DNA from: Gillisia sp. CAL575
GTDB taxonomy: Bacteria; Bacteroidota; Bacteroidia; Flavobacteriales; Flavobacteriaceae
Length of the DNA: 64,000 bases
Assembly: GCF_000403785.1 (NCBI RefSeq)
Contig: NZ_APHJ01000030.1
Location: forward strand, 1 to 64,000
Reading direction: 5' to 3'
Each line of letters opens with the position of its first letter. Within the stretch, counting starts at the first letter, position 1. The translations under genes and the position numbers were made by a program. The notes below the pieces were generated by a model that made no database searches, had not been told where the DNA came from, and saw nothing but the letters and a program-made list of their open reading frames with translations. Below, in pieces: positions 1 to 64,000 of the stretch.

Positions 1-158
1 TTGTGGCAGCCACAATTTTAGGATTTTTAGTAAAAGAATTTTTTGGGAATGAACCTATTTACGCATTGTTAATAGGAGGTTTCTCAATGATCTTAGCGGG
101 AATCTTAACCCTAAGAGTTCAAACACAACGAAAAATTAATATTAGTGAGCAAAATTAA
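1..158 (+). CDS. C-terminal end of a membrane transporter, probably sugar MFS (partial)
   Basis: The reading frame is open from base 3 to a TAA at 156-158. It encodes a hydrophobic helix pair (VAATILGFLVKEFFG, then PIYALLIGGFSMILAGILTLRV) and a short polar tail, as at the end of a 12-helix permease. The 5' part lies outside the window. It overlaps the next gene (GTG at 145) by 14 bases. In Flavobacteria a maltose/maltodextrin MFS transporter usually stands directly before beta-phosphoglucomutase and GH65 phosphorylase, so I infer that identity. The tail alone does not prove the substrate. Confidence 0.6.
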   Translation, partial: VAATILGFLVKEFFGNEPIYALLIGGFSMILAGILTLRVQTQRKINISEQN

Positions 159-804
159 AGGAGTAATATTCGATTTAGATGGAGTGATTGTAGATACTGC
201 GAAATTCCACTTCTTAGCCTGGAAAAAATTGGCTAATGACTTAGGTTTCGATTTTACAGAACTTCAAAATGAAGAATTAAAAGGGGTTAGCCGAGTGCGA
301 TCTCTTGAGAAAATATTAAAATGGGGAAATACGAGTTTATCTGAAGATGAATTCAAGGAAAAAATGGCAGCAAAAAATGACCATTATCTTTCTTATATCA
401 CCAATCTTACCAGTAAGGATATCTTGCCTGGAGTTTCTAGAATTATAGATTTTCTTACTGAACAAAATATTCCAATCTCATTAGGATCTGCAAGTAAAAA
501 TGCAAGACCAATCTTGAAGAAAACAGGACTGATGGATAAATTCCATGCGATTGTGGATGGGAATGATGTAAGTAAAGCTAAGCCAGATCCTGAAGTTTTT
601 ATTATTGCTGCTGAAAAAATTGGAGTAGCTAAGGAAAATTGCTTGGTCTTCGAGGATTCTGTAGCCGGAGTACAAGCTGCAAATATTGCAGGAATGACAA
701 GTATTGGAATTGGTGAGAAAGATGTTTTGCATGAAGCAGATCATATTTTCAACAGTTTTGAAGAAATTGAAATAGACTTTATAAAAAATTTATTGACTAC
801 GTAA
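145..804 (+). CDS. pgmB: beta-phosphoglucomutase (HAD superfamily)
   Basis: 219-aa cytosolic HAD hydrolase-fold enzyme. It would convert beta-glucose 1-phosphate, released by the GH65 phosphorylase encoded two bases downstream, into glucose 6-phosphate. HAD motif I is FDLDGVIVDT (Asp10 nucleophile, Asp12), motif II is the SLGSASKNA stretch, the lysine of motif III is in AKPDPEVF, and the acidic motif IV is VFEDSVAG. The cap domain sits between motifs I and II, as in lactococcal PgmB. Length is normal. The start is GTG at 145, inside the end of the transporter gene, so translation is probably coupled. Confidence 0.93.
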   Translation: MSKIKGVIFDLDGVIVDTAKFHFLAWKKLANDLGFDFTELQNEELKGVSRVRSLEKILKWGNTSLSEDEFKEKMAAKNDHYLSYITNLTSKDILPGVSRIIDFLTEQNIPISLGSASKNARPILKKTGLMDKFHAIVDGNDVSKAKPDPEVFIIAAEKIGVAKENCLVFEDSVAGVQAANIAGMTSIGIGEKDVLHEADHIFNSFEEIEIDFIKNLLTT

Positions 805-806
805 GT

Positions 807-3113
807 ATGAATCAAGATTATATAAAACCAGACAATTGGTCTATCATAGAAGAAGGTTTCGATAAGGATCGAGTAGAATCTTCAGAAAGTTTATTCAGTA
901 TTGGAAACGGGAAAATGGGCCAGCGCGCTAATTTTGAAGAACAATATTCAGGAGAGACATTTCAAGGGAGTTATATCGCAGGGGTTTATTACCCAGATAA
1001 AACTAAAGTTGGATGGTGGAAGAATGGCTATCCAGAATATTTTGCAAAAGTATTAAATGCTCCTAGCTGGATTGGGATCAATGTTTTTGTGAATGAAGAA
1101 GCTCTAGATCTAAATACCTGTACAAAGGTAATAGATTATCGCAGAGAGTTGAATATGAAGGAAGGTTGGTACCAACGTAGTTTCGTTGCCACCTTGCCCA
1201 ATGATATTACAATAAAAGTTTGTGCTACCAGATTTTTGTCTTTAGAACTAGATGAAATTGGAGCTATAGATTATCAAATAGAATTAATTTCTGGAGACGC
1301 AAAGATCACTTTCCAACCCTACTTGGATAGTGGTGTTTCCAATATAGATGCTAACTGGGAAGAGAAGTTCTGGAAAACTTTGGAAGTTAGTTCTTCCGAC
1401 AATCAAGGTTTTATAGTTTCAAAAACATTGAAGACAGAATTTCATGCTTGCACTTTTATGCAATCTGAAGTTTTAATGAATGGTGAAAAAGTTGAGTTAA
1501 CTCATAAAGAAGAAAAAGAGCAGGATAAGATTGTCTTTACCTATGAGATTTCAGCAGAAAAAGGAGATGTAGTGAGCTTGCAAAAATTTGCAGGCTACGT
1601 TACAGATATGAATCATGATAGAAATGATTTAGTCGTTGCTGCCAAAAAGGTGTTATCTACAGCAGTTAGTACAGGATATAACGGCATGCTTCAGGATCAA
1701 AAAGATGCTTGGGCAAGGACTTGGGAAATGGCAGATATCTCTATTTCTGGAGATGTGAAAGCACAGCAAGGAATCCGTTTTAATATTTTTCAGTTAAATC
1801 AAACCTATTCAGGTAAAGATGAGCGATTGAATATTGGACCAAAAGGATTTACCGGTGAGAAATATGGAGGAAGCACCTATTGGGATACCGAGGCTTACTG
1901 TATTCCATTTTATATGGCTACTAAAGATCAGCAAGTTGCAAGAAATTTACTGACTTATAGATATAACCATTTAGATAAGGCTATAGAAAATGCTGAAAAG
2001 TTAGGTTTTACCAATGGAGCGGCTTTGTATCCTATGGTGACTATGAATGGTGAAGAAAGTCATAATGAATGGGAGATCACTTTTGAAGAGATCCACAGGA
2101 ATGGAGCAATGATTTTTGCTATCTATAATTATGTGCGTTATACTGGAGATTTCGATTATATACCTGAAAAAGGACTAGAAGTAATGATCGCTATTGCACG
2201 TTTTTGGCAACAGAGAGCGACTTTTAGTAAGGATAAAAAAAAGTTTGTGATTCTTGGAGTTACAGGACCTAATGAATATGAGAACAATGTGAATAACAAC
2301 TGGTACACTAATTATTTAGCTAAATGGTGTATTGAGTATTGTTTAGAAACATTAAACAAAGTTAAAGACGGACATGCAGAGGATTATGACCGAATTTACG
2401 GTCTAACCAATCTTTCTGAAGCTGAATTGATGAAATGGAAAGAAGTTGCAGAAAACATGTATTTCCCTTATTCAGAAGAGTTTGGCGTTTTTCTCCAACA
2501 GGATGGATTCCTGGATAAGGAATTAATTCCCGTTGAAGATTTAGCAAAAACCAGTAGACCGATTAATCAGAAATGGAGCTGGGATAGAATTTTAAGATCA
2601 TGCTACATTAAGCAAGCAGATGTTTTACAAGGATTCTACTTTTTTGAAGACAGGTTTAATGATGAAGATCTTGCTAAGCACTTCGATTTTTATGAACCGC
2701 TAACAGTACATGAATCTTCGCTTTCTCCTTGTGTACACAGTATTCAAGCTGCCAAGTTAGGTAGAATGGAACAAGCCTATGAGTTTTACGTGAGAACTTC
2801 TAGATTGGACCTAGATGATTATAATAATGAGGTAAAAGAAGGCTGTCATATTACTAGTATGGCTGGTACTTGGATGAGTATTGTAGAAGGTTTTGGAGGA
2901 ATGCGCGTGGTGAACGATCAATTATCTTTTGATACAAGAATTCCAGACCAATGGGATGCATATTCTTTTAAGGTGAACTTTAGAAACCAGATCTTAAAGG
3001 TTAATGTAACTAAAGAGAAAACTACTTTTAATTTAGAAGGAACAGAACCAATTAGTATTTTAGTAAAAGGAAAATCTATAGAAGTGCATCCAAATGATGC
3101 AGTAGAAGTTTAG
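807..3113 (+). CDS. GH65 glycoside phosphorylase, probably maltose phosphorylase
   Basis: 768-aa cytosolic phosphorylase that would split maltose (or another alpha-glucobiose) with phosphate into glucose and beta-glucose 1-phosphate. The N-terminal beta-sandwich covers about residues 1-270 and the (alpha/alpha)6 barrel about 320-690. The general acid is Glu490 in VTGPNEYENN; the phosphate-binding side is near HESSLSPCVHS. Length fits the family (750-790). It lies two bases after pgmB, the usual pairing. GH65 also includes kojibiose, trehalose and nigerose phosphorylases; maltose is inferred from the neighbouring starch enzymes and not from a specificity residue. Confidence 0.9.
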   Translation: MNQDYIKPDNWSIIEEGFDKDRVESSESLFSIGNGKMGQRANFEEQYSGETFQGSYIAGVYYPDKTKVGWWKNGYPEYFAKVLNAPSWIGINVFVNEEALDLNTCTKVIDYRRELNMKEGWYQRSFVATLPNDITIKVCATRFLSLELDEIGAIDYQIELISGDAKITFQPYLDSGVSNIDANWEEKFWKTLEVSSSDNQGFIVSKTLKTEFHACTFMQSEVLMNGEKVELTHKEEKEQDKIVFTYEISAEKGDVVSLQKFAGYVTDMNHDRNDLVVAAKKVLSTAVSTGYNGMLQDQKDAWARTWEMADISISGDVKAQQGIRFNIFQLNQTYSGKDERLNIGPKGFTGEKYGGSTYWDTEAYCIPFYMATKDQQVARNLLTYRYNHLDKAIENAEKLGFTNGAALYPMVTMNGEESHNEWEITFEEIHRNGAMIFAIYNYVRYTGDFDYIPEKGLEVMIAIARFWQQRATFSKDKKKFVILGVTGPNEYENNVNNNWYTNYLAKWCIEYCLETLNKVKDGHAEDYDRIYGLTNLSEAELMKWKEVAENMYFPYSEEFGVFLQQDGFLDKELIPVEDLAKTSRPINQKWSWDRILRSCYIKQADVLQGFYFFEDRFNDEDLAKHFDFYEPLTVHESSLSPCVHSIQAAKLGRMEQAYEFYVRTSRLDLDDYNNEVKEGCHITSMAGTWMSIVEGFGGMRVVNDQLSFDTRIPDQWDAYSFKVNFRNQILKVNVTKEKTTFNLEGTEPISILVKGKSIEVHPNDAVEV

Positions 3114-3153
3114 TCACAGCCACACATTTTGTGGTGCATATTAAATTATAAAA

Positions 3154-4995
3154 ATGAAGCAGTTAGTTTTTCTTATTCCGGTATTTTTTAGTCTTTCTAC
3201 ATTTGCACAAATAGATCGTGTGGAGCCCCCTTTTTGGTGGAGCGATATGCATGAGTCCAGTCTTCAGATCATGTTCTACGGAAAGGATATTGCTTTATAC
3301 GAGGTGTCTGCTTCAAAAGAAGTGGTAGTAGAAAATGTACTTAGAACAGAAAATTCTAATTATGTATTTATAACCATCCAAACTAAAGATCTTTCTGCAG
3401 GTTCTTACACTTTTAATTTCAGTAAGAAAGGATCAAAAGGATTTACCAAGGCCTATGATTTGAAAGAAAGAAGAGCAGGTTCTGCTTTTAGAAAAGGTTT
3501 TGATGCCAGCGACGCGATGTATCTTATTATGCCGGATCGTTTTGCGAATGGAAATCCGGATAACGATTCTTCAGAAAAAATGGTGGAAAAAGCAGATCGC
3601 ACAAATTTAGGTGGTCGCCATGGTGGAGATTTACAAGGAGTGATCAATAATTTAGATTATTTAGAAGATCTTGGAATTACAACGCTTTGGAGTACGCCGT
3701 TATTAGAAGATAACGACAAGGCTTATTCTTACCATACTTATGCACAAAGTGACGTTTATAATATAGATCCTAGATATGGATCTAACGAAGATTATAAAAG
3801 GTTGGCTGCAGAAATGCACTCGAGAGATATGAAATTGGTGATGGATTATGTTACCAATCATTGGGGAGCAGAGCATTGGATGATCAAGGATCTACCTACT
3901 TACGACTGGATCCACCAGTTTCCGGGTTATGCCAATTCAAATTACAGAATGACCACTCAGTACGATCCTAACAGGTCTCAAAGGGATTGGAAATACTGTG
4001 TAGAAGGATGGTTTGTGAGTACTATGCCAGATCTTAATCAGAGTAATCCTTTAGTATTGAATTATCTTACTCAAAATGCGATTTGGTGGATAGAATATGC
4101 CGATTTAGATGGATACCGTGTAGATACGTATTCTTATAATGATAAAGAGGGAATTGCCAAATGGACAAAATCTATCATGGACGAATACCCAAATTTCAAT
4201 ATTGTTGGTGAGGTTTGGATGCATGACCAATCACAGATATCTTATTGGCAAAAAGATAGTCCAATCGGGGCGATTCAAAGCTATAATTCCAATTTGCCAT
4301 CTGTAATGGATTTCACCTTGCATGATGCTATTACCAGCATATTTAATGAAGACAATGCGAGCTGGGACAAGGGGATGGTGAAGGCTTACGAGAATTTTGT
4401 GAATGATTTCTTGTATGCAGATATCGATAATTTGTTGGTCTTTGCAGGAAATCATGATACAGATAGGATCAATCATATTTACAACGGAGATGTAGAAAAA
4501 TATAAGATGGCTATGACACTTGTTCTTACCACGAGAGGGATTCCGCAGTTGTATTATGGAGATGAAATAGGAATGCAAGGCAATAAAGCTGAAAAAGGAG
4601 ATGGCGATATTCGTAGAGATTTTCCGGGAGGCTGGAAAGGAGATGAGAATAATGCATTTACTGAAGCCGGAAGAACTCAAGATCAGGAAGCTTACCATTC
4701 TTTTACAAAGAAATTACTCAATTATAGAAAAGATAAGGAAGTACTTCACTTTGGGAAATTGCTTCAGTTTTTACCAGAAAATAACGTGTATGTTTATTTT
4801 AGATATAATGAGAATGAACGTGTGATGGTGGTGATCAATAATAATCCTGAAGCTCAGGAATTAGAACTCTCTCGTTTTTCTGAAGGTTTAGACGGAAGCA
4901 CTTCAGGAAAAGATATTATAACAGGAGAGCAAGTTAATTTGAACAATAGCTTAAATATTAAGGGTAAATCCTCTTTAATTGTTGAATTAAAATAG
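3154..4995 (+). CDS. GH13 alpha-amylase family enzyme, SusA/neopullulanase-like
   Basis: 613-aa exported glucanase. A signal peptide (MKQLVFLIPVFFSLSTFAQ) is followed by an N-terminal Ig-like cyclomaltodextrinase domain (about 20-105), then the TIM barrel. GH13 region I is DYVTNHWG, region II DGYRVDTYS with nucleophile Asp324, region III GEVW with acid/base Glu353, and region IV GNHD with Asp435. A C-terminal beta domain ends the protein. The order resembles Bacteroides SusA, a periplasmic enzyme cutting pullulan, cyclodextrins and maltodextrins. It is the third complete gene of the maltodextrin operon, 40 bases after GH65. Confidence 0.92.
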   Translation: MKQLVFLIPVFFSLSTFAQIDRVEPPFWWSDMHESSLQIMFYGKDIALYEVSASKEVVVENVLRTENSNYVFITIQTKDLSAGSYTFNFSKKGSKGFTKAYDLKERRAGSAFRKGFDASDAMYLIMPDRFANGNPDNDSSEKMVEKADRTNLGGRHGGDLQGVINNLDYLEDLGITTLWSTPLLEDNDKAYSYHTYAQSDVYNIDPRYGSNEDYKRLAAEMHSRDMKLVMDYVTNHWGAEHWMIKDLPTYDWIHQFPGYANSNYRMTTQYDPNRSQRDWKYCVEGWFVSTMPDLNQSNPLVLNYLTQNAIWWIEYADLDGYRVDTYSYNDKEGIAKWTKSIMDEYPNFNIVGEVWMHDQSQISYWQKDSPIGAIQSYNSNLPSVMDFTLHDAITSIFNEDNASWDKGMVKAYENFVNDFLYADIDNLLVFAGNHDTDRINHIYNGDVEKYKMAMTLVLTTRGIPQLYYGDEIGMQGNKAEKGDGDIRRDFPGGWKGDENNAFTEAGRTQDQEAYHSFTKKLLNYRKDKEVLHFGKLLQFLPENNVYVYFRYNENERVMVVINNNPEAQELELSRFSEGLDGSTSGKDIITGEQVNLNNSLNIKGKSSLIVELK

Positions 4996-5000
4996 GTTTT

Positions 5001-5084
5001 GTCACCTTGAGCGGAGTCGAAAGGTCAAACAAAAACGTCTCGACTTTAGCCTGTCTTGAGCGTAGACGAAAGGCTCGACGTGAC
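5001..5084. repeat. palindromic intergenic repeat inside the maltodextrin operon
   Basis: The element is bounded by GTCAC and GTGAC and holds two near-identical blocks, TTGAGCGGAGTCGAAAGG and TTGAGCGTAGACGAAAGG (two mismatches). Similar TTGAGCG...GTCGAAAGG blocks are common REP-like intergenic repeats in Bacteroidota (from memory). It occupies most of the 126-base gap between the GH13 and GH31 genes and could form a hairpin in the operon mRNA. Confidence 0.7.
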
Positions 5085-5121
5085 AATTAAATGTATGTAA
5101 ATTAAAACTGAAATAGCAATT

Positions 5122-7527
5122 ATGAAGATCCTTCCAAATAATATAAAACGTCTTTTGCTTTTAATTTTCTTCGGAATGAATTCTTTCTTCATTTCAGCTC
5201 AAAACGCAAATAGAACTTTTAAAAGCTTCGTACAACAGGCTGGTATTGTTTCGGTATCTACCAACGATGGGAAATACCGTTTCCAAGCATTCACGCCCGA
5301 GATTATGGAAACCAGTTTTATTCCGACAGAGGAGACTTACAATGCAGAGTCTTATTCTGTAGTTCTAAAGCCTTCAGAAATAACACCAACAGTTACAGAA
5401 GATGCTAATTCATTAAAAATCGCTACTTCCGGAATTACGGTACTTATCACCAAAAAGCCATTTCAGGTGAAGTATTTCTATGAAGGAGAAGAAGTGATTT
5501 CAGAAAAAATGGGATATTCAAGATCTGAGACTCATGAAAAACTAGATTTCAATATCTCAGAATACGAAATGCTTATGGGTGGAGGAGCCCGTGCTTTAGG
5601 AATGAACAGAAGAGGAAATAGATTAGAATTATATAATCGTGCAGATTATGGGTATGGTACAAAATCCTCTTTATTGAATTATACTTTACCAATGGTCTTG
5701 TCTTCAGAAAAATATATGCTGCATTTCGATAATGCTCCTATTGGATTTTTAGATCTGGACAGTGACCATTCTAACACTTTAAGTTACGAGACAATTAGTG
5801 GAAGGAAGACCTATCAGCTAATTGTAGGGAAAACCTGGGAGAAGATTACAGAGAATTTCACACTTTTAACCGGGCGTCAACCATTACCTCCAAGATGGGC
5901 TTTCGGGAATTTCTCTAGTAGATTTGGATATCATTCACAAAAAGAAGTTGAAAACACCATTGCTAAATTCAAAAAGGACAGTATTCCGGTGGACGCTGTT
6001 ATTCTTGATCTTTATTGGTTTGGACACGACATAAAAGGCACTATGGGAAATCTGGAATTTGTGAGAGATTCTTTCCCGGAGCCAAAACAAATGATTGCAA
6101 AACTGGCAGATCAAGGGGTGAAAACTGTTTTAGTTACAGAACCATTTATTCTTACTACTTCCAAAAAGTGGGATGATGCTGTGGAGCAAAAGGTTTTAGC
6201 AACAGATTCCTTAGGAAATCCATTCAAATTTGATTTTTACTTCGGAAACACAGGATTGGTAGATATTTTTGATCCAAAAGGAAAAGAGTGGTTTTGGAAT
6301 ATCTATAAAGATCTTAAGTCATTCGGTGTTGCAGGATGGTGGGGAGATCTTGGGGAACCAGAAGTGCATCCAACAAAATTGAAGCATAGTATTGGATCTG
6401 CAGATGAGGTTCATAATATATATGGACATTATTGGGCGAAAATGCTAAAAGAAGGATATGAATCTGATTTTCCTGAAGTGCGTCCTTTTATTTTAATGAG
6501 AGCGGGAGCAGCGGGATCCCAACGTTTTGGATTAATTCCTTGGTCTGGAGATGTTAATAGAGGTTGGAGCGGATTAAAACCACAACCCGAGATAAGTTTA
6601 CAGATGGGATTACAAGGCCTGGCTTATATGCATTCCGATCTGGGTGGATTTGCTGGAGATCTGGAAGATGATGAGTTGTATACTAGATGGTTGCAATATG
6701 GAGTTTTTCAGCCAATATTCCGCCCACATGCGCAGGAGGATGTAGCATCGGAACCGGTATTTAAAAATGAAAAGACCAAAGGATTGGCTAAAAAAGCCAT
6801 TGAATTGAGATATAAATTATTGCCATATAACTATAGCTTGGCCTTCGAAAATCATATTTCTGGGAATCCGTTAATGAGACCTTTATTTTTTGAAGAGCCA
6901 GACAATTATAAAATGTACGCAATTTCCAACACCTATTTATGGGGAGACAGTTTCTTGGTTTCACCAATATTAAATCCGGGAGTTATATCTAAAGAAGTGA
7001 CATTTCCTTCTACAAGTAACTGGTTCGATTTCTACACCGGTAAGAAATATTCAAAAGGAACAGAAGCATTGGTAGAAGTGTTAGAAGATCACATTCCAGT
7101 ATTTGTTAGAGGTGGTGCATTTATCCCAATGGCAAGACCAATGCAAACCACAGATAATTATGATGCTTCAGCTCTGGATGTATATTTCTATTTTGATGAG
7201 CAAGCAAAAAAGAGTATTTCAATTATTTACAATGATGACGGAAAAACTCCTAATGCTTTCGAAAAAGGAATGTTTGAAAAGGTGAAAATGGAATCTGAGG
7301 TAACCTTGGATTCAATAACTCTTACAATTTCTAAGGAAGTTGGGGAGAATGCAAATTCAGAAATAAAGCTAATAGACTTACATATTGAGAATCTTAAGAA
7401 GGAAGTAAAGTTTGTATGGGTGAAGGGAATAAAGTTTACAGGTAAGAATTATATGCACCAAGGGAAATTAAATATCCCAGTAAGATTCGATCAAAATGAA
7501 ACGATTATAAAAATAGAATTCAATTAA
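5122..7527 (+). CDS. GH31 alpha-glucosidase
   Basis: 801-aa exported exo-alpha-glucosidase with a signal peptide ending near FFISAQ. After an N-terminal beta-sandwich (about 30-240) comes the GH31 barrel: the nucleophile Asp409 lies in GWWGDLGEPE and the acid/base Asp477 in WSGDVNRGW. C-terminal beta domains include a DUF5110-like segment (about 680-800). It would trim glucose from the non-reducing end of maltodextrins made by the neighbouring GH13 enzymes. The classical Sus system uses a GH97 enzyme (SusB) in this role, so this operon has a GH31 in that place. Length is normal. Confidence 0.92.
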   Translation: MKILPNNIKRLLLLIFFGMNSFFISAQNANRTFKSFVQQAGIVSVSTNDGKYRFQAFTPEIMETSFIPTEETYNAESYSVVLKPSEITPTVTEDANSLKIATSGITVLITKKPFQVKYFYEGEEVISEKMGYSRSETHEKLDFNISEYEMLMGGGARALGMNRRGNRLELYNRADYGYGTKSSLLNYTLPMVLSSEKYMLHFDNAPIGFLDLDSDHSNTLSYETISGRKTYQLIVGKTWEKITENFTLLTGRQPLPPRWAFGNFSSRFGYHSQKEVENTIAKFKKDSIPVDAVILDLYWFGHDIKGTMGNLEFVRDSFPEPKQMIAKLADQGVKTVLVTEPFILTTSKKWDDAVEQKVLATDSLGNPFKFDFYFGNTGLVDIFDPKGKEWFWNIYKDLKSFGVAGWWGDLGEPEVHPTKLKHSIGSADEVHNIYGHYWAKMLKEGYESDFPEVRPFILMRAGAAGSQRFGLIPWSGDVNRGWSGLKPQPEISLQMGLQGLAYMHSDLGGFAGDLEDDELYTRWLQYGVFQPIFRPHAQEDVASEPVFKNEKTKGLAKKAIELRYKLLPYNYSLAFENHISGNPLMRPLFFEEPDNYKMYAISNTYLWGDSFLVSPILNPGVISKEVTFPSTSNWFDFYTGKKYSKGTEALVEVLEDHIPVFVRGGAFIPMARPMQTTDNYDASALDVYFYFDEQAKKSISIIYNDDGKTPNAFEKGMFEKVKMESEVTLDSITLTISKEVGENANSEIKLIDLHIENLKKEVKFVWVKGIKFTGKNYMHQGKLNIPVRFDQNETIIKIEFN

Positions 7528-7544
7528 TTTAAACCTAATATCCT

Positions 7545-8987
7545 ATGATTAAAAAAATGGCATTGTCATTTTGCATGGTAGCTGTAATGGCGTCTTGTAA
7601 AGATGAAAATAAAGAGAAAACCAATTCTGAAACTCCAAAGGAGGAGCAAAAAGTGAGTATTGAAGACAGCGACCTAGAAAATGCTGTGATCTATGAAGCT
7701 AATATCCGTCAGTATTCCCCAGAAGGAACTTTTAATGAATTTACTAAGGATATTCCTCAGTTAAAAGAATTAGGAGTAAAAGTGATCTGGGTAATGCCAG
7801 TATATCCTATTTCTATGAAGAATAGAAAAGCTACTGGTGGAAAAATGGTTAGTGAAATTGAAGATGAAAAAGAACGAGAAAAATATTTAGGAAGTTATTA
7901 TGCGGTTGCAGATTATACTAAAGTGAATCCTGAGTTTGGAACTATCGAGGATTTTCAAAACATGGTAGACGTAGCCCATGAGAATGGAATGTTCGTGATC
8001 TTAGATTGGGTAGCAAACCATACAGGATGGGATCACCCATGGATTGCAGAGCACCCAGAATATTATACTCAAAATGAAGCAGGGGAAATTGTAGATCCAT
8101 TAAACCCAGCAACCGGTGAATCTTGGGGATGGACAGACACTGCAGATCTTAATTATGAAAATAAAGAGCTTTGGACAGCAATGACCAATGATATGAAGTA
8201 TTGGGTAGAGAATCATGATATAGATGGATTTAGAGCAGATGTTGCTGGAGAAGTTCCAACTGAATTTTGGAAACAAGCGGTATCTTCTATTAAGGGAGTA
8301 AAGCCAGTATTTATGTTGGCAGAATCTGAAGATAAGGATCTATTTCATGATGCTTTCGATATGGGATATAATTGGGAAGGTCATCATATCATGAATGAGA
8401 TCTCACAAGGAAAAAAGGGAGTGAAGGCTTGGGATGAATATATGATTAAGATCGATACTTTATATCAAAAAGACGATTTCTTAATGAATTTTGTAACTAA
8501 TCACGATGAAAATTCATGGAATGGTACCGTACAAGAAAGAATGGGTGATGCCGGAGAAGCTATGTTAGCCTTTACCTATACCTTACCTGGAATGCCATTG
8601 ATATACAGTGGGCAGGAGTATGACATGGATCGCAGATTGTTATTCTTTGAGAAAGATAGTATTCCTAAAACCAAAGGAAAAGTTTGGCCAGTTTTAGTTA
8701 AGTTAGGAGAACTGAAAAATAATAAGAAAGCATTAGCAGGTGGTAAAAAAGCGGCTACTTATAATAGATTAAAAACTACAAAAGATAATCAAGTTTTAGC
8801 TTTCTCTAGAGGAAGTGGAGATGATATGCTTGTCTACGTTGCAAACCTTACAAAAGAACCAGTAAAATTCAAGATGGAATTAGATGGTAAATTTGAGGAT
8901 TTTATGAACTCTGGAGAGGTGGATCTTAAAAAGGATATGGAGATGGAATTTAAGCCTTGGGAATACAAAATATTGATAAACAACTAA
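7545..8987 (+). CDS. GH13 alpha-amylase family lipoprotein
   Basis: 480-aa lipoprotein. The SPII lipobox is VMASC with Cys at about residue 19, followed by a Lys/Glu-rich linker, then a GH13 barrel. Conserved regions: DWVANHTGW (region I), DGFRADVAGE with nucleophile Asp232, AESED with Glu260 as the expected acid/base, and TNHDENSW with Asp321. It lacks the N-terminal Ig domain of the upstream GH13, so it is a different subfamily. It starts 17 bases after GH31 and a strong terminator follows, so it ends the operon. It probably sits on the outer membrane or in the periplasm. Confidence 0.9.
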   Translation: MIKKMALSFCMVAVMASCKDENKEKTNSETPKEEQKVSIEDSDLENAVIYEANIRQYSPEGTFNEFTKDIPQLKELGVKVIWVMPVYPISMKNRKATGGKMVSEIEDEKEREKYLGSYYAVADYTKVNPEFGTIEDFQNMVDVAHENGMFVILDWVANHTGWDHPWIAEHPEYYTQNEAGEIVDPLNPATGESWGWTDTADLNYENKELWTAMTNDMKYWVENHDIDGFRADVAGEVPTEFWKQAVSSIKGVKPVFMLAESEDKDLFHDAFDMGYNWEGHHIMNEISQGKKGVKAWDEYMIKIDTLYQKDDFLMNFVTNHDENSWNGTVQERMGDAGEAMLAFTYTLPGMPLIYSGQEYDMDRRLLFFEKDSIPKTKGKVWPVLVKLGELKNNKKALAGGKKAATYNRLKTTKDNQVLAFSRGSGDDMLVYVANLTKEPVKFKMELDGKFEDFMNSGEVDLKKDMEMEFKPWEYKILINN

Positions 8988-9005
8988 GTATTTTTCTAAA
9001 TTCTT

Positions 9006-9038
9006 TAAAAAAGCCTCATTATTGAGGCTTTTTTTATG
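9006..9038 (+). terminator. Rho-independent terminator of the maltodextrin operon
   Basis: Stem AAAAAAGCCTCA / TGAGGCTTTTTT with loop TTAT and a run of T. It lies 20 bases after the last GH13 stop. Confidence 0.9.
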
Positions 9039-9046
9039 AGTTATTA

Positions 9047-9064
9047 ACCGAAAACGTTTTAGTG
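9047..9064. promoter_or_regulatory. candidate operator with palindrome AAAACGTTTT upstream of pfkA
   Basis: The sequence ACCGAAAACGTTTTAGTG contains a perfect 10-base palindrome centred on CG, the shape of many LacI-family operators. It lies about 50 bases before pfkA and after the terminator. Maltodextrin clusters of Flavobacteria often carry a LacI regulator, but none is visible here. AT-rich chance palindromes are possible. Confidence 0.25.
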
Positions 9065-9111
9065 AATGAAGCGATTAGGAAATAAGGAACAAATCAAATA
9101 GCTTTACAGTA

Positions 9112-10098
9112 ATGCAAGTAAAAATTAACAAAATTGGAGTGCTTACTTCAGGGGGTGATGCTCCCGGAATGAATGCCGCAATCCGCGCGGTGGTGAGAGG
9201 TTGTGCCTTTCAAGAGATTGAATGCGTTGGGATTTATAGAGGATATCAAGGCTTAATAGAAAATGATTTTGAGGAACTCAATGCGAGATCTGTTAGAAAT
9301 ATTATAAGTCGGGGAGGTACCTTTTTAAAATCTGCGAGATCAAAGGAATTTCAAACCGTAGAAGGAAGAAAGAAGGCTTACGAGAATTTAATAAATGCTG
9401 ATATTGATGCCTTGGTAGTTATTGGAGGAGATGGAACATTTACAGGTGCTCTTATTTTTAATGAAGAACACGATTTCCCAATAATAGGAATTCCTGCAAC
9501 TATAGATAATGATATTAATGGTACAGATTTTACCATTGGGTACGACACTGCCCTGAACACGGTTGTAGAAGCAATAGACAAAATTAGAGATACTGCAAGC
9601 TCCCATAACAGGTTGTTCTTAGTAGAAGTAATGGGAAGAGATGCTGGAGATATTGCTTTAAATAGTGGTATTGGAGCAGGTGCAGAGGAAATATTAATTC
9701 CTGAGGAAGATCGAGGAATAGAGCGTTTAGTAGAATCGCTTAAGAAAAGTAGAAAGTCTGGAAAAACTTCAAGCATCATAGTTGTTGCTGAAGGAGACAA
9801 AAGTGGAAAGAATATTTTTGAACTAGCCGAATATATTGAAGAACATCTAGAAGATTATGAAATTAGAGTTTCTGTATTAGGACATATTCAACGCGGAGGG
9901 TCTCCAAGTTGTTATGATAGAGTTTTGGCAAGTAAACTAGGAATTGGTGCTGTAGATGCACTTATAAATGGAGAGCGAACCATTATGGTTGGAATCCATC
10001 ATCAAAAAGTAGTTTCAGTTCCATTGGAGACGGCAATTAAAAATGGTGCTAAATACGATAAGAATTTAAGAAGAGTCGCTGATATTACTTCAGTATAA
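9112..10098 (+). CDS. pfkA: 6-phosphofructokinase, ATP type
   Basis: 328-aa cytosolic glycolytic enzyme phosphorylating fructose 6-phosphate. It starts with the nucleotide loop TSGGDAPGMNAAIR, has GGDGT at the ATP site (PPi-dependent enzymes have Asp in place of this Gly), the catalytic PATIDNDINGTD, and VEVMGRDAGD for the sugar phosphate. Length and motifs match the short bacterial PfkA. It is followed closely by gapA, so glucose 6-phosphate made by the upstream operon can run straight into glycolysis. Confidence 0.96.
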   Translation: MQVKINKIGVLTSGGDAPGMNAAIRAVVRGCAFQEIECVGIYRGYQGLIENDFEELNARSVRNIISRGGTFLKSARSKEFQTVEGRKKAYENLINADIDALVVIGGDGTFTGALIFNEEHDFPIIGIPATIDNDINGTDFTIGYDTALNTVVEAIDKIRDTASSHNRLFLVEVMGRDAGDIALNSGIGAGAEEILIPEEDRGIERLVESLKKSRKSGKTSSIIVVAEGDKSGKNIFELAEYIEEHLEDYEIRVSVLGHIQRGGSPSCYDRVLASKLGIGAVDALINGERTIMVGIHHQKVVSVPLETAIKNGAKYDKNLRRVADITSV

Positions 10099-10101
10099 TA
10101 A

Positions 10102-11115
<1,014 letters not shown>

Positions 11116-11125
11116 ATTATAAATT

Positions 11126-11161
11126 GCCATTTATTTACGCGATAAGTTGAAAATAAATGGC
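11126..11161 (+). terminator. stem-loop after gapA
   Basis: GCCATTTATTT pairs with AAATAAATGGC (11 bp) around a 14-base loop, 10 bases after the gapA stop. The following tract (GTATTTTATCTT) is only partly T-rich, so termination may be incomplete. Confidence 0.6.
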
Positions 11162-11187
11162 GTATTTTATCTTATAAAGAAACTACA

Positions 11188-12045
11188 ATGATATTAATTG
11201 CTGATGGTGGTTCCACCAAATGTGACTGGATTCTTCTAAATAGGAAAGGGGAACAGGTATTCCAAACTCGTACAAAAGGTTTGAATCCTGCAGTTTTTCC
11301 TGAAGCTATGCTGGAACAACGTATAGAAGAAAATTCCGACTTATTTGAGGTTAGGAATGAAATTGAAAAAGTTCATTTTTTTGGAGCAGGCTGCGGAACT
11401 GAAATTCCGCGAAAACTTTTAGAAGATATAATTGCAAATTTCTTTACGAATGCTTCAGAAGTTATGGTGAAGGAAGATATGGTTGCTGCTGCTTATGCCG
11501 CTACCACAGAACCTGGAATAGTATGTATTTTGGGTACTGGTTCTAATAGCTGTTATTTTGACGGTAAAGATGTTCACATGGCTGTAGAATCTTTAGGATA
11601 TATTCTTATGGATGAAGCCAGTGGAAATTACTTCGGAAAGAGATTGATTAGAGATTATTACTATAAAAGAATGCCACCAGATATCGCAGCTAAATTTGAA
11701 AAAGATTTCAATTTGAATAGCGATGAGATTAAGAAGAATCTTTACAAGAAAGAAAATCCGAATACTTATTTAGCTTCTTTTGCTGAATTCATTTTTACAA
11801 ATGAGAGAAATGGATATTTCTATAAATTAGTGCATGAGGGACTTAAAGAATTTATGCATACTCGCGTACTTTCTTTTAAACAAGCTCAAACTGTACCAAT
11901 TCATTTCATAGGCAGCATCGCCTACTTTAGTCAGGATATTATTAGGGCGGTTGCGCAACCTTATAATCTTGAGATAGGTAATATTATTCGAAGACCCATA
12001 GATGCTCTTATTGAGCATTACAGGAAAAATGTGCTAAATAACTAA
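11188..12045 (+). CDS. BadF/BadG/BcrA/BcrD-type ATPase, N-acetylglucosamine kinase-like
   Basis: 285-aa ASKHA-fold kinase. The phosphate-1 loop is MILIADGGSTKCDW; the second phosphate motif is CILGTGSNSCYF; and SLGYILMDEASGNYFGK matches the adenosine-side motif of N-acetylglucosamine kinase-like proteins of Bacteroidota. It probably phosphorylates a hexosamine or related sugar in the cytosol, but the sugar cannot be read from the sequence. It follows the gapA stem-loop and precedes comM by 50 bases. Confidence 0.75.
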   Translation: MILIADGGSTKCDWILLNRKGEQVFQTRTKGLNPAVFPEAMLEQRIEENSDLFEVRNEIEKVHFFGAGCGTEIPRKLLEDIIANFFTNASEVMVKEDMVAAAYAATTEPGIVCILGTGSNSCYFDGKDVHMAVESLGYILMDEASGNYFGKRLIRDYYYKRMPPDIAAKFEKDFNLNSDEIKKNLYKKENPNTYLASFAEFIFTNERNGYFYKLVHEGLKEFMHTRVLSFKQAQTVPIHFIGSIAYFSQDIIRAVAQPYNLEIGNIIRRPIDALIEHYRKNVLNN

Positions 12046-12095
12046 CAGTCAATCTACCATAAATTTTTACTACATTTAATTAAAATGATAATTAG

Positions 12096-13634
12096 ATGCT
12101 GGTAAAAGTTTATGGTAGCGCTGTTTTTGGAGTAGAAGCTACTACGATCACTGTAGAAGTAAATGTAGCAACCGGAATCGGTTACCATTTGGTAGGACTC
12201 CCAGACAATGCAATAAAGGAAAGCAGTTTTAGAATAGCTGCTGCTCTTCAAAACAATTCTTATAAATTTCCCGGCAAGAAGATCACTATTAATATGGCTC
12301 CAGCCGACCTTCGCAAAGAAGGTTCTGCTTACGATCTTACGTTAGCCATTGGAATCCTCGCAGCATCCAATCAAATTAAAGCAGAAGATATAGGAGATTT
12401 TCTTATCATGGGAGAACTTTCTTTAGATGGAAGTCTTCAACCTATTAGAGGAGCCTTGCCAATTGCCATAAAAGCAAAAGAAGAAGGCTACAAGGGATTT
12501 ATTTTGCCAATTCAAAACGTGAAGGAAGCTGCAATTGTTAGCGGACTAGAAGTATATGGGGTTTCCAATATTTTGGAGGTGATCAATTATTTTGATAAAG
12601 GAACTCCGCTGGAAAGAACAATTATAGACACGAAGAAAGAATTTTATGATAACCTAGAACACTTAGAGCATGATTTTGCCGATGTGAAAGGTCAAGAAAG
12701 TATAAAACGCTGTATGGAGATCGCGGCCGCTGGAGGTCACAACATTATACTTATTGGCCCGCCAGGAGCAGGAAAAACTATGCTGGCTAAGAGATTGCCT
12801 AGTATTTTACCGCCTATGACGCTTCATGAGGCATTGGAAACCACAAAGATCCATAGTGTTGTTGGAAAGATTAACAATCACGTAGGATTAATGTCTCAGC
12901 GACCATTTAGAAGTCCTCATCATACCATTTCAGATGTTGCACTTGTTGGTGGTGGGGCATACCCGCAACCCGGTGAAATCTCCTTATCTCATAACGGAGT
13001 TTTATTTCTAGATGAATTACCAGAATTTAAAAGAGGTGTTCTGGAAGTTATGAGACAACCTTTGGAAGATAGGGAAGTGACAATTTCTAGAGCAAAATTT
13101 ACTGTTACCTATCCTTCAAGCTTTATGCTGGTTGCGAGTATGAATCCTAGTCCTAGTGGATTTTTTAATGATCCAGATTCCCCCATGTCCTCTTCTCCGG
13201 GAGAAATGCAGCGCTATCTTAGTAAAATTAGCGGCCCATTGTTGGACAGAATAGACATCCATATTGAAGTAACACCCGTTCCCTTTGAAAAATTAAGTGA
13301 GGAGCGCACAGGAGAAAAAAGCGTAGATATAAGAAAAAGAGTTACAAATGCTAGACAGCTTCAAACAGAACGTTTCAAAGAGGATGAGAAGGTGCATTAT
13401 AATGCCCAAATGAGCGTGAGGCAGATTTCAGAATTTTGTAAACTGGAGGATTCTTCAAAAGCTCTTCTGAAATCTGCAATGGAACGATTAAATCTTTCAG
13501 CAAGAGCTTATGATAGAATTCTTAAAGTTTCCCGCACCATTGCCGATCTTTCAGAATGTGAAAATATTCAAGGCAGCCATATTTCCGAAGCAATTCAATA
13601 TAGAAGTTTGGATAGAGAAGGTTGGTTAGGTTAA
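12096..13634 (+). CDS. comM: YifB/ComM-family Mg chelatase-like AAA+ ATPase
   Basis: 512 aa. The N-terminal ChlI-type domain (about 1-165; MLVKVYGSAVFGVEA) is followed by an AAA+ core with Walker A GPPGAGKT near residue 220 and Walker B LFLDELPEF, then the C-terminal Mg_chelatase_C helices (YDRILKVSRTIADL). In other bacteria ComM is a hexameric helicase promoting branch migration during natural transformation. Length and domain order are complete. The start is the ATG at 12096. Confidence 0.92.
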   Translation: MLVKVYGSAVFGVEATTITVEVNVATGIGYHLVGLPDNAIKESSFRIAAALQNNSYKFPGKKITINMAPADLRKEGSAYDLTLAIGILAASNQIKAEDIGDFLIMGELSLDGSLQPIRGALPIAIKAKEEGYKGFILPIQNVKEAAIVSGLEVYGVSNILEVINYFDKGTPLERTIIDTKKEFYDNLEHLEHDFADVKGQESIKRCMEIAAAGGHNIILIGPPGAGKTMLAKRLPSILPPMTLHEALETTKIHSVVGKINNHVGLMSQRPFRSPHHTISDVALVGGGAYPQPGEISLSHNGVLFLDELPEFKRGVLEVMRQPLEDREVTISRAKFTVTYPSSFMLVASMNPSPSGFFNDPDSPMSSSPGEMQRYLSKISGPLLDRIDIHIEVTPVPFEKLSEERTGEKSVDIRKRVTNARQLQTERFKEDEKVHYNAQMSVRQISEFCKLEDSSKALLKSAMERLNLSARAYDRILKVSRTIADLSECENIQGSHISEAIQYRSLDREGWLG

Positions 13635-13706
13635 AATTTTCTAACATAACTATCGCTTAAATAAGATTTTAATACATTTGAGAAATTTACTTAAAGACAT
13701 ACCTAC

Positions 13707-14873
13707 TTGAAAACAAAAATATCATTGTTGAGTGTTTTGCTTATTTTTTTAATGGGCTGCAAAGGAGATGAACGAAATAAGACAAATTTGACCAAAGATG
13801 TGGATTCTGATACCATTTCTGAAAAGGATATTTCTATAGATACGATCTTAGGTACAGAGTACATCGAGTTGAATCTTGATCAGGCAAACAAACTTGCGGC
13901 TTTACCATTAGCCTGTATAAATACCGAGTATCCTAATAAGTTAGGTCAAACTTTAGGTGGAAAACAAGATCTTAAAGCGCCAATTGAATTACATCCTGCT
14001 TTTTATGGTTGTTTTGATTGGCATTCTTCCGTCCATGCTCAGTGGACCTTAGTAAAATTGTTGAAACAATTCCCAAAGCTGGAAAATGCAGAGGAGATTA
14101 AGGCGAAATTAGAAGACTTGCTCTCTAAAGAAAATATAGCTGCAGAAGTGGCCTATTTTAAAACTGAAAATAATAAAGATTACGAGCGAACCTACGGCTG
14201 GGCTTGGTTACTTAAATTAGCTCAAGAGCTTCAAACTTGGGATTCTGATCTAGGAGAAGAATTGGCGGCAAATTTGAAGCCATTATCAGATCTTATGGTT
14301 GCTAATTTTACTGAGTTTCTACCTAAATTAATTTACCCAATACGAGTTGGAGAACATACTAATACGGCATTCGCTTTAAGTTTTGCATATGATTATGCTG
14401 ATGCTGTTGGGAACTCTGAATTTCAGGAATTAATAGAGGTTAGAGCAAAGCAATTTTACTTAAAAGATGATAATTGCCCTGTAAGTTATGAACCTAGCGG
14501 ATTCGACTTTTTATCCCCTTGTTTACAAGAAGTTGATATTATGCGAAAAGTATTACCTAAGGCAGCATTCCCTTTGTGGATTCAGGATTTTATGCCAGAA
14601 TTAATAAATAAAGAATTTGATATGGCTGTAGGAAAAGTTTCTGATAGAACTGATGGAAAGTTAGTCCACTTGGATGGACTTAATTTTAGCAGAGCTTGGG
14701 TTTTATACGGATTGGCCAATACATACCCAGATAAATATTCCCATTTAAGAGCTGTGGCAGATCGCCATGTCACAAAATCCTTCCCCAATTTAGTGGGAGA
14801 TAGTTATGAAGGTGGTCATTGGTTAGGTAGTTTTGCATTATACGCCCTGCAGGAATCTAAGGTGCAAAAGTGA
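13707..14873 (+). CDS. DUF2891-family lipoprotein
   Basis: 388 aa. A lipoprotein signal ends at LMGCK (Cys near residue 18). The rest matches my memory of DUF2891, a helical (alpha/alpha-barrel-like) family, with a CFDWHSSVHAQW stretch and a conserved YEGGHWLGSFA near the end. The start is TTG at 13707; the first in-frame ATG (13751) would remove the signal peptide, so TTG is preferred. Function unknown. The last bases overlap the next transporter by 4 (GTGA), so the two are translationally coupled and probably work with the 5-oxoprolinase genes downstream. Confidence 0.75.
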   Translation: MKTKISLLSVLLIFLMGCKGDERNKTNLTKDVDSDTISEKDISIDTILGTEYIELNLDQANKLAALPLACINTEYPNKLGQTLGGKQDLKAPIELHPAFYGCFDWHSSVHAQWTLVKLLKQFPKLENAEEIKAKLEDLLSKENIAAEVAYFKTENNKDYERTYGWAWLLKLAQELQTWDSDLGEELAANLKPLSDLMVANFTEFLPKLIYPIRVGEHTNTAFALSFAYDYADAVGNSEFQELIEVRAKQFYLKDDNCPVSYEPSGFDFLSPCLQEVDIMRKVLPKAAFPLWIQDFMPELINKEFDMAVGKVSDRTDGKLVHLDGLNFSRAWVLYGLANTYPDKYSHLRAVADRHVTKSFPNLVGDSYEGGHWLGSFALYALQESKVQK

Positions 14874-16096
14874 GAAACTGGTTTAAAAATGTAGGTCCGG
14901 GAATTTTAGTGTCGGCTGCATTTATTGGTCCGGGAACAGTGACAGTTTGTACTTTGGCTGGTGTGAATTTTCAATTCGCTTTATTATGGGCTTTATTATT
15001 ATCGATCATCTCTTGTATAGTGCTCCAAGAAATGGCAGCAAGATTAGGGATTGTTTCTCAAACTGGTTTAAGCGAAAGTATTAGAAAAGAAATTAAGCAC
15101 CCAGTTTTTCGAGGTTTAGCAATTATTTTAATCCTTTCTGCAATTGTAATTGGGAATGCGGCTTATGAAGCTGGAAATATTACCGGTGCGGTATTAGGTA
15201 TTACGGCAGTGCTCTCCCCTTTAGAAGTTCAGCTTGGATCTTCATTTAATCTTAATATTTGGAGCGTTGTTATTGGAGCAATTGCTTTTTCCTTACTCTA
15301 CATAGGTAATTACAAAGTTTTAGAACGAGTTTTTATTGGTTTGGTGGCCTTAATGAGTATTTCCTTCATAATTACTGCTTTTCTCACCAAGCCAGATTTC
15401 TCAGCTATTTTAGAAGGTATGTTTATACCAAAAATGGGATCCGATGGAGTTTTAACTGTGATCGCTCTAGTTGGAACTACTGTAGTGCCATATAACCTAT
15501 TTTTACATGCATCTTTGGTCAGTGAGAAATGGAAAGATACTTCTAAGCTTAAAATAGCAAGAAGGGAACTTACAGCTGCAATAATTTTGGGAGGAACTGT
15601 TTCTATAGCAATTGTGATCTGTGCGGCGGCTCCAAATTTGGCAAATGTTTCCTCAGCAACAGATTTGGCGTTAGGCTTAAATCCTCTTTTTGGAAAATAT
15701 GCCACTTGGTTTACAGCAGTAGGTTTATTAGCAGCCGGAATTACATCTGCCATTACTGCACCTTTAGCCTCCGCTTATGTGGTTAAAGGATGTTTTGGTT
15801 GGGAGAACGGAATGAAATCTTTTAAATTTAGAGCTGTTTGGATAACTATTTTAGGTTTGGGTGTGATTTTCTCCTCCCTGCGGTTTAGTCCTATAGAGAT
15901 AATTCGGTTTGCGCAAATAGCTAATGGTTTATTATTACCTATAATTGCATTATTCCTTTTTTGGATAGTTAACAAAACTTCTGTAATGGGAAAATATAAG
16001 AACTCCTTAATTCAAAATGTTTTAGGACTTATAATTATTGTGATTTCTATATTCTTGGGTGCAAAGTCTATATATTCGGTGCTTCAAAACTTCTAA
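14870..16096 (+). CDS. divergent Nramp-like membrane transporter next to pxpABC
   Basis: 408 aa with about 11 hydrophobic helices. The fold signature is Nramp-like (VGPGILVSAAF at helix 1, LQEMAARLGIVSQTGL, TVVPYNLFLHASL at helix 6). The metal-binding DPGN of true Nramp proteins is replaced by GPGT in helix 1, and the helix-6 MPH is replaced by VPY. Manganese or iron transport is therefore doubtful. In Bacillus an Nramp homologue (ycsG) also lies with the 5-oxoprolinase genes, so the substrate may be linked to 5-oxoproline. Start is GTG at 14870, overlapping the DUF2891 stop. It ends 10 bases before pxpA. Confidence 0.8.
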   Translation: MRNWFKNVGPGILVSAAFIGPGTVTVCTLAGVNFQFALLWALLLSIISCIVLQEMAARLGIVSQTGLSESIRKEIKHPVFRGLAIILILSAIVIGNAAYEAGNITGAVLGITAVLSPLEVQLGSSFNLNIWSVVIGAIAFSLLYIGNYKVLERVFIGLVALMSISFIITAFLTKPDFSAILEGMFIPKMGSDGVLTVIALVGTTVVPYNLFLHASLVSEKWKDTSKLKIARRELTAAIILGGTVSIAIVICAAAPNLANVSSATDLALGLNPLFGKYATWFTAVGLLAAGITSAITAPLASAYVVKGCFGWENGMKSFKFRAVWITILGLGVIFSSLRFSPIEIIRFAQIANGLLLPIIALFLFWIVNKTSVMGKYKNSLIQNVLGLIIIVISIFLGAKSIYSVLQNF

Positions 16097-16106
16097 AATC
16101 AATTCT

Positions 16107-16844
16107 ATGCAAATAATTCATCTTAACTGTGATCTAGGAGAGGGTGGAAAGTTCGATGCTCAATTAATGCCACATATCTCGGCATGTAATGTCGCCTGTG
16201 GAGGACACGCTGGAGATGCAGATACAATGCATAAAACAGTTATGATGGCTATGGAATATAATGTTGAAATTGGAGCGCATCCTTCTTATCCTGATATCGA
16301 AAATTTTGGAAGACAGTCTTTAGATATTTCAGAAAATGAACTTAAAAAATCCATCCAAGAACAGCTTTTTTCTCTTGATGCAATAGCAAAAAATCAAGGA
16401 GGAAAATTAACTCATTTCAAAGCGCACGGAGCACTTTATAATGATGCCGTAAAAGACCAAAAAATAGCAAAAATAATTTTAAATTCAATAGCTGAATCTA
16501 ACTTAAATCTGAAGCTTTATGCACCTCAGAATTCTATTATTTCTGAACTTGCAAACGGTAAAATGGAAGTAGTTTTTGAAGCCTTTGCAGACCGTAATTA
16601 CAACCCAGATCTTAGCCTCGTTTCTAGAACAAAAAACAATGCATTGATCATTCAAAAAGAAGATGTTTTTAAGCATCTTTTTTCCATGTTTTCAACAGGT
16701 AAAATTGTGTGTGAAAATGATATCAAAATACCCTCTGTAGCAGCTACCTATTGTCTTCATAGTGACACTCCAAATTCCGTAGAAATCATCAAATTTCTGG
16801 ATCAGGAATTCAGTAAAATGAATATCAAAATAGCAAAGAGATGA
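16107..16844 (+). CDS. pxpA: 5-oxoprolinase subunit A (LamB/YcsF family)
   Basis: 245 aa. The start MQIIHLNCDLGEGG is typical of the family; the upstream extension to 16059 reads into the transporter gene and is unlikely. Other family marks are ISACNVACGGHAGD, the GAHPSYPD stretch, and KAHGALYND. With PxpB and PxpC it opens 5-oxo-L-proline (pyroglutamate) to glutamate at the cost of ATP, a damage-control step for spontaneously cyclised glutamine and glutamate. It ends in a 4-base overlap with pxpB. Confidence 0.93.
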   Translation: MQIIHLNCDLGEGGKFDAQLMPHISACNVACGGHAGDADTMHKTVMMAMEYNVEIGAHPSYPDIENFGRQSLDISENELKKSIQEQLFSLDAIAKNQGGKLTHFKAHGALYNDAVKDQKIAKIILNSIAESNLNLKLYAPQNSIISELANGKMEVVFEAFADRNYNPDLSLVSRTKNNALIIQKEDVFKHLFSMFSTGKIVCENDIKIPSVAATYCLHSDTPNSVEIIKFLDQEFSKMNIKIAKR

Positions 16845-17575
16845 GCCACGAATATCCACAAATAAAACCGATGGGGGACAAGGCTATTCTTATAGATTTT
16901 GAACCAAAGATCAATGAAAATCTGCTCGAAAAGCTTTTAAATATCAAAGAATTTATAGAAAACGAATTAGTTAAAGAAAAGGTTGAAATAATAAACACAT
17001 ATTGTTCATTACTAATTATTTACCCTAACACTATAGAAAACCTCTATAATGAAGTTTTAACAATTAAAGCACTTATTTCCAATCCTAATATAGGTAAAAA
17101 TATCTCCCCAAATATTTTTAATATCCCGGTGTGTTATGATGAAGAATTCGGACTGGATTTGGTTCATATTTCCAAAGATAAAAACCTTAAAATTTCAGAG
17201 ATCATTGAGATTCATACGATTCCTATATACACAGTTTATTTCATAGGATTTTTACCCGGTTTTTTATACTTAGGTGGCTTGGATAAAAAGTTGAAAATTT
17301 CGAGAAAAGAAACCCCTAGATTAAAGGTAGAAAAAGGGGCTGTTGGAATAGGTGAAAATCAGACTGGAATTTATCCAAAAACCAGTCCGGGTGGATGGCA
17401 AATTGTTGGAAATTCTCCACTCATTTTTTTCGATAAAAATAACGAACCTCCATCAGTTATTTTACCTGGAGATAAAGTGAAATTTTATTCGATTTCAAAA
17501 AAGGAATATTTAGATATTTCAGAAGAAATAAAGTGCGGTAATTTTCAATTAAAAAGCGAAAAATATCATGGCTGA
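16841..17575 (+). CDS. pxpB: 5-oxoprolinase subunit B (KipI family)
   Basis: 244 aa. Motifs of the KipI/allophanate hydrolase subunit 1 family: MGDKAILIDF near the N-terminus, YFIGFLPGFLYLGGL, RLKVEKGAVGIGENQTGIYP, and SPGGWQIVG. It forms the ATP-using complex with PxpC. The start ATG overlaps the pxpA stop (ATGA), and the gene runs 8 bases into pxpC. In Bacillus KipI also inhibits the sporulation kinase KinA; nothing suggests that role here. Confidence 0.93.
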   Translation: MSHEYPQIKPMGDKAILIDFEPKINENLLEKLLNIKEFIENELVKEKVEIINTYCSLLIIYPNTIENLYNEVLTIKALISNPNIGKNISPNIFNIPVCYDEEFGLDLVHISKDKNLKISEIIEIHTIPIYTVYFIGFLPGFLYLGGLDKKLKISRKETPRLKVEKGAVGIGENQTGIYPKTSPGGWQIVGNSPLIFFDKNNEPPSVILPGDKVKFYSISKKEYLDISEEIKCGNFQLKSEKYHG

Positions 17576-18428
17576 GATTGAAGTTTTACATCCGGGATTA
17601 TATTCTTCTATTCAAGACTTGGGAAGATTTAATTTTAGAAAATTTGGTGTACCTCTAAGTGGTGCTATGGATTCTTATTCTGCAAAAATTGCCAATCTCA
17701 TTTTAGGTAATTCTATAGATAAACCTGTATTGGAAATCACTCAGCTGGGACCTAAATTAAAGTTTTTAGAAGCTAGTTTTATTTCTATATGCGGAGCACA
17801 ATTAAGCCCAAAGATTAACGATCGTGTTGTGCTAAATAATAAGCTGCTTCAAATAAATAAAAATGATGTCTTATCTTTTGGGAAGAGAAATCTAGGTTGT
17901 AGAGGATATATTGGAATTGAGGGAGGATTTATTTCAGAAAAAAATATGGAGAGCTATAGTTGGTATAGGTATATAACTAATTTTGAAACTTTGCAGAAGG
18001 GAATGAGATTAGAATATTTTTCAACTAAAAGGCAATCTTTTTCTATCAATGCGAGTGCCAAAATTGATTCGGGATATCTTGAAGATCTAAGCATAGAGGT
18101 TTATGAAGGACCAGAATTGAATTTGCTTTCACTTTCCCAGCAAAAAAAAATACTAAGTATGCGTTTTAAGGTAGATAATAATAACAATAGAATGGCAATA
18201 CAACTTCAGGAACCTCTCGTAAACTCACTTAAACCTATTATTACAGGGCCTGTGTTGCCGGGTACGGTACAGCTAACTCCTTCTGGCAAATTAATTGTTT
18301 TAATGAGAGACTGCCAAACAACAGGAGGCTATCCAAGAGTTTTGCAGCTTTCTGAGGAAGGAATAAATACGATGGCTCAAAAAGTTATTGGAGATGAAGT
18401 CTCATTTGCCTTAATTGAAATAAAATAA
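17568..18428 (+). CDS. pxpC: 5-oxoprolinase subunit C (KipA family)
   Basis: 286 aa, biotin-dependent-carboxyltransferase-like fold without a biotin domain. Family marks: LHPGLYSSIQDLGR at the N-terminus, FGVPLSGAMD, and the C-terminal MRDCQTTGGYPR. It completes pxpABC. It overlaps pxpB by 8 bases. The operon ends here; no obvious terminator lies between its stop and the RNA units that begin about 25 bases later. Confidence 0.93.
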   Translation: MAEIEVLHPGLYSSIQDLGRFNFRKFGVPLSGAMDSYSAKIANLILGNSIDKPVLEITQLGPKLKFLEASFISICGAQLSPKINDRVVLNNKLLQINKNDVLSFGKRNLGCRGYIGIEGGFISEKNMESYSWYRYITNFETLQKGMRLEYFSTKRQSFSINASAKIDSGYLEDLSIEVYEGPELNLLSLSQQKKILSMRFKVDNNNNRMAIQLQEPLVNSLKPIITGPVLPGTVQLTPSGKLIVLMRDCQTTGGYPRVLQLSEEGINTMAQKVIGDEVSFALIEIK

Positions 18429-18453
18429 CAAATATTACGTTTTAAAGTTAATA

Positions 18454-18618
18454 CGAAAAAGTGTCGGTTAAAATGTTTTAAAGATTTAAAGCCCTACCTA
18501 AAAATCGATTTGCATTTCTAACGACACTTTTTTAACCTTAACATATAAAAGCTAATTAATTGAATACTCAAAAATAAGCTTGACTCTAATTTCTCGCAAG
18601 GGTATTTTTCCCCTTTTT
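18454..18618 (+). ncRNA. putative small RNA, tandem unit 1 of 3
   Basis: An outer stem AAAAAGTGTCG / CGACACTTTTT (18456-18466 with 18522-18532) encloses a second stem AAATG/CATTT and a third GATTT/AAATC, closing a loop that contains GCCCTACCTA (18491-18500). A linker of about 65 bases leads to a terminator-like hairpin AAGGG-CCCTT followed by T (18598-18618). Total length is about 165. Units 2 and 3 share loop and outer stem while the inner stems change on both sides, which argues for a folded RNA. No promoter could be identified with confidence. It could be a free RNA or part of a leader. Confidence 0.65.
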
Positions 18619-18655
18619 ATGTTCTAGAAATTAAGGTTTAATATCTAGAACATAA
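18617..18655. repeat. perfect 12-base inverted repeat between RNA units 1 and 2
   Basis: TTATGTTCTAGA (18617-18628) and TCTAGAACATAA (18644-18655) are exact inverted copies around a 15-base AT-rich spacer that itself partly pairs. It directly follows the T tract of unit 1. It may be an extended hairpin, a regulator site or part of the unit 2 promoter region; no equivalent perfect repeat stands before unit 3. Confidence 0.7.
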
Positions 18656-18683
18656 ATTATCTTAAAATCTTCTTTCTTTTAAT

Positions 18684-18845
18684 AAAAAGGTGTCGTCTTT
18701 TGTGTTATTAGATCTATTATTAGCCCCACCTAGTAATACATCACACATTAAACGACACTTCTTTTTTTGAAACATTCAACATTTATTTCAAACCAAAAAT
18801 ACGCTACACTTTAATCTACTACAAGGGGGTTTTTCCCTTTTTTTA
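18684..18845 (+). ncRNA. putative small RNA, tandem unit 2 of 3
   Basis: Outer stem AAGGTGTCGT / ACGACACTT with one G-U pair, second stem TGTG/CACA, and a fully paired third stem TATTATTA / TAGTAATA closing the loop GCCCCACC (18723-18730). The second and third stems differ from unit 1 in both arms, so pairing is kept although sequence is not. A terminator-like hairpin AAGGG-CCCTT with eight T follows at 18823-18845. Unit length is about 162, as in units 1 and 3. Confidence 0.65.
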
Positions 18846-18895
18846 TTTTATTCGCTTTTCTGAGGTTATTCTTTTTCTGAAGAAATTACTATAAA

Positions 18896-19064
18896 CGAAA
18901 AAGTGCCGGGAATGCATTTTTCAATAATTAGAAGCCCTACCTAATAATTATTCACACATTTCGACACTTTATTTTGTTTCATCCTAACTTTTATATCAAG
19001 TAGAATGATAAATCAAATTTATATAATAGGTTAATTGTAATAAAGGGGATTTTTCCCCTTTTTT
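18896..19064 (+). ncRNA. putative small RNA, tandem unit 3 of 3
   Basis: Outer stem AAAAAGTGCCG / CGACACTTT has one C-A mismatch. The second stem is GAATG/CATTT(C) and the third AATAATTA/TAATTATT, closing a loop with GCCCTACCTA (18934-18943). The terminator-like hairpin AAAGGGG-CCCCTTTTTT (19042-19064) is the strongest of the three. It ends 61 bases before the next start codon, so unit 3 could also act as a cis leader. The preceding bases ATAAACGAAAAAGTG resemble those before unit 1 (AATACGAAAAAGTG). Confidence 0.65.
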
Positions 19065-19125
19065 CGGATTTAGAAAAATATGTTAAAGAAAAATTTTACT
19101 TTTAACAAAATTTGAATTATCAAGT

Positions 19126-19515
19126 ATGGCAAAACCTAGTAAAAGCATATCAGTAGAAGCGGCGAAAGCACTTCAGAATAAATGGAAAGAATCACGAGCT
19201 TTAGAAATTGAACAAGCCCAAGGTTACCAAGACACACGTGAGTTTTGGTATAGTTTGGAAGAGTTACAAGATTACCTAGATTATGTAAAAGAACAATCTA
19301 TCGCACAGGGAATAAGTAAACCTGGGATAAGGATATATTTTGGGGCTTATGCGAAAACTCCTACTAAAAAAAGTTATGCTACAATTTTTTTAGCTCCCAC
19401 CAAAGAGAAATCTAATCCTATTTTAGAAGATGGAGAAGCTGTGAATAATGAAAATAATTATGATATAGATCCTATGAATATAGGCTCTAATGGTTATCCT
19501 CCAATAAATTATTAA
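19126..19515 (+). CDS. conserved flavobacterial protein with C-terminal PPxxY tail, function unknown
   Basis: 129 aa, no signal peptide, no transmembrane segment. An N-terminal helical part (about 1-60; KSISVEAAKALQNKWKESR, then EELQDYLDYVKEQS) is followed by a small beta region (GIRIYFGAYAKTPTKKSYATIFLAPT) and a flexible tail, YDIDPMNIGSNGYPPINY. I recall similar proteins in many Flavobacteriia but no assigned function. Its stop overlaps the next start (TAATG), so it is coupled to the seven-helix protein. The 28-aa peptide at 20296 carries a version of the same tail, which suggests that the tail is the active part or a recognition signal. Confidence 0.75.
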   Translation: MAKPSKSISVEAAKALQNKWKESRALEIEQAQGYQDTREFWYSLEELQDYLDYVKEQSIAQGISKPGIRIYFGAYAKTPTKKSYATIFLAPTKEKSNPILEDGEAVNNENNYDIDPMNIGSNGYPPINY

Positions 19516-20240
19516 TGCAATTCTTATTTTTGTTTATTGCAATTTTTTTAGAAGGTTTTAGTGTTATTGCAGGGATTTATTATTTAAAAAAAATGCCAAA
19601 TGATTTAAGTAACAAGCTGCTTACGTATTTTTTGCTTATTACTTTCACAGTAGAAATTACAGGGCTTATTCCTGCAATTATTTACCATAATGAAGCATTA
19701 CATCATTTAAAAGACACTGTTTGGTACACCAATTTTTGGTTATTTAATCCTTATTTAGTTGTTAGTTTTGCATTTTACTGTTATTACTTCGGAAGGAGCC
19801 TTCAAAGCAGAATTCTAAAGAATATTTTAAACTATTCAGTAATTGTTTTTGTGATTTCAAGTTTCTTGATTCTTATTTTTTCTGATGTTTTGTTTGTTTC
19901 TCATTCTTACTTTACATTATTTTTTGGTGTTGCATTATTATTTTTAGCAATTAGTTTTTATTATTATGAGTTACTTCGAGATGAAAAATTATTGGATATA
20001 AAAAGAAGTGTTAAATTTTATGTCTCTGTAGCATTTCTTCTCTTTAATTTAATTTCGTTGCCACTCTGGATTTACTTTAAATATTTTAGCAATACTATAA
20101 GCCCGGAATTTGTGAAATTATACCAATCAATTTTTTATTTATCTAATGTGTTGCTATATAGCACCTATATTTTTGCTTTTATCTATTGTGCGCAGCAAAA
20201 ACAATTTCCTGTGATAAATCAAAACAAGAGTGTTCCATAA
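19515..20240 (+). CDS. seven-helix membrane protein, unknown, paralogue of the one at 20399
   Basis: 241 aa with seven clear hydrophobic helices and short loops. Marks shared with the paralogue at 20399-21136 are a first helix ending in GxYYLxKxP, ILNY before helix 4, YY(Y/F)EL after helix 5, KFYVS/LFYVS in helix 6 and AFIYCA at the end of helix 7. No catalytic motif (HExxH, GxSG, EExxxR) is visible, so a sensor or partner role is more likely than a protease. It is translationally coupled to the PPxxY-tail protein. Function unknown. Confidence 0.8.
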   Translation: MQFLFLFIAIFLEGFSVIAGIYYLKKMPNDLSNKLLTYFLLITFTVEITGLIPAIIYHNEALHHLKDTVWYTNFWLFNPYLVVSFAFYCYYFGRSLQSRILKNILNYSVIVFVISSFLILIFSDVLFVSHSYFTLFFGVALLFLAISFYYYELLRDEKLLDIKRSVKFYVSVAFLLFNLISLPLWIYFKYFSNTISPEFVKLYQSIFYLSNVLLYSTYIFAFIYCAQQKQFPVINQNKSVP

Positions 20241-20295
20241 AATGAGTGGAGAAGAGGAGTTACTTACTTTTTTCTGTTGCTAAAATTTAATGTAA

Positions 20296-20382
20296 ATGGA
20301 GAAAGAATACGAAGATGTTGTAAATGATGATATAGAACCGTTTAATGGAACTGGCAGATTATGGCCTCCATTAGGATACTAA
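20296..20382 (+). CDS. 28-aa peptide sharing the PPxxY tail
   Basis: An ATG at 20296 opens 28 codons ending in TAA. The C-terminal half, DDIEPFNGTGRLWPPLGY, lines up with YDIDPMNIGSNGYPPINY at the end of the 129-aa protein: D-I-acidic-P-x-N-x-G, then PP-x-x-Y at the terminus. The first ten residues are highly acidic. It lies 16 bases before the second seven-helix gene, the same position that the larger protein holds relative to the first. It may be a reduced copy that keeps only the tail, or a signalling peptide. Confidence 0.6.
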   Translation: MEKEYEDVVNDDIEPFNGTGRLWPPLGY

Positions 20383-20398
20383 TAGTGATAAAAGACAT

Positions 20399-21136
20399 AT
20401 GCTGGATTTTATAATAGAAAATAAAATTTATGTTACTTATATTTTTGAATTTATTGCAGCTATAAGTGGCAGTTACTATTTAAATAAAACTCCAAAAGTT
20501 CGAAAGGAAATTATATATTTCTCATGGTTTATATGGTTTGTGTTTTTGATAGATCTTAGTGGTTTATATTCTTTATGGGCTTTTTTTGATGATTATAAAA
20601 CATTCCCTTTTTTAAAAGATTCATTATTTACTCGTAATGTCTGGTTATATAATTGGTTACATTTAATAAGTCTTTCTTTTTACAGCTTTTTATATATTAA
20701 ACAGATTGAAAGAATTAAGTACAAAAGAATTTTAAATTATGCCTTACTTATTTTTATCGGATTCGGAATAATTAAATTATCAAGTACAAATCAGATTTTC
20801 TTTACTTATGATATGTCAATTCTTATTGCAGGAGTTGTATTGCTAATAATTGCTATTTCTACCTATTATTTTGAGCTAATACTTAGTGATAGAATTCTAT
20901 ACCTTAAAAATAATTTACTCTTTTATGTTTCTATAGGTCTTCTAATTTGGCATTTATGTGTACCTCCAATTCAAATATATAGTGCTTATTTTTCTATTGA
21001 AAATGTTGAATTTATTAACATGTATACAACTGTTTTGATGTATAGTAATATTTTCATGTATGGCATGTTTTCCCTTGCATTTATTTATTGCGCAAAAAGA
21101 AATTCCGATTTAGGTTTGAAAACTATTTCTCAGTAA
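20399..21136 (+). CDS. seven-helix membrane protein, unknown, second paralogue
   Basis: 245 aa, seven hydrophobic helices. Shares with the first paralogue the GSYYLNKTP end of helix 1, ILNYA, STYYFELI, LLFYVS and the terminal AFIYCAKR, while the loops differ, so the pair arose by an old duplication. No known enzymatic motif. It stands between a tail peptide and a histidine kinase that itself has almost no sensor domain, so these proteins may supply the membrane sensing function. That is inference from order only. Confidence 0.8.
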   Translation: MLDFIIENKIYVTYIFEFIAAISGSYYLNKTPKVRKEIIYFSWFIWFVFLIDLSGLYSLWAFFDDYKTFPFLKDSLFTRNVWLYNWLHLISLSFYSFLYIKQIERIKYKRILNYALLIFIGFGIIKLSSTNQIFFTYDMSILIAGVVLLIIAISTYYFELILSDRILYLKNNLLFYVSIGLLIWHLCVPPIQIYSAYFSIENVEFINMYTTVLMYSNIFMYGMFSLAFIYCAKRNSDLGLKTISQ

Positions 21137-21225
21137 AAATTATGCGAATCATCGGATTCTCTTTTTGTTAAAATTCTTAATTTCAATTAATTTCTCGTAA
21201 ACTTGTGTTAAATTAATTGGATTGC

Positions 21226-22011
21226 ATGCTAGCTAAGGAAGAACTTCTACTTATTGTTTATTTTATTGTGGTCATTCTATTATTGACCAGTTTTGCTATA
21301 ATCTTCTTTATTACTTTCCACAAACGAAAGAACACACTACTTTATGAGAAATTTGAAGCTGAAAAACGTTTCGAAAATGAATTGGCACAGTCTAAAATTG
21401 AAATTCAAGAACAAACTTTAAAAAATGTTAGCTGGGAATTGCACGATAATATTGGGCAATTACTGTCGGTTGCTAATATGCAACTAAATATTCTAACAGG
21501 GACAGTGGACGAGGAGGTCAAACAATCTGTTAAAGATATTAAAGAAGTTGTTTCTAATTCCTTGCAAGAGGTACGTTCCCTTTCCAAATCCTTAAATAAT
21601 GAAGTGATAAGTTACACCGGGATTGAGGCATCAATAAAAAATGAATTATCTAGATTTGAGAGACTTAATAATATAAAAACCGAAATTTTTACCGAAGGTG
21701 AAACTTTTGATATTATTGAAAAAGATTCTATAATTCTATTTAGAATAATTCAGGAATTTTTCTCTAACATTATAAAGCATGCAAGCGCTTCCAAGATAGA
21801 GGTGCATATTAAGTATCATATAGATGAGATGAATATCAGTATAAAAGACAATGGAAAAGGTTTTAATATTGATGAAGTTATCAAAAGTTCTGGTTTAATT
21901 AATATGGAAAGTCGCGCTGCGCTTATAAATACTAAAATAGAAATTCAGTCCATTCCAGATAAAGGAACTTCTTTGTCTTTAAATTATCCTAAAAAAGTCT
22001 CTTCCCTATGA
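21226..22011 (+). CDS. sensor histidine kinase, HisKA_3/NarX-DesK type
   Basis: 261 aa from the ATG at 21226 (a TTG at 21217 would add three residues). One N-terminal transmembrane helix (LLLIVYFIVVILLLTSFAIIFFI), a coiled coil, then the HisKA_3 H-box WELHDNIGQLLSVANMQL with phospho-His73, the N-box EFFSNIIKHA and the G-box DNGKGF. There is no periplasmic or PAS input domain, so the signal must come through the membrane segment or a partner. It overlaps the response regulator by 4 bases (ATGA). Confidence 0.92.
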   Translation: MLAKEELLLIVYFIVVILLLTSFAIIFFITFHKRKNTLLYEKFEAEKRFENELAQSKIEIQEQTLKNVSWELHDNIGQLLSVANMQLNILTGTVDEEVKQSVKDIKEVVSNSLQEVRSLSKSLNNEVISYTGIEASIKNELSRFERLNNIKTEIFTEGETFDIIEKDSIILFRIIQEFFSNIIKHASASKIEVHIKYHIDEMNISIKDNGKGFNIDEVIKSSGLINMESRAALINTKIEIQSIPDKGTSLSLNYPKKVSSL

Positions 22012-22637
22012 AAAAGACGATAGTCATCGTTGACGATCACACATTGTTTGCACAATCTCTTCAAGGTCTTGTAAATTCTTTTCAAGAATATGAGGTATTA
22101 AAAGTCCTAAAGAACGGACAGGAATTACTAGATTATTTTAAAGCTAATCACAAACGTCCGGATATTATTTTGTTAGATATTAGAATGCCAATAATGGATG
22201 GGGTTTCCACAATGTCCTGGTTAAAAGAGCATTTTCCCGAGCAAAAAACATTGGCCCTTACTATGGAACATGACGAGGAAATCATTATTAAAATGATTAG
22301 AATGGGTAGTAGAGGTTATTTATTAAAAGATATAGAGCCAGAAGAATTTCTATATGCATTAGAATCTGTTAATTCCAGTGGCTATTATTTTAGCGAAGAA
22401 ATTGTAGAAGTAATGGATCTGCATACTTCAAAAAACTATGGTGATCTTACCAATAGAGAAATGGAATTTTTAAACCATGCTTGTTCAGAAAAGACATATA
22501 AAGAGGTTGCGGAAGAAATGCATTTAAGTCCAAAAACTATAGATGGCTATCGTGAAAGCTTGTTCTCTAAACTACAAGTTAAAAGTAGAGTTGGAATGGT
22601 GCTCTTTGCAGTAAAGAATAATATTGTCAGGATTTAA
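22008..22637 (+). CDS. LuxR/NarL-family response regulator
   Basis: 209 aa. Receiver domain about 1-120: acidic pocket VDDH, phosphoacceptor Asp57 in LLDIRMPIMDG, conserved Lys in LLKD. The C-terminal helix-turn-helix (about 145-205) reads LTNREMEFLNHACSEKTYKEVAEEM with LSPKTIDGY as recognition helix region. It pairs with the coupled kinase. The closest visible candidate targets are the RNA units and the seven-helix genes upstream, but no operator was identified. Confidence 0.94.
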   Translation: MKKTIVIVDDHTLFAQSLQGLVNSFQEYEVLKVLKNGQELLDYFKANHKRPDIILLDIRMPIMDGVSTMSWLKEHFPEQKTLALTMEHDEEIIIKMIRMGSRGYLLKDIEPEEFLYALESVNSSGYYFSEEIVEVMDLHTSKNYGDLTNREMEFLNHACSEKTYKEVAEEMHLSPKTIDGYRESLFSKLQVKSRVGMVLFAVKNNIVRI

Positions 22638-22694
22638 GTTTTTTATTATTTCGACCCCGATTACTATTTGAACAAAATGCAATTTAACTTTTTT

Positions 22695-23176
22695 GTCATT
22701 CCGACGGAGGAGAAATCTCTAATATAAGAATCTTTCTTTGCAGAGATTCTTCAATCCACTATGCTTCTTTCAGAATGACAGATACATTTTTGTCATTCCG
22801 ACGGTAGGAGGAATCTCTTATTAATGAGATTCTGTTTCATTGAGATTTTTCACTTCGCTGCTCTCCGTTCAAAATGACAGTCTTTTATTTCCTTATTGTT
22901 TGTCATTCCGACGGTAGGAGGAATCTTTTATTAATGAGATTCTGCTTCATTGAAATTCTTCAATTCACTATGCTTCTTTCAGAATGACAGATACATTTTT
23001 GTCATTTCGACGGTAGGAGGAATCTCTTATTAATGAGATTCTGCTTCATTGAGATTTTTCACTTCGCTGCTCTCCGTTCAAAATGACAGATACGTTTTTG
23101 TCATTCCGGCGGAGGAGGAATCTCTAACATGAGAATCTTTCTTTGCAGAGATTCTTCCCTTTACCCTGAATGGCAG
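22695..23176. repeat. five tandem copies of a palindromic intergenic repeat
   Basis: Copies start at 22695, 22792, 22902, 23001 and 23100, each about 77-90 bases. Each starts GTCATTCCGACGGnAGGAGGAATCT, has a central AGATT(C/T)...GAGAT turn, and ends (C/A)AGAATGACA or TTCAAAATGACA, so the ends are inverted (GTCATT / AATGAC). Two tail variants alternate: ATGCTTCTTTCAGAATGACA and GCTCTCCGTTCAAAATGACA. It resembles the REP-like repeats of Bacteroidota genomes. The cluster fills the gap after the response regulator. Confidence 0.88.
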
Positions 23177-23223
23177 TAAATCTTCTTATTTTTTACTCAC
23201 TGCTAAATTGATGTTATTCATTT

Positions 23224-24813
23224 TTGAATAAATGTAAACTACTGTATCTTCGTGTAAAATTAAATTTAGATCCTGTGTTAGATTCAGCTACAATAGAATT
23301 AAGAAATTTACGAGTTAAAGATTATGTAGAGTTTAAAAAATCCATGGTTCAGGTATATAGTGCATTATCCAATTCTTATTGGAGCAAAGCAGATATTTCT
23401 ACTTTGGTAAGCAAGTTTCCCGACGGGCAATTTTGTATTGTTATAGATGGGAAAATTGCAGGTTGTGCCTTATCTATGATCGTAGATTATGATAAGTATG
23501 ATGATGATCATAAGTACAATGATATAATTGGAGGTCATGAATTTGCCAATCATACGGAAGATGGGAATGTACTTTATGGGATAGATGTTTTTATTCTTCC
23601 AGATTATCGCGGAATGAGGCTTGGACGTAGATTATATGAAGCAAGAAAAGAACTCTGCGAACAACTTAATCTGAAATCTATCATCTTCGGTGGTAGAATT
23701 CCAAATTATGGGGAATATGCTGAAACTTTAACTCCAAAAAAATATATAGATAAAGTGAAGTTGAAGGAGATTCATGATCCTGTTCTTTCATTTCAGTTAT
23801 CTAATGATTTTCACGTTAAAAAAGTGATTAAAGGATATTTGCCTGGTGATCATGAAAGTTTAGAATTTGCAACTCTAATGGAATGGCATAATATATATTA
23901 CACTAAACCAGAGAAGTTAATTAATACTAAGAAGAAGGTAGTAAGGCTAGGTTTAGTGCAATGGCAAATGCGTTTATTCAAAGATTATGATTCCTTAGTA
24001 GAACAAATTGAATTCTTTGTAGATGCAGTAAGTGATTACCAAAGTGATTTCATATTGTTTCCAGAATTATTTAACGCCCCCCTGATGGCGCAATTCAATC
24101 ATTTAAATGAAGCTGAAGCAATTCGAGGATTATCCAGTTATACCGATAGGTTGTTGGAAACGTTTAAAAAATTCGCGATAAATTATAACATCAATATCAT
24201 CACCGGAAGTATGCCACAAGCTGTGGGAGAACACATGCATAATGTTGGCTTTTTATGCCGAAGAGATGGAAGTGTAGAACGATATGAGAAATTACATATC
24301 ACTCCAGCTGAAGAATCTGCCTGGGGAATAAAAGGTGGGACACAACTTAAAACTTTTGATACTGATTGTGGTAAGATTGGAGTGCTTATTTGTTATGATG
24401 TAGAATTCCCGGAATTGCCTAGATTATTGGCAGAAGATGGAATGAAGATCCTTTTTGTTCCGTTTATGACCGATACCCAGAATGGATATTCCAGAGTGAG
24501 GATATGTGCTCAGGCCAGAGCCGTAGAAAATGAATGTTATGTTGCTGTTGCAGGTTCTGTTGGAAACTTACCTAAGGTAAATAACATGGATATTCAGTAT
24601 TCACAGTCAGCGGTATTCACACCATCTGACTTTGCCTTTCCCGTTAACGGAATTAAAGCAGAGGCTACACCTAACACAGAAAGTACTTTATTAGTAGATG
24701 TAGATCTGGATCTGCTAAAAGAACTGCACAGTTTTGGAAGTGTAAGAAACATGAAGGATAGAAGATTGGATCTTTATTCTCTAAAAAGGAAGAATATTAA
24801 AATCTCTAATTAA
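23224..24813 (+). CDS. GNAT acetyltransferase-carbon-nitrogen hydrolase (nitrilase) fusion
   Basis: 529 aa. Residues about 25-215 form a GNAT domain (LRNLRVKDYVEF; acetyl-CoA loop DYRGMRLGRRLYEAR). Residues about 238-515 form a nitrilase-superfamily amidohydrolase with the triad Glu281 (FPELFN), Lys356 (EKLHI) and Cys390 (LICYDVEFPE). The fusion is known in Bacteroidota and Proteobacteria, without a settled substrate. The start is uncertain: TTG at 23224 is in frame, but GTG at 23278 just before the GNAT domain is possible. No operon partner. Confidence 0.87.
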   Translation: MNKCKLLYLRVKLNLDPVLDSATIELRNLRVKDYVEFKKSMVQVYSALSNSYWSKADISTLVSKFPDGQFCIVIDGKIAGCALSMIVDYDKYDDDHKYNDIIGGHEFANHTEDGNVLYGIDVFILPDYRGMRLGRRLYEARKELCEQLNLKSIIFGGRIPNYGEYAETLTPKKYIDKVKLKEIHDPVLSFQLSNDFHVKKVIKGYLPGDHESLEFATLMEWHNIYYTKPEKLINTKKKVVRLGLVQWQMRLFKDYDSLVEQIEFFVDAVSDYQSDFILFPELFNAPLMAQFNHLNEAEAIRGLSSYTDRLLETFKKFAINYNINIITGSMPQAVGEHMHNVGFLCRRDGSVERYEKLHITPAEESAWGIKGGTQLKTFDTDCGKIGVLICYDVEFPELPRLLAEDGMKILFVPFMTDTQNGYSRVRICAQARAVENECYVAVAGSVGNLPKVNNMDIQYSQSAVFTPSDFAFPVNGIKAEATPNTESTLLVDVDLDLLKELHSFGSVRNMKDRRLDLYSLKRKNIKISN

Positions 24814-24835
24814 AGATAGTAGTTAAATATACTTT

Positions 24836-25100
24836 AATCGGGGAGGGTATATAGGAAGGGGGATATCTAACGATGTTCCCTTTTTTTTGTTATATTTTTT
24901 TATGCGAGAAAGTATCAATTTAATGTTTGATACAATAACTTCAATTTCCACTTTTTCTAACTGCCTTAATAGGTGATTCTTTATTTTATAATTTCTTCAG
25001 AAGAAAAGCATAATCCCCAAAGAAACCTTCTTCATTTTTATTTCCAATATTTAATTATCTCTTTCAATAATATGGGCATTGCTCATTTTTAAGCTAATCA
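24836..25100 (-). pseudogene. decayed 3' end of an aldehyde dehydrogenase gene
   Basis: On the minus strand this stretch aligns base by base with the 3' end of the intact ALDH gene at 48494-49873. Shared blocks include AAACATT..GATAC.TT.TC, ATAACAAAAA and GTTAGAT.T.CC.CTT. The end of the protein is still readable as LDIPLPIYPPRLK, equivalent to the LDVPLRYAP of the intact copy. Frameshifts and stops interrupt it, and similarity becomes weak beyond about 24990, so the left part of the old gene is nearly erased. No function is expected. Confidence 0.7.
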
Positions 25101-25305
25101 CTAAAAAATATTAGCTGCTTTTTACAAACCGTGATTTTATTGTTTTGAAAATATAACCTCTTATAAAAAGGGAATATTCAGTTTTAGGACTAATAAATTA
25201 AGGATAATTAAAAAATTGTTGTCCAATCAAGTTGAGAGTCTTCAGTATGGTTGGTTTCGCAGAATTTTTGTGTTATAAAAACTTGATTCCTTCAGCTATC
25301 GTAAC
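25101..25305. other. AT-rich gap before the ilv leader region
   Basis: No gene or clear structure was found between the ALDH remnant and the candidate ilv leader. The ilv promoter probably lies here, but I could not fix it. Confidence 0.3.
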
Positions 25306-25350
25306 ATGAACAATGATAAAGTATTGATAATCAGTATATTAAAATTTTAA
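25306..25350 (+). promoter_or_regulatory. candidate ilv leader peptide MNNDKVLIISILKF
   Basis: A 14-codon open frame ends 94 bases before ilvD and holds the run V-L-I-I-S-I-L: six codons for the amino acids made by the operon. An AT-rich inverted repeat (AAAATTttAATTC / GAATTAATTTT, about 25340-25372) overlaps its end. This is the layout of ribosome-mediated attenuation. AT-rich DNA favours such codons by chance, so it remains a candidate. Confidence 0.4.
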
Positions 25351-25389
25351 TTCTTCTTTTGGAATTAATTTTCATATAGAGCTATATAT

Positions 25390-25419
25390 ATGCTTCTACT
25401 ACTAAGAAACTACTTTTAA
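25390..25419 (+). promoter_or_regulatory. second candidate ilv leader peptide MLLLLRNYF
   Basis: A 9-codon open frame with four consecutive leucine codons (CTT CTA CTA CTA, three of them CTA, usually rare in AT-rich Bacteroidota) ends 25 bases before the ilvD start. It could sense leucyl-tRNA or couple translation into ilvD. It may also be chance. Confidence 0.35.
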
Positions 25420-25444
25420 TTAATATTTTGATTGATAAATAACG

Positions 25445-27118
25445 ATGGATAATAAATATAGTCAGATTTTAACACAAAACGATTCCAACCCTGCAGCCCA
25501 AGCCATGCTACATGCCATCGGCTTAACGAAGGAAGATTTTAAAAAGCCTTTTGTTGGTATTGCCAGTACAGGTTATGAGGGGAATCCATGTAATATGCAT
25601 CTCAACGACCTGGCCAAATTGGTTAAAGAAGGTTGTAATTCCAATAAAATGGTGGGTCTTATCTTCAATACCATTGGGGTAAGTGATGGGATTTCTATGG
25701 GTACTCCGGGAATGAGATATTCCTTGCCTTCCCGAGATCTTATTGCCGACTCTATGGAAACTGTGGTACAAGCAATGTCTTATGACGCGATGATTACGGT
25801 GGTAGGATGTGATAAGAATATGCCAGGAGCCTTGATGGCGATGTTGAGAGTAAACCGTCCCGCAATTTTAGTATATGGCGGCACTATAGCTTCCGGATGT
25901 CATAAAGGTGAAAAACTGGATGTTGTCTCAGCTTTTGAAGCATGGGGAGCAAAGGTAGCTGGAGAAATTAGTGACGAGGATTATGATGGCGTTATAGAGA
26001 AAGCATGTCCGGGAGCTGGAGCTTGTGGAGGGATGTATACAGCAAATACAATGGCTTCTACTATTGAAGCTTTGGGAATGGCCCTGCCTTACAACTCATC
26101 TAACCCAGCTATTGGTAATGAAAAGAAAAGTGAGAGTATAGAGGCCGGAAAGGCAATCCGATTATTAATAGAAAAAGATATAAAACCAAAGGATATAGTA
26201 ACTAGAAAATCGATGGAAAATGCCATAAGATTACTTACCGTACTTGGAGGTTCAACCAATGCCGTGCTGCATTATTTAGCAATAGCTAAAGCAGCTGAAG
26301 TAGAATTTGGAATGGACGATTTTGGAAAAATATGTGATTCCACTCCTTTTTTAGCCGATCTAAAACCAAGTGGGAAATATCTTATGGAAGATGTACACAG
26401 GGTTGGAGGAATTCCTGCCGTTCTTAAATATATGCTGAAAGAAGGAATGCTTCATGGGGATTGTTTAACGGTAACTGGAAAGACATTGGCAGAAAATCTT
26501 GAGGATGTTCCAGATCTAGAGGAGGGACAAGATGTAATCCACCCACTAAATAATCCTATTAAGAAAACAGGACACATCCGCATTCTATACGGGAATTTAG
26601 CAACAGAAGGTTCTGTAGCTAAGATCACAGGGAAAGAAGGTTTAAAATTTAAGGGGAAAGCAAAGGTTTATAATTCGGAATATGAAGCTAATGACGGAAT
26701 TTCAGAAGGGAAAGTAAGCAAAGGAGATGTAATAGTGATACGATTTGAAGGCCCAAAGGGTGGACCTGGAATGCCTGAAATGCTGAAACCTACTGCTGCA
26801 ATTATGGGAGCTAAATTAGGTAAAGACGTTGCCCTTATTACCGATGGGAGATTTTCCGGAGGAACTCATGGGTTTGTGGTAGGCCACATTACTCCTGAAG
26901 CTCAAGAAGGTGGTTTAATCGCATTCCTAAAGGATGGAGATGAGATCACTATAAATGCCGAAAACAATACTATAAGTGTTGCCTTAAGTGATTCAGAAAT
27001 AGAGGGCCGAAGAAAAAATTGGGTGGCACCACCACTTAAATTCAATAAAGGAGTGCTTTATAAATATGCAAAAACAGTTTCCTCTGCCTCGCAGGGATGT
27101 GTTACAGATGAATTTTAA
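25445..27118 (+). CDS. ilvD: dihydroxy-acid dehydratase
   Basis: 557 aa, cytosolic Fe-S dehydratase making 2-oxoisovalerate and 2-oxo-3-methylvalerate, the common step of Val, Leu and Ile synthesis. Cluster and active-site motifs: [16 protein letters not shown] and [16 protein letters not shown]; the C-terminal [10 protein letters not shown] is present. Length is standard. First gene of ilvDBNCA, followed 11 bases later by ilvB. Confidence 0.97.
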
Positions 27119-27129
27119 TTAGTTGAATT

Positions 27130-28863
27130 ATGGAAGTTAAAACAGCCAAAAAGGAGAAGATTATCAAACAAGCTCCAACAACGGTTTCAGGAGCAGAAGC
27201 TGTGATAAAATGTTTGTTGGAAGAAGGGATAGATACTATTTATGGGTATCCTGGAGGGGCCATCATGCCTGTCTATGACGAATTGTATAAGTATCAGGAT
27301 AAACTTCATCACGTCCTTACAAGACATGAACAAGGTGCTACCCATGCCGCACAAGGTTATGCTAGAGTAACTGGTAAAGTAGGTGTATGTATCGCCACTT
27401 CTGGTCCTGGAGCTACAAATTTGGTAACAGGGATCGCCGATGCGCAGATAGATTCTACACCTATGGTATGTATTACTGGGCAGGTAGGTTCACATTTATT
27501 AGGAAGTGATGCTTTTCAAGAGACGGATATCGTAGGAATCTCGACCCCGGTAACTAAATGGAATTATCAAGTAACAAAAGCAGAAGAGATTCCTGAAGTA
27601 TTGGCAAAAGCCTTTTACATTGCCAGATCTGGACGTCCCGGCCCTGTATTAATTGATATTACAAAAGATGCTCAGTTTGCAAGTTTGGAATTCAATTATA
27701 AAAAATGTACCGGAATAAGAAGCTACAAGCCTTTTCCGAAAGTAAATCTTTCAGAAATAGAACGGGCAGCAGACTTAATTAATTCTGCTAAGAAACCGAT
27801 GATCGTTTTTGGTCAGGGAGTTATTTTAGGAGGGGCAGAAGCCTTATTACAACAAGTGGTGGAAAAAGCTGGAATTCCTTCGGCATGGACTATTCTTGGT
27901 CTGTCCGCGATGGCAACAGATCATCCTTTAAATGTGGGGATGGTTGGTATGCATGGAAATTATGGACCAAATGTTCTTACCAACGATTGCGATGTCCTAA
28001 TAGCAATTGGGATGCGTTTTGACGATAGGGTTACAGGAAATCTTGAGCATTATGCCAAACAAGCAAAGGTGATCCATTTTGAAATAGATCCGGCCGAGAT
28101 CGATAAAAATGTAAAAGCAGAGGTTGCCGTATTGGGAGATGTAAAAGAAACCTTGCAATTGTTACTAGGATTTTTAAAGTCGAAGAATCATGATGCCTGG
28201 CATCAGAAATTCAAAGATCTATACAAAATTGAATATGACAAGATCATTAATAATGAACTGAACGGGAAAGAAGGGAAACTGGGAATGGCAGAGGTAATAG
28301 ATGAAATAAATACTTCTTCTAAAGGGGATGCTATTATAGTTTCAGACGTTGGCCAACACCAAATGGTAGCTTGCAGATATGCGAAGTTCAATAAAACCAG
28401 AAGTAATGTTACATCTGGGGGCTTAGGCACTATGGGATTTGCCTTGCCAGCAGCAATAGGTGCGAAAATGGGAATGCCAGAGAGAGAAGTTGTAGCAATA
28501 ATTGGTGATGGTGGATATCAAATGACCATCCAGGAATTAGGAACCATCTTTCAAACAAAAGTTCCTGTAAAAATTGTAGTACTTAACAACGGATTTCTAG
28601 GTATGGTTAGGCAATGGCAACAAATGTTTTTTGATAAACGCTATGCCAGTACCGAGTTGATAAATCCTGATTTTGTGGCGATAGCCAAAGGATATTTCAT
28701 AAAAGCTAAAAAAGTTACTGAACGTAGCGAGTTAAAAGATGCTATTAAAGAAATGATGGATTCTCCGGAGGCATATTTCTTAGAGGTAAAAGTAGAACAG
28801 GAAGAAAATGTGTTCCCAATGATTCCAACGGGAGCGTCAGTTTCAGACATAAGATTAGAATAA
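27130..28863 (+). CDS. ilvB: acetolactate synthase large subunit
   Basis: 577 aa. N-terminal TPP domain with the catalytic Glu in TRHEQGATHAAQGYAR, central FAD/dehydrogenase-like domain (about 210-345), C-terminal TPP/Mg motif GDGGYQMTIQELGTI...VVLNN. It condenses pyruvate with pyruvate or 2-oxobutyrate. The stop overlaps the ilvN start (TAATG), ensuring equal subunit synthesis. Confidence 0.97.
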   Translation: MEVKTAKKEKIIKQAPTTVSGAEAVIKCLLEEGIDTIYGYPGGAIMPVYDELYKYQDKLHHVLTRHEQGATHAAQGYARVTGKVGVCIATSGPGATNLVTGIADAQIDSTPMVCITGQVGSHLLGSDAFQETDIVGISTPVTKWNYQVTKAEEIPEVLAKAFYIARSGRPGPVLIDITKDAQFASLEFNYKKCTGIRSYKPFPKVNLSEIERAADLINSAKKPMIVFGQGVILGGAEALLQQVVEKAGIPSAWTILGLSAMATDHPLNVGMVGMHGNYGPNVLTNDCDVLIAIGMRFDDRVTGNLEHYAKQAKVIHFEIDPAEIDKNVKAEVAVLGDVKETLQLLLGFLKSKNHDAWHQKFKDLYKIEYDKIINNELNGKEGKLGMAEVIDEINTSSKGDAIIVSDVGQHQMVACRYAKFNKTRSNVTSGGLGTMGFALPAAIGAKMGMPEREVVAIIGDGGYQMTIQELGTIFQTKVPVKIVVLNNGFLGMVRQWQQMFFDKRYASTELINPDFVAIAKGYFIKAKKVTERSELKDAIKEMMDSPEAYFLEVKVEQEENVFPMIPTGASVSDIRLE

Positions 28864-29402
28864 TGGAAAAGAAAAATTATACAATTTCCATATATACGGA
28901 AAACAACATAGGATTATTGAGCAGAATCGCAGCGATCTTTCTGAAGAGACACTTCAATATAGAAAGTATCACAGCTTCGAAAAGCGAGGTAAATGAGGTA
29001 ATGCGGTTTATAATCGTGGTGGAAATTACCGAAGAGCAAGTGAAGAAGATCATCGGTCAAATTGAGAAACAAATTGAAGTTATTCGCGCTTATTATCATA
29101 CAGATGAAGAGCTGATCTTTCAGGAAACAGCACTTTATAAGGTGAATTCGGCCGAATTTGTTGAAGACCTCACTATTCAGGATTTCATAAAAGAGACCAA
29201 TGCACGAATAGTTACGGTGACTCCAAAATTCTTTGTTATTGAGAAAACTGGTAAACGCCACGAAATAGATAATTTATACGATAAACTAAAACCCTATGGA
29301 TTAATGCAGTTTGTTCGATCCGGAAAAATAGCAGTATCCAAAAATGAAATGCCAATCTCAAGTATTCTTGAAGATTTTAATACCATAAATATAAACTCAT
29401 GA
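28863..29402 (+). CDS. ilvN: acetolactate synthase small regulatory subunit
   Basis: 179 aa. The N-terminal ACT domain (about 4-75; [31 protein letters not shown]) binds valine for feedback inhibition; the C-terminal domain activates IlvB. The Asn of ENNIGLL matches the valine site of known small subunits. Overlaps ilvB by one base and ilvC by four. Confidence 0.95.
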
Positions 29403-30874
29403 CAAATTATTTTAATAGCCTTTCCTTAAGAGATCAATTAGCCCAATTGGGGACTTGCAGATTTATGCTAAGTGAAGAATTTAGCGAAGGAATTAATGCT
29501 TTAAAAGATAAAAAAATAGTAATAGTAGGTTGTGGTGCTCAAGGTTTAAATCAAGGTTTGAACATGCGCGACAGCGGACTTGATATCACCTATGCTTTAA
29601 GAGAAGATGCTATCAAAGATCAAAGGCAATCTTTTAAAAATGCTTCTTCAAACAATTTTAAAGTTGGTACTTATGAAGAGTTTATCCCTTCTGCAGACCT
29701 AGTAATAAATTTAACTCCAGATAAACAACATACTTCAGTTATAAAGAAAATAGTGCCGCTTATTAAAAAAGGTGCTGCTTTGTCTTATTCTCATGGTTTC
29801 AATATTGTGGAAGAAGGAATGAAGATCCGGGAAGATATTACAGTAATAATGGTGGCTCCTAAATGTCCAGGATCTGAGGTTAGAGAGGAATATAAGAGAG
29901 GCTTTGGTGTTCCTACCCTAATAGCCGTTCATCCGGAGAACGATCCAGAAGGAAAAGGATACGATTGGGCAAAAGCATATGCATTTGCAACAGGAGGACA
30001 TAGGGCTGGTGTATTGGATTCATCTTTTGTGGCCGAAGTAAAATCGGACCTAATGGGTGAACAAACTATTTTATGTGGTGTGCTCCAAACCGGATCTATT
30101 TTAAGTTTTGATAAAATGGTAGCCGAAGGAGTGGAACCTGCATATGCGGCAAAATTAATTCAGTATGGTTGGGAAACTATTACCGAAGCTTTGAAACATG
30201 GAGGGATCACTAATATGATGGATAGACTTTCCAATCCGGCGAAAATCAAAGCTGCGGAAATATCAGAGGAATTAAAAACGATCATGCGTCCTCTTTTTCA
30301 AAAACATATGGACGACATTATTTCTGGGGCCTTTAGTACCCGAATGATGGAAGATTGGGACAAAGACGATAAGGAATTATTAGAATGGCGAGCAGCTACA
30401 GAAAATACCGCTTTTGAAAAAACAGCTGCGACCACGGAAGAAATCTCTGAGCAGGAATATTTTGATAAGGGGCTCTTATTGGTTGCTTTTGTAAAATCTG
30501 GAGTTGAGTTGGCTTTTGAAACTATGGTAGAAGCCGGAATCATTGCAGAATCTGCATATTATGAATCCTTACATGAAACTCCATTAATTGCAAACACAAT
30601 AGCTCGTAAAAAACTTTATGAGATGAACAGAATTATTTCTGATACTGCTGAATATGGGTGTTATCTTTTTGATCATTCCTGTAAGCCATTGATTAAAGAT
30701 TATATCAACAATCTGGAATCGGGATTAATAGGAAAAGCCTATGGCACAAAGGATTCCGGAGTAGATAATAAAAAATTGATCAAAGTGAATGCCTCTATTA
30801 GAAATCATCCAGTAGAAATTATAGGGGAACAGCTTAGAGAGGCCATGACCGAAATGAAAATAATACACGCATAA
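29399..30874 (+). CDS. ilvC: ketol-acid reductoisomerase, class II
   Basis: 491 aa, the long (E. coli-like) form with a duplicated C-terminal knotted domain; class I enzymes have about 330 aa. Rossmann motif [23 protein letters not shown] preference fits the [15 protein letters not shown] loop. Mg-binding acidic residues lie in [13 protein letters not shown]. It rearranges and reduces acetolactate and acetohydroxybutyrate. It shares one base with ilvA. Confidence 0.96.
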
Positions 30875-32148
30875 TGAGCAATTCCTTGGTTAAAAAAGAC
30901 ATATATATTCCACAAATTGAGGCCGTGAAGCAAGCTGCAGAACGAATCTCAAAGGTTGCGATCAAAACTCCATTAGCTCCATCTTTTACCTACAGTAAGA
31001 GGTACGAAGCCAATGTTATGTTTAAAAGGGAAGATCTGCAGCAGGTTAGATCCTATAAGATACGTGGAGCATATAATAAGATCTCGAGTTTACCAAAGGA
31101 TCAATTAGGCCAAGGCGTGATTTGTGCCAGTGCCGGGAATCATGCCCAAGGAGTGGCTTTTGCATGTAATAAGCTAGAGGTTAAAGGCGTGATCTATATG
31201 CCTATAACTACTCCCAAACAAAAGGTGGAGCAAACAAGAATGTTTGGCGGAGAATGGGTAGAGGTAGTCTTGAAGGGCGACACTTTTGATGATTCTTATA
31301 AAAGTGCAATAAAATATGGGGATAAGAACGAGATGGTCTTTATTCATCCTTTCGATGATGAAAAAGTAATAGAAGGCCAAGCTACAATTGGTTTGGAAAT
31401 ATTGAATCAAGCCGACGGGCCAATAGATTATATTTTCGCACCTCTTGGAGGTGGAGGTTTACTTGCCGGACTATCTTCGGTGTTTAAGCAACTATCTCCC
31501 AATACTAAGATTATTGGGGTGGAACCTGAAGGAGCACCCTCTATGAGTACCTCCCTAAAAATGGGGAAACTTATAGAACTTACGGAGATTGATAGGTTTG
31601 TAGATGGAGCTGCTGTACAGAAAGTAGGGGTTAGAAATTTCGAATTATGCAAGAATTTTCTGGATGATATGATCACGGTGCCAGAAGGTAAAATATGTCA
31701 GACCATCCTGGATTTGTATAATCAGGATGCGATAGTAGTAGAACCGGCGGGAGCAATGTCTATTACTGCTCTAGATACTTTTGCCGATGAGATCAAAGGG
31801 AAAAATGTGGTTTGTGTTGTAAGTGGAAGTAATAACGATATTACCCGAACTGCGGAAATAAAAGAAAAAGCATTGCTGTATGCCGGCCTTAAACATTATT
31901 TCATAGTGCCTTTTCCACAACGCGCAGGAGCATTAAAGCAATTTGTTGCAAAAGTTCTTGGGCCAGACGACGATATTACTCATTTTGAATATTCTAAAAA
32001 ACACCACAGAGAAAATGGTCCTGCGGTTGTGGGAATAGAACTTAAAGATCCAAAAGACTTTGCCCCTTTAGTACAGCGGATGAAAGAGTATAAATTTTAT
32101 GGACAATATTTAAACGATAATCCGGACTTATTTCAATTTTTAATATAA
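30874..32148 (+). CDS. ilvA: threonine dehydratase (biosynthetic)
   Basis: 424 aa PLP enzyme giving 2-oxobutyrate for isoleucine. PLP lysine in VRSYKIRGAYN, SAGNHAQGVA, phosphate loop GGGGLLAG. The C-terminal regulatory part (about 335-424) is one ACT-like domain (PQRAGALKQFVAKVLG), while E. coli IlvA (514 aa) has two, so it is the shorter type. Last gene of the ilv operon, with a hairpin candidate 74 bases downstream. Confidence 0.95.
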   Translation: MSNSLVKKDIYIPQIEAVKQAAERISKVAIKTPLAPSFTYSKRYEANVMFKREDLQQVRSYKIRGAYNKISSLPKDQLGQGVICASAGNHAQGVAFACNKLEVKGVIYMPITTPKQKVEQTRMFGGEWVEVVLKGDTFDDSYKSAIKYGDKNEMVFIHPFDDEKVIEGQATIGLEILNQADGPIDYIFAPLGGGGLLAGLSSVFKQLSPNTKIIGVEPEGAPSMSTSLKMGKLIELTEIDRFVDGAAVQKVGVRNFELCKNFLDDMITVPEGKICQTILDLYNQDAIVVEPAGAMSITALDTFADEIKGKNVVCVVSGSNNDITRTAEIKEKALLYAGLKHYFIVPFPQRAGALKQFVAKVLGPDDDITHFEYSKKHHRENGPAVVGIELKDPKDFAPLVQRMKEYKFYGQYLNDNPDLFQFLI

Positions 32149-32221
32149 TTAAGTATGCCCTTTTAAAAAATTGTTTAAATTTACCACGTGATTTCAACTA
32201 TAAAGATAATATTACCCATTT

Positions 32222-32270
32222 TGCGCTTTAGGCCCCGCTTAAGTCGGTAAGCTGCGCATTCTCTTTTTTT
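32222..32270 (+). terminator. candidate terminator of the ilv operon
   Basis: TGCGC / GCGCA closes an imperfect hairpin with an inner TTA/TAA step and a GC-rich top (GGCCCCGC), followed by TTCTCTTTTTTT. It lies 74 bases after ilvA and stands out in AT-rich DNA. A second hairpin, TACGCA / TGCGTA (32359-32388), follows between here and the next gene; its role is unknown. Nothing else was seen in this 325-base gap. Confidence 0.5.
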
Positions 32271-32473
32271 AATATTATTTTACTTTTTACAATCTTGAAA
32301 AACACAATTTCCATATATATTTTAAATAATTTCAGAAACATTTCTGCAAATTCTCCCGTACGCAGTTTTCCGCGCCGCCTTGTGCGTATATAACTTTATG
32401 GAACTTAGGTGAGTCCGGTTCTTCCTTCAGAAATATCAAAAATTTTTTAATTCAAACTTTAATCTTTTAGCAG

Positions 32474-33106
32474 ATGAAAATACTCATTGCTAATAAATCT
32501 CATGCAAAATATGCAGAGATCATTTGCGAAACTATAGCAGAATCAGCTAAAGTAAGGGGTACGGGTATCGCCCGAAGAACTCCAGAATATGTTATCACCA
32601 AAATGGAGAATGGCAACGCTATTATTGCATTAGATGGAGATAATTTTGCAGGATTCTGTTACATAGAAGTCTGGGGACACGATAAGTTTGTCGCCAACTC
32701 AGGGCTTATTGTAAGTCCGGAATATAGAAATCAGGGATTGGCGAAAGATATTAAAAAAGCCATTTTCGAACATTCCAAAAAGAAATTTCCCGGAGCTAAG
32801 ATCTTTGGAATAACTACAGGTCTTGCGGTAATGAAGATCAATTATGAATTGGGTTACCAACCCGTTACATTTTCTGAACTAACCGATGATGAAAGTTTCT
32901 GGAAAGGATGTCAAACATGTAAAAACTACGATATTCTTACCCGTACAGAGCGTAAAATGTGCTTATGTACCGGCATGATGTACGATCCCAATAAGAAGAA
33001 AAGTGAAAAGCCAAGACATGAAACCTTCAATGAGAAAACTTATAGAAGGCTAAAGAATATTAAGCAAACGCTTTTCTATAAAAAGGAAAATGCTAAAAAG
33101 GAATAA
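32474..33106 (+). CDS. GNAT acetyltransferase heading the arginine cluster, candidate N-acetylglutamate synthase
   Basis: 210 aa. A GNAT fold with acetyl-CoA loop SPEYRNQGLAKDIKKA (about 75-92) is followed by a short cysteine-rich segment, CQTCKNYDILTRTERKMCLC (about 146-165), that looks like a metal site, and a basic tail. It stands first in the arg gene order, where a glutamate N-acetylating enzyme is needed; no argA or argJ is visible among the arg genes. The role is inferred from position. If the pathway uses N-succinyl intermediates, it may transfer a succinyl group instead. Confidence 0.7.
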   Translation: MKILIANKSHAKYAEIICETIAESAKVRGTGIARRTPEYVITKMENGNAIIALDGDNFAGFCYIEVWGHDKFVANSGLIVSPEYRNQGLAKDIKKAIFEHSKKKFPGAKIFGITTGLAVMKINYELGYQPVTFSELTDDESFWKGCQTCKNYDILTRTERKMCLCTGMMYDPNKKKSEKPRHETFNEKTYRRLKNIKQTLFYKKENAKKE

Positions 33107-33119
33107 AAATTATAAATAA

Positions 33120-33267
33120 TTGTCATTCTGAGCCCCGGGATAAAAAGTTTTATCTATCGTAGGAAATTGACATAATTATTAGCATCTCTAATTAGATGCT
33201 GAAACAAGTTCAGCATGACGGGATTTCGAGGAACCAGCATCGTCACCCTGAACTTGTTTCAGTGTCT
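33120..33267. repeat. REP-like repeats with CTGAAACAAGTTCAG core
   Basis: Copies in opposite orientation: AGATGCTGAAACAAGTTCAGCATGAC (33194-33219) and GTCACCCTGAACTTGTTTCAGTGTCT (33242-33267), plus a degenerate end TGTCATTCTGAGCCC at 33120. The same family recurs at 37569, 37612 and 42281. Each is a palindrome bounded by GTCA. They split the GNAT gene from argG. Confidence 0.8.
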
Positions 33268-33385
33268 ATAGTAATTAATTAAAAATATGTCAATGGTAGC
33301 TGGTTTCAGAATCTCAATTATGAGAGGTTTAAACAAGTCTGAAAATTTTCAGGATATTTTGACAAGAAAGTTTAAAAAATAAAAT

Positions 33386-34573
33386 ATGAAAAAAATAGTA
33401 ATAGCATATAGTGGTGGTTTAGATACTTCCTATTGTGCAAAGTATTTATCTCAGAAAGAAAATACAGAGCTTCATGCGGTAAGTGTGAATACCGGCGGAT
33501 TTTCTGAAGAAGAAATAAAAGAGATAGGTGAGAAAGCAGTTAAGATGGGAGCGAAATCCTATAAGAATATCAATGCGGTTTCAACATTCTACAACAAAGT
33601 AGTAAAGTATTTAATTTTCGGGAATGTTCTTAAAAATAACACCTACCCTTTATCTGTAAGTGCTGAACGGATTATACAAGCCATTGAGATCGTGAATTAT
33701 GCGAAGAAAATGGGAGCCGATGCTATTGCGCACGGAAGTACAGGTGCGGGTAATGATCAGGTAAGATTTGATATGATCTTTCAAATATTAGCTCCAGACT
33801 TAGAAATAATTACCCCCATTAGAGACAAGCAATTAACCAGACAAGAGGAAATTGAATATCTTAAATCGCATGGGGTAGCAATGAACTGGGAAAAGGCAAA
33901 ATACTCTGTAAACAAAGGACTTTGGGGTACAAGTGTTGGAGGTGCTGAAACGCTTACTTCAAATAAATCATTACCGGAAGCTGCCTACCCATCTCAACTT
34001 ACAGAAACTGAGCTTAAACAAATTAGTCTTAGCTTTAAGAAAGGAGAATTAAGTGCGATCAATGGCAAAGAAGATACTCCGGAAAACATCATAGAAACCT
34101 TAGAAGTACTCGCTTCCAAATATGCAATTGGGCGGGATATTCACGTGGGAGATACTATTATTGGAATAAAAGGAAGAGTAGGCTTTGAGGCAGCATCGGC
34201 AACGATCATTTTAAAAGCACACCATTTATTAGAGAAACACACTTTAAGTAAATGGCAATTACAGCATAAAGATTATATAGCCAATTGGTATGGAACACAT
34301 TTGCATGAAGGACAATATCTGGATCCTGTAATGAGAGATTTTGAAGCATTTTTACAAAGTTCTCAGGAACAAGTTACCGGGACTGTATCTATAAGTTTAC
34401 ATCCTTATAGATTTACCCTTAACGGAATAGAATCTAAGTTTGATCTTATGAACAACGGATTTGGGAAATACGGGGAAGAGAATACAGCCTGGACTGCAAC
34501 CGATGCTAAAGGCTTTATAAAAATCCTGTCAAATTCAGGGAAGATCCATCAACACGTAAAAAATCAGGCATGA
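33386..34573 (+). CDS. argG: argininosuccinate synthase
   Basis: 395 aa. ATP pyrophosphatase loop AYSGGLDTSYCAKYL at the N-terminus, GSTGAGNDQVRFD for citrulline/aspartate binding, and the ENTAWTATDAKGF region near the end. It joins citrulline and aspartate. The stop overlaps argC by 4 bases (ATGA). Confidence 0.96.
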   Translation: MKKIVIAYSGGLDTSYCAKYLSQKENTELHAVSVNTGGFSEEEIKEIGEKAVKMGAKSYKNINAVSTFYNKVVKYLIFGNVLKNNTYPLSVSAERIIQAIEIVNYAKKMGADAIAHGSTGAGNDQVRFDMIFQILAPDLEIITPIRDKQLTRQEEIEYLKSHGVAMNWEKAKYSVNKGLWGTSVGGAETLTSNKSLPEAAYPSQLTETELKQISLSFKKGELSAINGKEDTPENIIETLEVLASKYAIGRDIHVGDTIIGIKGRVGFEAASATIILKAHHLLEKHTLSKWQLQHKDYIANWYGTHLHEGQYLDPVMRDFEAFLQSSQEQVTGTVSISLHPYRFTLNGIESKFDLMNNGFGKYGEENTAWTATDAKGFIKILSNSGKIHQHVKNQA

Positions 34574-35535
34574 TAACAGCAGGAATAATTGGAGGTGCCG
34601 GATACACGGCCGGAGAATTACTAAGAATCCTATTAAGGCATCCGGATGTCAACTTGGATTTCGTTTATAGTACTTCTCAGGCTGGTTCACAGATTTCAGC
34701 GATACATCAAGACTTGTTAGGAGAAACAGCTCTAAGGTTTAGTGGAAACATTAATCCTGAAGTAGATGTTGTTTTCTTGTGTTTAGGGCATGGAAATTCG
34801 ATAGAATTTTTAAAAAACAATACATTTTCAAAACTAACTAAAGTCATAGATCTTAGTACAGATTATAGAATGCATTCCAACGATCATTCTTTTGTTTATG
34901 GTTTGCCTGAGTTTAAAAAAGAGGAAATTAAAAAGGCACAATTTATAGCTAATCCGGGATGTTTTGCCACCGCGATTAGTTTAGCAGTGCTTCCATTGGC
35001 AGCGGAGAAGTTGCTTAAGGATGAATTGCATATAAATGCTGTTACCGGGGCAACCGGTGCAGGGACTTCACTTTCTTCTACCTCGCATTTTACCTGGCGG
35101 GACAATAACTTTTCAGCATATAAGGAATTTGAACATCAACACTTAAATGAGATAGGTCAGAGCCTTAAAATGCTTCAGCCAAATTTTGCTTCTGAGGTAA
35201 ATTTTATTCCGAATAGAGGGAATTTTTCCAGAGGAATTTTTGCAACTACTTACACCTATTTTGAAGGAAGCCTAGAAGATGCCAAAGCTCTATATGATAC
35301 CTATTATAATGACGCAGCATTCACATTTGTGATAGAGGAAGAGGTTCACCTGAAACAAGTTGTGAACACTAATAAGTGTTTGATGAAACTTCAGAAATAT
35401 AATAGTAAATTATTGATTACAAGTGTAATAGATAATTTATTGAAAGGTGCTTCCGGACAGGCAGTGCAAAACATGAATTTGATGTTTGGATTTCCTGAGA
35501 AGCAGGGACTTCAGTTAAAAGCCAGTTATTTTTAA
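34570..35535 (+). CDS. argC: N-acetyl-gamma-glutamyl-phosphate reductase
   Basis: 321 aa. Rossmann motif GIIGGAGYTAGELLRIL, catalytic Cys in ANPGCFATA, and the PNRGNFSRGI segment. It reduces the acyl phosphate made by ArgB to the semialdehyde. Slightly short but complete. It is followed by proC after 39 bases. Confidence 0.95.
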   Translation: MITAGIIGGAGYTAGELLRILLRHPDVNLDFVYSTSQAGSQISAIHQDLLGETALRFSGNINPEVDVVFLCLGHGNSIEFLKNNTFSKLTKVIDLSTDYRMHSNDHSFVYGLPEFKKEEIKKAQFIANPGCFATAISLAVLPLAAEKLLKDELHINAVTGATGAGTSLSSTSHFTWRDNNFSAYKEFEHQHLNEIGQSLKMLQPNFASEVNFIPNRGNFSRGIFATTYTYFEGSLEDAKALYDTYYNDAAFTFVIEEEVHLKQVVNTNKCLMKLQKYNSKLLITSVIDNLLKGASGQAVQNMNLMFGFPEKQGLQLKASYF

Positions 35536-35574
35536 ATTAAAACACATAATAAAGTGTTGCTAAACAAATAAAAT

Positions 35575-36369
35575 ATGAAAGTAGCAATTATAGGAACAGG
35601 GAATCTGGGGAAATCTATAGCAAAAGGGCTGATCGTAAAAAATGCGATTACCACGCTGTATCTTTCAAAAAGAAAGCTTGAAAGCATTAAGGATCTTGAA
35701 GAGTATTCCGGGGTGAAATTGACTTCAGATAATTTGGAAGCAATTCAAAATTCAGATGTGATCATCTTCGCAGTACAGCCTCTTCAGCTGGAAGCTATTT
35801 TGCATGAAATAAAGAATTCATTGACGGAGAAGCACATATTGATCTCTACTGTGACGGGCTTTAATATCCCAAGGATCGAAGAAATTGTAGGAGAAGATCA
35901 ATTCATAATTCGAGCCATGCCTAATACAGCAATTGCAGTAGGAAAATCCATGACTTGCCTTTGCAGTAATGTAAAAGGGGAGAAGCGAATTGCAATTGCC
36001 GAAGCTATATTTAATAGACTGGGAACAAGTGTAATTATTCCGGAATCTAAGATGCAGGCAGCAACTGTGATTTGTGCAAGTGGGATTGCATTTTGGATGC
36101 GTTTAATTCGAGCTACAACCCAAGGCGCTGTACAACTTGGTTTTGATGCTAAAGAGGCACAAGAGCTTTCTATGCAAACCTGTTTAGGTGCTGCCAGTCT
36201 CCTGATAGAATCGGGGAATCATCCGGAAGAAGAAATAGATAAGGTTACAACCCCTCGTGGTTGCACAATTGAGGGTTTGAATGAAATGGAGCATGGAGGT
36301 TTAAGTTCTTCGCTTATCAAAGGAATTCAGGCTTCATTTAAAAAAATTAATTCAATTACAAAACTTTAA
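35575..36369 (+). CDS. proC: pyrroline-5-carboxylate reductase
   Basis: 264 aa. NAD(P) motif IIGTGNLGKSIAKGL, VRAMPNTAIAVGKSMT, and the C-terminal signature TTPRGCTIEGLNEME. It makes proline from P5C. Its place inside the arginine operon links proline and arginine supply. It lies two bases before argD. Confidence 0.95.
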   Translation: MKVAIIGTGNLGKSIAKGLIVKNAITTLYLSKRKLESIKDLEEYSGVKLTSDNLEAIQNSDVIIFAVQPLQLEAILHEIKNSLTEKHILISTVTGFNIPRIEEIVGEDQFIIRAMPNTAIAVGKSMTCLCSNVKGEKRIAIAEAIFNRLGTSVIIPESKMQAATVICASGIAFWMRLIRATTQGAVQLGFDAKEAQELSMQTCLGAASLLIESGNHPEEEIDKVTTPRGCTIEGLNEMEHGGLSSSLIKGIQASFKKINSITKL

Positions 36370-36371
36370 AT

Positions 36372-37505
36372 ATGGAGTTATTTGACGTTTATCCCTTATA
36401 TGATATTACTCCGGTTAAAGGGGAAGGCTGTTTTGTGTTTGATGAAAAGGGTACTAAGTATTTAGATCTATACGGAGGACATGCTGTGATCTCTATAGGT
36501 CATTCTCATCCACGTTATGTAGAAAAGCTTGGAGCGCAATTACAGAAATTGGGGTTTTACTCAAATTCTATAAAAAATCCTTTACAAGAAGAATTAGCTA
36601 AAAAGTTAGAAAAAGCAGCAAAAATCACAGAATATAGTCTGTTTTTGTGCAATTCGGGTGCAGAAGCGAATGAAAATGCCTTAAAACTGGCATCCTTCCA
36701 TACCGGAAAAAGCAATGTAATCTATTTTAATAATGCTTTTCACGGAAGAACTTCGGCTGCGGTTGCAGTAACAGATAATGAAGGGATCAAAGCACCTTTA
36801 AATAAAGTACACAGCACCTGTAAAATAGCCTTCGAAGATATTTCAGGACTGGAAGAGGAGTTGAAAAAAGGAGAAACTGCTGCCGTGATTATCGAATTTA
36901 TTCAGGGAGTTGGAGGATTGGATGAAGCAAGTACCGGATTCTATCAGCAAACAGCAGCATTATGTGAGCAATATGATGCGGTATTAATTGCCGATGAGGT
37001 TCAAGCCGGATATGGTAGAACAGGAGATTTCTTCGCCTATCAAAAACATAAGCTTCGTCCGGATATTATTTCTATAGCAAAAGGCATGGGAAATGGCTTT
37101 CCAATTGGAGGGATCTTAATAGATAGCTCTATTCCTGCAAAACATGGAATGTTAGGAACTACTTTTGGTGGGAATCATTTGGCCTGTGCTGCCGGAATTG
37201 CAGTATTGGAGGTGATTGAAAAAGAGCAGCTCATGAACAATGCAAAAAAAATGTTTGATTTTGTGCAGCAAGAGGTGGCAAAAATCCCGCAGATAAAGAA
37301 GCTGAAAGGAAGAGGGTTAATGCTAGGACTAGAGTTTGATTTTGAGATCGCAGCACTTAGAAAGTCACTGCTTTTTAACCATCACATATTTACAGGGGCT
37401 GCATCCAACAAGAAGTTACTTCGAATTTTACCACCATTGAATATCGAGCAAAAACATTTTGAAATGTTCTTTAAAGCCCTGAAAATTGAATTGAAAAACT
37501 ATTAA
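36372..37505 (+). CDS. argD: acetylornithine/succinylornithine aminotransferase
   Basis: 377 aa class III aminotransferase. N-terminal GEGCFVFDEKGTKYLDLYGG, PLP-phosphate binding NSGAEANENALKLA, Asp of VLIADEVQAGYGRTG, and PLP lysine in SIAKGMGNGFPIGG. It transaminates the N-acyl glutamate semialdehyde. A 217-base gap with REP-like repeats separates it from argF'. Confidence 0.94.
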   Translation: MELFDVYPLYDITPVKGEGCFVFDEKGTKYLDLYGGHAVISIGHSHPRYVEKLGAQLQKLGFYSNSIKNPLQEELAKKLEKAAKITEYSLFLCNSGAEANENALKLASFHTGKSNVIYFNNAFHGRTSAAVAVTDNEGIKAPLNKVHSTCKIAFEDISGLEEELKKGETAAVIIEFIQGVGGLDEASTGFYQQTAALCEQYDAVLIADEVQAGYGRTGDFFAYQKHKLRPDIISIAKGMGNGFPIGGILIDSSIPAKHGMLGTTFGGNHLACAAGIAVLEVIEKEQLMNNAKKMFDFVQQEVAKIPQIKKLKGRGLMLGLEFDFEIAALRKSLLFNHHIFTGAASNKKLLRILPPLNIEQKHFEMFFKALKIELKNY

Positions 37506-37568
37506 TTTGAAACTGATTGTTTGGTTCAACCCTATTAATCACTTTTAACTGGCTAGATTCATGTTTTT

Positions 37569-37636
37569 CGTCATGCTGAACTTGTTTCAGCATCTAAGTG
37601 AATCCAGAGAGACCCTGAAACGAGTTCAGGGTGACG
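37569..37636. repeat. two REP-like palindromes between argD and argF'
   Basis: CGTCATGCTGAACTTGTTTCAGCATCT (37569-37595) and ACCCTGAAACGAGTTCAGGGTGACG (37612-37636), inverted to each other. Same family as at 33120. Confidence 0.8.
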
Positions 37637-37722
37637 ATGGTGGACGAAAAGTAGAAATACACATTAAAGATTATCCTAACTAGTTAGCACTTAGGATCAT
37701 TGTATAAAGAAATTATATTAAA

Positions 37723-38664
37723 ATGAAGAATTACATCGATTTAACCGATATAGAGGATCTTCCGGCCTTGCTGGAGGAAGCTCGACAACTTAAAAAAAAT
37801 AATTCGGATCCCGAACTGGGAAAAGGAAAGACCTTGGGAATGCTGTTTTTTAATCCGAGTTTAAGAACCCGACTCAGCACAGAAAAAGCTGCTAAATTAT
37901 TGGGAATGGAAGTCATGGTAATGAATATTAATAGCGACGCTTGGGCTTTGGAATTTGAGGACGGCCAAATAATGGATTCTAATAAAGCGGAACATATTAA
38001 AGAGGGTGCCGCAGTACTTTCACAGTATTGCGATATCATTGCGGTACGTGCATTTCCAGAATTAAAAGATAAAGCAAGAGATAATGCGGAACTAGTGATG
38101 AATGGTTTTAAAAAATATGCTTTTGTGCCTATTTTAAATATGGAAAGTGCTACAGGCCATCCTTTGCAGGCACTTACAGATGCACTCACAATTACGGAAC
38201 TTAAGAAAGTGAAACGCCCTAAGGTGGTTCTAACTTGGGCTCCTCATCCAAAAGCCTTACCACATGCAGTACCTAATTCGTTTGTACAGATGATGCAGAA
38301 AATGGATGTTGAGCTATGCATTGCGAATCCGGAAGGTTATAATTTGAATTCTGAAATTACTAAAAACACAAGGGTATTTCATGATCAGGAGGAAGCATTA
38401 AAAAATGCGGATTTTGTTTATGTGAAGAACTGGAGTAGTTATGAAAATTATGGGAAAGTACTTAAAACGGATCGAGATTGGACATTTAATCAGGAAAAAT
38501 TACGAGTTACAAACAATGCGAAAGTGATGCATTGTTTACCGGTAAGAAGAAATGTAGTAATTGCAGATGACGTGCTGGACAGTGAAAATTCTGTGGTGAT
38601 CCATCAGGCAAATAACCGAACTTTTGCTGCCCAGGCGGTATTGAAAAAATTATTGAAGGGCTAA
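37723..38664 (+). CDS. argF': N-acyl-L-ornithine carbamoyltransferase (ArgF' type)
   Basis: 313 aa. Carbamoyl phosphate site FFNPSLRTRLST, the long AWALEFEDGQIMDSNKAEHI loop, WAPHPKALPHAVPNSF, and MHCLPVRRN. These match the Bacteroidota transcarbamylase working on N-acylated ornithine, not ordinary OTCase. At the position of Pro90 in the Bacteroides succinylornithine enzyme (Glu92 in the Xanthomonas acetylornithine enzyme) this protein has Ala89. Whether acetyl- or succinyl-ornithine is used is therefore open. It precedes argB by 11 bases. Confidence 0.9.
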   Translation: MKNYIDLTDIEDLPALLEEARQLKKNNSDPELGKGKTLGMLFFNPSLRTRLSTEKAAKLLGMEVMVMNINSDAWALEFEDGQIMDSNKAEHIKEGAAVLSQYCDIIAVRAFPELKDKARDNAELVMNGFKKYAFVPILNMESATGHPLQALTDALTITELKKVKRPKVVLTWAPHPKALPHAVPNSFVQMMQKMDVELCIANPEGYNLNSEITKNTRVFHDQEEALKNADFVYVKNWSSYENYGKVLKTDRDWTFNQEKLRVTNNAKVMHCLPVRRNVVIADDVLDSENSVVIHQANNRTFAAQAVLKKLLKG

Positions 38665-38675
38665 GAATTATCAGA

Positions 38676-39455
38676 ATGAAAAAACAAATTTTAAAAATTG
38701 TAAAAATAGGAGGGAAGCTCATTGAAAATGAGGCGAGTTTAAGTGCTTTTCTTCATGATTTTTCTCAATTGGAAGGGCCTAAAATATTAGTTCATGGTGG
38801 CGGTAAGATGGCAACCGAATTGTCCGATAGGTTAGGATTCAAGACGAATATGATCGATGGGAGAAGAATAACAGATGCCAATGCAATGGATGTGATCACC
38901 ATGGTGTATGCAGGACTAATTAATAAGAAAATTGTAGCCAAATTGCAGGGCATAAAAAGTAATGCCGTAGGGCTTTGTGGCGCAGATGGAAAAAGTATTA
39001 TCTCCAAGCGACGTGTTAATAAAGAGATTGATTTTGGATTTGTTGGGGATGTAGAAGAAATTAATACCAAGTTTATTTCTTCACTTCTGGGAAATGATAT
39101 TATCCCGGTATTTTCAGCTATTTCATGTAGTAATGAAGGGGAGCTTTTTAATACGAATGCCGACTCGGTAGCTGCGGAAATAGCTATTGCTTTTTCTGAA
39201 ACCTATCAAACCGAATTGTTTTTTTGTTTTGAAAAAAATGGGGTTTTGAAAGATCCTTTGGATGATAACTCGGTGATAGAGCTATTAGATACCCGGACTT
39301 ATCAGAATTTATTGAATAAGAATATAATTAGTGAAGGGATGCTTCCAAAATTGCACAATTGTTTTTATGCCCTGGAGCATGCAGTTTCTGAGGTTTATTT
39401 AGGAGGGCCAAATTTGCTTCAAAAAGGAACTCAACATACAAAAATTATAAAATAA
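38676..39455 (+). CDS. argB: N-acetylglutamate kinase
   Basis: 259 aa amino-acid kinase. Phosphate loop VKIGGKLIEN, LVHGGGKMATEL, DGRRITDANAMDVITMVYAG, and FSAISCSNEGELFNTNADSVA. No N-terminal arginine-binding helix as in hexameric arginine-sensitive kinases, so feedback probably acts elsewhere. It shares one base with argE (TAATG). Confidence 0.92.
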   Translation: MKKQILKIVKIGGKLIENEASLSAFLHDFSQLEGPKILVHGGGKMATELSDRLGFKTNMIDGRRITDANAMDVITMVYAGLINKKIVAKLQGIKSNAVGLCGADGKSIISKRRVNKEIDFGFVGDVEEINTKFISSLLGNDIIPVFSAISCSNEGELFNTNADSVAAEIAIAFSETYQTELFFCFEKNGVLKDPLDDNSVIELLDTRTYQNLLNKNIISEGMLPKLHNCFYALEHAVSEVYLGGPNLLQKGTQHTKIIK

Positions 39456-40525
39456 TGGAAATTTCAAGGCTTCAAAAGAAAGCTATAAAGTTGTTGCAAG
39501 ATCTTATAGAGACACAATCATTTTCTTCTGAAGAGGAAGGTACAGCAGCATTGTTGGAAAATTGGCTACAAGAATTTGAAATTCCATTTCAGCGGAGTGG
39601 TAATAACGTGTGGGCCGTGAACAAGCATTTCGATCATGGGAAACCAACCTTGTTATTAAATTCTCATCACGATACCGTTAAACCTAATTCTGCCTATACT
39701 CGTGATCCTTTCGCAGCAACTATTGAAGATGGAAAATTATATGGCTTAGGAAGCAATGATGCCGGAGGATGTTTGGTCTCCTTACTGGCTACTTTCACCT
39801 ATTTCTTTGAAGCACAAGATCTGAATTTTAATTTGCTTTTTGCAGGAACTGCAGAGGAGGAAATAAATGGCAAAAATGGGGTAGCAAGTTTATTACCATT
39901 AATTCCAAAAATCGATGTTGCTATTGTGGGAGAACCAACGCTAATGCTAATGGCTGTTGCAGAAAAAGGATTGGTGGTTTTTGATGCCAAAGTGAAAGGA
40001 ACCCCATCTCATGCAGCGCACCCTAATAATGATAGTGCCATTTATAAATGTATCTCTGTACTGGATTGGTTTAAGAATTTTAAATTTGAAAAAGTTTCAG
40101 AATCTTTGGGGGAAGTAAAACTTACGGTATCACAAATAAATGCAGGGAGCCAGCATAATGTAGTGCCGGCATCTGTAGATCTTGTGATAGATGTACGAGT
40201 GAACGACCGATATAGCAATGCAGAGGTTGCCGAAATTTTAGAAAAAAATGCACCAGTAGATGAAATTATTCCTCGTTCTCTGCGGTTGAATTCTTCTTCG
40301 ATCTCTATGGAACATCCATTGGTCGTGGCCGGAACTGGATTGGGAATGTCAACATATGGCTCACCAACTTTATCCGATCAGGCAATGTTATCTTGTCCTT
40401 CTTTAAAACTTGGGCCTGGTGATTCTACCAGATCACATTCCGCAGATGAATTCATTTACGTGAAAGAGATAGAGGAAGGGATTGAAATGTATATAAGTCT
40501 GCTTCAGCGGGCATTAAAGAAATAA
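39455..40525 (+). CDS. argE: M20-family N-acyl-ornithine/citrulline deacylase
   Basis: 356 aa zinc peptidase-family enzyme. Metal ligands in LNSHHDTVKP and DAGGC; catalytic Glu in GTAEEEING; dimerisation domain about 170-280. In the ArgF' version of the pathway it removes the acyl group from N-acylcitrulline, not from ornithine. It lies directly after argB and 53 bases before argH. Confidence 0.9.
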   Translation: MEISRLQKKAIKLLQDLIETQSFSSEEEGTAALLENWLQEFEIPFQRSGNNVWAVNKHFDHGKPTLLLNSHHDTVKPNSAYTRDPFAATIEDGKLYGLGSNDAGGCLVSLLATFTYFFEAQDLNFNLLFAGTAEEEINGKNGVASLLPLIPKIDVAIVGEPTLMLMAVAEKGLVVFDAKVKGTPSHAAHPNNDSAIYKCISVLDWFKNFKFEKVSESLGEVKLTVSQINAGSQHNVVPASVDLVIDVRVNDRYSNAEVAEILEKNAPVDEIIPRSLRLNSSSISMEHPLVVAGTGLGMSTYGSPTLSDQAMLSCPSLKLGPGDSTRSHSADEFIYVKEIEEGIEMYISLLQRALKK

Positions 40526-40578
40526 GTATAAGGTTTGACTGAAACAGATTCAGTTAGACAAATTTAAATGTAAAGATT

Positions 40579-41853
40579 ATGAAACTCTGGGATAAAGGTA
40601 TTTCTATAGATAAGAAGATTGAAAAATTTACCGTTGGGAACGATCGGGAATTGGATCTTTTTCTAGCTGAATATGATATTACAGCCTCCAAAGCACATGC
40701 TAAAATGCTTGGAAAAATTGAAATTTTAACCTCAGATGAGGTGGAGGATATTTTAGTAGAACTCAACAAACTTCAAACTCAGGTAGCCGATGGCAGTTTT
40801 GTGATCGAGGAGGATTTTGAAGATGTGCATTCTAAGATTGAATTTGAACTCACAAAAACTCTGGGAGATACCGGAAAGAAGATTCATACTGCCCGATCCA
40901 GGAACGATCAGGTTTTAGTGGCTATGCAGCTTTATTTTAAAGCGAATTTATCAGAGATTTATTCGAAAACTGAAAATCTTATTGATGTACTTTTAGGACT
41001 TGCTAAGGAGCATCAGAATAAATTACTTCCGGGTTATACACATCTACAAGTCGCGATGCCATCCTCCTTTGGTTTATGGTTTTCAGCTTATGCCGAAATA
41101 ATGATAGATGATCTGTATTTGTTGCAGGCAGGACTGAAGATTGTAGATCAAAATCCATTAGGATCTGCGGCTGGTTATGGTTCTTCGTTTCCTATAGACC
41201 GGGAATTCACAACAAAGGAATTAGGTTTTAAAACATTAAAATATAATGTGGTTGCAGCTCAAATGAGCCGGGGAAAATGTGAGCGAACGGTAACTTCCAA
41301 TATTGCTTCACTTGCCAATACGCTTTCAAGATTTTCTATGGACATCTGTTTGTATATGAGTCAGAATTTTGATTTCATCAGCTTTCCGGATGAACTCACC
41401 ACGGGATCCAGCATTATGCCTCACAAAAAGAATCCGGATGTATTTGAATTGATTAGAGGGAAATGTAACAAACTTCAGGCTATTGCTAATGAAATGATCT
41501 TGATCACCAATAATCTTCCTAGTGGTTACCATAGAGATTTTCAGTTAATTAAAGAGAATAGCATTTATGCTGTTGAAAATATCAAAGAAATTTTAGATGT
41601 ATTCATCCACTCGATCGCACTTATCAAGGTTAAAGATATAGATATGCAGGATGAGAAGTATAAATATCTCTTTACAGTAGATAGTATTAATGATCTGGTA
41701 ATACAAGGAAAGTCTTTTCGAGAAGCATATAAAGATATAGGAGGGCAGGTTGAAAATGGAACTTATATTCCCGCACATATTAAAAAACATACACATATTG
41801 GAAGTAAGGATAATCTGGCACTGGAAGAAATAGCAAAAAAGAAAGGTTTATAA
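40579..41853 (+). CDS. argH: argininosuccinate lyase
   Basis: 424 aa, fumarase/aspartase superfamily; signature TTGSSIMPHKKNPDVFE, plus THLQVAMPSSFG and TARSRNDQV. Last step to arginine. The last gene of the cluster. Confidence 0.95.
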   Translation: MKLWDKGISIDKKIEKFTVGNDRELDLFLAEYDITASKAHAKMLGKIEILTSDEVEDILVELNKLQTQVADGSFVIEEDFEDVHSKIEFELTKTLGDTGKKIHTARSRNDQVLVAMQLYFKANLSEIYSKTENLIDVLLGLAKEHQNKLLPGYTHLQVAMPSSFGLWFSAYAEIMIDDLYLLQAGLKIVDQNPLGSAAGYGSSFPIDREFTTKELGFKTLKYNVVAAQMSRGKCERTVTSNIASLANTLSRFSMDICLYMSQNFDFISFPDELTTGSSIMPHKKNPDVFELIRGKCNKLQAIANEMILITNNLPSGYHRDFQLIKENSIYAVENIKEILDVFIHSIALIKVKDIDMQDEKYKYLFTVDSINDLVIQGKSFREAYKDIGGQVENGTYIPAHIKKHTHIGSKDNLALEEIAKKKGL

Positions 41854-41910
41854 TAATTCTAGTAAAAAAGTTATGTAAATCTATTTTTATTTCATGATAG
41901 TTATCTCGTC

Positions 41911-42349
41911 ACCCTGAGACGAGTGATAAAATAAATTAACTAGAGTAAGTAATTGACGCATGATGGTTCCTGGCAGATTTATCTTCTTAAGAACTTCTTT
42001 TTTGCAAGTGTAGTGCTTCCGCGGCGTAAAATTTTTGAAGCCTTGGAGAAAATTTAGCCGTGGAAGTACGGTTCTAATTATGCGGGAGCATAATTGGAAA
42101 CACCTACAAAAAAGTGTCCTTTTTTTGGTTCGTTTTTTTGGACACGCAAAAAAATGAACAATCTTTAATAATTGAACAGATCTTTATCGACTGAAAGAAG
42201 TGTTCTCCGACTTCTTGGAATTTGTGAATGGTGATTTATTTAAGGGTCTCAATTATTTGTATTGATTTACTTTGTTATGAGATTCTGAAACAAGTTCAGA
42301 ATGATGTCCTTTATCAGTTTATGATATTTTTCGGACATTCTCAAAAATA
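41911..42349. repeat. structured, repeat-rich gap between argH and leuB
   Basis: No gene. Three hairpins: GTGCTTCCGCGGC / GCCGTGGAAGTAC (42013-42025 with 42057-42069, G-U pairs), AATTATGC-GGGA-GCATAATT (42076-42095) and GTGTCC / GGACAC (42114-42145) around TTTGGTTCGTTT. A REP-like GATTCTGAAACAAGTTCAGAATGATG follows at 42281-42306. The TTTTTTGGTTCGTTTTTTTGG block resembles a common Bacteroidota intergenic repeat. Confidence 0.6.
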
Positions 42350-42386
42350 AAAACCTCCAAAGACTAACCAAGACAATGGAGGTTTT
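42350..42386. terminator. bidirectional terminator between argH and leuB
   Basis: AAAACCTCCA / TGGAGGTTTT, a 10-base perfect inverted repeat with A and T tracts on both sides, between convergent operons (argH plus, leuB minus). It is 24 bases from the leuB stop. Confidence 0.9.
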
Positions 42387-42409
42387 GCAATCTAGCTAAA
42401 AACAAATTA

Positions 42410-43525
42410 TTAAATAATAGTCATCTGACCTAGGTTTAAATTTTCATTATTGATATGATAATTGTCCACCTCGCTTATAAGGCCATCTAAAAAATCTCCT
42501 ACCTTTTCAGTAGAGTAGTGGTATTCATTATTGATATCCTGCGTACAAATATTAAGCTTAATACTAATTTCTACTGCATCTCTAATAGCTTTTGCTTCTT
42601 CGGTTAAGTGGAAATGATCAAGTAACATAGCTGCCGAAAGAATGGCAGCCAATGGATTAGCTATTCCTTTACCGGTTGCTTCTGGATATGATCCATGTAT
42701 AGGTTCGAATAAGGCATTTTTATTACCAACAGAGGCCGAGGCTAATAATCCAATGCTTCCGGAAATTACACTGGCTTCGTCAGATAAAATATCACCGAAT
42801 AAATTCTCGGTAAGGATTACATCAAATTGTTTTGGATTTAAAATCAATTGCATGGCTGCGTTATCTACAAACAGAAAATCTAGTTTTATGTCTGGATACT
42901 CTTTAGCAATGGCAGTTACTGTTTTTCTCCAAAGTCTGGAAGTTTCTAACACATTTGCTTTATCTACTAAGGTTAGTTTTTTACGGCGTTTTTGAGCTGC
43001 TTGAAATGCCAAGTGAGCAATTCTCTCTATTTCCATTACAGAATAGGTGCAAACATCGGTAGCACTTGTACCTGCTTCATTTAAACTTTTCTCACCAAAA
43101 TAAATCCCCCCGGTTAACTCGCGGTAGATTACCATATCTACTCCCTCAATCCGCTCGCGACGTAATGGGGACATATCTATTAATTTTGAATAGGTGGTTA
43201 CAGGACGGATATTTGCAAATAACCCCAGTTCCTTTCTCAACCTAAGTAAGCCTTGTTCGGGCCTTATTTTAGCGCTGGGATCATTGTCATATTTTGGATG
43301 CCCTATTGCCCCAAATAACACAGCATCAGATGCCTTGCATAAATCTAAGGTGGCTTCCGGTAATGGGTTTTTAAATTGATCTATGGCTGTTGCTCCAACA
43401 GCGGCTTCTTCAAAGTGAAAATCATGATCAAATCGATCTGCTATAGATTTTAATATTTTAACTGCTTGCTCTGTTATTTCAGGGCCTATCCCATCTCCGG
43501 GTAATACTGCTATTTTTAGTTTCAT
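42410..43525 (-). CDS. leuB: 3-isopropylmalate dehydrogenase
   Basis: 371 aa. LPGDGIGPEI at the N-terminus, ELTGGIYFG for substrate, NLFGDILSDEASVISGS for metal, and EPIHGSYPEATGKGIANP for NAD. Oxidative decarboxylation step of leucine synthesis. Last gene of leuACDB; 77 bases after leuD. Confidence 0.96.
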   Translation of the reverse strand: MKLKIAVLPGDGIGPEITEQAVKILKSIADRFDHDFHFEEAAVGATAIDQFKNPLPEATLDLCKASDAVLFGAIGHPKYDNDPSAKIRPEQGLLRLRKELGLFANIRPVTTYSKLIDMSPLRRERIEGVDMVIYRELTGGIYFGEKSLNEAGTSATDVCTYSVMEIERIAHLAFQAAQKRRKKLTLVDKANVLETSRLWRKTVTAIAKEYPDIKLDFLFVDNAAMQLILNPKQFDVILTENLFGDILSDEASVISGSIGLLASASVGNKNALFEPIHGSYPEATGKGIANPLAAILSAAMLLDHFHLTEEAKAIRDAVEISIKLNICTQDINNEYHYSTEKVGDFLDGLISEVDNYHINNENLNLGQMTII

Positions 43526-43602
43526 CTTAAGCTAGTTTTTTCGGGAAATATATTTTTCTTCTCCCAGTTAATTTTAATTCTGATTGTCTCCCGTTAAGAC
43601 TT

Positions 43603-44196
43603 TTAGAACTGGAATGTTTTTTCTTCAAATTTTTGAATGGCTTCTTTTCGGCTTACCAAAAAGTCAATATCATCAAAGCCATTTATCAGACAATTTTTCT
43701 TATATGGATCTATTTCAAAATTTTCAGCTTCTCCTGTACTTGTAATTTTTATGAGTTGATTTTCCAGATTTACATGAAGTTCTTCTGAAGAATCTGTGTA
43801 GATGGCTTTAAAGATTTTTTTAAGAAATCCCGGGCTTACCTGTAAAGGGAGCAACCCATTATTTAATGAATTTCCTTTAAAAATATCGGCGAAATAACTG
43901 GAAACAATTACCTTAAACCCATAAGCTTTTAAAGCCCAGGCGGCATGTTCTCTACTAGATCCACATCCAAAATTATTTCCTGCAACCAAAATGGAACCTT
44001 TATATTTTTTATTATTTAAATTGAATTTTGAGTTGGGATTTCCATCCTTATCAAACCTCCAATCCCGAAATAAATTCTCTCCAAACCCTTCCCTGTCTGT
44101 CGCCTTTAAAAATCTGGCAGGAATAATCTGGTCGGTATCTATATTTTCGATCTCTAATGGAACGGCAGTGTCTGTAAGACTTATAAATTTTTCCAT
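43603..44196 (-). CDS. leuD: 3-isopropylmalate dehydratase small subunit
   Basis: 197 aa. [40 protein letters not shown], and the C-terminal swivelling domain. Standard length. Its ATG directly abuts the leuC stop. Confidence 0.96.
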
Positions 44197-45579
44197 CTAG
44201 TTAAAATTTTGAGTGAAATTGGTAATTTTCCCTGCTATAGCTGTTGCAGCCGCTGTAAGTGGACTGGCTAATAGCGTTCTGGAACCTTGGCCTTGCCGGC
44301 CTTCAAAATTCCGATTACTTGTGGAAACACAATATTCCCCGGCAGGGATCTTATCGTCGTTCATAGCCAAGCATGCAGAACATCCTGGTTGGCGTAAAGA
44401 AAATCCTGCTTCTTCGAAAATATGCTGTAAGCCTTCTGCCTTTATTTGTTCAGCCACTTGCCTGGAACCAGGTACTATAAGTGCATTTACATTTGCTGCT
44501 TTTTGTTTTCCTTTAATGTAGTTTGCCACAGTTCGAAAATCTTCAATTCTAGAATTGGTGCAGCTACCAATAAATATATAATTAATAGGTTTGTCGATTA
44601 AGAACTCTCCTTCTTTGAATCCCATGTATTCCAATGCTTTTTCATCACTTTTACCTGTATTTTTCGGAATTGAATCACTTAGTTTAATACCCATTCCTGG
44701 ATTTGTACCATATGTGATCATAGGTTCTATATCGGAGGCATCGATAGAGTATTCTTGATCAAATTCAGCATCATCCTCAGTTTTTAAGGATTTCCAGTAA
44801 ACTTTCATCATCTCAAAATCTTCTCCTTTAGGAGCAAATTCCTTTCCTTCCAAATAATTAAAGGTAGTTTCGTCTGGGGCTATTAGTCCGCCTCGGGCTC
44901 CCATTTCAATACTCATATTACAAACTGTCATTCTGCCTTCCATAGACATCTCCTCAAAAACATTTCCCGCATACTCACAGAAATATCCTGTCCCCGAATT
45001 GGTTCCTAATTTGCTGATAATGTATAAAATAACATCTTTGGGAAGCACTCCATCTCGTAATTTTCCATTAACATTTACTCTAAGTTTTTTTGGCTTATCC
45101 ACTAACAAGCACTGACTCGCAAAAACTTGTGCGACCTGACTGGTTCCTATACCAAAAGCAATGGTTCCAAATGCTCCATGAGTAGAGGTATGGCTATCTC
45201 CACAAACAAGGGTCATTCCAGGTTGGGTAATTCCCAACTCCGGTGCCATTACATGTACTATCCCATTATATGGATGCCCTAAGCCGTAAAGTGTTATGTT
45301 ATTATCTTCACAGTTTTTAGTAAGCTGTTTTAGTTGATTTCTTGACAGAAGATCCTTTATTGGTAAATGCTGATTTTCTGTTGGCGTATTATGATCGGCT
45401 GTGGCAACAATTTGCTTAGGCCTTAATATGGAAATACCTCTTTCTTTTAACTCGTTAAATGCCTGAGGACTGGTTACCTCATGGATAAGATGTTTATCTA
45501 TATATAAAATATCCGGGCCTGCGGGTATAGATTCTACCACGTGCGCATCCCAGATTTTATCAAAAAGTGTTTTTTTCAT
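44197..45579 (-). CDS. leuC: 3-isopropylmalate dehydratase large subunit
   Basis: 460 aa aconitase-family subunit. [4Fe-4S] ligands in FIGSCTNSR and [18 protein letters not shown] and [12 protein letters not shown] are typical LeuC motifs. It overlaps the leuA stop by one base (TAATG). Confidence 0.97.
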
Positions 45580-46751
45580 TAGGCAATAGCTCTGTTTCTT
45601 TTTCTGGATAAATCCATTATAATATGAATGTCATTATCTTCGACTTCTTTTGTATGGTCGGCAAAGTTTAAAAACTCAATATAGACGGTGTCTAATTCAA
45701 GTTTGGTTAATTCATAGCCCATTTTCTTCGCTCTATACGCCAATGCAGCTCTACCGCTTCTTGCAGTAAGTATAATAGCCGATTCTGTTACACCAACATC
45801 TGATGGATTTATAATTTCATAGGTTTCTTTATTCTTTATCATCCCGTCTTGATGAATTCCTGAACTATGCGCAAATGCATTAGCTCCAACAATTGCTTTG
45901 TTTGGTTGTACATACATTCCCATTTCCTGAGAAACCATTTTACTGGTACCATATAACAATTTTGAATTAATATTGGTAGTAAGATTTAAACTAGGATGTT
46001 GTTTTAAGATCATAACTACTTCCTCTAGGGCTGTATTTCCTGCACGTTCTCCAATCCCGTTGATGGTACATTCAATTTGTCTTGCTCCGTTAACAACACC
46101 TGCAATAGCATTTGCAGTAGCCATCCCCAAGTCGTTATGGCAGTGACAAGAAAGTCTTACCCTATGAATCCCTGTTACATTCTCTTTTAAGTATTTAATT
46201 TTTTGACCATACTCTTCAGGAAGACAGTATCCTGTAGTGTCTGGAATATTTAAAACTGTAGCTCCGGCTTTAATTGCGGCGGTACAAACTTTTGCAAGAA
46301 ATTCGTTATCTGTTCTCCCGGCATCTTCAGCATAGAATTCAACATCCTCTACAAAGGTTTTGGAATAGGATACGGCCATAATGGCTCTTTCAATAATCTC
46401 CTCTCGTGTAGAATTGAACTTGTATTTTATATGAGAATCTGAAGTTCCGATCCCAGTATGAATTCTTGGGTATTTAGCATATTTTAATGCTTCAGCAGCA
46501 ACTTCTATATCATTTTTTACAGCACGGGTAAGTCCACAAACTGCAGCATTTTTAATTAATTTTGATATCTCGGTAACCGATTTAAAATCTCCTGGACTGG
46601 AAACAGGAAAACCAGCTTCAATCACATCCACTCCAAGTTCATCGAGGCGTGCGGCTATTTTTAATTTTTGAGCTGTATTCAGTTTACAACCAGGCACTTG
46701 TTCTCCATCTCTTAATGTTGTGTCAAAAATTTCTACCTTTTCCGTACTCAT
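45579..46751 (-). CDS. leuA: 2-isopropylmalate synthase, catalytic part only
   Basis: 390 aa. Catalytic barrel with [27 protein letters not shown] (metal HxH), and the [11 protein letters not shown] stretch; a short connecting subdomain follows. E. coli LeuA has about 520 aa; the C-terminal leucine-binding regulatory domain of about 130 residues is missing here. Homocitrate synthase and citramalate synthase are alternatives, but the leuCDB neighbours support LeuA. First gene of the operon. Confidence 0.93.
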
Positions 46752-46803
46752 ATCAGATTTATTTTGCTTTATCTTTAACTAATGTAGCAGATACATCTTC
46801 AGC

Positions 46804-46836
46804 TTATAAATTGATATTTCGAGGAATTACGATCAT
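46804..46836 (-). promoter_or_regulatory. candidate leuA leader peptide MIVIPRNINL
   Basis: A 10-codon frame 52 bases before leuA with five branched-chain codons. Weak alone, but it parallels the ilv leader candidates. No terminator hairpin could be paired with it. Confidence 0.25.
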
Positions 46837-46897
46837 TGATTTAAAATAAGGAAGGCAATTTACTGATAATCAATACATTGAAAACATAATCGTTACA

Positions 46898-48448
46898 ATG
46901 ACCAACGACTTAACCGACAATCTTTTTACCCTTATTAAGTCCCTTTCCTCCTCCGAAAAAAGGCAGTTTTCATTATATGTTGGGAGAATAGGAGTGAATG
47001 CAGATAGTAAATTCCTTAATTTATTTAAGGTTATGGCGAAGCAATCTCAATATAACGAGAAGTTAATCCTTGACCATACCAACATTAGTAAACAACAATT
47101 ATCTAATGTTAAAGCACACCTGTATAAGCAAATACTTGTTAGTCTTCGATTGAATCCTGCTCATCAAAGTATCCCCGTTCAAATTAGAGAGCAACTGGAT
47201 TTTGCGCTGATTTTATATAGAAAAGGCTTATATAATCAAAGTTTGAAATTGCTTGATAAAGTAAAGTCGATAGCTTTATATAATGAAGAAAAAAATGTCG
47301 CCTATGAAATCCTGGAATGGGAAAAAATAATTGAATCTCAATATATCACCCGCAGTATTCAAAACAGGGCGGAGAGTTTAATAAAACAAACCGAACAACT
47401 TAGTAGGTTGAATGTTTTGGCAAGTAGATTGTCCAATCTATCACTACAATTATATGGGATATTATTGAAAATGGGTTATGCTCGTACTGAAGAGGAGACT
47501 ACTGGTATCAGGGAAATTTTTCAAAAAAACATGCCGGAATATAGATATGATGAAATGGGGTTTCGAGAAAAACTCTTGCTTTACAAAGCATTTTTGTGGT
47601 ATAGTTTTTTAACCCAGAATTTTTTATCAAGTTATCGTTACTCCTTAAAATGGATAGACTTATTCAATGAAAATCCACATATGGTATCTCTTCATCCGGT
47701 ATCTTATCTTAAAGGTAATCATTACTTATTGGAATCATTGTTTTTTCTGAACCATGTGGAAATTTTTGAAAAAGTTCTTTTAAACTTGGAGGCTACAATA
47801 AAAGACCCTAAGATTCCAGATGATGATAATATCGCGGCACTTTCCTTTTTATATATCTACTCAAATAAATTGAATTTAAAGTTTATGAAGGGTGATTTTG
47901 GAGGAGGGGAATTATTGATAGATAAAATTCAGAAGAAAATAAAGAAATATGAGGATAGGTTGGATGGGCATCATATCATGGTATTTTATTATAAAATAGC
48001 AAGTTTGCATTTTGGGAATGGGGAAAATAAAAAATGTATTGAATTTTTGAAGAAAATTATAAATAATACCTCTCTCGAAATGCGAGAAGATTTAATGTGC
48101 TTTTCAAGAATATTAAACCTTGTAGCACATTATGAAGCTGGATTGGATTATCATTTGGAAAGATTAATACGCTCTACGTATAAATTTTTAATTCGCATGA
48201 ATGATATGCATGAAGTGCAGAAAGAGATGATTAAATTTTTAAGAAAGCTGCCAGATGTTTCTCCTTTAAATATTAAAGAGGAATTTAGGAATCTCCATAC
48301 TATATTAAAACAATATGAAAACCACCCCTATGAAAGAAGGGCCTTTTTATACCTAGACATTCTGTCGTGGCTGGAAAGTAAGATTGAAAACAGGGCAGTA
48401 GCAGATATTATAGAAGAAAAAACCTCCTTGCGCCCTCGTAATATTTAA
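46898..48448 (+). CDS. helical-repeat protein of Bacteroidota, function unknown
   Basis: 516 aa, nearly all alpha-helical with TPR-like helix pairs and no signal peptide. It starts with a conserved-looking NLFTLIKSLSSSEKRQFSLYVGR and has recurring LYRKGLYNQSLKLLDKV-type units. I recall similar proteins of 450-520 aa in many Flavobacteriia with no assigned role. It diverges from leuA with only 146 bases between starts. Confidence 0.75.
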   Translation: MTNDLTDNLFTLIKSLSSSEKRQFSLYVGRIGVNADSKFLNLFKVMAKQSQYNEKLILDHTNISKQQLSNVKAHLYKQILVSLRLNPAHQSIPVQIREQLDFALILYRKGLYNQSLKLLDKVKSIALYNEEKNVAYEILEWEKIIESQYITRSIQNRAESLIKQTEQLSRLNVLASRLSNLSLQLYGILLKMGYARTEEETTGIREIFQKNMPEYRYDEMGFREKLLLYKAFLWYSFLTQNFLSSYRYSLKWIDLFNENPHMVSLHPVSYLKGNHYLLESLFFLNHVEIFEKVLLNLEATIKDPKIPDDDNIAALSFLYIYSNKLNLKFMKGDFGGGELLIDKIQKKIKKYEDRLDGHHIMVFYYKIASLHFGNGENKKCIEFLKKIINNTSLEMREDLMCFSRILNLVAHYEAGLDYHLERLIRSTYKFLIRMNDMHEVQKEMIKFLRKLPDVSPLNIKEEFRNLHTILKQYENHPYERRAFLYLDILSWLESKIENRAVADIIEEKTSLRPRNI

Positions 48449-48493
48449 AGAATTTGAACGCTTGAGTACGTTTATTCTATAAAAAGAAGAATA

Positions 48494-49873
48494 TTAAAAC
48501 TTCTTCATAATCTTACCTATTAAACTGACTTTATCACCGTAAGGTGCATATCTAAGAGGAACATCTAACCATGTCCCTCTTTTTGTTATACTCTTTTTAT
48601 GAGAAAATGTATCGAAAGAATGTTTGCCATGATAAGCTCCGTTTCCACTACTTCCAACACCTCCGAATGGCAGATTTTTATTAACCACCTGTATCACCAC
48701 ATCGTTAATTGCACCGCCACCAAAACTGTAAGATTTTAATATTTTTTCTGAAAAACTCTTATCTTCAGAAAACACATATAAGGCAAGAGGCTTGGAATAG
48801 TTGTCTATAATATTTGCCATATTCTCTTCGGAAGAAAAACTTAAAACTGGAAGAATAGGTCCAAAAATTTCATCTTCCATCACCTTGCTAGTTAGGGCAG
48901 GTTCATCTATTAAAGTAGGAGCTATATATAATTGTTCCTTATCTAGCTCTCCTCCAATTGGACACTTTTCACCCTCGAGCATTGCTGCTAATCTATAAAA
49001 GTTCTTTTCGTTGATTATTCGTGCATAATCAGGCGAATCTTTAGGATTAGCTCCGTAAGCTGCTACGATCTCCTTTTGAATTGCATCTATAAATTCCTTT
49101 TTTATAGATGAATCGACAAGGATATAATCTGGCGCAATGCAGGTTTGGCCTCCGTTTAAAAATTTCCCCCAAACAATTCGCTTTGCTGCAAGTTGCACTT
49201 TTGCCGATTTATGTATAATACATGGGTTTTTACCACCTAACTCTAAGGTGGAAGGAGTGAGGTGAGGCGCAATTGCTTTTGCTACTATTTTCCCAACAGG
49301 AACACTTCCTGTAAAGAATACATAATCCCATTTTTCTTCTAATAAGGCTTCAGAAACAGGGACTCCTCCTTGTACTACAGCGAGCATTTCTTTAGGAAAT
49401 ACTATTTCTAAAATATCTGCTAATATTTGAGAGGTGTTTAATGCTAATTCACTGGGTTTTAAGACTACGGTGTTTCCTGCAGCAACGGCCCCCATTATTG
49501 GGGAGATCGCCAACTGAAAAGGATAATTCCACGGAGCAATAATTAAACAAGCACCATAAGGTTCAGAATAAATATAATCTGAAGAAGGGAAATTTATTAA
49601 AGAGCTTGAAACTTTTTTAGGTTTAGACCAACTTTTCAGATTTTTAATTACATGATCAAGTTCGCTAATGATAAAAGCAGTTTCGCTTAAAACACTTTCA
49701 AACTTAGGTTTTTTGAAATCCTGAAAGAGGGCATCGCATATTTCAGTTTCGTGCTCTTCAATAACCGATCTAAGCAATTTTAATTTTTCAATTCTTAAAG
49801 CAACTTCTTTAGTCTTCCCTTCTTTAAAGAAAAATTTTTGGGAGGCTAATAAATCACTGATTTTGTTATGCAT
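48494..49873 (-). CDS. aldehyde dehydrogenase, ALDH3-like
   Basis: 459 aa from the start MHNKISDLL (an earlier in-frame start at 49915 adds 14 unlikely residues). Catalytic Cys in NGGQTCIAPDYI, Glu in LELGGKNP, NAD site FFTGSVPVGKIV, and EPYGACLIIAPWNYPFQL. The short ALDH3 type oxidises medium- to long-chain or aromatic aldehydes. A C-terminal hydrophobic membrane tail is not seen. A decayed relative lies at 24836. Confidence 0.93.
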   Translation of the reverse strand: MHNKISDLLASQKFFFKEGKTKEVALRIEKLKLLRSVIEEHETEICDALFQDFKKPKFESVLSETAFIISELDHVIKNLKSWSKPKKVSSSLINFPSSDYIYSEPYGACLIIAPWNYPFQLAISPIMGAVAAGNTVVLKPSELALNTSQILADILEIVFPKEMLAVVQGGVPVSEALLEEKWDYVFFTGSVPVGKIVAKAIAPHLTPSTLELGGKNPCIIHKSAKVQLAAKRIVWGKFLNGGQTCIAPDYILVDSSIKKEFIDAIQKEIVAAYGANPKDSPDYARIINEKNFYRLAAMLEGEKCPIGGELDKEQLYIAPTLIDEPALTSKVMEDEIFGPILPVLSFSSEENMANIIDNYSKPLALYVFSEDKSFSEKILKSYSFGGGAINDVVIQVVNKNLPFGGVGSSGNGAYHGKHSFDTFSHKKSITKRGTWLDVPLRYAPYGDKVSLIGKIMKKF

Positions 49874-49997
49874 TTTAATATTAATTAAGGAAATGACCAA
49901 TAAGGACAAATACAATGGAATATAAGTATTCTATTCAAATTTTCACTTTGTTTTTTTAATATTAATCCTGTACAATTAAAGAAAGTTCCTCTAGAAT

Positions 49998-50915
49998 TTG
50001 CAATTTGCTCCATATTTAAAAAATTTGGCTGAAAAGAACTTACAATACTCGAAAATACTAGAACTTAATCTCGCTGTGCTTTTTATTAGCACCTCGGGAG
50101 TTTTGGGAAGATATATAACCTTAAACCCCTTCGTAACTATATTTTATAGAACGTTATTAGCGGCAATACTATTTTATATTTTTTGCAGATTTAAAAAATT
50201 AGATCTAAGGATTTCCAATAAAAGGGATGTACTAAAAACAGTGTTATCCGGGTTATTGATGGCTGGTCATTGGGTAGCTTACTTTTTTGCACTTAAATAT
50301 TCTAATGTTGCAATTGGGATCCTTTCGCTTTTTACATATCCGGTAATTACTGTTTTTTTGGAGCCTTTACTATTAAAAACCAAATTTAGTAAAAGTCATT
50401 TGGCATTAGGCTTATTAGTGTTGTTCGGAATTTATTTTTTGGTGCCGGAGATCAGCTTTCAAAATAATTATACCATCGCTGTACTGCTGGGGATATTATC
50501 CGGAGTATTTTATGCGCTCCGAAATATTTTAATGAAACAGGAAATTGAAAAATATAATGGTTCTGTATTGATGATGTATCAGATTGTGGTTGTGGCGGTG
50601 GTGTTATCACCAGTATTATTTTTCAGCGATTTTAATGATGTGATTTTACAATGGGCGCCTCTTTTAACCCTTGCCATTGTAACAACCTGCATAGGTCATA
50701 CACTTTTCTTGCTAAGTCTAAGAAATTTTTCAACTACCGCGGCCAGCATAATGAGCAGCGCACAACCTTTATATGCTATAATTTTAGGGATATTATTTCT
50801 TCAAGAATATCCTTCATTAAAAACGATTATTGGTGGTACGCTAATTATTAGCGCCGTAATTATAGAGAGTATCAGATCCCTTCGGAAAAATTCAGCAGTC
50901 GAAGGGATCGATTAA
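49998..50915 (+). CDS. EamA/DMT-family transporter
   Basis: 305 aa, ten hydrophobic helices in two EamA halves (about 25-150 and 160-295). Likely exporter of amino acids or other metabolites; substrate unknown. No ATG at the start: TTG at 49998 or the in-frame TTG shortly downstream (NLAEKN) are both possible. Confidence 0.85.
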   Translation: MQFAPYLKNLAEKNLQYSKILELNLAVLFISTSGVLGRYITLNPFVTIFYRTLLAAILFYIFCRFKKLDLRISNKRDVLKTVLSGLLMAGHWVAYFFALKYSNVAIGILSLFTYPVITVFLEPLLLKTKFSKSHLALGLLVLFGIYFLVPEISFQNNYTIAVLLGILSGVFYALRNILMKQEIEKYNGSVLMMYQIVVVAVVLSPVLFFSDFNDVILQWAPLLTLAIVTTCIGHTLFLLSLRNFSTTAASIMSSAQPLYAIILGILFLQEYPSLKTIIGGTLIISAVIIESIRSLRKNSAVEGID

Positions 50916-50927
50916 ATTATATGTAGA

Positions 50928-51776
50928 TTAATTAAGTCTGCCATTAAAAGTATCACCCTGTCTGATATCCCCAGAGTTATAGCCTCTCATAAACCAATCC
51001 ATTCGTTGTTTAGACGTTCCGTGGGTAAAAGCATCTGGAACCACCCTCCCAGAAGTACGCTTTTGGATAGCATCGTCTCCTACAGCACTTGCAGCACTCA
51101 TAGCTTCTTGAATATCACCTTGTTCTAAGTATTTCTTATTATGATTAGCCCAAACACCTGCATAAAAATCGGCTTGTAATTCCAATGCTACAGACAATTC
51201 ATTAGCTGCAGCTTGACTTCTACCTTGTTGCAACTGCCTAACTTTTCCAGAAGTTCCTAAAACTGTCTGAACATGATGTCCTACCTCATGTGCGATCACA
51301 TAGGCAATGGCGAAATCTCCTCCTTGAGCTCCAAAACGTGTTTTTAATTCATCGAAAAAAGATAAGTCCATATAGACCTTTTGATCTGCAGGACAATAGA
51401 ATGGTCCAGATGCTGCTGAAGCTCCACCGCATGCAGTTCTTACCCCATCTGTAAAAAGGACCAAACCTGGTTCTTGATAGTTCATATTGTTTTCAGAAAA
51501 TATTTCATTCCAAATATCTTCGGTATCAACTAGAACCGCATTAATAAATTTTCTGGATTCTATTTCTTCTGCAGTTAACTCTCTACTTTCTCCAGAAGAT
51601 GTTTGTGTTTGAGATTCTAATTGCTGTAAGGTTTCTGAAATATCGCCGCCAGAGAAGAGCTGGATTGCAAGAAAAATTAATCCAATTATTCCTCCACCAA
51701 CAGCTACTTTCCCTCCTGTAGAGGAGCCTCTACGATCCTCTAAATTGCCACTCTGACGTCTACCTTGCCATTTCAT
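50928..51776 (-). CDS. YpfJ-family neutral zinc metallopeptidase
   Basis: 282 aa. One N-terminal membrane helix (VAVGGGIIGLIFLAIQLF) after a short basic segment (KWQGRRQSGNLEDRRG), then a zinc peptidase domain with HEVGHHVQTVLG and a third ligand region ELQADFYAGVW. Typical of the family in length and order. It is 12 bases from the convergent DMT gene. Substrate unknown. Confidence 0.9.
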   Translation of the reverse strand: MKWQGRRQSGNLEDRRGSSTGGKVAVGGGIIGLIFLAIQLFSGGDISETLQQLESQTQTSSGESRELTAEEIESRKFINAVLVDTEDIWNEIFSENNMNYQEPGLVLFTDGVRTACGGASAASGPFYCPADQKVYMDLSFFDELKTRFGAQGGDFAIAYVIAHEVGHHVQTVLGTSGKVRQLQQGRSQAAANELSVALELQADFYAGVWANHNKKYLEQGDIQEAMSAASAVGDDAIQKRTSGRVVPDAFTHGTSKQRMDWFMRGYNSGDIRQGDTFNGRLN

Positions 51777-51817
51777 ACTTTTTTATTTTAAAAGTAATAA
51801 TTTTAATGTTAAGCTAT

Positions 51818-52525
51818 TTATAAAATATTCACAGCATTCCAAATTGGATCGTTCGGTAATGGGGCAACTAGGTTTAATTCCAGATCTTTCACTGGATGTT
51901 TAAAAGATAATTTACGGGCATGCAGGGATATGCTAGCGTCTTTATTACTCCTGTCAAATCCATATTTAAGGTCTCCTTTAATTGGAGACCCTATAGCAGA
52001 TAATTGACTTCTAATTTGATGATGTCTTCCTGTATGCAATGCAATTTCTAAAAGAAAATAATTGTCTAATTTCTGGATGATTTTATAATCTAAAATGGCT
52101 TTTTTGCTCTCTGGCACTTCTTTAATATGAGCGTAAGATTTATTTTGTTTTGGATTTCTCTTTAGATAATGTGTAAGTGTATCTTCTACCTTTGGAGGCA
52201 TAATTTTCACAAGTGCCCAATAGGTTTTTTGTGCATCTCTATCCTTAAAAAGTTGATTTAGCCTAGGCAAGGCTTTAGATGTCCTTGCAAAAACAACAAT
52301 CCCACTGGTAGGTCTGTCTATTCGATGTACAACTCCTAAATAGACATTTCCCGGTTTGTTATACTTGTCTTTCAAATAATCCTTTACAACTTCGCTAAGA
52401 GGAATGTCCCCCGTTTTATCTCCTTGAACAATATCTCCTGGTCTTTTATTAATTGCTATAAGATGATTATCTTCATACAAGACTTGCAGGTTATGCTTGT
52501 TGGAAAGAATTTTTTCTGAATTCAA
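51818..52525 (-). CDS. RluA-family RNA pseudouridine synthase
   Basis: 235 aa. Catalytic Asp in GVVHRIDRPTSGIVVFARTS; RHHQIRSQLSAIGSPIKGDLKYG in the C-terminal half. No N-terminal S4 domain, so it is the short type (like RluA/TruC); the target uridine cannot be read from the sequence. Confidence 0.92.
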   Translation of the reverse strand: MNSEKILSNKHNLQVLYEDNHLIAINKRPGDIVQGDKTGDIPLSEVVKDYLKDKYNKPGNVYLGVVHRIDRPTSGIVVFARTSKALPRLNQLFKDRDAQKTYWALVKIMPPKVEDTLTHYLKRNPKQNKSYAHIKEVPESKKAILDYKIIQKLDNYFLLEIALHTGRHHQIRSQLSAIGSPIKGDLKYGFDRSNKDASISLHARKLSFKHPVKDLELNLVAPLPNDPIWNAVNIL

Positions 52526-52612
52526 ATTCTGATAATTATAGTTTATTATTGAGCTTTGCGATAAAAACTAAGTACATCTTTTACTTTAAGAAATTATATC
52601 TTGAAATAAGAT

Positions 52613-53431
52613 TTAATACTGCTCTTCATCTGTTGGGAAGCTTTTGCTCTTTACATCGTTTTTATAGCTTTCAAAAGCTTTAGTCATTTCTCCATGAAGA
52701 TCTGCATAACGACGTAAAAATCTAGGATTGAATTCGTGGTTCATTCCTAGCATATCATGAGTCACTAAAACCTGTCCATCTACACCATTTCCTGCACCTA
52801 TACCAATAACTGGAATGCTCACACTTTCTGCCACTTCTTTAGCTAGTTTTGCCGGCACTTTTTCTAGCACCATTGCAAAACAACCTAATTTCTCTAATAA
52901 AAGGGCATCTTCTTTTAATTTTTCAGCTTCCAGATCTTCCTTTGCACGTACTGTATACGTTCCAAATTTATATATAGATTGTGGAGTAAGTCCTAAATGA
53001 CCCATTACCGGAATTCCTGCATTTAATATTTTTTTAATAGATTCCTTTATTTCTTTTCCACCTTCCATCTTCACTGCGTGTCCACCACTTTCTTTCATAA
53101 TTCTAATAGAAGATCTAAGAGCTTCTTTTGGATCACTTTGGTAACTACCAAAAGGAAGATCTACAACTACTAAAGAGCGTTCTATCCCTCTTATCACACT
53201 AGCAGCATGGTAGATCATTTGATCTAAAGTAATAGGAAGTGTAGTTTCATGACCTGCCATTACATTACTGGCAGAATCTCCAACTAATATCACATCTATT
53301 CCTGCTCCGTCTACAATTTGAGCCATGGTATAATCATATGCCGTAAGCATAGCGATCTTTTCTCCATTGGCTTTCATTTCCACCAACGATTTAACTGTAA
53401 TCCTTTTGTATTGTTTCTTGGCAACTGACAT
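52613..53431 (-). CDS. panB: 3-methyl-2-oxobutanoate hydroxymethyltransferase
   Basis: 272 aa. Mg ligands and substrate motifs [37 protein letters not shown] and [16 protein letters not shown]. First step of pantothenate synthesis from 2-oxoisovalerate, the product of ilvD. It is not next to panC here. Confidence 0.96.
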
Positions 53432-53494
53432 TAGCTCATTTTTTTAGATGAGTAAAAGTAGTAAATTAGTAGACCACATTCAAAACTTAGAATT

Positions 53495-53959
53495 ATGAAG
53501 GTTGATTTATGTATTCTGTTATTTTTAGTTGGAATTGTAAGCCATTCTCAAGAAACGATAGATGAAGTTTCTGTAAAGACCTCTGTAGAAGATTTTTTTA
53601 AAGCTTTTCATAAACAAGATACTACTGCTCTTAGAATTATGGTTCATCCAACCATACAAATGCAATCAATAAGTATAAAGGTAGATGCAGAGCCGAAATT
53701 GATTACCGAGGAATATGGAAACTTTTTAAAAGCCATTTATGCAATCCCTAAGACAACAAAATTTAAGGAGGAGATCCATTCTTTTAAAATCCAAGTAGAT
53801 GGTCCAATGGCAAATGTTTCTACACCGTATTCCTTTTATGTAAATGATGAACTAAGCCATTGTGGAGTAAATACCTTCCAATTGTTTAAGGAAAAAGGGA
53901 TCTGGAAGATTATTTATATTATAGATACTAGAACTAAGAAAGGCTGTGAGCCAATATAG
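53495..53959 (+). CDS. secreted NTF2-like/SnoaL-fold protein
   Basis: 154 aa. A signal peptide (LCILLFLVGIVSHSQ) is followed by a single NTF2-like domain: an opening helix VEDFFKAFHKQDTTALRIMVHP and later strands VSTPYSFYVNDELSHCGVNTFQLFKEKGIWKIIYIID. The family is often annotated as putative lumazine-binding/nuclear transport factor 2. Function unknown. Confidence 0.75.
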   Translation: MKVDLCILLFLVGIVSHSQETIDEVSVKTSVEDFFKAFHKQDTTALRIMVHPTIQMQSISIKVDAEPKLITEEYGNFLKAIYAIPKTTKFKEEIHSFKIQVDGPMANVSTPYSFYVNDELSHCGVNTFQLFKEKGIWKIIYIIDTRTKKGCEPI

Positions 53960-53962
53960 TTT

Positions 53963-54646
53963 CTAGAATAACTTAGGAAGGAGAAACACCAGTACGGTTG
54001 CATTATTCATAGCATGCATAGCAATAGGCCAGGCCATACTTTTATTTTCAATCTTTACTTTTCCAAAATAAAATCCGGCAATAATTCTTGGAACTATCAT
54101 TAAGAATAATAGAAAATTGATGTGAAAACCATCCACATAATTGGAAATATGTACCAAACCAAAAATAATAGAGGTGATCACCCAAATGGATATATAATTT
54201 CTACGCAAAAAACTACATGCTTTAAATTGTATTTCTCTTGGGATTAATTCTTTCAGAAAAAAATAGATCAAGGTAATAAAGAGTAATAGGAAACCAAATT
54301 TTATTGCCCAGTGCACATCTATTGGAATAAAGATAGCAGTCAACATGAGAATCCAGCTGCAAAGAAAAAAGATAAACTCATTTGGAGAAGGTTTTATAAG
54401 TGTTCTAAACATTCCCTCCTCCATAACTGGCGCTATAATAACAGCCAAAAGCACAAATTTCCATGGGTTTTTATCCATCAATTCATTGAGATCTGATTGC
54501 TGATATTTTAAAATATCTAGATCTGGAAAAACAACTTGAAGTATTCCTAAAAGAGTAAAAAACACGAAGTAAGAGCCCAACATCCAGCCATAATTCCGGA
54601 GCAAATTTTTAATTTTGAATAAGGTGATATGGCTTGGTTTAAACAA
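53963..54646 (-). CDS. CPBP-family intramembrane metalloprotease
   Basis: 227 aa with about seven hydrophobic helices. The three CPBP (Abi/CAAX) motifs are present: EEGMFR, FGLVH and HAMNN. Substrate unknown; members process prenyl proteins, bacteriocins or membrane proteins. It is convergent with the NTF2-like gene (3 bases between stops). Confidence 0.85.
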   Translation of the reverse strand: MFKPSHITLFKIKNLLRNYGWMLGSYFVFFTLLGILQVVFPDLDILKYQQSDLNELMDKNPWKFVLLAVIIAPVMEEGMFRTLIKPSPNEFIFFLCSWILMLTAIFIPIDVHWAIKFGFLLLFITLIYFFLKELIPREIQFKACSFLRRNYISIWVITSIIFGLVHISNYVDGFHINFLLFLMIVPRIIAGFYFGKVKIENKSMAWPIAMHAMNNATVLVFLLPKLF

Positions 54647-54705
54647 TATTATAGTAGCTAGTTGAATTTAAAGTTAAGATAATTTAGCAATAGTCGCTTT
54701 GTAAC

Positions 54706-56139
54706 CTAGCAATCGCTTAAACTCACTCTTACTGCCAATCCTCCTTCTGAGGTTTCTTTATATTTAGAATTCATGTCTTTCGCGGTATCCCACATGGTTT
54801 CTATCACTTTATCTAGCGGTACTTTTGCTTTTGAAGCATCACTGTCCATAGCAATTTCTGCTGCATTAATGGCTTTAATTGCTCCCATTGCATTACGTTC
54901 TATACAAGGTATTTGTACCAATCCACCAATTGGATCGCAGGTAAGACCAAGATGATGTTCCATTGCTATTTCACTGGCCATTAGAACTTGGGCAGGTGTT
55001 CCTCCCATAGCCTCTGTTAAGGCGCCAGCCGCCATTGCAGAAGACACTCCAATTTCTGCCTGACAGCCACCCATAGCGGCAGATATGGTGGCTCCCTTTT
55101 TAAATAAACTTCCAATTTCTCCGGCGACCAACATAAAGCGTTTTACATCTTCAAAAGTGGCATTATGGTTTTCTATTACCATATAATACATGAGCACGGC
55201 AGGAACAGTTCCTGCGCTCCCATTGGTAGGAGCTGTTACAACTCGTCCTAAAGAAGCATTTACCTCATTCACACTAATTGCAAAACAACTTACCCACTTA
55301 AGGATCTGTCTAAATTTAACCTCAGTATTTCGGATGGTTTCCAGCCATTCTTGTGGAGAATTATATGTTGCTTCTCCTAACAAACCTTTGTTCATATCGA
55401 AAGCACGGCGATGCACATTGAGTCCGCCGGGTAAAGTGCCTTCTGTATGACAACCTATATACATAGATTCCAGCATTACATCCCAAATCTCTTTTAATCC
55501 CTGATGAATTTCTTCTGGAGATCGCAGGGATTTCTCATTTTCCATTACAATTTCTGAAATGCATTTATTTTCTGCATTACAGTAAGCAAGAAGCTCTGTA
55601 GCTTTTTCTATTTGAAAAGGAAATTCTTGAAAACTCTTCATTTTTTTTGAAGCATTTTTTCGTTCTTCTTTCACTACAAAACCTCCACCTATAGAATAGT
55701 ATGAAGTGGAGATTTTTTTTCCATTTCTTAAGATTGCTCTAAAAGTAAGACCGTTAGGATGAAAAGGCAGGAATTTTTTGTTGAATTTTATTTGAGTCTC
55801 CGGGTCAAAATGAATAGCGTTTTCACCATTTAATATTATAGACTTAGTAGTTCTAATGCTAAAGATTTCTGGATCTATTTGTTCTATTTCCATTTTAACA
55901 GGATCTAATCCTGCCAGACCTAACATAACTGCAAGATCTGTAGCATGTCCTTTTCCTGTAAGCGAAAGCGAACCATATAGATCTATATGAACCGAATCTA
56001 CCTCATCAAAGCACTTTTTCTCCTTGAGTTCCTGGATCCATCTTTGTGCTGCACGCCATGGTCCTAAGGTGTGAGAACTTGAAGGGCCAACTCCAATCTT
56101 CAACATATCAAACACACTAATACATTCTATTTTTCGCAT
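54706..56139 (-). CDS. sdaA: L-serine ammonia-lyase, iron-sulfur type
   Basis: 477 aa single chain with beta (about 1-150) and alpha (about 190-470) parts. GVGPSSSHTLGPWRAA is the family start; cysteines in CHTEGTLPGGL, VSCFAISVNE and PCIERNA region are candidates for the [4Fe-4S] cluster. It deaminates serine to pyruvate. A beta-domain C-terminal tail typical of E. coli SdaA is present (KYKETSEGGLAV). Confidence 0.94.
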   Translation of the reverse strand: MRKIECISVFDMLKIGVGPSSSHTLGPWRAAQRWIQELKEKKCFDEVDSVHIDLYGSLSLTGKGHATDLAVMLGLAGLDPVKMEIEQIDPEIFSIRTTKSIILNGENAIHFDPETQIKFNKKFLPFHPNGLTFRAILRNGKKISTSYYSIGGGFVVKEERKNASKKMKSFQEFPFQIEKATELLAYCNAENKCISEIVMENEKSLRSPEEIHQGLKEIWDVMLESMYIGCHTEGTLPGGLNVHRRAFDMNKGLLGEATYNSPQEWLETIRNTEVKFRQILKWVSCFAISVNEVNASLGRVVTAPTNGSAGTVPAVLMYYMVIENHNATFEDVKRFMLVAGEIGSLFKKGATISAAMGGCQAEIGVSSAMAAGALTEAMGGTPAQVLMASEIAMEHHLGLTCDPIGGLVQIPCIERNAMGAIKAINAAEIAMDSDASKAKVPLDKVIETMWDTAKDMNSKYKETSEGGLAVRVSLSDC

Positions 56140-56224
56140 TCTAGTCCAAAATTTACACGCAAAAATAGGGATTTGTTAGTCTAAGGCTTCATTTTTCTGA
56201 ATTTGTTATTAAGAATTAGTTAGT

Positions 56225-56345
56225 ATTTGTTTTTGCATTAGGGATTGCAGCGATATCCTTTTGATTATTGTTTGGAAATTAAAAGATTTAGCGGAAAGCC
56301 CGACAGCTTTATTACGCTTGTTTGAGGCGTAATGAAGGTGGAATG
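56225..56345. repeat. interspersed structured repeat upstream of dnaK
   Basis: TATTTGTTTTTGCATTAGGGATTGCAGCG..ATCCTTTT..AAAAGAT..AGCGGAAAGCCCGAC followed by TTACGC/GCGTAA. From memory, AGGGATTG...ATCCTTTT...GCGGAAAGCCCGAC is a widespread intergenic element of Bacteroidota. It fills the middle of the 316-base gap; the dnaK promoter probably lies in the AT-rich 110 bases after it. Confidence 0.6.
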
Positions 56346-56455
56346 CCAATAGTATAATTAATTATGACAACCTGTCAGAACTAAACCGCTGGCATAATGA
56401 TTGACTATTTGTGTTTGTGAAATTGAATATATAAAATTTAAATACGTATACTGTT

Positions 56456-58357
56456 ATGAGTAAAATAATTGGAATTGACTTAGGTACTACTAACTCCTGT
56501 GTATCTGTAATGGAAGGTAGCGAGCCTGTGGTAATCCCTAACGCTGAGGGAAAAAGAACAACTCCTTCTGTAATTGCATTTGTAGAAGGTGGTGAGATTA
56601 AAGTTGGAGATCCTGCAAAACGTCAGGCTGTTACAAACCCAACAAAAACTATATCTTCTATAAAGAGATTTATGGGGAACAAATATTCTGAATCTTCTAA
56701 GGAAGCAGGAAGAGTTCCTTACAAAGTAATTAAAGGAGATAATGATACTGCAAGAGTAGATATTGATGGAAGAATGTATACTCCTCAAGAATTATCTGCA
56801 ATGATTTTGCAAAAAATGAAGAAAACAGCTGAAGACTACCTTGGACACGAGGTGACTGAAGCGGTTATTACTGTTCCTGCATATTTTAACGATTCTCAAC
56901 GTCATGCAACTAAAGAAGCTGGTGAGATCGCAGGACTTAAAGTGAGAAGAATTATAAACGAGCCTACTGCTGCGGCATTGGCTTACGGATTAGACAAAAA
57001 ATCTATCGACCAAAAGATCGCTGTTTATGATCTTGGGGGTGGTACTTTTGATATCTCTATCCTTGAATTAGGTGATGGTGTTTTTGAAGTATTGTCTACA
57101 AATGGTGATACTCACTTAGGTGGGGATGATTTTGACCAGGTGATCATTGATTTCCTTGCAGAATCTTTTATAAAAGCGGAAGACATCGATCTTAGAAAAG
57201 ATCCTATGGCTTTACAACGTTTAAAAGAAGCTGCTGAAAAAGCGAAGATCGAATTATCTTCTTCTACACAAACAGAGATCAATTTACCATATGTTACTGC
57301 TACTGCAAGTGGACCAAAACACCTGGTTGAGACTTTAACAAGATCTAAGTTTGAGCAATTAGCTCATGAGCTTGTAACTCGTTCTATGGATCCTGTGAAG
57401 AAAGCATTAAGTGATGCAGGTCTTTCTGTAAGTGATATCGACGAAGTTATTTTAGTAGGTGGTTCTACTCGTATTCCTAAAATTCAGGAAGAAGTTGAAG
57501 CATTTTTCAAAAAGAAACCTTCTAAAGGAGTTAACCCAGATGAGGTTGTTGCAATTGGAGCAGCTATTCAAGGTGGTGTATTAACAGGAGATGTAAAAGA
57601 TGTATTGTTACTAGATGTAACTCCTCTTTCTCTTGGTATTGAAACTATGGGTGGTGTATTGACTAAATTAATCGAGTCTAACACAACTATTCCAACTAAG
57701 AAATCTCAGGTATTCTCTACAGCATCAGATAATCAACCATCGGTTGAGATCCATGTATTGCAAGGAGAACGTCCTATGGCGACAGATAATAAAACCATTG
57801 GTAGATTCCATTTAGATGGAATTCCACCAGCACAAAGAGGAACTCCACAAATTGAAGTGACTTTTGATATTGATGCGAATGGTATTATTAAAGTAAGTGC
57901 TACAGATAAAGCAACTAACAAAACTCAGGATATTAGAATTGAAGCTTCTTCTGGATTAACAGAAGAGGAGATCCAAAAGATGAAGCAGGATGCTGAAGCA
58001 AATGCTGAATCTGATAAGAAGACTAAAGAGAGAGTAGACAAGTTGAATGAGGCTGATGGAATGATTTTTCAAACTGAAAAGCAATTGAAAGAATTTGGTG
58101 ATAAAATATCTGAGGATAAGAAGAAGCCAGTTGAAGATGCTTTAGAAGAATTGAAGAAAGCTTACGAGACTCAAGAGATTGAAACTATTACTCCAGCATT
58201 GGACAAATTGAATGAAGCATGGAAAACAGCTTCAGAAGAAATGTACAAAGCACAAGCTGAAGGTCAAGGTGCAAACGGAGCTCCAGGAGCAGATGATGCT
58301 AAGGATTCTAAGGAAGCAGATGATGTTGAAGATGTAGACTTCGAAGAAGTAAAATAA
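56456..58357 (+). CDS. dnaK: chaperone DnaK (Hsp70)
   Basis: 633 aa. [17 protein letters not shown], the second signature [16 protein letters not shown], the third [14 protein letters not shown], linker [13 protein letters not shown], substrate domain, and acidic tail ending EDVDFEEVK. Full length. dnaJ and grpE are not adjacent. A strong terminator follows. Confidence 0.98.
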
Positions 58358-58398
58358 GCATCTAAATTATAGATCTTGTTTATAAGATCAAACTAAAA

Positions 58399-58427
58399 GA
58401 TCCCGATGAAAATCGGGATCTTTTTTT
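58399..58427 (+). terminator. Rho-independent terminator of dnaK
   Basis: GATCCCGAT / ATCGGGATC with loop GAAA and seven T, about 40 bases after the dnaK stop. Confidence 0.95.
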
Positions 58428-58490
58428 GTTTTGGTTTTTATTACAATAGTAATTAATAAAAATAATTTTAGGGTTGAAATATTTCATACG

Positions 58491-58599
58491 CTCATCCCCT
58501 CCTAAATCCCTGCCGTCCAGCAGGCGGGCTCCCCATAAGGGAGGACTTTAAAACAATGTTTGCTCCCTTCCCTTCGGGAAGGGCTGGGGATGGGATGAG
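58491..58599. repeat. long palindromic intergenic element
   Basis: CTCATCCCCTCC...GGGGATGGGATGAG closes a 109-base element, with inner hairpins CCTGCCGTCCAGCAGGCGGG and CCCTTCCCTTCGGGAAGGG. Similar CCCTTCGGGAAGGG elements are frequent in Bacteroidota. It lies between convergent dnaK and the transporter gene. Confidence 0.75.
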
Positions 58600-58622
58600 T
58601 TTAAAAAATTATTCCTCAAGAA

Positions 58623-59903
58623 TTACATAAATATTATATAATAGAGATATACAAAAGTGAAGATCACTAAAATACCAAAGCAGAACAGGCTAAATATTCT
58701 ATAAGCCTTGCTTGGTTGATCTTCCTTTTTTAGATGATTTCCTGTAACTAGTTTATAATTGAACCAAGCCAAGAATGGAGCTGATAGAAAGGAGAGTCCG
58801 GTTGCGAAATCGATTAGAAATATAAAGGACCGTGATAAGAAGAAAAGGATACATAAAGAGAGAATTGGTATCACAAAAATTCCAATTTTATAATCTTTCC
58901 ATTTTTTCTTTTCGTTTTGAATCTTCTTAGTTTCCGGATTTAATAATTCTGATATCACCCTTGGGTATGCATCTGTAACTGTTAAAGTAGTACTTAATAA
59001 GGCAATAAAAGCTGCAATGGAGATAATTGGAGTGCTCCATGATCCTAATGTTTTTCCGTACAGAGCTACAAGTTGAGAAGAGAATTCAACTGAATTTGAG
59101 GAAAAGGATGTGCCACTACCAAACATGACTAATGCACCTAGAGTTAGGAATAATAAACCAATAAAAGATGCCGCAAGATACCCAATATTAAAGTCGGTAA
59201 AAGCTTCCTTTATACTTGGCTTATGATTGGTTTGCTTTGCTTTTTCTCGTGTCCAGATAGAATGCCAAATGGATGCATCTATTGGAATCGGCATCCAACC
59301 CATAAACGCAATTATAAACCCTACACTTGCAGTAGTCCATAAAGAGGGAATTGGCGTATTTAGGGTTTTAGTGATTGTTCCAGCACTTAAGGCCATTATT
59401 ACTGCAGCTAATGTTGCTATAGTAAGGAAGCTAACAATGATTTTCATGCTTTTATCCAATCCGGGATATTTCCCAATGAGTAATAGCGATATGCAAAATA
59501 TGGTGATTATTAAACTCCAAATAAAAGGAGACCATCCTATATTGAAAAGACGCTCGGCTAATCCTGCAGTTACTATTGTTACTGCTGCTTGAATTATAAA
59601 CATAGTACCTACAGTAAAGACAATAAATGCCCAATGCGGGAATATGCCCAATTTTTTGTATCCAGTGATCAGGTGATTTCCGGTGGCAGCTGCATATCGT
59701 GGCCCGAATTCCATAAAAGGATATTTGGTGACACATGCCAATACCAATGCCCAAACAAGAATAAATCCATAATCGGCACCAGCGCGTGTAGATTGTACTA
59801 AATGAGAGACTCCAATGGCGGCACCCGCAAGCAAAAATCCTGGGCCAAGACTTTTTAATAAGGAGCTTTTAGATTTTTTTTCGCTTGTCTTTTTTGCTTT
59901 CAT
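58623..59903 (-). CDS. second divergent Nramp-like transporter
   Basis: 426 aa, about 11 helices after a basic N-terminus. SLGPGFLLAGAAIGVSHLVQSTRAG aligns with helix 1 of the Nramp family, but DPGN is replaced by IGVS; helix 6 reads FMGWMPIPIDASIW in place of the usual MPH/N motif. It belongs to a group often annotated as divalent metal transporter without evidence for the metal. It is monocistronic. Confidence 0.75.
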   Translation of the reverse strand: MKAKKTSEKKSKSSLLKSLGPGFLLAGAAIGVSHLVQSTRAGADYGFILVWALVLACVTKYPFMEFGPRYAAATGNHLITGYKKLGIFPHWAFIVFTVGTMFIIQAAVTIVTAGLAERLFNIGWSPFIWSLIITIFCISLLLIGKYPGLDKSMKIIVSFLTIATLAAVIMALSAGTITKTLNTPIPSLWTTASVGFIIAFMGWMPIPIDASIWHSIWTREKAKQTNHKPSIKEAFTDFNIGYLAASFIGLLFLTLGALVMFGSGTSFSSNSVEFSSQLVALYGKTLGSWSTPIISIAAFIALLSTTLTVTDAYPRVISELLNPETKKIQNEKKKWKDYKIGIFVIPILSLCILFFLSRSFIFLIDFATGLSFLSAPFLAWFNYKLVTGNHLKKEDQPSKAYRIFSLFCFGILVIFTFVYLYYIIFM

Positions 59904-59925
59904 TAAAAAAATATTAGGGGTAAAT

Positions 59926-60564
59926 CTAAACTAAAGATTCTAGTATAGACGGTTTCATTTCATGAACCCCATCAAAAGGAAAAATGTTCAGATTTTCTGG
60001 GAAGAGTTCTTTTAATTTAATTTTCTCACTTTCTAGACGCTCTTTGTCCAAATATGGATCTTTGGTACCATAGATCAAAGCGAACTTGGTTTCATTTAAA
60101 TGTAAAAAGTCCTTAGACTCTAATTCCTTTGGAAGTCCACCTGAACATAAGATCAATTGGCTAGGATTAATTCCCTTTCTGGCTACCCATCGTGTAGCTA
60201 CGGAAACCCCTTGAGAATAGCCTAAAACAATAAGATTTGTTACAGATTTTAAGTTTTCTGCCTGAAATACTTCATCTAAATAATTCATAGCATTTTCTAC
60301 TTCTTGTTGCGTATTATCTTTAGTAAACCAGGAAGCACCTACATGCGTATACTTTCCATTTAGATAATATTTAGAAGCTGCTTGGGGAGCTATTATATAA
60401 TTTTCTTCAGAATTTAAGCCTTTAAAATATTTCAAGAAGTACTTAGATAGGTATCCAATTCCATGGAAAACCACCCAAACATTCTTCGTTTTTGAAGTCC
60501 GTTCATTTAAGGTGTTATAGGTATTTGTGATTTTATAAGAAACCTGTTTTTCGGTTGGAATCAT
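59926..60564 (-). CDS. alpha/beta hydrolase (phospholipase/carboxylesterase-like)
   Basis: 212 aa. Oxyanion region VVFHGIGYLSKYF, nucleophile Ser in LGYSQGVS, acid Asp in YGTKDPYLD, His in FDGVHEMKP. Size and order fit small esterases of the acyl-protein thioesterase fold. Diverges from the thioesterase gene (40 bases between starts). Confidence 0.88.
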   Translation of the reverse strand: MIPTEKQVSYKITNTYNTLNERTSKTKNVWVVFHGIGYLSKYFLKYFKGLNSEENYIIAPQAASKYYLNGKYTHVGASWFTKDNTQQEVENAMNYLDEVFQAENLKSVTNLIVLGYSQGVSVATRWVARKGINPSQLILCSGGLPKELESKDFLHLNETKFALIYGTKDPYLDKERLESEKIKLKELFPENLNIFPFDGVHEMKPSILESLV

Positions 60565-60604
60565 CCTTTATCGTTTTGTATTTTTACAAAGTAAAACATT
60601 CTTT

Positions 60605-61033
60605 ATGGATAATATACAGAAAGAGGAAATCCTCAAAAGTTGTCGTCATATGTTCAAAAACACCTTAATGGAAACTTTGGATATTGAAGTTATAGATATT
60701 ACCGAAGATTACGTACTAGGAAAAATGCCGGTAACTTCAAAAGTGCATCAGCCGGATGGTGTTTTACATGGAGGTGCTTCTGTAGCACTGGCAGAAACAA
60801 TTGGGAGCATGGCTTCGTTTTTACTATGCAATACTACAGATTTTGTGGTAAGAGGAATAGAGATCTCTGCAAACCATTTAAAAAGTATTCGGGAAGGATT
60901 TGTGTATGCAAAAGCTTCAGCCATTCATAAGGGTAAAACTACACAGCTTTGGGAAATAAAGATCACAGATGAAGAGGATAATCTTATTTCTTTAGTAAAA
61001 TTAACGACCATCGCATTGCCTAAAAAAAGTTAA
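60605..61033 (+). CDS. hotdog-fold acyl-CoA thioesterase, candidate DHNA-CoA thioesterase
   Basis: 142 aa PaaI/MenI-type hotdog protein with HQPDGVLHGGASVALAETIGSMAS and the paired EISANHLKSIREGFVYAKA. Immediately downstream (one base after its stop) begins a broken menF; menaquinone gene context favours 1,4-dihydroxy-2-naphthoyl-CoA as substrate (MenI role). The gene itself is intact. An internal stretch recurs at the window end. Confidence 0.85.
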   Translation: MDNIQKEEILKSCRHMFKNTLMETLDIEVIDITEDYVLGKMPVTSKVHQPDGVLHGGASVALAETIGSMASFLLCNTTDFVVRGIEISANHLKSIREGFVYAKASAIHKGKTTQLWEIKITDEEDNLISLVKLTTIALPKKS

Positions 61034-61360
61034 TGAGTTCAGAAAAAATTTTTCAAATTATTAGACAATAAGATCAAAACCGGGAAAGCTAAGATTAGTT
61101 ATAGACTTCTGGGAAAGGAATCTGGAAAGCGGATTCATCTTTACACCTTTTGAAAATTGCCAAAATCTTCTCTTCATTCCTTAAAACGAAAGTTTAAAAA
61201 CTGTTACCTTTTTCTAAAAACACACAAGTTCTAATAAGTCCTTCAGGAGAAACTGAATCGGGATTAAATTTTGAGGCAAAATCAAGTCATATTAATTTAG
61301 TTAGGATTGGCTTAGAAACAATTCAAAAGAACGAATAAATACAAGTGTACTCTGCAATTA
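61034..61360 (+). pseudogene. menF (isochorismate synthase) remnant
   Basis: Translation in shifting frames gives FFKLLDNKIKTGKAKISYRL near the start and later (61201-61335, one open frame) LLPFSKNTQVLISPSG and SSHINLVRIGLETIQKNE. These fit the N-terminal and middle part of menF of Flavobacteriia. Stops and frameshifts interrupt it, and the catalytic C-terminal half is absent. It directly follows the thioesterase gene, the normal menF position. Confidence 0.65.
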
Positions 61361-61797
61361 AATAATCGTTTAATTGTCAATAACACGTATTTTTTTCTGA
61401 TCGAGATGCTTGAAATATTCTTTGGATATCTCCACAAGTAATTAGCTTTTATATTATATAACCGAACGACTTCAATATAATTAATAATTTTAAACTGTCT
61501 AAAAGCAGTTGCAATTAGAAAATGCAAGTTGGTACTCAATCTTACTTTGCTTATTGTAAAAGCAATGATACTAAAATCAGGGAAAACCCTTATAAATTAT
61601 TTTCACAAGTTCTGGTAATTTTGTTTAAGAGCTCAGCTTTAATCTATTGTATAACTGGTATATAGTTTTCTTATTTCTGTTCGGCTACAAAATCCCATCA
61701 ATTCCCATCCCATCCCCACCTTCAAATCAATCTATGCGGATACACGTATTGAATGATTTTTAAGAGTTTTGTTAGTAACCAATTAATTATAATAATC
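61361..61797. other. AT-rich gap before the lipoprotein gene
   Basis: No gene recognised. A CCCATCAATTCCCATCCCATCCCCACC tract (about 61691-61717) resembles one arm of the intergenic palindrome at 58491. The lipoprotein promoter should lie in this gap. Confidence 0.3.
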
Positions 61798-63744
61798 ATG
61801 AAAAATTTAAATTACTGTTGGAGTTTAGTAGTAATTATGGCTATACTCTTTACATCGTGTAGCAAAGAGGAGAGCGATGTCTCTGGGCCAGATGTTCAAG
61901 ATACAGTCCAATTACAATTCGGAACTTTGTTAAACGATTTTAATTCACAAAACAGAGAACATTTATCTGATGATCCTGTAGAATGTCGAGATGCAGACCC
62001 TTCCTATGTACTTGTTGCATTGACTGATGATGATGGGGATTGGGTTGCAGGAATGGATCCAACGACTGAGGGTGCTACTACTGCTGATTTTATTAGAGTA
62101 AACCTTGTTAACAATTCTGGAAGTTGGGAAACTAAATATTCTGAAATGTTAGGCCTGCCAGCAGGAACCTATTTATTGCAATACTTCATTGTATATAGTA
62201 GTGATGATGAAGTACTGTGGGTTGCACCTAGAGAAGGAGGAGCATTTGCTAGTAGTGTGAGTGATGCACTACCTCAAGAGATTGTTTTAGTAGCAGGAAC
62301 CAAACCATATATAAATGTGGATGTACTGTGTTTCATTGAGCGTGAAGAAGAAGCCTATGGGTATATTTTCTTCGACATAAATGCCATAGCAATTGAGAAT
62401 AACTATTGCATATTTGTAAACTATTGTGATGAGCAAACAGGTAGAGAATATCCAGCATACTTCCAAGTAGAAATCTGGGGTGATGCCTTAGACGGATCAG
62501 AGGTAATAGTAGGAGGAGAGATGAATTCAGTATCTGGTGAGGGTAACGCTTTCGCAGCTACAGTATTGTGCTTTCCATTACCTCCATTGGCAGAAGATGA
62601 AATGTATTATGCAAGAGTAACTGTACTTACTGCCGGAGCCTACACAGCAAATGCTTCGGACATTTATGAATTTGAGATTACACAATCAGATATTGATGAG
62701 CAGTTAAATGCCACACCAAAATATGAGCACATTAGAATTAACTGTGATGATGATGGCGGAGGTGTACCAGTTGATTCCGATCAAGATGGAATTATTGACA
62801 GTGAAGACAACTGTCCAAATATTGCAAATCCAGATCAGGAAGACGAAGATGATAATGGCGTTGGCGATGTATGTGAAACTGGATCTGATGATGATGGGGA
62901 TGGCGTACCAAATGATGTAGATCAATGCCCAGATACAGATCCCGGAGTGGATGTAGATGATGTTGGGTGTGAAAGTATTCAAGTTCCGGGAAGAGATATT
63001 GTTGTCTTAAATGATATAAATATTTTTGATAATACCGCAATGGAAGATCCAGATAATGTAAGATTTGTTCAAAACCTTGTGACCTATACCACAACAGGGA
63101 ATAGAAATAATGGTGATGTAGTTTGGATAGATCGAGGGCGTAATGCAAGATGTTATGGAACAACGGAATGTGACGAAACATTTTGGGGCAGCATGGAAAC
63201 GGTAATGGAAAATGAAGGTTTTACCGTAGAAAGCATTTTTTCTACTGCGGGTTCGTTAACTAGCATTTCTTCCAATGTTAAAGTTATAATGCTTGTAATG
63301 CCTACTGTACAGTATACTATTGACGAGATAAATACACTCAAACTATTTTCTTCTGAAGGTGGAAGAATAATTTTTGTAGGAGAATATGAAAGTTATTATG
63401 GTGCTGGTATTGGGATAGAGAATCAATTTTTGGTAAATATGGGGGCTATCTTATTCAATAGTGGAGGTGCGCTTGATTGTACTAAAACTATACTACCGTC
63501 AACTTCAAATAGAGTACATCCAATAATGGAAGGTGTTGTAACTTTAACGATCGCCTGCGCTTCAGTAATTGAGCTAGGTGAAGGTGATTTCGCTCTTTTC
63601 TATGATACTACGAACACTTCTGTGCTAGGTGGGGTGGCAAAAATTGATACGGCTCCAATAAGTGAGTTAAAACAGGTAGCAAGGAATAATTTTAGACGAT
63701 CTAATCCAAAATTACCAAATTCTTCCTCTTCTACTGGATATTAA
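61798..63744 (+). CDS. large lipoprotein with thrombospondin type 3 repeats
   Basis: 648 aa from ATG 61798 (an earlier ATG at 61753 would spoil the signal). SPII lipobox LFTSCSK. A region without recognised family (about 25-320) is followed by calcium-type TSP3 repeats (DSDQDGIIDSEDNCPNIANP, DDDGDGVPNDVDQCPDTDPG, about 330-395), then a C-terminal domain with VIMLVMPTVQYT and GGRIIFVGEYESYYG that looks like a class I amidotransferase-like (GATase1/ThuA-like) fold. Probably on the cell surface. Lies between two copies of thioesterase sequence, suggesting acquisition. Confidence 0.75.
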   Translation: MKNLNYCWSLVVIMAILFTSCSKEESDVSGPDVQDTVQLQFGTLLNDFNSQNREHLSDDPVECRDADPSYVLVALTDDDGDWVAGMDPTTEGATTADFIRVNLVNNSGSWETKYSEMLGLPAGTYLLQYFIVYSSDDEVLWVAPREGGAFASSVSDALPQEIVLVAGTKPYINVDVLCFIEREEEAYGYIFFDINAIAIENNYCIFVNYCDEQTGREYPAYFQVEIWGDALDGSEVIVGGEMNSVSGEGNAFAATVLCFPLPPLAEDEMYYARVTVLTAGAYTANASDIYEFEITQSDIDEQLNATPKYEHIRINCDDDGGGVPVDSDQDGIIDSEDNCPNIANPDQEDEDDNGVGDVCETGSDDDGDGVPNDVDQCPDTDPGVDVDDVGCESIQVPGRDIVVLNDINIFDNTAMEDPDNVRFVQNLVTYTTTGNRNNGDVVWIDRGRNARCYGTTECDETFWGSMETVMENEGFTVESIFSTAGSLTSISSNVKVIMLVMPTVQYTIDEINTLKLFSSEGGRIIFVGEYESYYGAGIGIENQFLVNMGAILFNSGGALDCTKTILPSTSNRVHPIMEGVVTLTIACASVIELGEGDFALFYDTTNTSVLGGVAKIDTAPISELKQVARNNFRRSNPKLPNSSSSTGY

Positions 63745-63765
63745 CATTTTTTAATACATAGATTT

Positions 63766-63793
63766 AAAAGAGCCATTTAATAGTGGCTCTTTA
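63766..63793 (+). terminator. Rho-independent terminator of the lipoprotein gene
   Basis: AAAGAGCCA / TGGCTCTTT with a T-rich tail, about 20 bases after the stop. Confidence 0.88.
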
Positions 63794-63957
63794 TTTATGT
63801 AATATTTATATATAATATTGAAAGGTATCATTCATCCTATTATTGTTCTGTTTTGTATTTTTGCATCATTACCAATTTTTTTTTGGTAATGAATGATGAC
63901 TTCAGCCTTTTGAGCAGAAATATGAGTGCGCATTTTTCTATTTTCATTTAAAATAAT

Positions 63958-64000
63958 TAGAGATCTCTGCAAACCATTTAAAAAGTAATCGGGAAGGATT
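63958..64000 (+). other. partial second copy of the thioesterase gene (cut by window end)
   Basis: The last 43 bases match 60858-60900 with one mismatch (A for T at 63988). They encode EISANHLKSNREG, the same segment of the hotdog protein with Asn for Ile. The first ~85 codons are not present upstream. A weaker resemblance (CATCCT..TTTTGTATTTTT) to the thioesterase upstream region is seen at 63834-63861. The rest lies outside the window. Confidence 0.8.

Follow-up and report, generated by a model that had tools for sequence, protein, structure and literature searches.

Results

Organization of the locus

The window analysed here, a 64-kb stretch of DNA from Gillisia sp. CAL575, contains three homologous tandem units of approximately 160–170 nt (18455–18620, 18684–18844 and 18897–19065) at a spacing of about 220 nt, in agreement with an earlier note on this DNA. 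They are located between pxpC and genes for a conserved protein, two paralogous membrane proteins and a two-component system (Table 1). Read on the minus strand, each unit comprises a promoter-like region and a predicted small RNA (sRNA); the end of the copy 1 RNA is the end of its U-run, counted on the printed sequence. The gene names pxpC, asnS, TssD and nitrilase are presumptive unless backed by a Pfam match. An inverted repeat of 19 bp (95% complementary, 3-nt loop; 18616–18656) lies between units 1 and 2.

Table 1. Predicted features of the locus in window coordinates (R2, covariance model of the minus strand)
Feature	Position	Strand	Remarks
pxpC	17568..18428	+	upstream neighbour, convergent with the sRNAs
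sRNA copy 1	18456..18564 (18564 down to 18456, ~109 nt)	-	R2 118.5 bits; hexaloop GUAGGG 18497-18492
sRNA copy 1 start	18564, 5 nt past the -7 box	-	fold -24.4 kcal/mol, z -3.49
Copy 1 putative promoter	18569..18616	-	palindrome-like AAGGGGAAAAATACCCTT ~18615-18598, TTG 18599-18597, TATTTTTG 18576-18569
sRNA copy 2	18684..18789 (18789 down to 18684, ~106 nt)	-	R2 107.9 bits; hexaloop GUGGGG 18729-18724
sRNA copy 2 start	18789	-	fold -29.4 kcal/mol, z -4.55
Copy 2 putative promoter	18794..18841	-	imperfect palindrome AAAGGGAAAAACCCCCTT, TTG 18824-18822, TATTTTTG 18801-18794
sRNA copy 3	18898..19009 (19009 down to 18898, ~112 nt)	-	R2 106.9 bits; hexaloop GUAGGG 18940-18935
sRNA copy 3 start	19009	-	fold -28.4 kcal/mol, z -3.65
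Copy 3 putative promoter	19014..19061	-	exact palindrome AAGGGGAAAAATCCCCTT 19060-19043, TTT 19044-19042, TAAATTTG 19021-19014
hyp129, conserved 129-aa protein	19126..19515	+	
Predicted seven-helix membrane protein, paralogue 1	19515..20240	+	
Predicted seven-helix membrane protein, paralogue 2	20399..21136	+	
HisKA_3 sensor histidine kinase	21226..22011	+	
Response regulator, GerE/LuxR-type DNA-binding domain (NarL type)	22008..22637	+	proposed sRNA activator
Flavo-1 RNA (RF01705)	56230..56309	+	53.9 bits (gathering score 42)

The structure model of hyp129 (pLDDT 79.7) had no match in the PDB at E ≤ 0.001. The model of the first seven-helix membrane protein (pLDDT 88.4) consists of seven long helices; the protein matched neither Pfam nor NCBIfam, and its best Foldseek hit had an E-value of 0.18. 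Comparison of this model with GPCRs by VIA yielded Z values of at most 13.5 and an rmsd of 4.0 over 205 residues, values that fall inside the background given by the tool for helical bundles, so that we claim no kinship. We regard hyp129 and the seven-helix proteins as no more than candidate sensors or modulators. At the homologous loci, their genes (19126–21136 in the window) differ among species both in number and in order.

None of the Rfam 15 families matched the window units or six related loci at gathering score, which is in line with the previous statement that the units belong to no named family, and a relaxed search of 18300–19200 returned only sub-threshold matches of other families, mostly microRNA-type hairpins. 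Flavo-1, formerly put forward as the first candidate, is likewise a flavobacterial intergenic RNA and is present in the same window, but its sole match there lies far from the units, with none inside them even at E up to 5.

Strand and structure of the predicted RNA

Two sets of units were compared: 47 context units, i.e. 48 matches minus an overlapping opposite-strand match at 1615–1766 of locus L084, and 44 units from named genomes, including two weak matches of 54.5 and 44.5 bits. The earlier note had taken the plus strand as that of the RNA, and on this strand units 1–3 have folding z-scores of −3.73, −4.62 and −1.36. Minimum free energy, however, was lower for the minus strand in 46 of the 47 context units (means of −42.5 versus −32.4 kcal/mol), and the core hairpin was better on the minus strand in 45 of 47, with one tie. 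For one outer-stem pair, half of the cells (8/16) in an alignment of 16 units from seven genomes were unpaired on the plus strand; by eye these are C·A combinations, which correspond to U·G pairs on the minus strand. Helix cells of the 44 named-genome units, read on the minus strand, comprised 1297 Watson–Crick pairs, 136 G·U, 15 A·C and 90 other combinations. Because of the fold energies and the preponderance of G·U over A·C, we assign the RNA to the minus strand.

Covariation of the stem arms, already suspected before, was evident in both orientations. The plus-strand alignment (16 units, seven genomes) had 16 cells with double changes compared with 5.8 in shuffles, and 0 of 500 shuffles reached 16; in the minus-strand model 93.2% of the cells were paired, 14 of 35 pairs showed double changes, and 102 double-change cells were counted versus 35.6 in shuffles, with 0 of 500 shuffles as high, although, with related sequences and alignments that follow the model, these counts are not probabilities. 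Sliding the partner by one to three columns lowered pairing to 40–58%. A first consensus fold, based on a plus-strand MAFFT alignment, contained only 10 pairs, one of them with a double change, and was discarded.

The outer stem, the variable inner stem and the constant loop described previously were all recovered. On the DNA plus strand the loop reads CCCTAC in units 1 and 3 and CCCCAC in unit 2, equivalent to the RNA hexaloops GUAGGG and GUGGGG. One of these two apical hexaloops is present in 44 of the 47 context units and in 42 of the 44 named-genome units (other loops: three and two, respectively), and the base pairs flanking it differ by genus. The T-run of the minus strand is conserved, whereas that of the plus strand is weak in several Salegentibacter and Christiangramia units. 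Across the 44 named-genome units, the predicted RNA is thus a conserved, covarying structure with a terminal U-run. Homologues and covariation, whose absence had been named as evidence against an RNA gene, were both found, and the notion of a triplicated gene for a structured RNA, as opposed to a decayed gene, is supported.

A promoter-like element and a palindrome upstream of each copy

On the minus strand the units share a common order, which consists of a palindrome (at best AAGGGG-N6-CCCCTT), TTG or TTT, 20 nt, TAnnTTTG and the RNA of about 110 nt. The −33 TTG box is a promoter element of Bacteroidetes. With a spacer of 20, TAnnTTTG was present with five or six of six matches in 45 of the 47 context units and in 42 of 43 scored named-genome units (L164, which is devoid of the CCCTT anchor, was left out of the 44), and none of the other spacers between 14 and 26 accounted for more than three units; ties were assigned to spacer 20, which did not affect the counts of at least five matches. 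The third base of the −33 box (TTG in 39 and TTT in 8 of 47 units) provides a weak test since TT is fixed by anchoring on CCCTT and only this base is free. A general sigma-70 scan revealed no excess (7 found, 7.6 expected). According to the accessible part of a study on Flavobacterium psychrophilum, TAnnTTTG is the −7 box of sigma-A promoters, located at −12 to −5 (PMC9723704).

The GGG-TTTTT-CCC hairpin had been described as terminator-like. In the Gillisia genome the palindrome can indeed form such a hairpin on the plus strand, with a T-run behind it; yet none of the six pairs of the GGGG/CCCC helix shows a double change. Owing to this lack and to the position directly upstream of the −33/−7 promoter of the minus strand, we prefer to interpret the hairpin as a palindrome of the DNA. 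Ideas of antiterminator pairing and of pairing between loop and terminator were dropped given that the 5' part is promoter.

The exact palindrome is found at a single place in the Gillisia genome, in unit 3, those of units 1 and 2 being imperfect. A relaxed pattern of palindrome plus promoter had three matches in this genome, namely the three units, compared with one for the reversed pattern, which served as the only control. In the genus, the exact palindrome with promoter matched 18 times in 12 of 16 genomes, always in units at the pxpC–regulator locus, and the control pattern not at all. Judging from these alignments and motif counts, it is very probable that the minus strand carries a flavobacterial housekeeping-type promoter, followed by an RNA whose covarying, terminator-like 3' hairpin displays the nearly invariant G-rich hexaloop. 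Each copy is probably a separate gene with a promoter-like start and a terminator-like end of its own.

Distribution and context of the RNA

An exact motif pattern was found in seven of 60 genomes, all of the genus and including that of the window. Model R1 (plus-strand covariance model built from 16 units) detected the RNA in 16 of 16 genus genomes with a best match of at least 95 bits each. Among 299 family genomes, scores of at least 78 bits were confined to two genomes of the genus and to G069, G294, G303 and G138, while 18 further genomes had matches of at most 47 bits. Of 397 family genomes, which are samples of a larger group, 8 had R2 matches above 100 bits, and at E < 0.001, a rough value for such home-made covariance models, R2 found only the three units in the Gillisia genome. 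Strong copies lie at the pxpC–regulator locus in this genome and in 15 others of the genus. When named genomes were scanned with a conserved-stretch pattern, which detects the ancestral unit type only, 33 stretches were obtained, 31 of them from Gillisia, Salegentibacter, Christiangramia or Gramella. The RNA is present in 32, among which are same-organism pairs of Gramella jeungdoensis, Gillisia limnaea and Gramella sp. KN1008; the remaining stretch, L173, has neither an R2 match nor locus genes. One conserved stretch of the RNA had no match in viral contigs, and the window region had none in plasmids.

The locus is constant as far as the stretches reach: pxpC is followed by RNA units (one to four copies) and hyp129/membrane-protein genes, and then by kinase and regulator. 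The regulator gene is present in all of the 20 context loci except L084, which ends with its contig, and in 22 of 32 named-genome stretches, the other 10 ending before the regulator position; the kinase gene is present in 18 of 20 context loci. The locus of G138 is devoid of hyp129, membrane proteins and kinase but has retained the RNA and the regulator; in G338, a relative of G138, the kinase, hyp129 and a membrane protein are all present. In 29 of 32 named-genome stretches the RNA is oriented opposite to the neighbouring genes, and in three, all from Salegentibacter, it has the same direction as they do. As this orientation varies and the tandem copies in the window have no gene between them, the RNA is not a leader, and the tandem-leader alternative of the earlier note finds no support.

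Palindrome and promoter elsewhere in the family

In the 397 family genomes the exact palindrome with promoter had 20 matches, distributed over 15 genomes, compared with one match of the control. Six of them are units of the window RNA family. Seven of the other 14 precede short sRNA-like hairpin stretches (one each in G367, G389, G216, G334 and G324; two in G261). In G367, G389, G216 and G334 (L209, L211, L212 and L218) the sRNA-like gene, unrelated to the window RNA, adjoins an asnS-like gene. These four asnS-side RNAs have GGGG in a hairpin loop, which is not clearly so in the other three stretches; L211 (G389) has hairpins and a weak T-run. Three further matches lie ahead of a hyp129-like gene followed by a membrane-protein gene (G261, G417 and G262; hmmsearch E-values of 2e-13, 3e-18 and 1e-9), and two, each at another locus of G303 and G294 (L208, L221), precede a hydrophobic peptide of 34–37 aa. 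The remaining two are L206 and L210; at L210, palindrome and promoter are upstream of a 238-aa gene that presumably resembles a type VI secretion tube protein (TssD).

A third sRNA-like stretch behind palindrome and promoter was noted in genus g243 (L220, L223, L224 and L225), where its terminator-like 3' end is conserved, and a similar stretch exists in two more genomes of that genus (G433, G435). In the short loci examined, no regulator gene lies beside the palindrome of the sRNA-like genes of other genera; a weak regulator match at L213 proved by translation to be another type of response regulator. Matches of 35–47 bits outside the three genera had at first been ascribed to chance, but five such places (G303:C1, G294:C56, G324, G334 and G261:C113) hold palindrome and promoter with a different sequence behind. 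While hyp129 is found in 166 of 299 family genomes, the exact palindrome with promoter is limited to 15 of 397; hence, most genomes with hyp129 are either wired otherwise or have a diverged operator.

Discussion

The interpretation that best accounts for our data, and which we consider likely, is that several copies of a trans-acting sRNA are under the control of the response regulator encoded nearby. The presence of the regulator gene at the locus and a palindrome specific to the three units in the Gillisia genome suggest this link, and it is on balance probable that the regulator binds the 18-bp palindrome and switches on all copies jointly. The kinase would phosphorylate the regulator, possibly under the influence of hyp129 and the seven-helix proteins, whereupon the phosphorylated regulator would bind the palindrome, whose centre lies some 43 nt ahead of the predicted start, and induce all sRNA copies together. 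Under joint induction, copy number would help to set the RNA dose. It is tempting to speculate that the G-rich hexaloop then pairs in trans with C-rich stretches of target mRNAs, a mode of action that we propose tentatively; inspection of CCCTAC near the start codons of local genes revealed nothing systematic.

Alternatively, the minus-strand sRNAs could be genuine while the palindrome is bound by another factor or is a mere insulating terminator, with kinase and regulator being bystanders. This model draws on the fact that binding of the regulator to the palindrome is deduced, on the ability of the palindrome to form a terminator-like hairpin on the plus strand, and on the sRNA-like loci that have no regulator gene beside them. 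Nevertheless, we regard it as rather unlikely in view of the fixed distance at which the palindrome joins the −33 box, the confinement of the exact palindrome to a single site of the genome, its position ahead of hyp129 and seven-helix genes in three other genomes, and the retention of just regulator and RNA in G138.

Another model retains regulator control of the minus-strand sRNA and differs in its mode of action: instead of pairing with mRNAs, the RNA would serve as a decoy, its G-rich hexaloop being recognized by an RNA-binding protein. CsrB and RsmZ are decoys of this kind for CsrA and RsmA. Multiple copies, the strong covariation of the stems, the constancy of the apical loop and the Gac/Rsm-like promoter layout are compatible with such a function. 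On the other hand, each RNA displays a single loop and not many, the loop changes to GUGGGG in one class, and we know of no protein that binds it. A decoy role thus also appears improbable to us, if worth considering.

Plus-strand RNAs or tandem leaders that end in the GGG-TTTTT-CCC terminator on the side between pxpC and hyp129 would share their direction with the genes in most genomes, and T residues do follow the hairpin in the window. Fold energies and the G·U/A·C counts favour the opposite strand, however, no comparable promoter was visible by eye on the upstream side of the plus strand, the conserved T-run is that of the minus strand, and 3 of 32 stretches have the units reversed relative to the gene that follows, which makes this reading very unlikely. 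Hardly credible at all is a DNA-level element, such as a recombination or hairpin site, that shuffles hyp129 and seven-helix genes without any RNA gene: the copies are indeed interleaved with variable numbers of these genes, but strong copies sit at one locus in this genome and in 15 others of the genus, the promoter layout has fixed spacing, and neither the conserved stretch in viral contigs nor the window region in plasmids had a match.

Returning to regulator-controlled, trans-acting sRNAs, our searches of the openly accessible literature brought up no description of the RNA or of such a circuit. The hairpin loops of CsrB/RsmZ-type sRNAs contain multiple GGA motifs, to which CsrA or RsmA binds. 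By contrast, GGA occurs zero, zero and one times in the three window RNAs, which have no repeated GGA loops and display the G-rich hexaloop GUAGGG or GUGGGG instead. Common to the Gac/Rsm system of Pseudomonas and the locus described here are redundant small structured RNAs and a NarL-type regulator with a GerE domain; differences are that the window sRNA genes adjoin the two-component genes and that the kinase is a simple HisKA_3 protein. According to the accessible part of the source, the redundant sRNA genes rsmX, rsmY and rsmZ are preceded by an 18-bp GacA site, TGTAAG-N6-CTTACA (PMC4950607). The palindrome upstream of the promoter described here (AAGGGG-N6-CCCCTT) has the same 6-N6-6 layout but a different sequence, and would be comparable as a putative regulator site.

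The LhrC1–5 sRNAs of Listeria, as far as the available portion of the report goes, are likewise multicopy, have their own promoters, are induced via LisR and act through conserved single-stranded loops (PMC5880928). The window RNAs, with promoter-like starts of their own, proposed control by a response regulator and a conserved loop, resemble them in logic. The CU-rich loops of LhrC base-pair with Shine-Dalgarno regions, while the loop of the window RNA, on the supported strand, is G-rich. A structured sRNA of the same family, Flavobacteriaceae, is Rfp18 of F. psychrophilum, which, in the accessible part of its description, is thought to act on mRNAs and is conserved in the genus Flavobacterium; compared by description only, the window RNA differs in scoring above 100 bits in just 8 of 397 family genomes (PMC9723704). 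The proposed circuit would be similar to Gac/Rsm or LhrC/LisR in logic and is probably unrelated to them in sequence.

With sensor candidates, kinase, regulator, putative operator and one to four copies of the output RNA assembled in one locus, the proposed circuit is amenable to testing in a culturable marine flavobacterium. Given that flavobacterial mRNAs are without Shine-Dalgarno sequences, as stated in the accessible part of the F. psychrophilum study (PMC9723704), the mode of action of a G-rich loop in an sRNA becomes a sharp question. Moreover, the pattern of palindrome plus promoter offers a simple handle for further sRNAs of the family, as 14 of its 20 matches lie outside the window RNA family. 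Somewhat doubtful, in our view, is the wider proposal of a family-wide circuit in which kinase and NarL-type regulator, together with hyp129 and the seven-helix proteins, act largely via several unrelated types of sRNA, with AAGGGG-N6-CCCCTT as operator at a fixed position ahead of the window RNA, the asnS-side and g243 sRNAs and the hyp129 operons. If true, Bacteroidetes would possess in this circuit a counterpart of the Gac/Rsm system in which a G-rich code takes the place of GGA.
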